Shown piece by piece: positions 1-39,119 of a stretch of 39,119 bases of DNA. The DNA is from an uncultured bacterium (GTDB lineage: Bacteria > Fidelibacterota > Marinisomatia > Marinisomatales > UBA1611), in contig CAJQGZ010000031.1 in the NCBI GenBank assembly GCA_905478065.1, positions 1 through 39,119 of the forward strand, in the 5' to 3' direction. Positions within the stretch are counted from its first letter, which is position 1. Each line of letters begins with the position of its first letter. Both the position numbers and the translations under genes were made by a program. The notes below the pieces were generated by a model that saw only the letters and a list, made by a program, of their open reading frames with translations, was not told the DNA's origin and searched no databases.

Positions 1-275
1 TTCCAGCCCAATTGATTCCCCACTTTAGATATTAATTCACCGTCTCGATTTAGCCCGGCAAGGCCATAATGTTTTTTTTTTGCTAAATGCATAAATGGAG
101 TGAGTAGTTGACCATGCCAAGTTGATATTATTACGCTTTTCTTATTGTTTAACGCTATTTCAAAATTTTCTATTCCCCTTATGTCCCATCTATTTGTTTT
201 ATAAATAAGTAGCAACAACCATTTTGCTAAAATTGCTTGGCATGTAATTAGTAAATTATCATAATTATTCTTCAT
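1..275 (-). CDS. Partial DUF374 lysophospholipid acyltransferase-like protein (N-terminal 91 residues)
   Basis: The ATG at 275-273 overlaps the lpxB stop codon by one base (TGATG), and the frame stays open to the window edge, so the C-terminus lies outside. The visible part has a hydrophobic N-terminal stretch (about residues 13-24), then STWHGQLLTPF (residues 51-61) and LNRDGELISKVGNQLGW (residues 75-91). WHG and the R/S-x-DGE motif mark the DUF374 family, which is related to LpxL/PlsC acyltransferases. Being coupled to lpxB suggests transfer of a fatty acyl chain to lipid A or to a related envelope lipid. The acyl substrate cannot be told from this fragment. Confidence 0.75.
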   Translation of the reverse strand, partial: MKNNYDNLLITCQAILAKWLLLLIYKTNRWDIRGIENFEIALNNKKSVIISTWHGQLLTPFMHLAKKKHYGLAGLNRDGELISKVGNQLGW

Positions 276-1396
276 CAACTTAAACCATGAATAATCGTAT
301 TTGCTATCCTATCGAAAACGCCACTTGGGCCTAATTGGTCACTCAAAATTTTATAATTTTCTAAAACTATTTTTCTTTCTTTAGAATTTTTGTTGATAAA
401 AGGCATAATACTATCAAATAAATTTTTTGGGGTCATATTACCTTGAATTAACTCTGGTACAATATTTTTTTCAGCAATCAAGTTCACTATTGAAATAAAA
501 TTTATTTTCCCAAAAAAATTAAAAAGTGTATAATTAATAAATGAGGTCTTGTAGCAAACAATTATTGGTAATCTCGCTAATGCGCATTCTAATGTAACAG
601 TACCAGATGAGCTAATAGCCGCAGTTCCGTACTTTAATGCTGAAGAAGAGGAGCTTTCAATTTTTATAAACGTTGGCACATCGGATATTCTTATATTATC
701 TGATTTCACAACAAGAAACTGTACGTCAGGGGTTTTATTAGTTATTAATGCAATAGTTTTCAAAAAAATAGGCCAATGATAATCAATTTCTTGTTGTCTG
801 CTTCCAGGAAGTAAAATTAATAAAGGGTTGTTTTTCTTAAGGCTATGTTTATTGAAAAAATCATTTTTATCATTTCCATTATATGTTTTTTCTATAAAAG
901 GGTGTCCTAAATAAAGTGTCTTTAGCCCTCTAGAATTATACCAATTTGCTTCAAAAGGGAATATGGAGATAAATACATTTATATGCTTTTTCATAAAATA
1001 AATTCGATTCTCCTTCCATGCCCAAGTTTGAGGTAGTATAAAATATGTAATAGGAATTCCTAGATGTTTTATCTTATCAACTAATCTAAGGTTAAAACCT
1101 GGATAATCTATAAGTATGATTTTATCAGGCTTACTGGATACAATACGTTTAACGGTATTGTCTAAAATCTTGAACAAGCTCGGAAGTTTTTTTAGGACAT
1201 CCGTAAAGCCCATAACTGACATCTGATTAATATGGTTACATATTTTTACCCCTGCGTTAGCCATTTTATCTCCTCCATTACCAATGCAGTTGATGTTGGG
1301 GGAAGCATTTTTTAAGGACAAAACTAGTTTTGCTGCATGAAGGTCGCCTGAGGGCTCTCCTGCAGAAATAAAAAAAGTACTCATTTTATTTTTCAT
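275..1396 (-). CDS. lpxB: Lipid-A-disaccharide synthase
   Basis: LpxB joins UDP-2,3-diacylglucosamine and lipid X into the beta-1,6-linked lipid A disaccharide at the inner face of the cytoplasmic membrane. At 373 residues it has family length. Family blocks are present in order: FISAGEPSGDLHAAKL near residue 9, MGFTDVLKKLP near 61, LIDYPGFNLR near 95, PQTWAWKENRI near 122, LGHPF near 163, LLPGSRQQEI near 195 and SSSGTVTLECA near 262. The ATG at 1396 overlaps the upstream methyltransferase stop by 4 bases; a second ATG four codons in (MSTFF) is an alternative start. Its downstream partner is the DUF374 acyltransferase. The gene shows that this cell makes lipid A. Confidence 0.96.
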   Translation of the reverse strand: MKNKMSTFFISAGEPSGDLHAAKLVLSLKNASPNINCIGNGGDKMANAGVKICNHINQMSVMGFTDVLKKLPSLFKILDNTVKRIVSSKPDKIILIDYPGFNLRLVDKIKHLGIPITYFILPQTWAWKENRIYFMKKHINVFISIFPFEANWYNSRGLKTLYLGHPFIEKTYNGNDKNDFFNKHSLKKNNPLLILLPGSRQQEIDYHWPIFLKTIALITNKTPDVQFLVVKSDNIRISDVPTFIKIESSSSSALKYGTAAISSSGTVTLECALARLPIIVCYKTSFINYTLFNFFGKINFISIVNLIAEKNIVPELIQGNMTPKNLFDSIMPFINKNSKERKIVLENYKILSDQLGPSGVFDRIANTIIHGLS

Positions 1397-1986
1397 AAAA
1401 AATAAAAGAGAGCTACAATCTTGTTTTTGAACACGATGACAAAGAAAATAAAGAATATATTTTGCAAGGTTCGTTTTTCAGTTTTAATTGTGCTGAATAT
1501 GTCTTTTGGAGTTATTCTATTTCCACTTTCCCACGGTGTTATTCTAGGTAAAAGTTTTGGCACATTTTCAGTGTAGGTTTTATATTGATTTTTAAATTTT
1601 AATCTAAGAGTCTCTTCTTCAAGAGATATAATAAAATAATATTGAACGATAAAGAATATTCCTACAAAGGAAAAAAGCTCCCACATAATTATACCTCCTC
1701 CTAATAGTGCTACTCCTAGATATATAATTATATTCCCCCAATATAATGGATTTCTTGTTTTGGAATAAGGGCCAGATGTACACAAAAAAGGAGCTCCTAC
1801 TTTTCTAGTCCTCGTTGCTCCACCTGCAAAGCGGACAGCACTTATTCGAATGATTTCACCCATAAGAATTAACCCAAAACCAATGAAAGAAAAAGGTAAA
1901 TAAGGGTCGCTAAAGTATATTATTGTCAATGCGATTGGAATAGGTGTGTAGCTTCTGAATTTGAAAAATATATTTCTTATATCCAC
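1393..1986 (-). CDS. ICMT/PEMT-family membrane methyltransferase
   Basis: This 197-residue integral membrane protein has at least four hydrophobic segments and the family signature SGPYSKTRNPLYWGN (about residues 71-85). A second conserved block, EEETLRLKFKNQYKTY (about residues 122-137), follows. These motifs bind S-adenosylmethionine in isoprenylcysteine carboxyl methyltransferase and phospholipid N-methyltransferase relatives. The C-terminal 25 residues form another hydrophobic stretch. It overlaps lpxB by 4 bases and touches the Gfo/Idh gene by one base, so all three are probably one transcript. The acceptor (lipid, lipid A precursor or protein) is unknown. Confidence 0.75.
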   Translation of the reverse strand: MDIRNIFFKFRSYTPIPIALTIIYFSDPYLPFSFIGFGLILMGEIIRISAVRFAGGATRTRKVGAPFLCTSGPYSKTRNPLYWGNIIIYLGVALLGGGIIMWELFSFVGIFFIVQYYFIISLEEETLRLKFKNQYKTYTENVPKLLPRITPWESGNRITPKDIFSTIKTEKRTLQNIFFIFFVIVFKNKIVALFYFL

Positions 1987-2978
1987 TATTTTATATCCTC
2001 AAGAATCATATTATTTATCTTTATAACCACGTCAAGTGCATCGCGAGCATCGTAACCACTTACTATTGGTTTTTCAATTTTGAGTATTGAGTTTACGAAA
2101 TTATCAAGTTCCATGCGTAATGGGTCATAATCTTCAACCGGGGGTTTTTCATAAGTAATAAATTTATCTTTATTGCCGTGTGAAAAAGGTTCTGATCTTA
2201 AAGCCTTTTCAATTTGTTTTGAATCTTGAGTAATATGATAAATTTCTGTCTGGCCAATTAATAAATCTATTGTTGAATATAGGTTGTCCTGAAATATTTT
2301 TATTTTTCGAACTTTATCTTTTGAAATTCTGCTAGATGTGATGCTTGATATTGTGCCATTAGAAAATCGTATTCTTGCATGGGCAATATCAATGGAGTCA
2401 GTGAGGATAGAAACACCACTAGCATGAATACTCTTAACCTCAGATTTTACTAATGACAATAATATATCTATATCATGAATCATTAGATCAAGCACAACAG
2501 GGACATCAGCACCTCTTGTGGTATATGGCGCGAGTCTTTGAATTTCAATAAATTTTGGATTTAAATCATATTGTTGGAAGGCTTTGAGAGCCGGGTTTAA
2601 TCTTTCAATATGCCCAACTTGAATAATCAAGTTATTATTTTTTGCGATTTTTATTAAATCATCTGCTTGGTCAACTGTTTTGGTAATTGGTTTTTCTATA
2701 AAGACATTACAATTGAATTCTTTTAATGCTCTTTTTGCAACATCATAGTGAGCTAGAGTGGGTGTTACTATTGATACTCCATCGCACGCCTTCATAAGGG
2801 AGGATGCTTTTTCATGAAATTTAACACCGTACTGTTTTGCTATTTCTAAACCTCTTTTGGGGTCATTATCATGTAAACCTAAGAAATTTATGTTATTCAT
2901 CTGGGCATAATGTTTGACATGGTATTGCCCTAGATGACCTACTCCAATAACTCCAATGTTAATTTTTTTTGAATTCAT
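1986..2978 (-). CDS. Gfo/Idh/MocA-family NAD(P)-dependent dehydrogenase in the lpxB operon (GnnA candidate)
   Basis: This 330-residue cytoplasmic oxidoreductase begins with the Rossmann motif GVIGVGHLG (residues 9-17). It then shows VFIEKPIT (about 92-99), the usual EKP block of the Gfo/Idh/MocA family, and a C-terminal dehydrogenase domain with VLDLMIHDIDILL near 163-175, which holds the conserved D/H pair. It is the first gene of a leftward operon ending in lpxB. In Acidithiobacillus and Leptospira a protein of this family, GnnA, oxidises UDP-GlcNAc at C3 so that lipid A carries amide-linked chains, and its gene lies with lpx genes. The GnnA assignment is inference: no GnnB aminotransferase lies in the window. 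Confidence 0.85.
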   Translation of the reverse strand: MNSKKINIGVIGVGHLGQYHVKHYAQMNNINFLGLHDNDPKRGLEIAKQYGVKFHEKASSLMKACDGVSIVTPTLAHYDVAKRALKEFNCNVFIEKPITKTVDQADDLIKIAKNNNLIIQVGHIERLNPALKAFQQYDLNPKFIEIQRLAPYTTRGADVPVVLDLMIHDIDILLSLVKSEVKSIHASGVSILTDSIDIAHARIRFSNGTISSITSSRISKDKVRKIKIFQDNLYSTIDLLIGQTEIYHITQDSKQIEKALRSEPFSHGNKDKFITYEKPPVEDYDPLRMELDNFVNSILKIEKPIVSGYDARDALDVVIKINNMILEDIK

Positions 2979-3128
2979 AAAATTAAAAATTTCTTTAATT
3001 ATGTAGCTTTCAAAGTTGATAATTAATTAGTGAAATCTCCATAAAAATAATTGAGTAAAAAAACTTGCATTTAGTATCTATATAAATCAATTTTAGGCGT
3101 AATTCGCAGGTAAAATCGGAGTTTCGTT

Positions 3129-3776
3129 ATGAGGAACGATATTAAATCCGGGATTGGGTATATAATACCATTTGGAGCTGTTATTGGTTTTTTCACTGCT
3201 CTCTTTCTTGGTCAGTTTTTAATTAGTATTATTATTGCCATAGCAGGTATTTTGGTATGGTTTTTGTATATGGTGATAATGGAGTCTTCTCCACCATCAA
3301 ACTTGGGTAACCTGATAATATTTTTTGGCGTGCTTCTTTCTGTCGGAATTTTTATGGGTTTCGGAGTATCTCAAAATATGTGGGGAGGTGTTGAGTTTGT
3401 TTCAGAAGGGTCATTATTTGCTCTCGTAATACTTTTCTTCTCTATTTTAACAGGTATGCTTTTTAGGGGTCAGCCGTTTATCCAACAGCCCGCAGCATCA
3501 TATGACTTAAATGCTCAAGAAAAAAAATGGGTTGAAAATGCACTGCAAAGTGAAAACCAACCTAGTAGTTCAACAGAACCAAAAGTTATTGTCGTAAAAC
3601 AGGAGAGTAAGTCAAGTGATGAAAGTGATAATCAGAGCAAAACATTAAATGCAAAACCTGAATCTGATCAATACAATAATCCATACGTATACGCATATCC
3701 GCCAGAATATTACTATGACGAAGATGTTGACTATGAAGATGATGACTATGAAGATGATGACGAAGAGCAATCATAG
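3129..3776 (+). CDS. Uncharacterised four-TM membrane protein with an acidic, Tyr-rich C-terminal tail
   Basis: I do not recognise this 215-residue protein. About four hydrophobic segments fill residues 8-115. A hydrophilic region rich in S, E, K and Q follows (130-180), and the tail ends in Tyr/Pro-rich sequence and a run of D/E. A GGAG ribosome-binding site sits 7 bases before the ATG. The tail is partly coded by a tandem 15-base repeat. It diverges from the Gfo/Idh operon and meets ychF tail to tail 18 bases later. A role in binding a basic partner or cations is possible but unsupported. Confidence 0.75.
   Translation: MRNDIKSGIGYIIPFGAVIGFFTALFLGQFLISIIIAIAGILVWFLYMVIMESSPPSNLGNLIIFFGVLLSVGIFMGFGVSQNMWGGVEFVSEGSLFALVILFFSILTGMLFRGQPFIQQPAASYDLNAQEKKWVENALQSENQPSSSTEPKVIVVKQESKSSDESDNQSKTLNAKPESDQYNNPYVYAYPPEYYYDEDVDYEDDDYEDDDEEQS
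3729..3758 (+). repeat. Tandem 15-bp duplication in the acidic tail coding region
   Basis: Two exact adjacent copies of GACTATGAAGATGAT encode DYEDD-DYEDD near the C-terminus of the four-TM protein. The repeat is in frame, so gain or loss of a unit would only change the length of the acidic tail. Confidence 0.85.
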
Positions 3777-3794
3777 GATAGTAGATTTTATTTT

Positions 3795-4895
3795 TTAAAC
3801 ATTGAATTTAAAGAAAATGCAATCTCCATCTTTCACGATATACTCTTTTCCTTCAGTCCTTTTTAATCCGAGATTAGATAATGCGCTTTCTGAACCATGG
3901 GTAATTAAATCTGAATAGCTAAAGACTTCAGCTTTAATAAAACCTCTCTCAAAATCGCTGTGTATTACTCCAGCCGATTGCTTTGCGGTTAACCCCTTCA
4001 GTATTGTCCATGCTCTTACTTCAGTTGGGCCACCTGTGAAATAAGTTTGCAATCCTAGGAGATCAAAACTGGTTTTTACTACTTTATTCAAACCTGACTC
4101 ACTCAAATTATACTCTTTTAAAAAAACTTTTTCTTCTTCTTTAGATAATGTTGATATTTCTTGCTCAATAGATGCACAAACTTTTATAACAGTACTATTT
4201 TTATTTGAAGTGTATTTTACCAGTTCGTCTAAGTATTGATTTGTTGAATCGTTAATAATATCATCTTCGCTAATATTTGCTACGTATAATATTGGTTTAT
4301 TAGTTAGCAGGTGAAAAGATTTTGAAACCTCAAATTCTTCGGGCGAGTATTCTATACTGTTGGCCAAAAGGCCATCACCACAATGCCTTACAAGTTTTTC
4401 TAGTAGCTCAACTTCAAAGTTTAGTTTTTTGTCACCGCCTCTAGCGAGCTTTTTTGTTTTATCAAGTTTTTTTTCAAGAGCATCTAAATCAGCAAGTAAT
4501 AATTCAGTTTCGATAATTTCAGCATCTCTTACAGGATTTACTTTACCATTTACATGTACAATATCAGGGTCATCAAAACATCTAACAACATGAATAATAG
4601 CAGAGGTTTCTCTAATCTGACCTAAAAATTTATTTCCTAGCCCTTCTCCTTTATTTGCTCCCTGAACTAGGCCAGCAATGTCAATAAATTCGACTGTTGC
4701 AGGTACAACTTTCTCCGGGTTGTAGATATTTTTTAATTTATCTAAACGTTCATCTGGCAAATTGACAATACCAACATGAGGATCGATTGTGCAAAAAGGA
4801 AAATTTTCAGCTGGTGCATTTGATTTTGTTAAGGCATTAAAAAGCGTTGACTTACCTACGTTTGGAAGTCCAACTATGCCGCACTGTAATGCCAT
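3795..4895 (-). CDS. ychF: Redox-regulated ATPase / Obg-like GTPase-superfamily protein YchF
   Basis: YchF is a conserved ribosome- and proteasome-associated P-loop ATPase of the Obg superfamily. The 366 residues show G1 GLPNVGKSTLFNALT (residues 9-23), G3 DIAGLVQGANKGEGLG (about 72-87), the altered G4 VANISE (about 204-209) that explains ATP rather than GTP preference, and a C-terminal TGS domain beginning near YFTGGPTEVRAW. The start overlaps the fabA stop by one base (TAATG), so it is coupled to fabA. In many proteobacteria ychF follows pth; here it lies far from pth on the other strand. Confidence 0.96.
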   Translation of the reverse strand: MALQCGIVGLPNVGKSTLFNALTKSNAPAENFPFCTIDPHVGIVNLPDERLDKLKNIYNPEKVVPATVEFIDIAGLVQGANKGEGLGNKFLGQIRETSAIIHVVRCFDDPDIVHVNGKVNPVRDAEIIETELLLADLDALEKKLDKTKKLARGGDKKLNFEVELLEKLVRHCGDGLLANSIEYSPEEFEVSKSFHLLTNKPILYVANISEDDIINDSTNQYLDELVKYTSNKNSTVIKVCASIEQEISTLSKEEEKVFLKEYNLSESGLNKVVKTSFDLLGLQTYFTGGPTEVRAWTILKGLTAKQSAGVIHSDFERGFIKAEVFSYSDLITHGSESALSNLGLKRTEGKEYIVKDGDCIFFKFNV

Positions 4896-5440
4896 TAAAA
4901 TGAATCCAGAGAGGGATCTTTGCCAAAATCATATACTAGATTATCAAAAATTCCTACTTGCAAGTTTTTTGCTGTATATATCTTTTTATTATCAGCTTGC
5001 ATTTCAGCATCGGCCCATATCATTGATTTAGATTTTGTAATTAGTTTTTTAATAGAAACATTGTAAACTATTTTTTTATGATAAGGTCTTACTTGCCCAC
5101 GAAATTTAACATCGCCTACTCCCAAAGCTCTGCCTTTGCCTTTTGCGCCGCTCCAGGTAAGAAAAAAGCCAACTAATTGCCACATACCATCTAGTCCTAG
5201 ACAACCCGGCATTACTGGATCGCCTTTGAAATGACAATGGAAAAACCAAGATTCATCAGTTATATCCATTTCAGCAATGATTGAACCTTTATCATAAGTT
5301 CCGCCGCTGTTTTTAATGCTTAATATTCTATCAATCATTAACATTGGGTCTTGAGGTAGTTTAGCATTGCTCTGACCAAACATGTCTCCATTCGCCATTG
5401 ATATTAAATCTTCCTTATTGTAAGAGTTTCTCTGACTCAT
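4895..5440 (-). CDS. fabA: 3-hydroxydecanoyl-ACP dehydratase/isomerase
   Basis: FabA dehydrates 3-hydroxyacyl-ACP and isomerises trans-2- to cis-3-decenoyl-ACP, the entry point of anaerobic unsaturated fatty acid synthesis. The 181 residues align over the whole length with the E. coli type: ESWFFHCHFKGDPVMPGC holds the catalytic His, and LGLDGMWQLVGFFLTW holds the catalytic Asp. Next come GKGRALGVGDVKFRGQV and KIYTAKNLQVGIF. An AAGGAA ribosome-binding site lies before the ATG. It leads ychF on the minus strand and diverges from the enoyl reductase-like gene. No fabB is in the window, though the classical pathway would need a FabB-like synthase. Confidence 0.95.
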   Translation of the reverse strand: MSQRNSYNKEDLISMANGDMFGQSNAKLPQDPMLMIDRILSIKNSGGTYDKGSIIAEMDITDESWFFHCHFKGDPVMPGCLGLDGMWQLVGFFLTWSGAKGKGRALGVGDVKFRGQVRPYHKKIVYNVSIKKLITKSKSMIWADAEMQADNKKIYTAKNLQVGIFDNLVYDFGKDPSLDSF

Positions 5441-5470
5441 ATAATTAAATTTCCTTTATTATGCTTTTTA

Positions 5471-5542
5471 TTGGTGTGATATATTATTACCAAATTGCGA
5501 ATTATACATTTGAATCTATTTAATAATTAAAATTTTGGTAAT
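5471..5542. promoter_or_regulatory. Candidate operator cluster between fabA and the enoyl reductase-like gene
   Basis: The 128-base divergent spacer carries TTGGT (5471-5475), ATTACCAAA (5486-5494) and TTTGGTAAT (5534-5542). The last two are exact 9-base inverted copies 48 bases apart, and the first pair forms TTGGT-N13-ACCAA. Their position between two fatty-acid genes suits a shared regulator. No known consensus is claimed, and the spacer is AT-rich, so chance contributes. Confidence 0.35.
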
Positions 5543-5568
5543 TTATTATCTAAATATATGGAGGAATT

Positions 5569-6351
5569 ATGTCTAAATGGGCTTTAATACTTGGTGCATC
5601 AACAGGACATGGTGGTGCTACTGCAATTAGTCTTGCTGAAAAAGGATATGGGATTATAGGCTTTCACTTTGATAGAGGTGAAACAAAAAAAGAGGCAGAA
5701 AAAACAATTTCTAAAGTAAATGAATTAAACGGAGGTCTATGCCATTATTGGAATACAAATGCAGCCTCTGAGCAGGCAATGGATAAATATATTCCTGAAA
5801 TTAAAAAAATAGTGGGTGATGGTCATCTTAAATTATTTTTACACTCGATTGCCTTTGGCACAACTACTAATTTTTTTGGTGAAACTCCTGTAACTCAGCG
5901 ACAAATGGATATGACTGTTCATGTCATGGGAAATTCTCTACTCTATTGGACCCAAAAATTATTTGAACAAAAATTAATAGGCGAAGGCTCAAGAATTTTA
6001 GGATTAACCAGTGAAGGCAATTATCTTGCTATGGAGGGTTATGGTCCTGTTAGCGTTGCGAAGGTAGCTATGGAGGCAATCATTAGGCAAATCGGTTGGG
6101 AATTAGGAGAGTTTGGAATTACAGCAAATGCAATTCAAGCAGGAATAACGCCAACGCGTGCATTAACCAAGATTACTGATCGATGGGAAACTTGGGTTGA
6201 AAATACAAAAAAAAGGAACCCCATGCGTCGAACTACAACACCTAATGATGTCGCAAATACTGTTAAGCTTTTATTAGAATCAGAAGCTGATTTTATTAAT
6301 TGTTCAATTATTTATTGTGATGGAGGAGAGCACAGATCTGGCTCTTTTTAG
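5569..6351 (+). CDS. SDR-family enoyl-[ACP] reductase-like protein (divergent FabI type)
   Basis: This 260-residue short-chain dehydrogenase/reductase starts with the glycine motif LGASTGHGGATAISLAEKG (residues 8-26). It contains LFLHSIAFGTT (about 89-99), similar to the FabI HSIAF block. The catalytic arrangement Y-x6-K (YGPVSVAKVAMEA, about 163-175) is the FabI spacing, and ITANAIQAGITPTRAL (about 185-200) resembles the FabI substrate-binding loop. A perfect GGAGG ribosome-binding site precedes the ATG. It is divergent from fabA, so a role in fatty acid elongation is likely. It differs enough from FabI that another SDR reaction is possible. Confidence 0.75.
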   Translation: MSKWALILGASTGHGGATAISLAEKGYGIIGFHFDRGETKKEAEKTISKVNELNGGLCHYWNTNAASEQAMDKYIPEIKKIVGDGHLKLFLHSIAFGTTTNFFGETPVTQRQMDMTVHVMGNSLLYWTQKLFEQKLIGEGSRILGLTSEGNYLAMEGYGPVSVAKVAMEAIIRQIGWELGEFGITANAIQAGITPTRALTKITDRWETWVENTKKRNPMRRTTTPNDVANTVKLLLESEADFINCSIIYCDGGEHRSGSF

Positions 6352-6367
6352 AAAGATAGAATAAGTT

Positions 6368-6754
6368 TTAACTTGGTTCGTTTTTATTTTGAAGAGTTAT
6401 TTTCTCTTTAATTAGTTCAACTAGTTCATGTGTATCTGGGGATGGCGATAAATCAAAGCTGTTTTCAGCTTCTCTTAAAGCATATTCCCACCAACCTTTT
6501 TTTGTGTATGAGAGTGCCAGTTTGAAGTGGGCTGTTCCTAAAATTTTAAATTGTTCTCTGTCCAGCTTGCTATGATCAGGGGGAAGCAATCGACTAACTT
6601 CACGGTATTCTGTTATAGCATCATCGATTAGTCCTTTTTGGAGATACCAATTCCCTAATTCAAGGTGTTGTTCTGGATCTTTCTCGCAAGCGAATAGAAA
6701 CAAGATAGCGATTGTCATCAGAGCTTGTAGTACGTATTGTTTATATAATTTCAT
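6368..6754 (-). CDS. Small TPR-containing lipoprotein
   Basis: From the ATG at 6754 the 128-residue protein has a basic N-terminus, a hydrophobic stretch and the lipobox LFAC, so it should be lipidated and membrane-anchored. A TTG three codons upstream is an alternative start. The mature part has two to three TPR-like helical repeats, seen as LELGNWYLQKGLIDDAITEY and HFKLALSYTKKGWWEYALRE. The exact partner is unknown; family members often act as assembly adaptors of envelope machines. The inverted repeat AATATTC-N6-GAATATT (6755-6774) lies right at the start and could affect translation. Confidence 0.75.
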   Translation of the reverse strand: MKLYKQYVLQALMTIAILFLFACEKDPEQHLELGNWYLQKGLIDDAITEYREVSRLLPPDHSKLDREQFKILGTAHFKLALSYTKKGWWEYALREAENSFDLSPSPDTHELVELIKEKITLQNKNEPS

Positions 6755-6810
6755 AATATTCAACTATGAATATTGATGTGCGTGCGTTCTAAAATCAAGA
6801 ACAAAATAAA

Positions 6811-8058
6811 TTAAGCAGATAATTTCTTTAGTTTTGGGTCCTTTACAAAAAAATAAAGAATTATCAACGCTATAAACAAGCAAAACCCTATAATGCAGAA
6901 CGATAAAACAAACTGATTTTTGGTTATTAAAAATCCAATTCCCACTAAAAAGATTAAGGAAAAAGGTGCTAAAAAAGAGTCTATTAAAGCCATGTATGTT
7001 TTTTTATCTTCTAAATCAGCAAAGTCATAAATTAAATTCATTGCTGATGGCATAAAAGCACCTTGTCCTGCACCTATCGATATAAAAATGCAATATACAT
7101 AAAACATATTTTTTGATAGCAAAGCTAGGATTACTGCTAATAAATGAAATGAATAAGCTATTAGCATACTGACTTTGTGACCATGTTTATCTCCCAAGTA
7201 TCCAGATATATAACTAGATATTCCCATGGAGATAACATTTAAAACTGTGAATGAGCCAATTTCACTAATATTGAATCCGAATTTTTTTTGACAAAAAACT
7301 GCATATAGGCCTAATGCTGGTAGCGTAGCGCAATAAAATATTCTAGAATAGAGATATCGATGAAAATTGGGACGGTTTTTAATGATTAGTTTTGTTTCTT
7401 CTCTAAACTGTTTGAAAGATGTGCTACTTTTATTTTGCTTTTTTTCCTTATAAAAAGAGAAGAAAAAAGTGCCAATAGATAAACAAAGGAACAAAATAAT
7501 AAAACCATAGCCAAAGTTTTTTGGGAAAGGAGTATTTGATTCTAGTAAAAACTTTAGCACTATACCTCCTCCAAATGCGCCCAGACTATTAAAAGCAAAC
7601 CCCACTCCAAAAAACTTTCCCCTTAAAGATCTTTTTGTCGTTTTTTCTAAGAAGTCTGCCCAGATAGGAACAATAATTCCAATAGAAAGAGAATAGATAA
7701 TAAAAAGGCTGAAGTATATTTTCCAGGCGATAATAGATTTTCCCATACCAGAAAAAGCAAAAATATACCCTAAAATAAATGTAACAACTAAAATTGTACA
7801 ATGTGCGATTATCACCATTTTTTTCATATTGGTTACATTTCTTGTCAATGCCGCTGTAAAAAGCATAGGCATAGCTATAATAATCGAAAACAATCCAGCA
7901 GATGAAGTTGCGATTACATTGGGCGATCCCAGTTCTTTTAAAAATAATGGTACAACAGCATATACAGTGTGAAATGCGGTTCCAAATCCCCAAAAAAATT
8001 CATGTAAATTGTTAAATTTTTGGTTTTTATAATGGTCTTTTAGGCTTAAGCCCTTCAT
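6811..8058 (-). CDS. MFS-type membrane transporter
   Basis: The 415-residue protein has about 12 hydrophobic segments. The major facilitator loop motif appears as GYLGDKHGHKVSM in its second half (about residues 285-297), and the weakly basic central loop (about 205-225) separates the two six-helix halves. The start overlaps the upstream EamA gene by 32 bases in another frame; there is no Met near enough downstream to give a full first helix, so the overlap is probably real. The substrate is not evident. It likely shares a transcript with the EamA and AlgH/YqgE genes. Confidence 0.85.
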   Translation of the reverse strand: MKGLSLKDHYKNQKFNNLHEFFWGFGTAFHTVYAVVPLFLKELGSPNVIATSSAGLFSIIIAMPMLFTAALTRNVTNMKKMVIIAHCTILVVTFILGYIFAFSGMGKSIIAWKIYFSLFIIYSLSIGIIVPIWADFLEKTTKRSLRGKFFGVGFAFNSLGAFGGGIVLKFLLESNTPFPKNFGYGFIILFLCLSIGTFFFSFYKEKKQNKSSTSFKQFREETKLIIKNRPNFHRYLYSRIFYCATLPALGLYAVFCQKKFGFNISEIGSFTVLNVISMGISSYISGYLGDKHGHKVSMLIAYSFHLLAVILALLSKNMFYVYCIFISIGAGQGAFMPSAMNLIYDFADLEDKKTYMALIDSFLAPFSLIFLVGIGFLITKNQFVLSFCIIGFCLFIALIILYFFVKDPKLKKLSA

Positions 8059-8947
8059 TTGATTTTTCTTGAGTTAAAATTGTAACGGATGATAAAAGCA
8101 TTACCGCTCCTAAAAGTTGAAATGAAGTAAGAGGGTTGTCATTTTTTATCCAATCTATGATAACTGCAGATAGGGGCCAGAAAAGTTCAAACAAAGTTGT
8201 ATGAGAAGCGGGAAGTTTATTTAAACCGTAGTAGTAAATAAAAAGAGCAAAAGTACCTGTAGATAGAACAATAACTAACAAAACCTGCCATTGTTTATAT
8301 GTTACATTGCTATTTAATATATTCCAGTCTAGTACAAAAATAAGAGCGAGGCCAGTTATAGTAGTCATCATTAGCCTCAAAGCTGTGACAGCGCTATAAT
8401 GTAAGTTTGCTAAAGCTTTTTTACCAATGACTGTTGAACTCCCCCAGCAAAAAGCAGCTAAGAGTGCAAACAAAGCAGCGATTAAAGTGTTATCATCCCA
8501 GCTAGAGATAGGATTGTTTCCAAAGGTAATTAAGTAGCCTCCTAAAATTGATATTGCTGCTAGCAGCATATATCTATTTGTTAATTTTTCTTTTAAAATA
8601 ATTGTTGCTAATGACATTGCAAATAAAGGTTGGAATTTTTGTAAAAGGACAACAATTGATAGGTCTATATAACCAACATAACTCAATGCTTTTGTGTAAA
8701 AATAAGTACCACAAATACCTCCGAAAAATGAAATCCATATAATAGAGAACCATCCAGATTGATTTAATTTTTTGATATCCTGCCAAAAGTTTTTTAAAAA
8801 AGGGAAGAAGATTAAACTCCCAATACCATGCTCAATGGTTATTACTAATAGCGGAGATAGTATATACAATGACTGCCGAAGAAAAGCATCAAGACTCCAA
8901 AGTAAAGCTGCAAAAATGATTGCAAAATAAGGTAAATATTTTTTCAT
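8027..8947 (-). CDS. EamA/DMT-superfamily transporter
   Basis: This 306-residue protein has about ten transmembrane helices in two similar halves, as in EamA (DUF6) drug/metabolite transporters. Typical blocks are FAALLWSLDAFLRQS (about residues 16-30), LLQKFQPLFAM (about 102-112), and in the second half LAAFCWGSSTVIGKKAL (about 163-179) and FELFWPLSAVIID (about 253-265). It follows the AlgH/YqgE gene by 8 bases and overlaps the MFS gene. The substrate (often an amino acid or other metabolite, exported) cannot be assigned. Confidence 0.88.
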   Translation of the reverse strand: MKKYLPYFAIIFAALLWSLDAFLRQSLYILSPLLVITIEHGIGSLIFFPFLKNFWQDIKKLNQSGWFSIIWISFFGGICGTYFYTKALSYVGYIDLSIVVLLQKFQPLFAMSLATIILKEKLTNRYMLLAAISILGGYLITFGNNPISSWDDNTLIAALFALLAAFCWGSSTVIGKKALANLHYSAVTALRLMMTTITGLALIFVLDWNILNSNVTYKQWQVLLVIVLSTGTFALFIYYYGLNKLPASHTTLFELFWPLSAVIIDWIKNDNPLTSFQLLGAVMLLSSVTILTQEKSNEGLKPKRPL

Positions 8948-8955
8948 TAGATTGT

Positions 8956-9513
8956 TTAGCTGACCCCTGAAGTATTGGTGATGTCATTAACTTCAATACC
9001 TAATGAATGAGTTGCTAGAAGCCAAATATGCTCTGCCTCATTTTCAAAAATTAAGTTTGATGTTGCTTTTTGTAAAAGCCAATCACCATTTTCAATCTCT
9101 CGTTCAAGTTGTCCTTGGCTCCAACCAGCATGCCCCAAAAACAGTTTGTGCTTCACATTACTTGACTTCGCAATGGATGTTAATGATATGATATCACTAG
9201 AAATCGAAATTTTATCATCAAGTAAAAGAGATTTATTATCTGTATCATCATTATGCAAAAATAATAGTTTATTAGTCAGGACTGGTCCACCGATAAATAA
9301 TTTATTATCAGTAATGTAATCATCAAATTTAATTTTTTGTTTAGATTCAGAATTAAATTTGACGGAAATGCTATTTTTATTGATTTCTTTATTTATGATT
9401 AAGCCCATTGCTCCTTGTTCATCATGTTCACATAAAAATATGACTGATCTTCCAAATAATTGATCTTTCATATGCGGTATTGAAATAAGGAAATGATTTT
9501 TAAGTGTGTTCAT
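8956..9513 (-). CDS. UPF0301 / YqgE-AlgH family protein
   Basis: At 185 residues it matches the family length. Recognisable blocks are HFLISIPHMKDQLFGRSVIFLCEHDEQGAMGLIINK near the N-terminus (with the family's G-x-x-GL-I-N), LFIGGPV (about 72-78), and FLGHAGWSQGQLEREIENGDW (about 124-144). The family is widespread in Gram-negative bacteria. AlgH was linked to alginate regulation in Pseudomonas, but the molecular role is not established. It is the first gene of the leftward AlgH-EamA-MFS set and diverges from uvrA. Confidence 0.93.
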   Translation of the reverse strand: MNTLKNHFLISIPHMKDQLFGRSVIFLCEHDEQGAMGLIINKEINKNSISVKFNSESKQKIKFDDYITDNKLFIGGPVLTNKLLFLHNDDTDNKSLLLDDKISISSDIISLTSIAKSSNVKHKLFLGHAGWSQGQLEREIENGDWLLQKATSNLIFENEAEHIWLLATHSLGIEVNDITNTSGVS

Positions 9514-9587
9514 TCAAATATAATTTTCATTGAAAAAGATTACCTAAGGGTTTTGGTGCTAGGCAATAATTTGCTGTAATATAAAGG

Positions 9588-12440
9588 ATGCCTAAAATTA
9601 AAAAAACAAATGATAATGAAAAATCTTTAACACAAATTGTTGTAAAAGGTGCGCGCCAACATAATCTTAAAGATATTGACATTAGTATACCTCGAGATAA
9701 GTTAGTTGTAATTACAGGTCTTTCTGGCTCTGGTAAATCTTCGTTAGCTTTTGATACTATATATGCTGAGGGGCAGCGTCGATATGTCGAGTCATTATCA
9801 ACATATGCAAGACAATTTCTAGGCCTCATGGAGAAGCCAGATATGGACACTATCGAAGGCTTGTCTCCTGCGATTAGCATTGAGCAAAAAGCTAGTGCTA
9901 GAAACCCGAGGAGTACGGTTGGTACTGTAACTGAAATCCATGATTATTTAAGATTGCTTTATGCTCATGTGGGACAACCTGTTTGTTGGAAATGTAATGA
10001 TCCCATTGAAAAACAATCAGTTCAACAAATAGTTGACACTATATTTAAAATTAAACAGAAAACTAAATTTTATATTTTAGCTCCTGTTATTAGAAGCAAA
10101 AAAGGGCAGCACAAAAACCTAATTAAACAGATCCAAAAAAAAGGGTTTCTGCGAATAAGGGTTGATGGAATTACTTATAAGGTAGATGACAAAATCAATC
10201 TGGATAAAAACAAAAAACATACGATTGAGATTTTAGTAGATAGATTAATAGTAGAAGATGCGATGCATGAAAGAATTACGGAGTCTGTTGAATTAGCTTT
10301 AAAGTTAGGAGAAGGATTAATTGTTGTACATGAGTTAAAGGGTAAAGATCATATATTCAGTGAAAACTTTGCTTGTGCTAAATGCGAAGTTAGTCTAGAA
10401 GAATTAACCCCTAGAATGTTCTCATTTAACTCCCCATTTGGTGCATGTAAAAAGTGTGAAGGTATCGGCACGCATATGGAGGTTAACCCAGATTTAGTAG
10501 TCCCTGATAAAAATAAATCATTAGTACAGGGCGCGATTGTCTCACTTGGCGAGCAGCCTAGAGGTAATTGGTATGGAAGTATTTTAAAGAGCCTGTCAAA
10601 ACATTTAAACTTTAGCTTTTCTACTCCATGGATAAAGCTTGATAAAGATACTCGATATGAGCTTTTATATGGTTCAGGCAAGACAGAATACCAGATGCAA
10701 TACAGTTCAGATAGATGGTCGGGAACATATAGCGGAGGTTGGGAAGGTGCAATTCCAAACTTAATGCGGAGATATAAGCAAACAAAATCCAATGGAGTAA
10801 GAGAGTGGATAGAGCAGTTTATGAGTATGAGAGATTGCTCTGATTGTAATGGAACGAGACTTAAGAAAGAGAGCAGGTCAGTGCTCATTGACGGGAAAAA
10901 CCTTGGTGAAATTTCTTCTCTATCAGTAAAAAACTTACAGGTCTTTTTTAATAAAATAAAACTTTCTAAAAAAGAAGAACAGATTGCAAATCAAATTTTA
11001 AAAGAAATTAATCAGAGATTGTCTTTTTTAAATAATGTAGGTCTTGGGTATTTGTCATTGAGCAGGTCTGCGGCTACTTTATCTGGCGGAGAGTCTCAAC
11101 GAATTCGTCTCGCAACTCAAATAGGTTCACAATTAATGGGTGTATTATACATACTTGATGAGCCTTCTATAGGCTTGCACTCAAGAGATAATGCAAGATT
11201 GCTTTCAACATTAAAAACATTAAGAGATATCGGAAACTCCATACTCGTTGTTGAGCATGATCAAGAGACGATGGAATCATCAGATTATATTATAGATATT
11301 GGACCAAAAGCAGGAAAGCTTGGTGGTGAAGTTGTTTTTGCTGGAGAACCTAAAGAAATATATAAGTCAAAAAAATCGCTAACGGGAAAATATTTATCAG
11401 GTCAAAGATCTATTGAGATTCCAAAAAATAGAAGACTAAAAAAAACATCATCAATTAAGCTTACTGGAGCTAAGGGTAATAATTTAAAAGATATAGATGT
11501 TGAGTTTCCATTGGGGAAATTAATATCAATCTCTGGTGTTTCAGGGAGTGGGAAAAGCACATTAATTAATGAAACTTTATATCCAATAATTACTCAACAT
11601 ATAAATAGATCTAGGGTTTACCCATTAGAGTATTCATCTATTGAAGGTTTAAAGTTCATTGATAAAGTTATTCAAATTGATCAAAAACCAATTGGTAGGA
11701 CACCTCGATCAAACCCTGCTACATATACGGGTCTTTTTACTTTTGTTCGAGATCTTTTTGCTAAATTGCCTGACTCAAAAATTAAAGGCTATAAGCCGGG
11801 TAGATTTTCTTTTAATGTTAAAGGTGGTAGATGCGAATCGTGCGAAGGTGATGGGATTATAAAAATAGAAATGAATTTTTTGCCAGATGTATATGTTACA
11901 TGTGAAATATGTAATGGAAAGAGATACAATAGAGAAACCTTAGAAATAAAATATAAAGGTAAATCAATATCTGATGTATTAGATATGGATGTGGATGAAG
12001 CGATAGGCTTTTTTGAAAATATTCCAGCAGTCACGAAAAAATTACAAACGCTTAAAGATGTAGGCTTGGGGTATATACATTTAGGGCAGCAAGCGACAAC
12101 TCTTTCTGGGGGGGAAGCTCAAAGAGTCAAATTATCAACGGAACTTTCAAAAATGAGCACACGTAAAACTTTATACATTCTTGATGAGCCAACTACGGGG
12201 TTACACTTTGAAGATATAAGAATACTTCTTAAAGTTCTACAGCAATTAGTTGATCGTGGTAATACAGTTTTAATTATTGAACATAATATGGATGTAATAA
12301 AATCATCAGACTGGGTAATCGACCTTGGGCCTGAGGGTGGGGATGAAGGTGGAGAGATTATTGCATGCGGAACACCGGAAATGGTAGCAGAGGATAAAAA
12401 GTCATATACTGGTCATTTTTTAAAAGACATGTTAAAATAA
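9588..12440 (+). CDS. uvrA: Excinuclease ABC subunit A
   Basis: UvrA recognises bulky DNA lesions and loads UvrB in nucleotide excision repair. The 950-residue protein has two ABC ATPase halves: Walker [10 protein letters not shown] (about residue 44) and GVSGSGKST (about 650), and ABC signatures [12 protein letters not shown] (about 502) and [12 protein letters not shown] (about 842), each followed by an LDEP Walker B. Zinc-finger cysteines appear as CWKC, CAKC, CKKC and CESC/CEIC pairs. The start fits the family, which needs only a short extension before [13 protein letters not shown]. The AAGG lies directly against the ATG, an unusually short ribosome-binding spacing. Confidence 0.98.
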
Positions 12441-12523
12441 TTACAATTAGAATTAGTCTTCTTGGTGTCTGACGCTTGAATTCGTAATTTTAGTATCTAA
12501 TAGAACAAATTTAGTTCAATTAT

Positions 12524-13552
12524 ATGACTGATATATTTATTACAGACCCAAGTCCCTTTGAAGAAGATATAATTTTAGAGAAATCACTTCGGCCTGTTAA
12601 ATTCGATGAATTTATTGGTCAGAAAAAATTAGTTGATAACTTAAAGTTATATATTGATGCTGCAAACGGAAGAGAAGAAGCACTTGACCATGTTTTATTA
12701 TTTGGACCTCCAGGCCTAGGTAAAACCACATTAGCTAATATCATTTCTAAGGAGTTAAATGTGAGTATTAAGCAAGCGTCTGGCCCTGTAATTGATCGAG
12801 CCGGAGACTTAGCTGGCATGTTGACAAATATACAGTACAGAGATGTCTTTTTCATTGATGAAATCCACAGATTAAATAGTGTTGTTGAAGAATATTTGTA
12901 CTCAGCAATGGAAGATTTCAAAATTGATATCATGATTGATAAGGGCCCAAGTGCTCGAAGTGTGCAACTAGACGTAGACCCTTTTACTTTAGTTGGAGCA
13001 ACAACTCGGTTGGGGAATTTAACCTCCCCATTAAGAGATAGGTTCGGTATTGTTTTGAGAGTAGATTATTATGGTGCCGAGGATTTATTCCATATAATTT
13101 GCAGATCTGCAGAAATATTAGAAGTTAAAATAGATGACAAGGGCGCGATGGAGCTCGCGAAGAGAAGCAGAGGCACCCCTAGAGTAGCGAATCGAATACT
13201 TCGAAGAGCAAGGGACTATGCCCAAGTAAAAGCAAGCGGAGAAATTACTTATGAAGTCGCAAACAAAGCGTTAAACCGTCTAGGCGTTGATGAATTTGGA
13301 CTAGATATAATGGATAGAAATATTTTAGAAGTATTAATAGATAAATTTTCAGGCGGCCCCGTAGGCATAAAATCATTAGGCGTTGCAGTAGGAGAGGACC
13401 CTGCAACTATAGAGGACGTGTATGAACCATATCTAATTAAACAAGGATTCATGCAAAGGACTTCAAGGGGAAGAATTGCTCAAGAATCAGCATACGAACT
13501 ACTTGAAAAACCAATAAACAAAAATAACCAAAAGGATTTATTCAATGATTGA
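12524..13552 (+). CDS. ruvB: Holliday junction branch migration helicase RuvB
   Basis: RuvB is the AAA+ motor that drives branch migration of Holliday junctions with RuvA. The 342 residues contain [14 protein letters not shown] (about 22-35), Walker [13 protein letters not shown] (about 65-76), Walker [10 protein letters not shown] (about 114-122), sensor block [18 protein letters not shown] (about 163-180), and a C-terminal winged-helix domain with [16 protein letters not shown]. No ruvA or ruvC is in the window. It overlaps queA by 8 bases, and ruvB-queA is a common pair. Confidence 0.98.
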
Positions 13553-14600
13553 AAAAAAGAAAAAATTTAAACTTGGAGATTTCGATTACCCATTGCCAAA
13601 AAAGTATATTGCCCAGTACCCAGGCGAAAAGAGAGACCAGTCTAAACTAATGGTAGTTGATAGGGAGAAAAAAACTATTGAGCACAAAAAATTTAGTAAT
13701 ATTGTAGATCACTTAAGAAAAAATGATTTATTAATCTTAAATAACACAAAGGTATTCCCAGCTAGGTTATTTGCGACTAAAGATAGAACAGATGCTAAAG
13801 TGGAAGTATTTCTTTTGAGAGAACTTGCTCAAAATTTATGGGAAGTAATGGTTCGCCCGGCAAGAAAAGTTAGGATAGGAAATAAGTTAGTTTTCACACC
13901 AAAACTAATGTGCGATGTGATTGATAATACTGTCTCAGGTGGAAGGGTTGTTCGGTTTGAATCTGAAAGTCAAGAAGAACTTCATAAAATAATCGATAAA
14001 ATAGGTACTTCTCCATTACCACCATACATCACTAGAGACCCAGAGCCTAGCGATAAGAAGAGGTATCAAACAGTATATGCTTCTGAACGTGGCGCTGTTG
14101 CTGCCCCTACTGCCGGTCTTCATTTCACAAATGATTTAATAAAAAAACTTGAAAAAAAAGGTGTGAAAATAGAATACATTACCCTGCATATCGGTCTTGG
14201 AACTTTCAGACCTGTTCAAGTTGAAGATTTAAATAGGCATCAAATGGATTCCGAATACTTTGAGGTTTCACCAAAAACAGCCATGGCAATAAATGATGCT
14301 AGAAAAAGGCATCGGAAAATTGTAGCTGTTGGAACTTCGACAATTAGAGCATTAGAAACCGTGGTCGTTTCGGGTTTTATGGTATCACCAAAACGCGGTT
14401 GGACAGATAAGTTTATTTATCCTCCTTATGACTATAAAATGGTTGATTCAATGATTACTAATTTTCATACTCCAAAGTCTACATTAATGATGATGGTTAG
14501 TGCTTTTGCTGATATTGATTTGTTGAAAAAAGCCTATCGTGAAGCAAAAAAACATGATTATAATTTTCTGAGTTATGGCGATGCGATGATTATCGTATAG
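13545..14600 (+). CDS. queA: S-adenosylmethionine:tRNA ribosyltransferase-isomerase
   Basis: QueA transfers the ribosyl part of SAM to 7-aminomethyl-7-deazaguanine in tRNA, forming epoxyqueuosine at the wobble position of GUN anticodons. The 351-residue length is typical. Family blocks are [14 protein letters not shown] (about 13-26), [14 protein letters not shown] (about 63-76), [13 protein letters not shown] (about 183-195), [14 protein letters not shown] (about 210-223) and [15 protein letters not shown] (about 307-321). Its ATG lies inside the end of ruvB. The long 3-prime context runs into the isoprenoid genes. Confidence 0.97.
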
Positions 14601-14615
14601 CATCATAAAAGTGAT

Positions 14616-15293
14616 TTGAATAAAGTTTCTGCTATAATTCTTGCTGCTGGTTCTGGCACTAGATTTGGAGAGAAAAAACAATTTAAAAATCTTAACGGTA
14701 ACCCAATATGGACTTACTCTTTAAAAACTTTTGTTCAATCAAAATATGTTGGAGAAGTGATACTGGTTATTCCTCAAGAGTTTTTATCAAAAATTCAGAG
14801 TTCTCAAACGATTAAAAAATTTTCTAATCAAATTGATATTAAAATCGTTAAAGGTGGTAAGTCGAGACAAAATTCAGTAATGAACGGCTTAAGCGTCGTC
14901 AAAAAAAAATACAATCTTGTTTGTATTCACGACGCAGCTAGGCCTTTTGTTAGATCTTCATATATAAAAAAAACTATTGAAGCTTGTACTGAGTTTGATA
15001 GTTCAATTGTAGCAGTTGCCGCTACAGATACTGTAAAAAAAGTTGAAAATGAGATAATTAAAAAGACCATAGATAGAAATTATATTTGGATGGCTCAGAC
15101 ACCACAAACTTTTCAAAAAGAAAAACTTTTAAAAGCATTTAAATTATTTTCTCAAGTCAATATTACTGATGAAAGTATGATAATGGAATTAGCTGGTTTT
15201 TCAACAAAAATTATAGAAGGAGACCCAAATAACTTAAAGATTACGAAAGCTTTGGACTGGGAATTAGCAAAATTAATTGAGGGTAAAATATAA
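14616..15293 (+). CDS. ispD: 2-C-methyl-D-erythritol 4-phosphate cytidylyltransferase
   Basis: IspD makes CDP-methylerythritol from MEP and CTP, the third step of the MEP isoprenoid pathway. The 225 residues begin with the nucleotide-binding motif AIILAAGSGTRFGEKKQF (residues 6-23), then VCIHDAARPF (about 101-110), VAATDTVKKV (about 133-142) and AQTPQTF (about 159-165). The start is a TTG, chosen because the cytidylyltransferase fold begins at once after it; no good ribosome-binding site is visible, so translation may depend on queA 15 bases upstream. Next is ispF, 2 bases downstream. Confidence 0.95.
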   Translation: MNKVSAIILAAGSGTRFGEKKQFKNLNGNPIWTYSLKTFVQSKYVGEVILVIPQEFLSKIQSSQTIKKFSNQIDIKIVKGGKSRQNSVMNGLSVVKKKYNLVCIHDAARPFVRSSYIKKTIEACTEFDSSIVAVAATDTVKKVENEIIKKTIDRNYIWMAQTPQTFQKEKLLKAFKLFSQVNITDESMIMELAGFSTKIIEGDPNNLKITKALDWELAKLIEGKI

Positions 15294-15295
15294 AA

Positions 15296-15784
15296 ATGGT
15301 ACGGTCAGGAATAGGGTTTGATGTTCATCAATTAAAAAACGGGTTTGATTTGTACGTAGGTGGAATAAAAATTAAATCTGATCTTGGGTCTTTGGGCCAT
15401 TCTGATGGAGACGCTCTAATTCATGCTATTGTTGATGCCTTGCTTGGGGCGGCATGTCTTGGCGATATAGGTAAATATTTTCCTAGTAATCAGAAAAAGT
15501 GGAAAGGCGTTGAAAGTGAATTATTTTTATTTGAAACAAAGAAGCTTTTATCGCGTAATGGGTTTCAAATATCAAATATCGACAGTACAATCATATTACA
15601 AAAGCCAAGAATAGAAAACTATCTTCTTGAAATTCGAAAAAATATATCCAGCATATTAGACATTGATTATAAAGTCGTTTCTATTAAAGCCACTACTACT
15701 GATTATCTTGGATATGTTGGAAAATCAAAAGGTTGGAGTGTAATGTCAATTGCCACAATCAATGATTCAAATGAAATCAATTAA
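15296..15784 (+). CDS. ispF: 2-C-methyl-D-erythritol 2,4-cyclodiphosphate synthase
   Basis: IspF cyclises CDP-ME 2-phosphate to MEcPP with release of CMP. The 162-residue protein carries the metal-binding GIGFDVHQL (residues 5-13: Asp and His ligands), GHSDGDALIHAIVDALLGA (about 34-52) and DIGKYFPSN (about 57-65), plus the C-terminal KATTTDYLGYVGKSKGWSV typical of the trimeric enzyme. It stands between ispD and ispE, and its end overlaps ispE by 14 bases, so the three genes are a single unit. The enzyme order in the pathway is IspD, IspE, IspF, not the gene order. Confidence 0.97.
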   Translation: MVRSGIGFDVHQLKNGFDLYVGGIKIKSDLGSLGHSDGDALIHAIVDALLGAACLGDIGKYFPSNQKKWKGVESELFLFETKKLLSRNGFQISNIDSTIILQKPRIENYLLEIRKNISSILDIDYKVVSIKATTTDYLGYVGKSKGWSVMSIATINDSNEIN

Positions 15785-16616
15785 AATAAATTCTTATGCC
15801 AAAGTAAATATTGGGCTTAAAATTTTAAATAAAAGAAGTGATGGTTATCACAATATTAGTACTGTTTTTCAAGAAATTGATTTGTTTGATAGTATAACTA
15901 TTTCAAAGTTTAATGGCCCTCTTAAATTTAGTTCAAATGTAGATTGGTTACAAAATGACCAAAATAATCTTTGTGTAATAGCATATAACTATATCAAAAA
16001 TCTGTACAAGATTGGTGGCGCAAATATCGTTTTAAAAAAAAATATTTCAAGAGGTAGCGGCCTTGGAAGCGGCTCGTCAAATGCAGCGACTATAATGAAA
16101 GGGCTTCGAGAAATTTATAATTTGAAGGTAACAGATAACGAACTTATAAAAATTGGTTCGAGAATAGGCGCTGATGTACCATTTTTTATTAATGGCTTTA
16201 CTCAGGTTGGTGAAGGTATTGGCGAAAAGTTAACAATTATAAATTCTTCGATGGATGCCCAATATTTAATTGTTACACCTGACATATCAATTGATACGAA
16301 ATGGGCCTATTCGCAATATAAAAACAATTTGGATAACTGTTCTTCACCTACTAAGTTTTCAGACTTAATTCGTGGCAAGTCAATTAATCTTGACATGCTA
16401 AAGTTTTTTGAGAATGATTTTGAATCTGTTGTTTTTCCAACATATCCAGAGATTGGTGCAATAAAAAACAAACTACTTGCTCTAGGAGCAAAGTTTGCCA
16501 GTCTGTCGGGTTCTGGCTCGACTGTGTATGGGATTTTCGATGATGATGCTAATATTAATAAAGCATTTTCTCATTTTTTTCCAAGACACAAGACATTTAT
16601 CGCACATCCTGTTTAA
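15771..16616 (+). CDS. ispE: 4-diphosphocytidyl-2-C-methyl-D-erythritol kinase
   Basis: IspE is the GHMP-family kinase that phosphorylates CDP-ME at the 2-hydroxyl. The chosen ATG at 15771 gives 281 residues and puts the conserved SYAKVNIGLKIL near the N-terminus; ATG 15762 and TTG 15750 are longer alternatives inside ispF. The ATP-binding glycine motif is SRGSGLGSGSSNAATIM (near residue 90). IGADVPFFINGFTQVGEGIGE and the C-terminal LSGSGSTVYGIF complete the family pattern. A tRNA-Gln follows after 22 bases, probably processed from the same transcript. Confidence 0.95.
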   Translation: MKSIKINSYAKVNIGLKILNKRSDGYHNISTVFQEIDLFDSITISKFNGPLKFSSNVDWLQNDQNNLCVIAYNYIKNLYKIGGANIVLKKNISRGSGLGSGSSNAATIMKGLREIYNLKVTDNELIKIGSRIGADVPFFINGFTQVGEGIGEKLTIINSSMDAQYLIVTPDISIDTKWAYSQYKNNLDNCSSPTKFSDLIRGKSINLDMLKFFENDFESVVFPTYPEIGAIKNKLLALGAKFASLSGSGSTVYGIFDDDANINKAFSHFFPRHKTFIAHPV

Positions 16617-16638
16617 TTAGTTGGTAAAATAAAAAAAT

Positions 16639-16709
16639 TGGGGCGTCGTCTAATGGTAGGACACCTGGTTTTGGTCCAGGCAGTAGGGGTTCGACTCCCT
16701 TCGCCCCAG
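16639..16709 (+). tRNA. tRNA-Gln (anticodon UUG)
   Basis: The cloverleaf is complete over 71 bases. Acceptor TGGGGCG (16639-16645) pairs with CGCCCCA (16702-16708), followed by discriminator G. The anticodon stem CCTGG/CCAGG closes the loop TTTTGGT with anticodon TTG, and the T arm contains GGTTCGACTCC. The 3-prime CCA is not encoded (G is followed by CAA), so it must be added enzymatically. It sits between ispE and prs on the same strand. Confidence 0.97.
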
Positions 16710-16723
16710 CAACTAAAGTAAAA

Positions 16724-17668
16724 ATGAAAAGAGAATTGAAAATATTTAGTGGTAGGAGCAATCCTGCTTTAGCATCGAAAATTGCTGAGTCAGCTAGTTG
16801 TAATCTAGGTGAAATGTCAATAAAGACATTTTCTGATGGTGAAATTTGGGTTAAATATGAAGAAAACATAAGAGGACAAGATGTTTTTTTAATTCAATCT
16901 ACGAATGGCCCTTCTGAAAACATTATTGAATTAGCACTCATGACAGATGCTGCAGTTCGAGCGTCTGCCAGTACTGTAAATATTATTGTTCCTTATTTTG
17001 GCTACGGCCGACAAGATAGAAAAGATCAACCACGCGTTCCGATATCATCGAGAGTAATGATTGATATTTTAACTAGTGCGGGAGCAGATAGAATAGTTAC
17101 AATGGACTTGCATTCAACTCAAATTCAAGGTTTTGCAAAAATCCCATTTGACCATCTTTATAGTAGGATGGTTCTAATGGACGCAATATCTCAACTAAAA
17201 TTGAATCCGAAAAATTCAACTGTTTTATCTCCTGATGTCGGTTCTGCTGCGATGAGTCAGGCTTATGCAAAGCGTTTGGGTATGCACTTTGCTTTAATTG
17301 ATAAAAGGAGATTCGCACCTAATCAGGCTAAAGTCAGTCATCTAATTGGCGAGCTTGATGGTATGGATGTTCTTATTATCGATGATATGATTGATACTGC
17401 TGGCACAACTGTTGGTGCGGCTGAAGCAGCGATTAAAAAAGGTGCTAAATCTGTTTCTGCGATAGCTACTCATGGAGTTTTATCTGGGCCTGCAATCAAA
17501 AGACTGCAAGAAGCTCCTATAAAAAATTTGGTTGTGACAGACACAATCTTTATCCCAGAACAAAAAAGATTAAGTAATATGAAAATTGTAACAGTTGCTA
17601 ACGTATTTGGTGCGGCTATAAATCGCATACATAATGGTGAATCCGTTAGTGCATTATTTGAATTTTAA
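16724..17668 (+). CDS. prs: Ribose-phosphate pyrophosphokinase
   Basis: Prs makes PRPP from ribose 5-phosphate and ATP for nucleotides, His, Trp and NAD. The 314-residue protein has FSGRSNPALA (about 7-16), the catalytic PYFGYGRQDRKDQPR (about 89-103), DLHSTQIQGF (about 128-137), and the PRPP-binding loop IIDDMIDTAGTTVGAA (about 218-233). It starts 14 bases after the tRNA and precedes rplY by 15 bases with an AAGGAG site. Confidence 0.98.
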   Translation: MKRELKIFSGRSNPALASKIAESASCNLGEMSIKTFSDGEIWVKYEENIRGQDVFLIQSTNGPSENIIELALMTDAAVRASASTVNIIVPYFGYGRQDRKDQPRVPISSRVMIDILTSAGADRIVTMDLHSTQIQGFAKIPFDHLYSRMVLMDAISQLKLNPKNSTVLSPDVGSAAMSQAYAKRLGMHFALIDKRRFAPNQAKVSHLIGELDGMDVLIIDDMIDTAGTTVGAAEAAIKKGAKSVSAIATHGVLSGPAIKRLQEAPIKNLVVTDTIFIPEQKRLSNMKIVTVANVFGAAINRIHNGESVSALFEF

Positions 17669-17683
17669 AAAGGAGAAATAGAG

Positions 17684-18343
17684 ATGGGTGCATCTTATTA
17701 TAAATTAGATATTGAAAACAGAGATTCAGTTGGTAAAAAATCAACAAAAGAAATGCGAAAAGAAGGTAAAGTCCCAAGCACGCTTTATTTTAAAGGGGAA
17801 GAGCCAGAAAGTATCGCTGTTGAAAAATTAAAGCTATATCAAGCTCTTAAATCTGATCAGCGTATTTATGAAGTAGAATTAAAAGGAGAGTCTCAGTATG
17901 TTATGGTAAAAGCAGTGCAGTATCATCCGGTTACTGATGAAATATTACATTTAGATTTTATGCGAGTGCGTAGATCAGAAAAAATGACGATATCGGTTCC
18001 TCTTGTTCTTGTTGGTAAGCCAATTGGTGTTACAGAAGGCGGTATTTTATCTCAAGTACTCAATCAGATTGAAATAAGTTGTTTTCCAACAAATGTTCCT
18101 GAACAAATAGAGGTTAACATTGACGAAATGGAACTTAATTCTTCAATTAGCATTGCAGATGTTTCTTATGATGATGATGAAGTAGAAATAATCAGCGCCG
18201 AAGATATAAATGTAGCTTCAATTGCGGCTCCTGCAGCGGAAGAAGAAATTACCGAAGCTGATGCAGATGATGCTGTTGAAGACGGTGGTGAAAAAGACGA
18301 AAAATCTGATGATAGTAGTGATCAAAAAGAATCTTCTGAATAA
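17684..18343 (+). CDS. rplY: 50S ribosomal protein bL25, CTC (long) form
   Basis: bL25 binds 5S rRNA. At 219 residues this is the two-domain CTC/TL5 form rather than the short 94-residue E. coli form. The N-terminal domain shows KKSTKEMRKEGKVPSTLY (about 19-36) and the linker VMVKAVQYHPVTDEILHLDF (about 69-88). The C-terminal beta domain contains VPLVLVGKPIGVTEGGIL (about 104-121). The last 35 residues are very acidic (E, D, S), a common CTC tail. A strong AAGGAG site lies 8 bases before the ATG. Confidence 0.96.
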   Translation: MGASYYKLDIENRDSVGKKSTKEMRKEGKVPSTLYFKGEEPESIAVEKLKLYQALKSDQRIYEVELKGESQYVMVKAVQYHPVTDEILHLDFMRVRRSEKMTISVPLVLVGKPIGVTEGGILSQVLNQIEISCFPTNVPEQIEVNIDEMELNSSISIADVSYDDDEVEIISAEDINVASIAAPAAEEEITEADADDAVEDGGEKDEKSDDSSDQKESSE

Positions 18344-18360
18344 TAGAGTCAGAATAAGCT

Positions 18361-18915
18361 TTGATTGCATTTATAGGTTTAGGGAATGTTGGTGATAAGT
18401 ATAAAGAAACAAAACATAATGCTGGATTTTGGGTGATTGATGAGATGGCAAATAGAAATAATATTTCTTTCAAACCGGGGAATGGTGATTACGTGATTGC
18501 ATCAAAGATGAACAAGTTTTTTCTTGTAAAACCTACTTCAGGTATGAACCGTAGTGGAAGCGCTGTTAAGCAAATAATAGATTCAAAAAAGTTGCTAGCA
18601 GAACAAATTTGTATAATTGTAGATGATGTAGATCTTCCACTGGGTAAAATACGAATTAAGCCAAAAGGTGGTGATGGCTCTCACAGGGGCTTAGAAAACA
18701 TTATATATACTCTGAAAACTGATAGATTTCCGCGCCTTAGGTATGGTATTGGTACAGATGAGGAAATGCGGCCTGCAGAAAACTATGTGTTGAAGCCGTT
18801 TAAAAATGAAGAAGAAAAATCTTTTTCTACTGAAATCACTAAAAAAGCAGCGGACGCGTTGGATAGTTTTATTTTTAATGGTTTAAATAAAACAATGAAT
18901 ATTTATAATTCTTAA
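18361..18915 (+). CDS. pth: Peptidyl-tRNA hydrolase
   Basis: Pth releases peptides from peptidyl-tRNA that has dropped off the ribosome. At 184 residues it keeps GLGN at the N-terminus, KHNAGFWVID with the catalytic His, SGMNRSG with the tRNA/substrate Asn, VDDVDLPLGKIRIKPKGG with the catalytic Asp, and SHRGLENI. Two differences from the commonest form are GLGNVG in place of GLGNPG and HRGL in place of HNGL. The start is a TTG directly before IAFIGLGN; no clear ribosome-binding site is seen, and translation may be coupled to rplY 17 bases upstream. Confidence 0.94.
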   Translation: MIAFIGLGNVGDKYKETKHNAGFWVIDEMANRNNISFKPGNGDYVIASKMNKFFLVKPTSGMNRSGSAVKQIIDSKKLLAEQICIIVDDVDLPLGKIRIKPKGGDGSHRGLENIIYTLKTDRFPRLRYGIGTDEEMRPAENYVLKPFKNEEEKSFSTEITKKAADALDSFIFNGLNKTMNIYNS

Positions 18916-18936
18916 TAATGGAGATAAAAACAAATA

Positions 18937-21120
18937 ATGCAAAATGAAAATAACTATATTTTGTTTGTGATATTATCTGGAGTGATAGCCATGGCATTTG
19001 CTTTTTGGAAGACTTCTTGGATAAACAGACAAAAAGAAGGAAATGAGAGAATGCAATTCATAGGTAAAAGTATTGCAGATGGAGCCATGGCATTTTTGCG
19101 TGCGGAGTATCGAATTCTAGCAGTTTTTGTTGTAGCAGTCGCTTTTATTCTTGGGTATGCGAATTCAGGAAGATCCGACTCAAGTGCGCTGATATCTCTT
19201 TCTTTTATTGTTGGTGCTTCTGCATCGGGTTTAGCTGGTTTTTTAGGAATGAGAGTTGCTACAAAAGCTAACAATAGAACCACGCATGCTGCTGAAACAA
19301 GTTTAGCTAAGGCCCTAAACGTTGCGTTTAGTGGTGGTGCAGTTATGGGTTTGAGTGTTGTTGGACTAGGCGTTTTAGGTTTGGGCATCCTTTTTTATGT
19401 TTATAAATCTATGGAAATTTTTAATAATGATACTTCAATGATATTAAATGTTTTATCTGGGTTTTCATTAGGGGCCTCATCAATTGCGCTTTTTGCGAGA
19501 GTTGGTGGTGGTATTTATACAAAAGCAGCTGATGTTGGAGCAGATTTAGTTGGGAAAGTTGAATCTGGCATACCAGAAGACCATCCACTAAATCCTGCTA
19601 CAATAGCAGACAATGTTGGTGACAATGTTGGTGATGTAGCTGGAATGGGAGCAGATCTATTTGAATCATATGTTGGTTCGATTATTGGGTCAATGGTTCT
19701 AGGTTCAACTCTTTTTGCGTACGGAGTAGGGTTTGACATAAGTTTTGTTATTTTACCTCTAGTTATAGCTGGGGCGGGGATAATAGTTTCTATCATTGGT
19801 ACTTTCATGGTTTCTGTGAAAGACGGAGGAGACCCTCAAAAGGGTTTAAACCAAGGTGAGTTCGGTAGCGGTATCATAATGGTAGCAGTTATTTATTTTT
19901 TAATAACAAGTTTGTTGCCAGAAAAGTTTACAACTCAAGAGGGTGCTGGGGTCACATATGATAGTTTAGGTGTTTTCTATGCTACTATTATAGGTCTGTT
20001 TGGTGGCTTAGGTATTGGTAAAATAACAGAATACTATACTGGAACGGGAACAAAACCTGTCATGTCTATTACCAAACAATCTATGACCGGACCAGCCACT
20101 AACATAATTGCTGGCTTAGGAATAGGAATGGAGTCTACGGCAGTTCCAGTAATAATTATATCAGGAAGTATTATGGGAGCCTATCATTTTGCTGGTTTAT
20201 ATGGTATTGCAATGGCCGCATTAGGAATGCTAGCTAACACAGGTATACAGTTAGCAGTAGATGCTTATGGTCCAATTTCTGATAATGCCGGAGGCATCGC
20301 AGAAATGGCTGAGCTTCCTAAGGAAGTTCGTGAGAGGACTGATAAGCTTGATGCTGTCGGTAATACTACTGCTGCTATTGGAAAAGGGTTTGCTATTGGT
20401 TCTGCTGCTTTAACAGCGTTAGCTCTGTTTGCTGCGTTTAAAGTAAAAACTGGAATCGATATAATTAATATTTCTGATCCGATGGTGATGGCTGGATTGT
20501 TCATTGGTGGAATGTTGCCTTTTCTTTTTTCTTCAATGGCTATGGGTGCTGTTGGGAGAGCTGCTATGGCAATGATTGAAGAAGTACGGCGCCAGTTTAA
20601 AGAAATCCCGGAACTAAAAAAAGCTCTTGAAATAATGAATCTCAAGAAAAGGGAAGATTGGAGCGAAGAAGATAATAAGGTTTATAATGATGCTCTTGGT
20701 AAGGCAGAACATGGAAAGTGCGTTGAGATTTCAACTGAATCCGCAATAAGAGAAATGCTTCTCCCTGGTCTTTTAGCTGTTGTTACACCGGTAGTTGTAG
20801 GTTTCGCACCAAGAATGTTTGGCAGTAATCAAGGCCCTGAAATCCTTGGTGGATTACTTGCTGGAGTCACAGTAACTGGTGTCTGCATGGCAATCTTCCA
20901 ATCTAATTCAGGAGGTGCTTGGGACAATGCTAAAAAAATGATTGAGGAAGGCGTAGAGATAGACGGGCAAAAATTAAGCAAGGGTTCTGAAGCGCATAAA
21001 GCTGCTGTTGTAGGAGACACAGTCGGAGATCCTTTTAAAGACACTTCTGGGCCTTCGTTAAATATTTTGATAAAACTAATGTCAGTGGTGTCATTAGTCA
21101 TTGCACCGTTAATAAAATAA
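18937..21120 (+). CDS. hppA: K+-dependent membrane pyrophosphatase, probably sodium-translocating
   Basis: This 727-residue integral membrane protein couples pyrophosphate hydrolysis to ion export. It has about 16 hydrophobic segments and the conserved acidic loops [39 protein letters not shown] and [18 protein letters not shown] that bind Mg-PPi. [18 protein letters not shown] has Ala where K+-independent enzymes have Lys, which marks the K+-dependent clade. The Glu in [10 protein letters not shown] is the position I recall for sodium-pumping enzymes; proton pumps usually read DLFGSY. Ion choice is therefore inference. It lies between pth and rpsF. Confidence 0.96.
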
Positions 21121-21136
21121 AATTTAAGGAGATTAT

Positions 21137-21562
21137 ATGCGATATTACGAATTAATATATATTGTCAGTTCAAATGTTGAACGAAAAAAAAATGACCAAG
21201 CCATGAAAGAAATTGGTGAAAAAATACAAGAAACAGGGTCAAAAATCATTAATCATATTGTTTGGGGAAAGAAAAAACTAGCTTATCCAATCAAAAATAA
21301 TACCTATGGAACTTACATCCTTGCTCATTATCAAGGGGGTGATAATGATAAGCTTCGTGAGTTTGACTCTTGGTTAAAGCTTAGTGACTTAACTATTCGA
21401 CATATGATTGTAAAGCTAGATGAAAAACCTGATACTGTAGAAAGTCTTGAAGGAGATAAGTCTGAAAATGATACTGCAGAAAAGGGAGAAGATAAAAGTC
21501 CGGATGAAGAAAGTCTAAAAAAAGAAAAAAATAAAGATGAAGAAAACAAGGAGGCTGAATAA
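21137..21562 (+). CDS. rpsF: 30S ribosomal protein bS6 with a long charged tail
   Basis: bS6 pairs with bS18 on the 30S platform. The fold covers roughly residues 1-97: [15 protein letters not shown], the [20 protein letters not shown] block (about 42-61) and [15 protein letters not shown]. The final 44 residues are a low-complexity E/K/D/S tail, longer than in most bS6 proteins. An AAGGAG site lies before the ATG. The stop overlaps the rpsR start by one base, and no ssb lies between them. Confidence 0.96.
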
Positions 21563-21789
21563 TGGCTTTTCAAACAAGAAGAAAATATTGCTTTTTCAAA
21601 GAAAATAACATCACAGCTGTAGATTATAAAGATGTTAAATTGTTAAAAAGGTTTACGAATGACAACGGTAAAATTATGCCACGTAGGGTAACCGGTACTA
21701 GTGCAAAAATGCATCGGAAAGTTGTTAGTGCTATTAAAAGAGCTAGAACTATTGGTCTAATGCCATTTGTTGATAGCGGTTCTGAATAA
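21562..21789 (+). CDS. rpsR: 30S ribosomal protein bS18
   Basis: This 75-residue protein contains the family core [19 protein letters not shown] and [29 protein letters not shown]. At the N-terminus RRKYCFFK keeps only one of the cysteines found in zinc-binding forms, so it probably does not bind zinc. The start overlaps the rpsF stop (TAATG), which allows translational coupling and equal amounts of the bS6/bS18 pair. rplI follows after 18 bases. Confidence 0.97.
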
Positions 21790-21807
21790 AAATACGGAGA
21801 TTATATC

Positions 21808-22251
21808 ATGAAAGTTATTTTACTTAACGATGTCGAAAACTTAGGACTAGCTGGGGATGTTATAACTGTAAAACCGGGGCATGCTAGGAATAGACTAATA
21901 CCTCAAGGCCTGGCATTAAGAGCTTCTACAAAAAACGTCGCTGTTGCAAGTGAACGCAAGAAAGTTGCTAATACCAAACTCGAGCGCGAAAATAGTGCTT
22001 TGCAAAATTTAGCTAAAAAGCTCAGCAATGTAGAAATTACTATTGAAGTAAACGTTGGCGAAGAAGAAAAAATGTTTGGTTCTATTACAAATATAGATAT
22101 TCATAAAGAATTAGCTGCTAAGGGTTTTGATTTAGATAAAAATCAAATAACTATAAAAGAGCCCATTAAGGCATTGGGTATATATCATGCAACTGTTGAA
22201 GTAGCAAAAAATATAAAACCTGATATTAAACTATATGTAATTAAGGGTTAA
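21808..22251 (+). CDS. rplI: 50S ribosomal protein bL9
   Basis: bL9 is 147 residues long, the normal size. The N-terminal rRNA-binding domain has MKVILLNDVENLGLAGDVITVKPGHARNRLIPQGLA (first 36 residues), followed by the long connecting helix and the C-terminal domain beginning near LSNVEITIEVNVGEEEKMFGSIT. It closes the rpsF-rpsR-rplI ribosomal set; priA begins 17 bases later. Confidence 0.97.
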   Translation: MKVILLNDVENLGLAGDVITVKPGHARNRLIPQGLALRASTKNVAVASERKKVANTKLERENSALQNLAKKLSNVEITIEVNVGEEEKMFGSITNIDIHKELAAKGFDLDKNQITIKEPIKALGIYHATVEVAKNIKPDIKLYVIKG

Positions 22252-22268
22252 CACTCTAATATTTTATA

Positions 22269-24497
22269 ATGTTTGCAGAGGTATCGTTACCAATATCTTC
22301 GTTTAAAACATTTACATATTTAGTACCTGAAAATCTAGAGACCCAATCTTTAATTGGCTCAAGGGTTACTGTCCCCTTTGGTAATAGAAAAGTAAGTGGA
22401 GTCATAGTATCGTTAATGGACAGCACTTCTTTTAGTGGTGAAGTTAAATCAATTTCTAGCTTTGATGATGATGCTCCGATTATTTCTCAAAATTTATGGA
22501 AGCTGGTTAGGTGGGTAAGTCATTATTATATTACGCCAATTGGATTAGTATATAATACTGTACTCTCATTTAACATATCAAAAAATTATATACCTCGTCA
22601 ATCATGGTTTGTGAAAAATAGCAGTAAAGATATAGATCTTTTATTAAAAAAAACAGCTCCTAAGCAGTACCTTGTTTACAAAGCTATTCAACAATCTTCT
22701 CAGAAATATATTAAAGTATCTTCTTTAAAAAATATAAGCTCTAATCCTATATCAATTTGTAAAGCACTCCAAATCAAAGGGTGTATTGAGTTAGTAAAAA
22801 AAGATGATAATCAAGGCGGAAATAGTTTGACGTTTAATCCTGTAAAAAAAAATATTTCTTATAATGAAGATCAGCTTAAGGTTATTGATAATATAAAATC
22901 TTCTCTTAAGACTAAAAAATTTAAATCAAACTTGTTGCATGGAGTCACAGGCAGCGGTAAAACAGAAATTTTTATTGAAGTCATCAAAGCTGTGATTAAA
23001 ATGGAAAGGTCAGCCATTATTTTAATTCCGGAAATTTCATTAACCCCTCAAATCGCAGGGAGATTTAAGGATGTTTTTGGTCAAGAAATTGCCTTGTGGC
23101 ATTCTCAATTAACAAAATCTCAAAGGGCAAAAACTTGGAATGAAATAAATAACGGTGATTGTAAAATTGTCATAGGAGCTAGGAGCGCAGTTTTTTCACC
23201 AGTAAAAAAATTAGGTTTAATTATCGTAGATGAGGAGCACGATTCCTCTTTCAAGCAAGATTCCCCATCGCCTAGATATCACGCGAGAGATGTTGCTATT
23301 ATGCGAGCAAAAATCGAAGAGTGCACTGTTATACTATCTAGTGCAACGCCTAGTTTAGAAACATTTTATAATTATAAAAATTCCAAACACAGGTACTTAA
23401 GTCTGCCAAAGAGATATGGCAAAGCTGTATACCCTACTGTTAAAGTTGTGGATTTAATTGATGAAAGTAAGGAAACTGGAAAATTCAACATAATTATATC
23501 TGGAACACTACAACGAAAGATAGAAGAAAAATTAAAAAACAATGAGCAAGTATTGCTAATCCAAAATAGAAGAGGTCATTCCCCAACTGTTAAATGTTCA
23601 GATTGTGGATCTCTTGTTATGTGTTCTGCTTGTAAAACACCACTCACTTTTCATAAGTATGATAACAAGCTCAAATGTCATATATGTGGATTTATAAGTA
23701 GTAAAATTTTAGATACTTGCAAGGACTGTCAAAGTCAAAATTTTTTATATGTTGGCACTGGGACACAAAAAGTAGAGAGTATTTTACAAGAGACTTTTCC
23801 AAATGCTAAAATATCAAGAGTCGATCATGACAGCACTAAAAAAGATTCATCTGCAATCAAAATACTGCAATCATTTCTTGATGGGAAAGTTGATATATTA
23901 TTAGGAACTCAAATGATTGCGAAAGGTTTAGATTTTCCAGGTATTACCTTAGTTGGAATCATTAATGCGGACCTAGGTCTTCATCTTCCTGACTTCAGAT
24001 CTAGTGAGCGAACTTTTCAATTGATATATCAAGCGTCAGGAAGAGCAGGAAGAGGTCAAAAAAAAGGGGAGGTCATTATTCAGACATATGATAAAGACAA
24101 CGCAGTTATCCAAGCAGCATCTAGACTCAATTTAGAAAAATATTATGAGGACATGTTAGATGATAGGCAGCTGCTTAACTATCCACCTTATAGTTGGGTT
24201 GCAAAAATTGAATTTATTGGATCAAACCCAAAATCTGTTTTTTCATTATCAAATAAAATCCGTAATAATTTAATGAATCCATATAAGGGGCTTGAAATAT
24301 TAGGCCCGGCACCCTGTTTCAAAGAGAAAGTAAATAATAAATATAGATTTCAAATTATATTAAAATCATCGAAAAAATATGATGTAAACAGTAGTAAGCT
24401 ACATTTTTTTGTTAGTCAAAATTTTGTTAAGTATAACAATAAAGTTCCAGGTTCAAATAAAATCCACATTCATATTGATCCAGTGACAATGATATGA
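22269..24497 (+). CDS. priA: Primosomal protein N' (replication restart helicase)
   Basis: PriA recognises stalled forks and reloads the replicative helicase. The 742 residues include an N-terminal 3-prime-DNA-binding domain (VTVPFGNRKVSGVIV), Walker A LLHGVTGSGKTEIF, DEEH-type Walker B LIIVDEEHDSSFKQD, SSATPSLE, and a zinc-binding block with eight cysteines arranged as CSDC, CSAC, CHIC and CKDC. The helicase motifs LLGTQMIAKGLDFPG and YQASGRAGRG follow. The stop overlaps the next gene by 4 bases. Confidence 0.97.
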   Translation: MFAEVSLPISSFKTFTYLVPENLETQSLIGSRVTVPFGNRKVSGVIVSLMDSTSFSGEVKSISSFDDDAPIISQNLWKLVRWVSHYYITPIGLVYNTVLSFNISKNYIPRQSWFVKNSSKDIDLLLKKTAPKQYLVYKAIQQSSQKYIKVSSLKNISSNPISICKALQIKGCIELVKKDDNQGGNSLTFNPVKKNISYNEDQLKVIDNIKSSLKTKKFKSNLLHGVTGSGKTEIFIEVIKAVIKMERSAIILIPEISLTPQIAGRFKDVFGQEIALWHSQLTKSQRAKTWNEINNGDCKIVIGARSAVFSPVKKLGLIIVDEEHDSSFKQDSPSPRYHARDVAIMRAKIEECTVILSSATPSLETFYNYKNSKHRYLSLPKRYGKAVYPTVKVVDLIDESKETGKFNIIISGTLQRKIEEKLKNNEQVLLIQNRRGHSPTVKCSDCGSLVMCSACKTPLTFHKYDNKLKCHICGFISSKILDTCKDCQSQNFLYVGTGTQKVESILQETFPNAKISRVDHDSTKKDSSAIKILQSFLDGKVDILLGTQMIAKGLDFPGITLVGIINADLGLHLPDFRSSERTFQLIYQASGRAGRGQKKGEVIIQTYDKDNAVIQAASRLNLEKYYEDMLDDRQLLNYPPYSWVAKIEFIGSNPKSVFSLSNKIRNNLMNPYKGLEILGPAPCFKEKVNNKYRFQIILKSSKKYDVNSSKLHFFVSQNFVKYNNKVPGSNKIHIHIDPVTMI

Positions 24498-25390
24498 AAA
24501 AAGCACTAGGATTAGTATTAATAGCATCTTTATTTGCGAATGAAAATCGACCTGGTTTATCTACTTGGTTTTCCGCCTCTGAACTATCTCATGCTGGAGG
24601 GGGCAAGTTGTTAATCATGCCGACTTCAAGAAATGTAAACATGATAACATCTATTAAAAATCAATCTTTCTCAACTTCATTCATTTTCTACCCCGCGGGT
24701 ATTCAAGCACAGTCTGTTTCATTGATTTACCCAAAGAATAATAAAATTATAATTAGATCAATAAACCATATATCTTACGGAGCTTTCAACGGTTATGATG
24801 AAAATGCTCAACAAACAGAAAACTACACGGCAAGTGATACATGGATTAAGTTAGGATATTCAAAGGCATCAAAATCACTACCATTAAGCTTTGGGATTTC
24901 AAACCAGATATATATTTCTAAATTAGAAGACCATAATTCTACGTCATTATATTCCTCTTTTGGTATTATTTGGCATTTGGATAAATACAATTTAGATATT
25001 GGAGGAAGGATTAAAGACCTCCTTTTAATACACAAGAGCACAGATATAGGTGCTAGCGATAATTCATTAGAGGTAGAGATGGGATTTTGCAAAAAGTTAA
25101 CCTATCTACCGTTAAAGCTTTCAATAGATTGTATAATTAGCAATGATTTGAGACCTGAAGATTATTTTATAAGTGGAGTTTTTACAATTTCTAAAAATAT
25201 TTATTTGACTATAGGGACATCTACAAGAAAATATAGCCAAAACACAGAGCAAAATCTAACGCGCACAATTTTTGGCTCAAGCGGGATTGGAGTCAAATAT
25301 AAAAATAAAGATCTTACAATAGGGTATGGTTTGTATTTCTATGGCACAGGAGGTTTCTCAAATGGATTAGACTTAACTATAAATTTTTAA
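24494..25390 (+). CDS. Predicted outer-membrane beta-barrel protein (PorV/PorQ-like pattern)
   Basis: The 298-residue protein has a short N-terminal hydrophobic leader ending near LFAN, then almost entirely alternating polar/hydrophobic beta strands, ending in the aromatic-rich DLTINF typical of a barrel C-terminus. Early residues (SELSHAGGGKLLIMPTSRN) resemble the glycine-rich start and Asn/Pro loop of PorV/PorQ/FadL-type barrels of the FCB group. It overlaps priA by 4 bases and the lipase gene by one base (TAATG), so it is made together with the lipase. I cannot assign a transport substrate or prove a type IX secretion link. Confidence 0.65.
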   Translation: MKKALGLVLIASLFANENRPGLSTWFSASELSHAGGGKLLIMPTSRNVNMITSIKNQSFSTSFIFYPAGIQAQSVSLIYPKNNKIIIRSINHISYGAFNGYDENAQQTENYTASDTWIKLGYSKASKSLPLSFGISNQIYISKLEDHNSTSLYSSFGIIWHLDKYNLDIGGRIKDLLLIHKSTDIGASDNSLEVEMGFCKKLTYLPLKLSIDCIISNDLRPEDYFISGVFTISKNIYLTIGTSTRKYSQNTEQNLTRTIFGSSGIGVKYKNKDLTIGYGLYFYGTGGFSNGLDLTINF

Positions 25391-26592
25391 TGAAAAAAAT
25401 TATAGTTTATCTAATTCTCAGTAATATTTTATTTGCTCAAAATAAATACCCCATAGTTTTAATTCATGGTTTTTTTGGATGGGGTAATAATGAAATGGGA
25501 GATTATCGATATTGGGGTGGCAAAAAAGACATTCAAAAAATGTTAGAAGAGAACGGGTTTAAGGTATTTAATGTCTCAATTGGCCCAATATCTTCAAATT
25601 GGGATAGAGCCGTGGAGGTATATTATCAGTTAAAAGGTGGGCAAGTAGATTATGGGCTTAATCATTCTAAAAAATATGGCCTTGAACAAAAGCCAATAGA
25701 TAAAATCTACAAGGGATTATATCCTGAGTGGAGTATTGAAAATCCGGTTCATCTAGTTGGACATAGCATGGGAGGGCAGACAGCAAGAATGCTTCAATAT
25801 TTATTAGAAAATGAAATTTATATAGATGATAGCTTGGGTTTTATAGAAAATTCAGATTTGTTGGGCAGGTCTAAAAAAGGTTGGGTGTCTAGCATTACTT
25901 CCTTGGCAACGCCACACGATGGAAGTACTTTGACAGATATAGTTACTAAGACTTTTCCTTTTATTCAGTACTTTATTGGTCTTGCTGGAGTTGTTGGGAC
26001 AAATTTTTATGATTTTGATCTTAGTCAGTGGGACATAAATCGAAAAGATAATGAAAACTGGTATAAGTATGTTCAAAGAATGTGGAGTCATAATGCTTGG
26101 GACACAAAGAATATAAGCTCTTGGGATTTAAGTTTAGATGGTGCCTCAGAACTAAATAGTTTTTTAAATGTTAGTCCCGATGTCTATTATTTCTCTTATT
26201 CATTTTCAGCTACGTCTAAAGATGAAGAAACGGGTTATCATGTACCAAATAAAGATGTGTTTCTATTAATTCGTTCAAGAGCTAAACTTTTAGGTTCAAG
26301 AATAGTATTTACTAGTAATGGGAATGAAACAGATTCTACGTGGTGGGAGAATGATGGTATAGTCAATTCCAGGTCTATGAACGGGCCAACTACCGGTGAA
26401 AATGGTGCAGATGCAATAGTTAATTATGATCAATCTGCCCCTCTTATTCAGGGACAGTGGTATACCTTCGAACGAATTAATTTAGATCACTATCAAAGTG
26501 TTGGGCATATGCTTCCTAAAGGGAAAAGAAAATTTCTAGATTCTATTTACATTAACCATGCACATTTATTATGGTCTCTTCCCGAAAACTAG
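25390..26592 (+). CDS. Exported triacylglycerol lipase, family I.5 (Bacillus/Staphylococcus type)
   Basis: A signal peptide (residues 1 to about 17, ending LFAQ) precedes an alpha/beta hydrolase. YPIVLIHGFFGWG gives the oxyanion loop and GHSMGGQTAR the nucleophile Ser126. SLATPHDGSTL follows, WWENDGIVNSRSMNGP gives Asp322, and LDHYQSVGH gives His367. The whole chain matches Geobacillus L1-type lipases, including the zinc-site stretch: Asp72 and His92 keep the 20-residue spacing of L1 Asp61/His81, and Asp246 fits Asp238. Leu98 replaces the second His, so the zinc site looks incomplete. It is coupled to the beta-barrel gene upstream. It is likely secreted to hydrolyse lipids or esters. Confidence 0.9.
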   Translation: MKKIIVYLILSNILFAQNKYPIVLIHGFFGWGNNEMGDYRYWGGKKDIQKMLEENGFKVFNVSIGPISSNWDRAVEVYYQLKGGQVDYGLNHSKKYGLEQKPIDKIYKGLYPEWSIENPVHLVGHSMGGQTARMLQYLLENEIYIDDSLGFIENSDLLGRSKKGWVSSITSLATPHDGSTLTDIVTKTFPFIQYFIGLAGVVGTNFYDFDLSQWDINRKDNENWYKYVQRMWSHNAWDTKNISSWDLSLDGASELNSFLNVSPDVYYFSYSFSATSKDEETGYHVPNKDVFLLIRSRAKLLGSRIVFTSNGNETDSTWWENDGIVNSRSMNGPTTGENGADAIVNYDQSAPLIQGQWYTFERINLDHYQSVGHMLPKGKRKFLDSIYINHAHLLWSLPEN

Positions 26593-26598
26593 TATGTT

Positions 26599-26627
26599 TA
26601 TAATTTATTTTTATTTGTAATATACAA
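26599..26627 (+). promoter_or_regulatory. Candidate -10 box and MarR-type operator ahead of the MarR gene
   Basis: A perfect TATAAT (26599-26604) is followed by the palindrome TTGTA-ATA-TACAA (26615-26627), which ends two bases before the MarR start codon. A repressor bound there would cover the transcription start, a common autoregulation layout. No convincing -35 box is seen. Confidence 0.4.
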
Positions 26628-26629
26628 CT

Positions 26630-27052
26630 ATGAACCATGGTGAGTTTCTTATATCGTTTTTAATCGACCTTCAAAGAGTTTTTCGGACAAAAGTTGTTCC
26701 TAAAGACTTGCCATATAGTCAGGTCCAAGCAATAATCATAATTCCTAGTGACGGTATTGAAATGTCAGAATTATCATTAACATTGGGTTTAGATAATAGT
26801 ACGGTCACTAGACTGGTTGAACGATTAGAGGTGAAGGGTTTTGTTAAAAGAAAAAAAAATAAGCTTGATAAACGGTCAATTATTGTATCCCTAAAGAAAA
26901 AGGGGATGAGTATTCAAAAAAGCATTGAAAAAAAATTAGATGAAATTGGAGAACAAATATTTTTTGAAACTAACCAAAGTCAAAAAGAAATTTCTTTAGA
27001 AAATTTATCATCTTTTCAATGGAAATTGCGAAAAACTTTCTTAAAAAGGTGA
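26630..27052 (+). CDS. MarR-family transcriptional regulator
   Basis: This 140-residue protein has the MarR winged helix-turn-helix: GIEMSELSLTLGLDNSTVTRLVERLEVKGFVKRKKNKLDKRS (about residues 42-83) contains the recognition helix and the DKRS wing (DxRS motif). Helices at both ends should form the dimer. It is 8 bases upstream of mutY and probably co-transcribed with it. A palindrome directly upstream suggests autoregulation. The ligand or signal is unknown. Confidence 0.9.
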   Translation: MNHGEFLISFLIDLQRVFRTKVVPKDLPYSQVQAIIIIPSDGIEMSELSLTLGLDNSTVTRLVERLEVKGFVKRKKNKLDKRSIIVSLKKKGMSIQKSIEKKLDEIGEQIFFETNQSQKEISLENLSSFQWKLRKTFLKR

Positions 27053-27060
27053 AAATTAAT

Positions 27061-28116
27061 ATGTCAGAACTGTCCACACTATTGCTTGAGTGGTTTGATT
27101 TGAATAAGAGAATATTGCCTTTTAGAAAAAACAATAAACCTTATGATGTCTGGGTTTCAGAAATAATGTTGCAACAAACTAAAGTAGATACAGTCATTCC
27201 ATATTATAATGCTTGGATGAAAAAATTCCCTACTATTAAATCTGTTTCTGAAGCTTCTGAAGAAAGTATTTTAAAGTCTTGGGAAGGCTTAGGTTATTAT
27301 TCAAGATCTAGAAATTTTCATGAAGCAGCAAAAATCATTATAAAAAATTTTAATTCAAAAATACCTGATTCATGGGTTGACTTTAGACGACTTCCTGGCG
27401 TTGGAGATTATACAGCAGGTGCAGTTCTCTCAATTGCCTTTAATAAGTCTTATGTGGCTGTCGATGGTAATGTTAAAAGAGTTATGGCTAGGCTAACATC
27501 TAGAAAAAAATTAAGTCAACATAATTTGAGATTTATCAAGTCTAAGCTTTTAAAATTGATGGATAAAAATCGTCCGGGAGATTTCAATCAAGCAATGATG
27601 GAACTAGGAGCATGTGTCTGTTTACCAAAAAATCCAAAATGTGAACAATGTCCAATAAATAAGATTTGCAATGCTTATATATCTGGGAAACCAACCGAAT
27701 ACCCAGCTAAAGTAGTAAAAAAAATGATTCCTTCTCATATCTTTGTTGGCGGTCTAATTAGAATTTCCAATAAAATTCTAATCCAAAAAAGAGAAGAAAA
27801 AATGCTAAATGGGTTATGGGAAATACCTATGAAAAAAATCAATACTCAAAAAAATTTAACAAAAGATTTCAAAAAATTCATCTTTAACAAATATGGTATA
27901 ACAGTAAAAATAAATAAAAGCTTTTCAGCCATAAAGCATTCTTATTCACATTTTAATATGAAATTAATTGTTATTGATTGTGAAAAAATCAGTAGTATTG
28001 TGAAGAAAAAAGATATGTATTCTTGGATTGAAAAAAACGAGATTAATAATTATCCTTTCCATAAGGTAAATCATAAAGTTTTCTCATTATTCAAAGAAAA
28101 AACTTGGAATGTCTAG
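27061..28116 (+). CDS. mutY: Adenine DNA glycosylase
   Basis: MutY removes adenine mispaired with 8-oxoguanine. The ATG at 27061 was chosen because AAGGTG lies 9 bases upstream and the family starts close to this point; a longer reading from 27019 inside the MarR gene is less likely. The 351-residue protein shows SEIMLQQTKVDTVIPYY with the catalytic Glu, LPGVGDYTAGAVLS (helix-hairpin-helix) and VDGNVKRV with the catalytic Asp. The 4Fe-4S cysteine pattern is C-x6-C-x2-C-x5-C (CLPKNPKCEQCPINKIC). A C-terminal NUDIX-like domain for 8-oxoG recognition follows. Confidence 0.96.
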   Translation: MSELSTLLLEWFDLNKRILPFRKNNKPYDVWVSEIMLQQTKVDTVIPYYNAWMKKFPTIKSVSEASEESILKSWEGLGYYSRSRNFHEAAKIIIKNFNSKIPDSWVDFRRLPGVGDYTAGAVLSIAFNKSYVAVDGNVKRVMARLTSRKKLSQHNLRFIKSKLLKLMDKNRPGDFNQAMMELGACVCLPKNPKCEQCPINKICNAYISGKPTEYPAKVVKKMIPSHIFVGGLIRISNKILIQKREEKMLNGLWEIPMKKINTQKNLTKDFKKFIFNKYGITVKINKSFSAIKHSYSHFNMKLIVIDCEKISSIVKKKDMYSWIEKNEINNYPFHKVNHKVFSLFKEKTWNV

Positions 28117-28816
28117 AGCTGTAGTTTCTTTAATTCTTTGGCCGATATGGTTTTTGTACTTAATTGCTATCCTTCCTGTTTTTCTAGTGTTTACTTTAAT
28201 TTTTGATAGAAAGTATTTTCATTATTTCTTAAGGCCAATGTGTTATTTTTTTTGTCTTCTTGGAGGTCAGTTAGTTAAAAGAACAGGGTTTATTCCAGAT
28301 GCTAAAAATGGACCTTATTTATATTTAATTAATCATCAATCTCTTTTTGACCACTTTGTGATAGGCTGTTATATCAATCATTATGTTACGGCTATTGCTA
28401 AGCAGGAACATTTTTCGTACCCCCTTTGGGGTCAAGTTGCGAAATCATATGGAATAGTTCCGATAAACAGAAAAAATATCAAAAAAGCATTATCAAGTTT
28501 AAAGGTTGCGGAAGATGCTATTTTAAAAGATAAAGTATCTATTCTGATTTTTCCTGAAGGCACGAGGTCTATTGATGGGAACTTAGGTGTTTTTAAAAAA
28601 GGAGCATTTCATATAGCCAAGAATACGGGAGTTAAAATTGTACCTGTAATTATTAATGGTGCGTATAAAGCAAAAAGTAAATCTGATTGGAGATTAAGCC
28701 CAGGAACAATTAATATTCATTTTTCTGATGTTATTGCTTACGATATGTATACTGATATGACTGTAGAAGGCATAAGGGATTACGCGCGAAATAAATTTGA
28801 AGAATATGTAGATTAA
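28109..28816 (+). CDS. plsC: 1-acylglycerol-3-phosphate O-acyltransferase (PlsC family)
   Basis: The 235-residue membrane-bound acyltransferase has an N-terminal hydrophobic hairpin (about residues 5-53), the catalytic NHQSLFD (NHx5D type, about 75-81), the IPINR block (as IVPINRKN), FPEGTRS (about 148-154) and VPVIINGAY. These are the four PlsC motifs, so it should convert lysophosphatidic acid to phosphatidic acid or acylate a similar lipid. The start overlaps the mutY end by 8 bases. Confidence 0.9.
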   Translation: MSRAVVSLILWPIWFLYLIAILPVFLVFTLIFDRKYFHYFLRPMCYFFCLLGGQLVKRTGFIPDAKNGPYLYLINHQSLFDHFVIGCYINHYVTAIAKQEHFSYPLWGQVAKSYGIVPINRKNIKKALSSLKVAEDAILKDKVSILIFPEGTRSIDGNLGVFKKGAFHIAKNTGVKIVPVIINGAYKAKSKSDWRLSPGTINIHFSDVIAYDMYTDMTVEGIRDYARNKFEEYVD

Positions 28817-28823
28817 TGTTATT

Positions 28824-29225
28824 ATGAATTTATTGAATTTTAGTAATATCCAGATAAGTCAGATTTTAGTGTCAATTTATTTTTCGATAGTATTTTATCA
28901 ATCAAGTATCGATAAAATTATTGATAAGGAAAATAATATTATTTTCTTTAATGAACATTTTAAAAACACCGTTATTAAGAATTTTAGTTCTATACTTTTA
29001 ACTTGCTTGGGATTATTTGAGTTTTTTGTTGCATCACTAAATACGTTTGGTATTTTTTATAGCTTAATTTATTTAGATTTAACTTTCATTTTTTATGGAC
29101 TGCTTTCGTGCAGTGTCGTATTGCTGATGCTGCTGTTTGGACAACGTCTAGCTAAAGATTATGTTGGTGCTGCTGACATTACTATATATTTTATTTTGTG
29201 TATTATTACTATAATGAGTTTTTAA
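28824..29225 (+). CDS. DoxX-like four-TM membrane protein
   Basis: A 133-residue protein with about four hydrophobic helices. The stretch FGQRLAKDYVGAADITIYFIL (about residues 105-125) resembles the last helices of DoxX-like proteins of the FCB group. It lies 7 bases after plsC and 15 bases before the peptidase gene, so it may belong to the same transcript. DoxX relatives have been tied to redox or thiol stress, but nothing here shows a specific role. Confidence 0.6.
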   Translation: MNLLNFSNIQISQILVSIYFSIVFYQSSIDKIIDKENNIIFFNEHFKNTVIKNFSSILLTCLGLFEFFVASLNTFGIFYSLIYLDLTFIFYGLLSCSVVLLMLLFGQRLAKDYVGAADITIYFILCIITIMSF

Positions 29226-29240
29226 ATAAGGATAACTATA

Positions 29241-30584
29241 ATGGATAAATCGCTCACTTTAAAGATGATTGAGTCATATCAGCAGAGCTGTGAAACTGAT
29301 TCAAAACTAAAATTATCTCGTAATGCGGCTACTCAGAACGAGATCACAGACTTAGCAATGGATTGGAATCAGTTTAGAAAAATAGATCATTCTTTTTCAA
29401 ATACAATCTCTGGTGAAATGAAAATCACAAACCAAAAATCAAGTGGTCGATGTTGGGGGTTTGCGGGTTTGAATCTTTTCAGAATCTATTTAGGGAGGAA
29501 GCACAATATTCGCAATTTCGAGTTTTCACAAACATATTTTATGTTTTGGGATAAATTAGAAAAATCTAATTATTTTTTGAATAGCATAATTCAGACTGCT
29601 GAAAGTTCACCGGATAGTCGCATAATAATGCATCTTTTAGAAAGTCCAATTCAAGATGGTGGCCAATGGGATATGTGGGTAAATCTAATAAATAAGTATG
29701 GTGTAGTTCCAAAATCTGAGATGCCAGAGACTTATCAATCTAGTCAATCGATGAGGATGAATCGTATGATTACTAGAAAACTTAGAGAGTTCGCAAAGGA
29801 ATTGAGATATTCAATTAAAAACAATATTAAGAATGAAGATTTATATGAATTGAAAAATCAAATGATTTCAACAGTTTATAGGATGTTAGTAATTCATTTA
29901 GGAGAACCTCCGAATAATTTTAATTGGCAAACTAGAGATAAAAAGAAAAACTTTATGCGATTTGAAGGGTTAACACCACAATCCTTTTTTAAAGATCATG
30001 TTTCTATCGACTTAAGTAATTTGATTTGTTTAATTAATTGTCCGATGTCAGACAAAAATTATAAAGATATTTATAGTGTTAAATATCTTGGTAATGTTGT
30101 CGAAGGTCAACCCATAAGATATCTAAATACTGAAATAGAAATTTTAAAAAAGGCTGCTATTGAATCAATTAAAAATGATGATCCAGTATGGTTTGGTTGT
30201 GATGTGGGTAAATATTTACATCGGTCACATGGTGTAATGGATACTAATTTATTCGATTTTGATTTGTTTTACGGTACAAGATTTTCTATGGATAAAGCTA
30301 GTCGATTAGAATATGGTGAGAGCAAAATGACTCACGCAATGTTATTTACCGGCGTAGACATAGACTCAAAAGGAAGACCTCGGAAATGGAGGGTTGAAAA
30401 CAGTTGGGGTGATAGAAATGGAGAAAAAGGATTTTATATAATGTCTGACGAATGGTTTGATGAATATTTATATGAAATCGTCGTAAATAAAAAATATTTA
30501 CCAGATGAATACGTAAAACTTTATGAAGAAAAAGAAGCGAAGCTATTGCCGCCATGGGATCCTATGGGCGCTTTAGCAAAATAA
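29241..30584 (+). CDS. pepC: C1-family aminopeptidase (bleomycin hydrolase / PepC type)
   Basis: This 447-residue cytosolic cysteine peptidase has the papain-like triad in the bleomycin-hydrolase context: ITNQKSSGRCWGFAGLN with oxyanion Gln65 and Cys71, MTHAMLFTGVD with the His, and RVENSWGDRNGEKGFY with the Asn. VWFGCDVGKYLHRSHGVMD is also typical. No signal peptide is visible. Relatives form hexamers with a self-gating C-terminus and trim peptides; the C-terminus here (LLPPWDPMGALAK) matches that style. The symporter gene starts 9 bases downstream. Confidence 0.93.
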   Translation: MDKSLTLKMIESYQQSCETDSKLKLSRNAATQNEITDLAMDWNQFRKIDHSFSNTISGEMKITNQKSSGRCWGFAGLNLFRIYLGRKHNIRNFEFSQTYFMFWDKLEKSNYFLNSIIQTAESSPDSRIIMHLLESPIQDGGQWDMWVNLINKYGVVPKSEMPETYQSSQSMRMNRMITRKLREFAKELRYSIKNNIKNEDLYELKNQMISTVYRMLVIHLGEPPNNFNWQTRDKKKNFMRFEGLTPQSFFKDHVSIDLSNLICLINCPMSDKNYKDIYSVKYLGNVVEGQPIRYLNTEIEILKKAAIESIKNDDPVWFGCDVGKYLHRSHGVMDTNLFDFDLFYGTRFSMDKASRLEYGESKMTHAMLFTGVDIDSKGRPRKWRVENSWGDRNGEKGFYIMSDEWFDEYLYEIVVNKKYLPDEYVKLYEEKEAKLLPPWDPMGALAK

Positions 30585-30593
30585 CAAATTATT

Positions 30594-32471
30594 ATGGATT
30601 TAAAAATATATTGGCTTTTAGCATTTGTTGGGCTTTATTGGTCTTATTGTATTTTCTGGGGGATTAAGGGTGCTCTTACTTCTAAAACATCTGAAGACTA
30701 TTTTGTTGCTGGGCGATCAATTGGAACCTGGGTCTTTGTTCTTGCTGCAACAGCAACTAGTTTTTCAGGCTGGACTTTTGTTGGACATCCGGGGAAAATA
30801 CTTACTGATGGTCTTCCATACGCATTTGCTTCTTTTTATGCATTAACGATCCCTTTTACTGGAGTTCTATTTTTAAGGCGGCAATGGGTTCTAGGTAGAG
30901 TTTACAATTATGTAACGCCTGGTGAAATGTATTCAGATTATTATGGAGGAAATTCAATAAGAATATTAACTGTATTAGTCGCTTTCTTATTTTCAGTGCC
31001 TTATCTTGGAATTCAGTTGCGAGCTTCTGGGGCATTATTTGATGTCTTAACCGATGGTTTAATTTCTACTAATTTAGGAATGATTCTTTTGTCAACAGTT
31101 GTAGTCATTTACGTCGCATCAGGAGGATTAAGGTCTGTTGCTTATGTTGATTGTGCTCAGGCTGTTTTATTAGCTATTGGAATTATTATCTTAGGTGTTA
31201 TTACGTTGAAATGGATAGGTGGATGGGAATTATTTACACAGGGAATAGGCGTATTAGTTAAAAATGATTTAGTTGGTGGAACCCGTTTAACTGCGGATGG
31301 GCTTTCTAATAGAGTTGCAATCCCCGGTTCAATTCAGTTTGTATCCTCCGGCTCAAACGCAATTGGTGGTGTTTGGACAGGAATGATGTGCATGACATAT
31401 ATGTTTGCCTTAATGGGTATACAATCTTCTCCTGCCTTTTCAATGTGGGCATATGCAAATAAAACATCTGAACCCTTTCGTTGGCAACAAGTGATAGCTT
31501 CTTCTGTAGTTATAGGAATAATATTATTTTCTTTTACTATTATACAAGGTATGGGAGCAGATGTATTAGTCTTGAATGGTGTCTTTGATACTATATCTGA
31601 TAGTACGTTAGTGCCAAAACTAATTGATTTAATGTCTGAGTCTGCTCCTTGGCTTGTAGGTTTATTAGCTGTATGTGCACTTGCGGCAATGCAGAGTACT
31701 GGTTCTGCTTATATGTCAACATTTAGTGCAATGATTACTAGAGATATATATAAAAACTTTTATGATGAAGATGTGACTGAAAAAAAGCAAAAGTTTATCG
31801 GTCGAATATTTGTAATTGTTGTTGCTTTAGCAGCGCTGCTTGTTGCAATTTTTTCAACTGATGCTTTAGTAATGTTAGGCGGGCTAGCAGTCGCATATGG
31901 GTTTCAAATGTATCCAGCACTTTTTGGTAATCTTTATTACAAAAGAATTTCTAAAACTGGAGTTACATTAGGTTTAATTGCAGGCCTAATTGCAGTTACT
32001 TTCACAGATAAAATGGCTAGTTTGTTTTCACTCCCCTGGGGCGCATATCCACTCACTATACATTCAGCAGGATGGGGAATATTGTTTAATATAATATTTA
32101 CAGGAATTGGGACTTATTTTTTCCCAGATAATATTGAAAGAAAAAAAATCAAAGAAAAGAGGCATGCTTTTTTATCAGAAGTTGCAGGGGTTCCTAAAGA
32201 AAAGAAAAAATTAATACCTTTAGCTTATGGGATGGTTTTAGTATGGTTCCTCTTTGGGTTTGGCCCTTTTGCCGTTATTGGGAATACTTTTTTTTCAGAC
32301 CCTAGCAATCCATCCAGTTGGGCGCCCTTTAATTTGCCGTCAATATGGGTTTGGCAAATAGTATTTTTACTTTTTGGAATTTTCGTTATGTGGTTTCTAG
32401 CTTTTTATATGGGTTTTTCACAACCTATTTCAGCAGATAAATTAGAAAAATCTCATAAAAAATATTTTTAA
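30594..32471 (+). CDS. Sodium:solute symporter (SSS family)
   Basis: A 625-residue protein with about 14 transmembrane helices. SSS features include SEDYFVAGRSIGTWVFVLAATATSFSGWTFVGHPG near the N-terminus (helix 1 with the sodium-site small residues), VASGGLRSVAYVDCAQA (about residues 174-190) and ALAAMQSTGSAYMSTFSAMITRDIYKNF (about 362-389), which is the helix 8 Na2-site signature. The C-terminal part adds further helices. The substrate is unknown; the peptidase just upstream would fit amino acid or organic acid uptake, but that is inference. Confidence 0.92.
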   Translation: MDLKIYWLLAFVGLYWSYCIFWGIKGALTSKTSEDYFVAGRSIGTWVFVLAATATSFSGWTFVGHPGKILTDGLPYAFASFYALTIPFTGVLFLRRQWVLGRVYNYVTPGEMYSDYYGGNSIRILTVLVAFLFSVPYLGIQLRASGALFDVLTDGLISTNLGMILLSTVVVIYVASGGLRSVAYVDCAQAVLLAIGIIILGVITLKWIGGWELFTQGIGVLVKNDLVGGTRLTADGLSNRVAIPGSIQFVSSGSNAIGGVWTGMMCMTYMFALMGIQSSPAFSMWAYANKTSEPFRWQQVIASSVVIGIILFSFTIIQGMGADVLVLNGVFDTISDSTLVPKLIDLMSESAPWLVGLLAVCALAAMQSTGSAYMSTFSAMITRDIYKNFYDEDVTEKKQKFIGRIFVIVVALAALLVAIFSTDALVMLGGLAVAYGFQMYPALFGNLYYKRISKTGVTLGLIAGLIAVTFTDKMASLFSLPWGAYPLTIHSAGWGILFNIIFTGIGTYFFPDNIERKKIKEKRHAFLSEVAGVPKEKKKLIPLAYGMVLVWFLFGFGPFAVIGNTFFSDPSNPSSWAPFNLPSIWVWQIVFLLFGIFVMWFLAFYMGFSQPISADKLEKSHKKYF

Positions 32472-32533
32472 TAAAATCTTCAATTTTGACAATTTCTTTC
32501 ATTGTTTAAAAAAGAATAAATATATTTAGGCTA

Positions 32534-33922
32534 GTGGATACAAATAAAAAAGCAGAAACTAAATCCTCTTCAATGGATGATATAGACAAAAAAATCCATG
32601 CAAATCAAGTTTTGTATGACCAACTTCATCAATCTTTGGTAGACGAGATTGTATCAAAAGATGATAAAGATCAAAAAAAAGAAAAGTCAAGAAAGCCTGA
32701 TGTTTCTAGCACAAGAAATTTTCTTTTAAAACTTTCTGATTATTATCAATCTAATGAATTATTTAGATATGCTCTTTGGGGGTTTGTAGCTGTATTCTTT
32801 TCAACTACAATCTTAACTATTATTGAATATCCCCTTTTTAGTAGTAGTGTAAAAGGTGATGTCGGTGATGGATTTATGTTTGGTGGGGACGAACCCAATT
32901 GGGTTGACACATTTTTTCATACTTTTTGGTGGGCTGTTGTAACATTTACTACCGTAGGCTACGGCGATGTAAGCCCAGAAACACATTTAGGTAAATTTTT
33001 AACGATAATAATAATGATTTTAAATCTAGGCATTGTGACAATGCTTACAGGTGCTGTTTCCTCTGTTTTGGTTGCAGCTAGATTAAAAGGAGATGATACA
33101 TTGGACGAAACTAAGTTTTATGGACATTTAATTATCGCAGGTTGGAATCCTGCGGTTCAGTCAGCATTAAGACTCATTGAGGCTAACGAAGATTCAGCTT
33201 CAGTTGTCATTCTTATAAATGAAACTGAAGAAGAAATAATCAAGCGAGCTGTTTCTGGGTTCGATCGATTAGATATAACTCATTTATCAGAAAATTTTAC
33301 TCAAGAGGGTGTACTCAAAAAAGCTTTTATTGAAGAATGCGGAACTTTTATGATTGTTCCAGATGAATCTGGTCTGCTTCCAAATGAAAAACCTGATGAA
33401 GATAAAACGGTTCTAACTGCGCTCACGGCTAAATCAATCTTAGAAGATATCCAAGTTGTAGCATATATTTTAGATGAAGAATATATATCGCACTTGCATA
33501 GAGCTAATGTAAATGAAATTGTTTTTCCTGATGAGCATATACCGCATATGTTAGCGAAACATGTCACAGACCCAGGTGTGCCTCAATTATTTGATGAGTT
33601 GATTACCCAAGAAAAGCAGGATAAGGGTATTCAAGTTGTTTCTATACCTAAAGGTTTAGTAGGGCTCACTCATAATAAAGTTTCAGCATATTATAAATTT
33701 AAACATAAGTGGCTACTGGTTGGCTATGCAATTAAAAAAGCTGGATTTAGCTTGGAAGAACAAATGGGAGAAAGCGGCAGTCCTATTATTCGTGATATGA
33801 TTAAAGAACAATTAGATGGTGCTGGAATAAAATTATCAAGCGATGAACACGTCATAGTTGAGATTAATCCAGACGATGAATACATTATTGATGGTAAACA
33901 TAAAGCTTTGGTATTGAGGTAA
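32534..33922 (+). CDS. Two-TM potassium channel with RCK (TrkA-N) domain
   Basis: The GTG at 32534 is the longest supported start and an ATG at codon 14 is an alternative. A charged N-terminal region (1-70) precedes TM1 (about 78-98), a pore helix, the K+ filter TTVGYGD (139-145) and TM2 (about 154-180). From about residue 196 (YGHLIIAGWN) a Rossmann-like RCK domain follows, and a TrkA-C-like end can be seen from about 330. The layout is that of MthK/Kch-type channels gated by ligand at the RCK ring. The stop is 4 bases from the cNMP-fold gene, whose ribosome-binding site (GAGG) is inside this gene. Confidence 0.9.
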   Translation: MDTNKKAETKSSSMDDIDKKIHANQVLYDQLHQSLVDEIVSKDDKDQKKEKSRKPDVSSTRNFLLKLSDYYQSNELFRYALWGFVAVFFSTTILTIIEYPLFSSSVKGDVGDGFMFGGDEPNWVDTFFHTFWWAVVTFTTVGYGDVSPETHLGKFLTIIIMILNLGIVTMLTGAVSSVLVAARLKGDDTLDETKFYGHLIIAGWNPAVQSALRLIEANEDSASVVILINETEEEIIKRAVSGFDRLDITHLSENFTQEGVLKKAFIEECGTFMIVPDESGLLPNEKPDEDKTVLTALTAKSILEDIQVVAYILDEEYISHLHRANVNEIVFPDEHIPHMLAKHVTDPGVPQLFDELITQEKQDKGIQVVSIPKGLVGLTHNKVSAYYKFKHKWLLVGYAIKKAGFSLEEQMGESGSPIIRDMIKEQLDGAGIKLSSDEHVIVEINPDDEYIIDGKHKALVLR

Positions 33923-33926
33923 AATT

Positions 33927-34490
33927 ATGGGCGTCAACGCAAAACAAATTCAAAAAATAAACTATTTTAATAAAGTTTCGGAAGACCTTTGCTCTGAAAT
34001 TGCTAAGGTAGTAAAACAAAAAAAATGTTCTCCAAAAACCACTCTACTTAAGGAGGGTGAAACTGGAGATACTATGTTACTTATTTTCCAAGGTCAAGTT
34101 GAGGTATCTAAGAACATGATGGTTAAAACTTCTAGTGGATTTACTATGTCGACTAAATCTATTATTAGATTAGAAACTACAGACCCATCGCCTGCAAATA
34201 AGCCGATAACCGAACCTACAGTTTCAGTTGTAAAAGCGCCTGCTTTTGGGATAGGGGAATTTTCTCTTGTCCTTGATGATGCTAAAAGGACATCACATGT
34301 TACTGCTATGACAGACATTGATTATGGGATTATTAAATTAGAAGATTTTTCGAATATAGTAGATAAACACCCATCTATAGGTGGTTCTGTTTATTTTGAA
34401 GTCGCAAAATCAGCTGTAAATAATTTAGCCACTGCAACCCAGGATATATCTAATCTCACGCAAGCGTTCTTTTTTGCGTTAGCTAAATAA
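33927..34490 (+). CDS. Stand-alone cyclic-nucleotide-binding-fold protein
   Basis: The 187-residue protein reads as a cNMP-binding beta-roll. KTTLLKEGETGDTMLLIFQGQVEVSKN (about residues 38-64) matches the E-G-x-x-x-D-x-x-x-x-I-x-x-G-x-V pattern. FGIGEFSLVLDDAKRTSHVTA (about 110-130) resembles the phosphate-binding cassette with its Arg. An insertion of about 35 residues (70-105) separates them. No DNA-binding or kinase domain is present, so it should act as a regulatory subunit. Its start is 4 bases after the K+ channel, which makes the channel the obvious partner. Ligand binding is not proven. Confidence 0.75.
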   Translation: MGVNAKQIQKINYFNKVSEDLCSEIAKVVKQKKCSPKTTLLKEGETGDTMLLIFQGQVEVSKNMMVKTSSGFTMSTKSIIRLETTDPSPANKPITEPTVSVVKAPAFGIGEFSLVLDDAKRTSHVTAMTDIDYGIIKLEDFSNIVDKHPSIGGSVYFEVAKSAVNNLATATQDISNLTQAFFFALAK

Positions 34491-34493
34491 TAT

Positions 34494-36296
34494 TTAACTT
34501 TTAAAAAACGTTTTTCTTCGAGTGTTTATTTTACTTTCAAGTTCAACAATTTTTTCTTTTTCTATTGTGGTCTGATCTTCTTTTGATTTTAGCTTATCTA
34601 GCTCTAGTCTTAAAAATTGAACATCCCGCTCAAGTTTTTCGAGTCTACCTTTCATTTGCTTAGATAAAACCTTCTTAAAATCATCTATTTTATCACTATC
34701 TGGTGTATAGTATATATTTGTATTTCCCCGATCCGTATCTTCCCAGAATGTAGGTCCGCTGAATCTAATTCTGTTATAAAGACCTTCCATAAGTTTAAGA
34801 TATGTTTGATTATCAAAAAATGCTAAATCATCAAGGACATCAGAAACGATTGTTTCAGCAAAATTTATATTATTAATTTTTATAAAATGTAAAGCAAGCC
34901 CAATTTGTAAAACTCTTACTCCGTTGTTTACGCTTTGATCTAGCTCTTCTTTTGAATAGTCTGGCGGGTTATCAAGCTGTAAAATTTCTTTTAACAGGTG
35001 TTCTTGAAGTTGATTATCCCAAGTTTCTTCCGATATTAAAATAGTAATCTTTTTTAGTTCAGCTGTTAGCACATCTACAATGAAATATAATGAAGGGTTT
35101 TTAGCGGCCTGTTTATAAATCTCATTACTGTAGAACTTAAAATAAAAATAGCCCTGTTTTAATAAGTCCTCTTTATTATGATCAACATATCCTTTTAAAA
35201 GCGCAGAATAATGGAAGGCAAGGTTGTATAAATTTCTAGGTTCATTATTACGGACAGCGTGTTTAATAGCAAATCGCATAAATGTATTAAACCTTATGTT
35301 AATATCAACTATCAAGCTATTTTGTTTTAAATCTAAGGCTAGTAACCCAATTGATGAGACTTCACTTGCGATTAGAGATGCGAGCTCATATTCTCCGTTT
35401 TCCATTTTTCGGATATAAGCATTACCCATCATTTTAAATGCTTTAACTTCGTAAAAGGTTCTTCTGTCTTCTAAATCTTTATATTGATGTTCAACATATG
35501 TTCGGAAAGTGGGATTATTTCTAATTGTGTCTGTGGCAGCAAAAAAACGAGAGTCATAAAAACTTTTATTTCGCATGTATACTCTTACGGTGTCACCAAC
35601 TCTACGTATTATTTCAGTTTGTGCTTCTTTAAAAGAAATGTATTCTAATAAATCATCAAACTGATCAATAGTAGACATCAATTGATATTGGTAGTGTTCA
35701 ATATTTTTAATATTGTCCATTGATAAGTGTACAGATTTATTTTTCAACCTATTTATATCTTCAATATTTAGTGTGTATAATTTTTTGATTACATTGTCTG
35801 TTTTAGAGTAGAGGAGTATATAAAAAATATAAGGTAGCGATAGCATAGATGAAGCTGGCAGATAAACGTATGTATTTAGCATCACGCTGGATAGCCTTTC
35901 CATAGGTCCGAAATAATACATTATCACTGTAGCGTGAATTGATGCTAAAATTAAAAACCAAATAAAAATAAGACTTACCCAATCTTTAACAAATAAATCC
36001 ATCAGTTTAGGAGTAGACTCAGCTGCAATTGCTATCACAATGATTAAGGTACCTAGCACTGTGGCTAAAACTCCGCCCCAAATTTCTGGTGCAAAGGTGA
36101 GGTCTATTGCATCGTGGGTTTCTTTGCCTAAACCAAATAAGTTTTCTAAGAGGGATATAATATCAGAGTAAAAATAATGAAACGTGAAGTCGCTGCCAAG
36201 GACTACGAAAAAAACGAAAAAGAGAGAGGCTAATGATCTATTTTTATTAATTAGCCCCAAAATTTTACTAAATAATATGGTCAGTTTGTCATTCAT
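34494..36296 (-). CDS. Uncharacterised 600-residue membrane protein with large soluble domain and C-terminal coiled coil
   Basis: I do not recognise the family with certainty. About four TM helices lie in residues 20-165; IIVIAIAAESTPKLMDLFVKDW (about 85-106) sits like the conserved loop of DUF2254-type proteins. A mostly helical soluble region follows (170-540), and residues about 540-595 are charged, heptad-like coiled coil. There are no catalytic motifs I can name. It converges on the K+ channel/cNMP pair with 3 bases between stops and diverges from the terB-like gene across a palindrome-rich spacer. Confidence 0.8.
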   Translation of the reverse strand: MNDKLTILFSKILGLINKNRSLASLFFVFFVVLGSDFTFHYFYSDIISLLENLFGLGKETHDAIDLTFAPEIWGGVLATVLGTLIIVIAIAAESTPKLMDLFVKDWVSLIFIWFLILASIHATVIMYYFGPMERLSSVMLNTYVYLPASSMLSLPYIFYILLYSKTDNVIKKLYTLNIEDINRLKNKSVHLSMDNIKNIEHYQYQLMSTIDQFDDLLEYISFKEAQTEIIRRVGDTVRVYMRNKSFYDSRFFAATDTIRNNPTFRTYVEHQYKDLEDRRTFYEVKAFKMMGNAYIRKMENGEYELASLIASEVSSIGLLALDLKQNSLIVDINIRFNTFMRFAIKHAVRNNEPRNLYNLAFHYSALLKGYVDHNKEDLLKQGYFYFKFYSNEIYKQAAKNPSLYFIVDVLTAELKKITILISEETWDNQLQEHLLKEILQLDNPPDYSKEELDQSVNNGVRVLQIGLALHFIKINNINFAETIVSDVLDDLAFFDNQTYLKLMEGLYNRIRFSGPTFWEDTDRGNTNIYYTPDSDKIDDFKKVLSKQMKGRLEKLERDVQFLRLELDKLKSKEDQTTIEKEKIVELESKINTRRKTFFKS

Positions 36297-36351
36297 GATT
36301 TGTCAAGTACTAAAAGATCTTGGCTAGAAAATACGATTAAGAGAATAATTT

Positions 36352-36379
36352 TTCAATATTGAAGAATAGTATTCAATAC
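36352..36379. promoter_or_regulatory. Overlapping palindromes, candidate operator
   Basis: In the 248-base spacer between the 600-residue membrane protein and the terB-like gene, three perfect palindromes abut or overlap: TTCAATATTGAA (36352-36363), GAATAGTATTC (36364-36374) and GTATTCAATAC (36369-36379). TTCAATA also recurs exactly 20 bases apart (36352 and 36372), two helical turns. The block lies 56 bases upstream of the membrane-protein start. Confidence 0.4.
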
Positions 36380-36495
36380 TTTATGTTAAATAGGTATTAA
36401 GAAAAATTTTAAAAAATTGAAATCAATCAGTTTTTATTGACCTTCACACGAACAGATGATAACTTCTTGCAAGCTCTTTTAAGTTTATAAGTTCA

Positions 36496-36524
36496 TTGAC
36501 TTAAGTATGAGCAATAAATGTAAA
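36496..36524 (+). promoter_or_regulatory. Candidate sigma-70-type promoter for the terB-like gene
   Basis: TTGACT (36496-36501), a 17-base spacer and TGTAAA (36519-36524) give reasonable -35 and -10 boxes. The predicted start of transcription is near 36531, just ahead of the CGAGG ribosome-binding site. A second TTGACC (36437) upstream has no equally good -10. Confidence 0.4.
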
Positions 36525-36544
36525 TTAATTATAACGAGGTGTTT

Positions 36545-36976
36545 ATGTCAGATTGGACAAATAGTCATGATTTAGTATACGCATTTGTTTGTGTTTCTTT
36601 TCTCGCTGACGGAGAAGTTGATGAGTCTGAGAAAGAAGCAATGCGTGGGAATGTTAAAGTTATGCTTCCTGATATGGGGGATGACGAGTATCACCAGGTT
36701 GAAAAAGAAGTTATTGATAAGTTCATTGCATTAGGTGATGAAACTTCTCGTTTCAGCCAATATGGTTCTTCTCTTAGCGCAATCAAAGAAATGTTTTCAT
36801 CTGATGATGATCGGTATAAGGTTATAAAAAACCTTGCTTATATTGCTAGAGCAGATCAATTCATTCATGAAAATGAAATGAAAATGGTTGAGCAAGCGGT
36901 TACTGATTTAGATATGGAAGATAAAGTAAGCTTAGTTAAAACGGAGTCAACTCTTTTCGTTGATTTCAAATCGTAG
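36545..36976 (+). CDS. TerB-like (DjlA/TerB fold) protein
   Basis: The ATG at 36545 is preferred over a GTG at 36539 because CGAGG (36535-36539) lies 5 bases before it. The 143-residue helical protein shows the two TerB-type acidic metal-binding loops: SFLADGEVDESEKEAM (about residues 16-31) and IARADQFIHENEMKMVEQA (about 101-119), the pseudo-duplicated (A/R)-A-D-G-x-(I/V)-x-x-x-E pattern. The family was first seen in tellurite resistance but is widespread. No other ter gene is present. It is followed by a strong hairpin. Confidence 0.8.
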   Translation: MSDWTNSHDLVYAFVCVSFLADGEVDESEKEAMRGNVKVMLPDMGDDEYHQVEKEVIDKFIALGDETSRFSQYGSSLSAIKEMFSSDDDRYKVIKNLAYIARADQFIHENEMKMVEQAVTDLDMEDKVSLVKTESTLFVDFKS

Positions 36977-36997
36977 CCTTCTAAATAAAGTATACTA

Positions 36998-37030
36998 ATT
37001 AGTGCCCGATTTTAATTATCGGGCACTAAT
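36998..37030 (+). terminator. Strong hairpin, probable intrinsic terminator after the terB-like gene
   Basis: A perfect 13-bp stem (ATTAGTGCCCGAT paired with ATCGGGCACTAAT) closes a 7-base loop and is by far the most GC-rich hairpin in the window. The following ATATTTT is a weak U-tract, so termination may be partial. It could also stabilise the terB message or gate the small downstream gene, whose start is 30 bases away. Confidence 0.6.
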
Positions 37031-37059
37031 ATTTTGAAGATTAAATAAGGTAAAAAATA

Positions 37060-37212
37060 ATGTCGGAAAAAAGAACGCACAGTGACGATAGAAGAAATGA
37101 TAATAGAAGATTAGAGGATCGCAGGAAAGAATCCATGTCAGTAGAAGAAGAGAGAAGAGAGAGTAATAGAAGAGCTGACGAACGCCGGTCTAGAGAAGAG
37201 CGACGCTCGTAA
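37060..37212 (+). CDS. Small 50-residue Arg/Glu/Asp-rich protein with RR-x3 pentad repeat
   Basis: The ATG at 37060 has an AAGG ribosome-binding site about 9 bases upstream and opens 50 codons to a TAA. The sequence is almost entirely charged: 16 Arg, many Glu/Asp, no aromatic residue and one Leu. Arg pairs recur every five residues (11-12, 16-17, 21-22, then 32-33, 37-38, 42-43, and 48-49), each followed by acidic or polar residues. This periodicity in frame supports real coding. I know no function; a charged single helix or nucleic-acid-binding peptide is possible. Confidence 0.6.
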   Translation: MSEKRTHSDDRRNDNRRLEDRRKESMSVEEERRESNRRADERRSREERRS

Positions 37213-37227
37213 CAACTTAATTCCCTT

Positions 37228-37902
37228 TTAGCAGTATACTCTTTCCATACCAGATAAAAAGTTATTTAGCGAAGATAAAGCTAAATCAATAGATTCTAGA
37301 GCTTCTTCTTTTTTCAAATCAGTATCACAAACCTCACCCAACAATTCTTTAATTATTTGTCTATGAATAATATCAGCAGACTTGTGCACTTCAAAAAACT
37401 TTAGTGTTTCATCGCCTTCTACTGCGCCATAATATCTTTTTAATCCATCAATTTTATTTTCAGCTATTTCAGGTATCATAGACTCATAGCAATAAAGCGC
37501 ACTAAACCCTTTATGATACTTCTCGTCTTTCGATAATTTCATAAAATTAGTTACTAGCTCTTCAGTCTCTTTGATAGCAGTGGTCTTTTTTACGCTATCC
37601 CTATCTTTGCCCATGCCTTCAGCAAAACGCATCCATAATTCAGGATGGTTTTCTTCACCACGTTCTTCATCAATAAGATTTTCAAGAATCTCTTGTCTTA
37701 CATTAATATTATCACAATTTGAATGAATTGATGATAGGTATCTTGGGAAGGCAGCTACATGCTTAAAATATTGAGCTGCATATTCTTGGATCACAGATTT
37801 TTTTAATTCTCCAGCATTCCAGGCCTTATAGAATGAATGATTAAGCAGGTGATGTTTTTCAATTTTTCTTTCAATCGTATTTAGAAAGTCAGATTTGTTC
37901 AT
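37228..37902 (-). CDS. CADD-like heme-oxygenase-fold metalloprotein (candidate para-aminobenzoate synthase)
   Basis: The 224-residue all-helical protein belongs to the PqqC/TenA-like group and matches Chlamydia CADD closely in spacing. Metal ligands would be Glu79 and His86 (LIDEERGEENHPELW), Glu140 (YCYESMIPE), and His173, Asp177 and His180 (EVHKSADIIHRQ). Tyr25 (HSFYKAW), Tyr41 and Lys150 fall at the places of CADD Tyr27, Tyr43 and Lys152. In CADD the Tyr is cleaved and a Lys gives its amino group, forming pABA without PabABC. The function here is inferred. It follows the PAS-prenyltransferase gene by 33 bases on the same strand. Confidence 0.85.
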   Translation of the reverse strand: MNKSDFLNTIERKIEKHHLLNHSFYKAWNAGELKKSVIQEYAAQYFKHVAAFPRYLSSIHSNCDNINVRQEILENLIDEERGEENHPELWMRFAEGMGKDRDSVKKTTAIKETEELVTNFMKLSKDEKYHKGFSALYCYESMIPEIAENKIDGLKRYYGAVEGDETLKFFEVHKSADIIHRQIIKELLGEVCDTDLKKEEALESIDLALSSLNNFLSGMERVYC

Positions 37903-37935
37903 AGTTTAATTTACTCCGAAGTTTAGTTTATTGAT

Positions 37936-39119
37936 TTAACCAAGCCATATTCCGGCACAGAAAAATAACCCCGTTAAGAAGTGTAATCCAATAGTTCCTG
38001 CATTAGCTGGTTGTAATAATCTGTTATCATAATGTTTGTAGAGGGTTTTTATTGTGAAAATACTGTATACAGATGTTATTAGTGAAATTAGTGATAGTGT
38101 AGGAAATGTAGTTGGTCTTGTCCAAGCTAAAGCTATGATGCTAACAAATGCACCAACAACAAGTGCGACATAGCCTATTCTAGCTTTTTCTGGTCCAAAA
38201 ACTACTACCAGATTATTTTTCCCTGTTGCTTTATCACCATCATGATCTGGGAATTGATTTACAAAAACGATTGCTGCAACTAATAGTCCAATCGGAATTC
38301 CAGCAAGAATAGCATCGTTTATGTGTATCATTTCTCCGCCAGTCTGGACTAAAAAACTCCCTGCAACCATTAATGGTCCAAAGTTTAGCCCAATCAATAG
38401 CTCGCCCAGACCTTTTCGTGATGCAAATCGGAATGGTGGTGCAGTATAAAAGAAACCTGATAAAAATCCAATTATTCCTAAGTAAAGAATGCTAATCCCA
38501 GCTTTATATATAAGTGGTATTCCTATTAAGGCACTAAGAGCAAATGTTACTATAGCAACGTTCAGCATGCCTTTGGGTGTTATCAGACCCATTTGAATGC
38601 TTCTGCTTCCACCAGAAAACGGAATCATATAATTATAGTTTGCTTCATCAGTACCACTAATATGATCATAATAGTCATTAGATGTATTGGTACCAATATG
38701 TAGAAAAAAACCTCCTAACATTGTCAGTGTAAAATAAAACCAATCAATATCTACGAATTTACTTGCGACTGCAGCTCCTAATAATATGGGAACGATAGTT
38801 GCTGTCAAAAATGGTAACCTCATTATTACCATCCAACTAAATAGTTTTGTTGCAAAACTTATTTTTGGTCGAACATCCGCTGGCGTTTTATCATGAAGAG
38901 GAGATGTAACACCGCAATATCCAATATGGTTTCCACCACTGTCTTTTGTTGGCGTTATTTTTATTTTACATGGCATTTCATGACCATCTTTGTGTAGAAA
39001 AACTGTGTTTCCTTCCCAGGCGCCTTTTTCAACTGATTCAGCTAACCAATTTACAACATGACCCAAAACTATTTGACCAGCACTAAAATCACTAACGCGG
39101 CCTTTACCAATTATTTCAT
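37936..39119 (-). CDS. PAS domain fused to MenA/UbiA-type membrane prenyltransferase (N-terminus beyond window)
   Basis: The frame is open to the window edge; a TTG at 39066 is only an internal codon, since sequence upstream (EIIGKGRVSDFSAGQIVLGH) continues a PAS fold. The PAS end is clear: NTVFLHKDGHEMPCKIKITP, then GNHIGYCGVTSPL. About 30 residues later a UbiA-superfamily enzyme starts (WMVIMRLPFLTATIVPILLG) with about eight to nine TM helices. It has the first Asp motif NDYYDHISGTD, PFSGGSRSIQMGLIT, and the second motif FPDHDGDKATGKNNLVVVFG. MenA prenylates dihydroxynaphthoate. The fusion and the CADD-like neighbour are unusual, so the aromatic substrate is open. Confidence 0.85.
   Translation of the reverse strand, partial: EIIGKGRVSDFSAGQIVLGHVVNWLAESVEKGAWEGNTVFLHKDGHEMPCKIKITPTKDSGGNHIGYCGVTSPLHDKTPADVRPKISFATKLFSWMVIMRLPFLTATIVPILLGAAVASKFVDIDWFYFTLTMLGGFFLHIGTNTSNDYYDHISGTDEANYNYMIPFSGGSRSIQMGLITPKGMLNVAIVTFALSALIGIPLIYKAGISILYLGIIGFLSGFFYTAPPFRFASRKGLGELLIGLNFGPLMVAGSFLVQTGGEMIHINDAILAGIPIGLLVAAIVFVNQFPDHDGDKATGKNNLVVVFGPEKARIGYVALVVGAFVSIIALAWTRPTTFPTLSLISLITSVYSIFTIKTLYKHYDNRLLQPANAGTIGLHFLTGLFFCAGIWLG

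Follow-up and report, generated by a model that had tools for sequence, protein, structure and literature searches.

Members of the UbiA family furnish quinones, hemes, chlorophylls, and vitamins E and K with their lipid tails, and both the N terminus and the active site of these enzymes face the cytosol. The human member UBIAD1 re-prenylates menadione; it carries no fused PAS domain, and its regulation involves a separate protein. The best-known control of quinone output acts before prenylation, at MenD; in Lactococcus, it is largely MenD, under feedback from DHNA, that was found to determine the output of DHNA (PMC12421875). The locus described here joins a PAS domain covalently to an enzyme of the UbiA family. 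No description joining these two domains was found in the literature searched, in agreement with the original prediction, which had regarded PAS control as unfamiliar for this family. The combination is new, and the enzyme family itself is known.

Architecture of the fusion protein

The window, i.e., the whole stretch of DNA that was analyzed (39,119 nucleotides), is an entire contig from a genome of 2.1 Mb with 82% completeness. An open reading frame of 393 residues with zero stops runs on its minus strand, and the 5' end of this frame is open because the contig ends there. The frame, its domains, and its downstream neighbor are located as follows.

37936 to 39117, minus strand: PAS-UbiA fusion open reading frame, 5'-truncated at the contig end, covering residues 34 to 426 of a protein of ∼426 residues
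38893 to 39117, minus strand: PAS domain, residues 34 to 108 of 108 (F-alpha helix and strands G, H, and I), from Pfam, AlphaFold2 secondary structure, and Foldseek
39046 to 39060, minus strand: PAS His53 and Trp57 (full-length numbering), invariant in 34/34 sequences
38914 to 38916, minus strand: PAS Cys101, on strand I, present in 33/34 sequences, codon checked
38035 to 38796, minus strand: UbiA prenyltransferase domain (MenA/UBIAD1-like), from Pfam, NCBIfam, sequence comparison with solved structures, and Foldseek
38665 to 38688, minus strand: first catalytic motif, NTSNDYYD (N177 to D184), with N177, N180, D181, and D184 invariant in 34 sequences
38233 to 38259, minus strand: second catalytic motif, NQFPDHDGD (N320 to D328), with N320, D324, and D328 invariant in 34 sequences
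37228 to 37902, minus strand: CADD-family gene, 33 bp downstream of PAS-UbiA (TIGR04305, 263.9 bits; cutoff, 200)

The upstream extension that the original prediction had called for was provided by relatives. The 33 N-terminal residues absent from the window were taken from these (MSKDLKSVITCDLDGKIETFSSGAQDMFGYTED..., 97% identical), and homologues gave a full-length protein of ∼426 to 427 residues, with the PAS domain at 1 to 108, a short linker, and UbiA at 113 to 426. A Pfam search of the window's frame placed UbiA (PF01040) at residues 108 to 361 with 110.2 bits (cutoff, 34.2) and a PAS_9 fragment at residues 25 to 68 with 19.2 bits, under the cutoff of 27 since the contig end truncates the domain. 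In the full-length homologue L098, PAS_9 reached 34.4 bits, above its cutoff. It had also been stated that the cofactor-binding part of the PAS domain lies mostly outside the window; this proved wrong, since what falls outside is limited to strands A and B and the initial short helices, and ∼70% of the domain, including F-alpha and strands G, H, and I, is within. The AlphaFold2 model comprised a complete PAS domain followed by a helical membrane domain (pLDDT, 83; pTM, 0.78), and the UbiA half and the PAS half found separate matches in Foldseek.

The PAS-UbiA fusion is genuine, with one complete PAS domain and one complete UbiA prenyltransferase. The single frame originally described was found again in more than 35 independent assemblies, and a chance reading frame, a frameshift, or a chimera was therefore rejected; a frameshift or stop between the domains was looked for in other assemblies, and none was seen. 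That an assembly chimera, frameshift, or mis-annotation lies behind the fusion is scarcely credible, as the window's own copy is cut by the contig end but the uninterrupted frame recurs in dozens of other assemblies, with identities as low as 36%.

The predicted complete prenyltransferase with both Asp motifs was borne out, all catalytic Asp and Asn residues being invariant. Judging from these intact motifs, which say nothing on regulation by the PAS domain, the prenyltransferase is probably active. The best NCBIfam matches were MenA models (NF004751, 159.7 bits), with no model reaching its cutoff; the MenA equivalog TIGR00751 was missed by one bit (101.1 versus 102.15), and the other MenA models were far below their cutoffs. 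UBIAD1 (8djk) was the best solved structure by sequence (E value, 1.1e-11) and the top Foldseek match by fold, and further Foldseek matches of the UbiA half were DGGGP synthase and the Archaeoglobus UbiA homolog 4tq4.

For the PAS half, Foldseek matches were 3lyx (TM score, 0.82 to 0.83 of target), NifL (2gj3), and Aer (8dik). The NifL PAS domain was the best match having a known cofactor. Among pairs with UbiA parts less than 50% identical, mean identity was 54.9% for PAS and 39.5% for UbiA. Amino acid change in the PAS domain was small, and only a bound on its dN/dS could be obtained because synonymous sites were saturated. These comparisons indicate that the PAS domain is under strong purifying selection across genera and families. 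Together with the invariant residues and the single origin described below, this constraint argues against a decaying or accidental fusion.

Several of the conserved residues are candidates for a sensory role. Strands A and I adjoin in the sheet of PAS domains, and Cys11 on strand A (34/34 sequences; its codon is beyond the contig end) and Cys101 on strand I (33/34, lost in L028) constitute a candidate ArcB-like pair. The invariant His53 lies in the predicted F-alpha helix (residues 47 to 64) and is a candidate axial His as in heme PAS domains of the FixL/DosP type. In the alignment with NifL, whose FAD contacts we take to be Glu70, Trp87, and Asn102, Trp87 corresponded to the invariant Trp57 and the other two positions corresponded to Arg40 and Phe73. 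A LOV photoreceptor was rejected: the photoactive Cys is missing, and the stretch aligned to the NCRFLQ-type motif reads GKGRVSDFS. Light sensing of the LOV type, light having been among the inputs first suggested, can thus be set aside. No decisive cofactor signature was found among the PAS residues examined, and a thiol or bound-cofactor redox sensor is plausible from Cys11, His53, Trp57, and the near-invariant Cys101.

Distribution, origin, and same-site replacement

PAS-UbiA was found in 38 of the 101 nearest genomes; the absence from close relatives that had been named beforehand as counting against the fusion was therefore not seen. Across Fidelibacterota (Marinimicrobia, SAR406), at least 57 of 245 genomes carried the fusion, some of them in another family-level group of the class (f20), and homologues came mostly from genomes of this phylum. 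A plasmid search for PAS-UbiA returned only PAS-less MenA-like matches. Three MAGs labeled Nitrospina, Chloroflexi, and Gammaproteobacteria (L039, L040, and L046) carried PAS-UbiA 72 to 87% identical to that of the window and are probably mislabeled or misbinned Marinimicrobia contigs.

In a tree of the UbiA parts, PAS-UbiA formed one clade (support, 100/93) with one origin. A second fusion, PNPOx-UbiA, formed a separate clade (100/99), and the MenA of Men operons in the same phylum was far from PAS-UbiA, on a long, fully supported branch. The tree indicates a single fusion event, in which the PAS domain was joined to UbiA in the common ancestor of a large clade within Marinimicrobia.

Up to three recurrent UbiA proteins were found per genome. 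One, beside CtaA and SCO genes (L111), is heme O synthase by context; a second, of ∼280 residues, resembles the archaeal-lipid type, a putative assignment; and the third is variable in type. Among the 101 genomes, this variable slot was represented by PAS-UbiA in 38, PNPOx-UbiA in 25, and the Men pathway in 18, while 21 belonged to none of the three classes, in part through incompleteness. PAS-UbiA never co-occurred with the Men pathway or with PNPOx-UbiA (0 overlaps; class lists compiled by hand), for which the Fisher P value of 8e-13 treats as independent genomes that are related. The classes were mixed inside families f1, f5, f7, and f8, and exclusion held even within one genus (G036 versus G048).

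Pfam confirmed the PNPOx_N domain in four members of the PNPOx-UbiA class, and the remaining members were placed by the length of the frame and the position of the match; loci of the class include the following.

PNPOx-UbiA loci: L103:6575-8035, L105:1836-3419, L107:5933-7756, L108:7789-9297, L109:9140-10648, L137:4038-5648

This fusion usually adjoins ubiE and belongs to Marinimicrobia other than those with PAS-UbiA, the small-genome family f15 among them; a similar one is carried by an archaeal MAG (L077). Its AlphaFold2 model was of moderate confidence (pLDDT, 71). We know of no description of a PNPOx-UbiA fusion.

The two fusions occupy the same chromosomal site. In G048, PNPOx-UbiA and ubiE stand directly before carA, and in G036, of the same genus (g15), PAS-UbiA, with no ubiE beside it, lies between the orthologous genes, with flanks 74 to 89% identical. 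In family f7, the order in G050 is glycosyltransferase, PNPOx-UbiA, ubiE, carA, an ABC pair, a LolA-like gene, and carB; G063 has this order with PAS-UbiA instead and ubiE missing, and the flanks are 54 to 70% identical within the family. The UbiA parts of the two forms are ∼33% identical and fall in separate clades, which argues for replacement of the whole enzyme and against an exchange of the N-terminal domain alone. G050 also has an extra UbiA-like gene between the LolA-like gene and carB, near its PNPOx-UbiA locus (L108:13628-14761).

PAS-UbiA had no conserved neighbors beyond a few genera, and inference from an operon was rejected, CADD and DUF3050 being local. The CADD neighbor was kept in seven loci, from the window's genus and one other locus only, and is outside the conserved unit. 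The CADD family is related to a Chlamydia enzyme linked to p-aminobenzoate, and as yeast uses p-aminobenzoate as a precursor of a quinone headgroup, the pairing with PAS-UbiA may not be idle. In the window's genus, PAS-UbiA is flanked on its opposite side by a DUF3050 gene (L093:11617-12399) that looks heme-oxygenase-like, again a putative assignment. Elsewhere in the window, a potassium-channel/TrkA-N gene is followed by a cyclic-nucleotide-binding-like gene (32534 to 34490), possibly a two-gene regulated channel.

Quinone context of the PAS-UbiA genomes

Complex I (NuoH), which implies a need for quinone, was present in 36/38 genomes with PAS-UbiA. By profile search, on which all the gene absences rest, MqnA/MqnD (PF02621) was found in 0/101 genomes and the futalosine route was rejected. 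True MenB/MenD was found only in the Men class and in 0/38 PAS-UbiA genomes. UbiE was present in four of these 38, and the class is therefore not perfectly uniform. UbiD was nearly absent (5/101 genomes and 1/38 with PAS-UbiA), and UbiD-dependent benzoquinone routes were rejected. The mean completeness of 80% is too high for missing genes to account for the pathway absences. The PAS-UbiA genomes thus lacked every known quinone headgroup pathway tested (Men and Mqn, with UbiE and UbiD rare), and the prenyl acceptor would come from an undescribed route or from salvage. The literature searched held nothing on Marinimicrobia quinones, and the description of the first cultured member of the phylum does not mention quinones.

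The surroundings of PAS-less homologues point to a quinone role: one is inside a complex I operon (L057), and others adjoin an NDH-2-like flavoprotein (L073), UbiE (L067), or genes for a geranylgeranyl reductase and a polyprenyl synthase (L054); in a Thorarchaeota MAG (L061), a separate PNPOx gene adjoins the homologue. In G007 and G090, ubiE was found with a 4HBT thioesterase gene (MenI-like) but without menB or menD (L138:3523-4679 and L142:117-1276), and these pairs are possible remnants of a lost Men operon.

Explanations of the fusion and comparison with known systems

On balance, PAS-UbiA is likely to be a membrane-embedded MenA/UBIAD1-type aromatic prenyltransferase that fills the quinone slot of the genome and was fused once to a PAS domain, which would be cytosolic and would gate prenyl transfer. 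The regulatory element, tuning of the prenyltransferase by PAS, is plausible from the sequence data. The PAS domain would sit in the cytosol next to the catalytic cap. As the redox state of the cell or the quinone pool changes, it could alter how fast prenyl groups are transferred or how the acceptor is used; the input would come either from the Cys11/Cys101 pair or from a cofactor bound close to His53/Trp57. Genomes without MenD would need another control point; the fusion could supply one, and control at the prenyltransferase would then replace MenD control. A broader proposal is more tentative: in a large SAR406 clade, the headgroup may be obtained by an undescribed route or salvage, and final prenylation may be gated by a PAS domain that reads the redox state of the quinone pool and so stands in for feedback at MenD.

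A salvage prenyltransferase, possible but doubtful, would re-prenylate an imported preformed headgroup (naphthoate, menadione-like, or benzoquinone) that the PAS domain binds or senses. It would account for genomes in which MenB/MenD and MqnA/D are missing, and UbiE/UbiD nearly always so, yet complex I is kept; UBIAD1 as the closest solved relative and the possible Men-operon remnants point the same way, and bacteria dependent on exogenous DHNA are known. However, no gene for transport or uptake was identified, the pattern would be identical under an unknown de novo route, and salvage would be surprising in so abundant and free-living a group.

Somewhat less probable is a PAS domain that serves as a dimerization, folding, or docking module, e.g., with a prenyl diphosphate synthase or a respiratory complex, rather than as a sensor. 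Its conservation above that of the catalytic domain is unusual for a sensor, and a different N-terminal domain on enzymes of the same slot is as expected for a common docking role. The invariant residues, however, extend beyond surface and core positions to reactive or ligand-type side chains (Cys11, His53, and Trp57), and a redox role for both PAS and PNPOx fits the flavin binding typical of PNPOx domains.

More improbable again is a role as homogentisate prenyltransferase, with HppD feeding a pathway of the tocopherol/plastoquinone type. Although HppD was present in 28/38 PAS-UbiA genomes, which fits near-universal presence given completeness (P = 0.19), it lies within a tyrosine-degradation cluster (aminotransferase, HppD, FAH-like, and homogentisate dioxygenase-like genes), and the route was rejected. 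HppD was also found in 25/63 genomes without PAS-UbiA and was missing from three PAS-UbiA genomes that are 91 to 92% complete (G003, G068, and G084), and the best family matches were to MenA, with no homogentisate prenyltransferase family among the matches listed.

If the favored explanation of a PAS-gated prenyltransferase holds, the covalent PAS domain would be a direct posttranslational control point on the enzyme. The unexpected part is the genomic setting, as no known origin was found for the quinone of the PAS-UbiA genomes: these genomes of an abundant uncultured ocean phylum have complex I and PAS-UbiA, yet their quinone could not be traced to the headgroup routes tested.

Of the known systems, MenA (1,4-dihydroxy-2-naphthoate prenyltransferase) gave the best model matches and shares with PAS-UbiA the UbiA fold and both Asp motifs, whereas PAS-UbiA has an N-terminal PAS domain, occurs in genomes without MenB/MenD, and reached no model cutoff. 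UBIAD1, the human menadione prenyltransferase (8djk), is of naphthoquinone type and was the best match by both sequence and fold; its structure was solved in complex with the partner protein HMGCR. In PNPOx-UbiA, too, a MenA-like UbiA enzyme carries a small domain at its N terminus, and the gene lies at the same site upstream of carA, but the domain is a PNPOx split barrel, ubiE usually adjoins, and the UbiA clade is separate. NifL, Aer, and ArcB, redox sensors that work through FAD or thiols, have a PAS fold like that of the fusion, but their PAS domains control kinases, NifA, or chemotaxis and not a membrane biosynthetic enzyme. Of the three presumed FAD-contact residues of the NifL PAS domain, only the Trp is kept in PAS-UbiA. 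In ArcB, redox is reported to be sensed through two PAS cysteines (PMC11620690), and PAS-UbiA likewise has two conserved Cys residues, on strands A and I.
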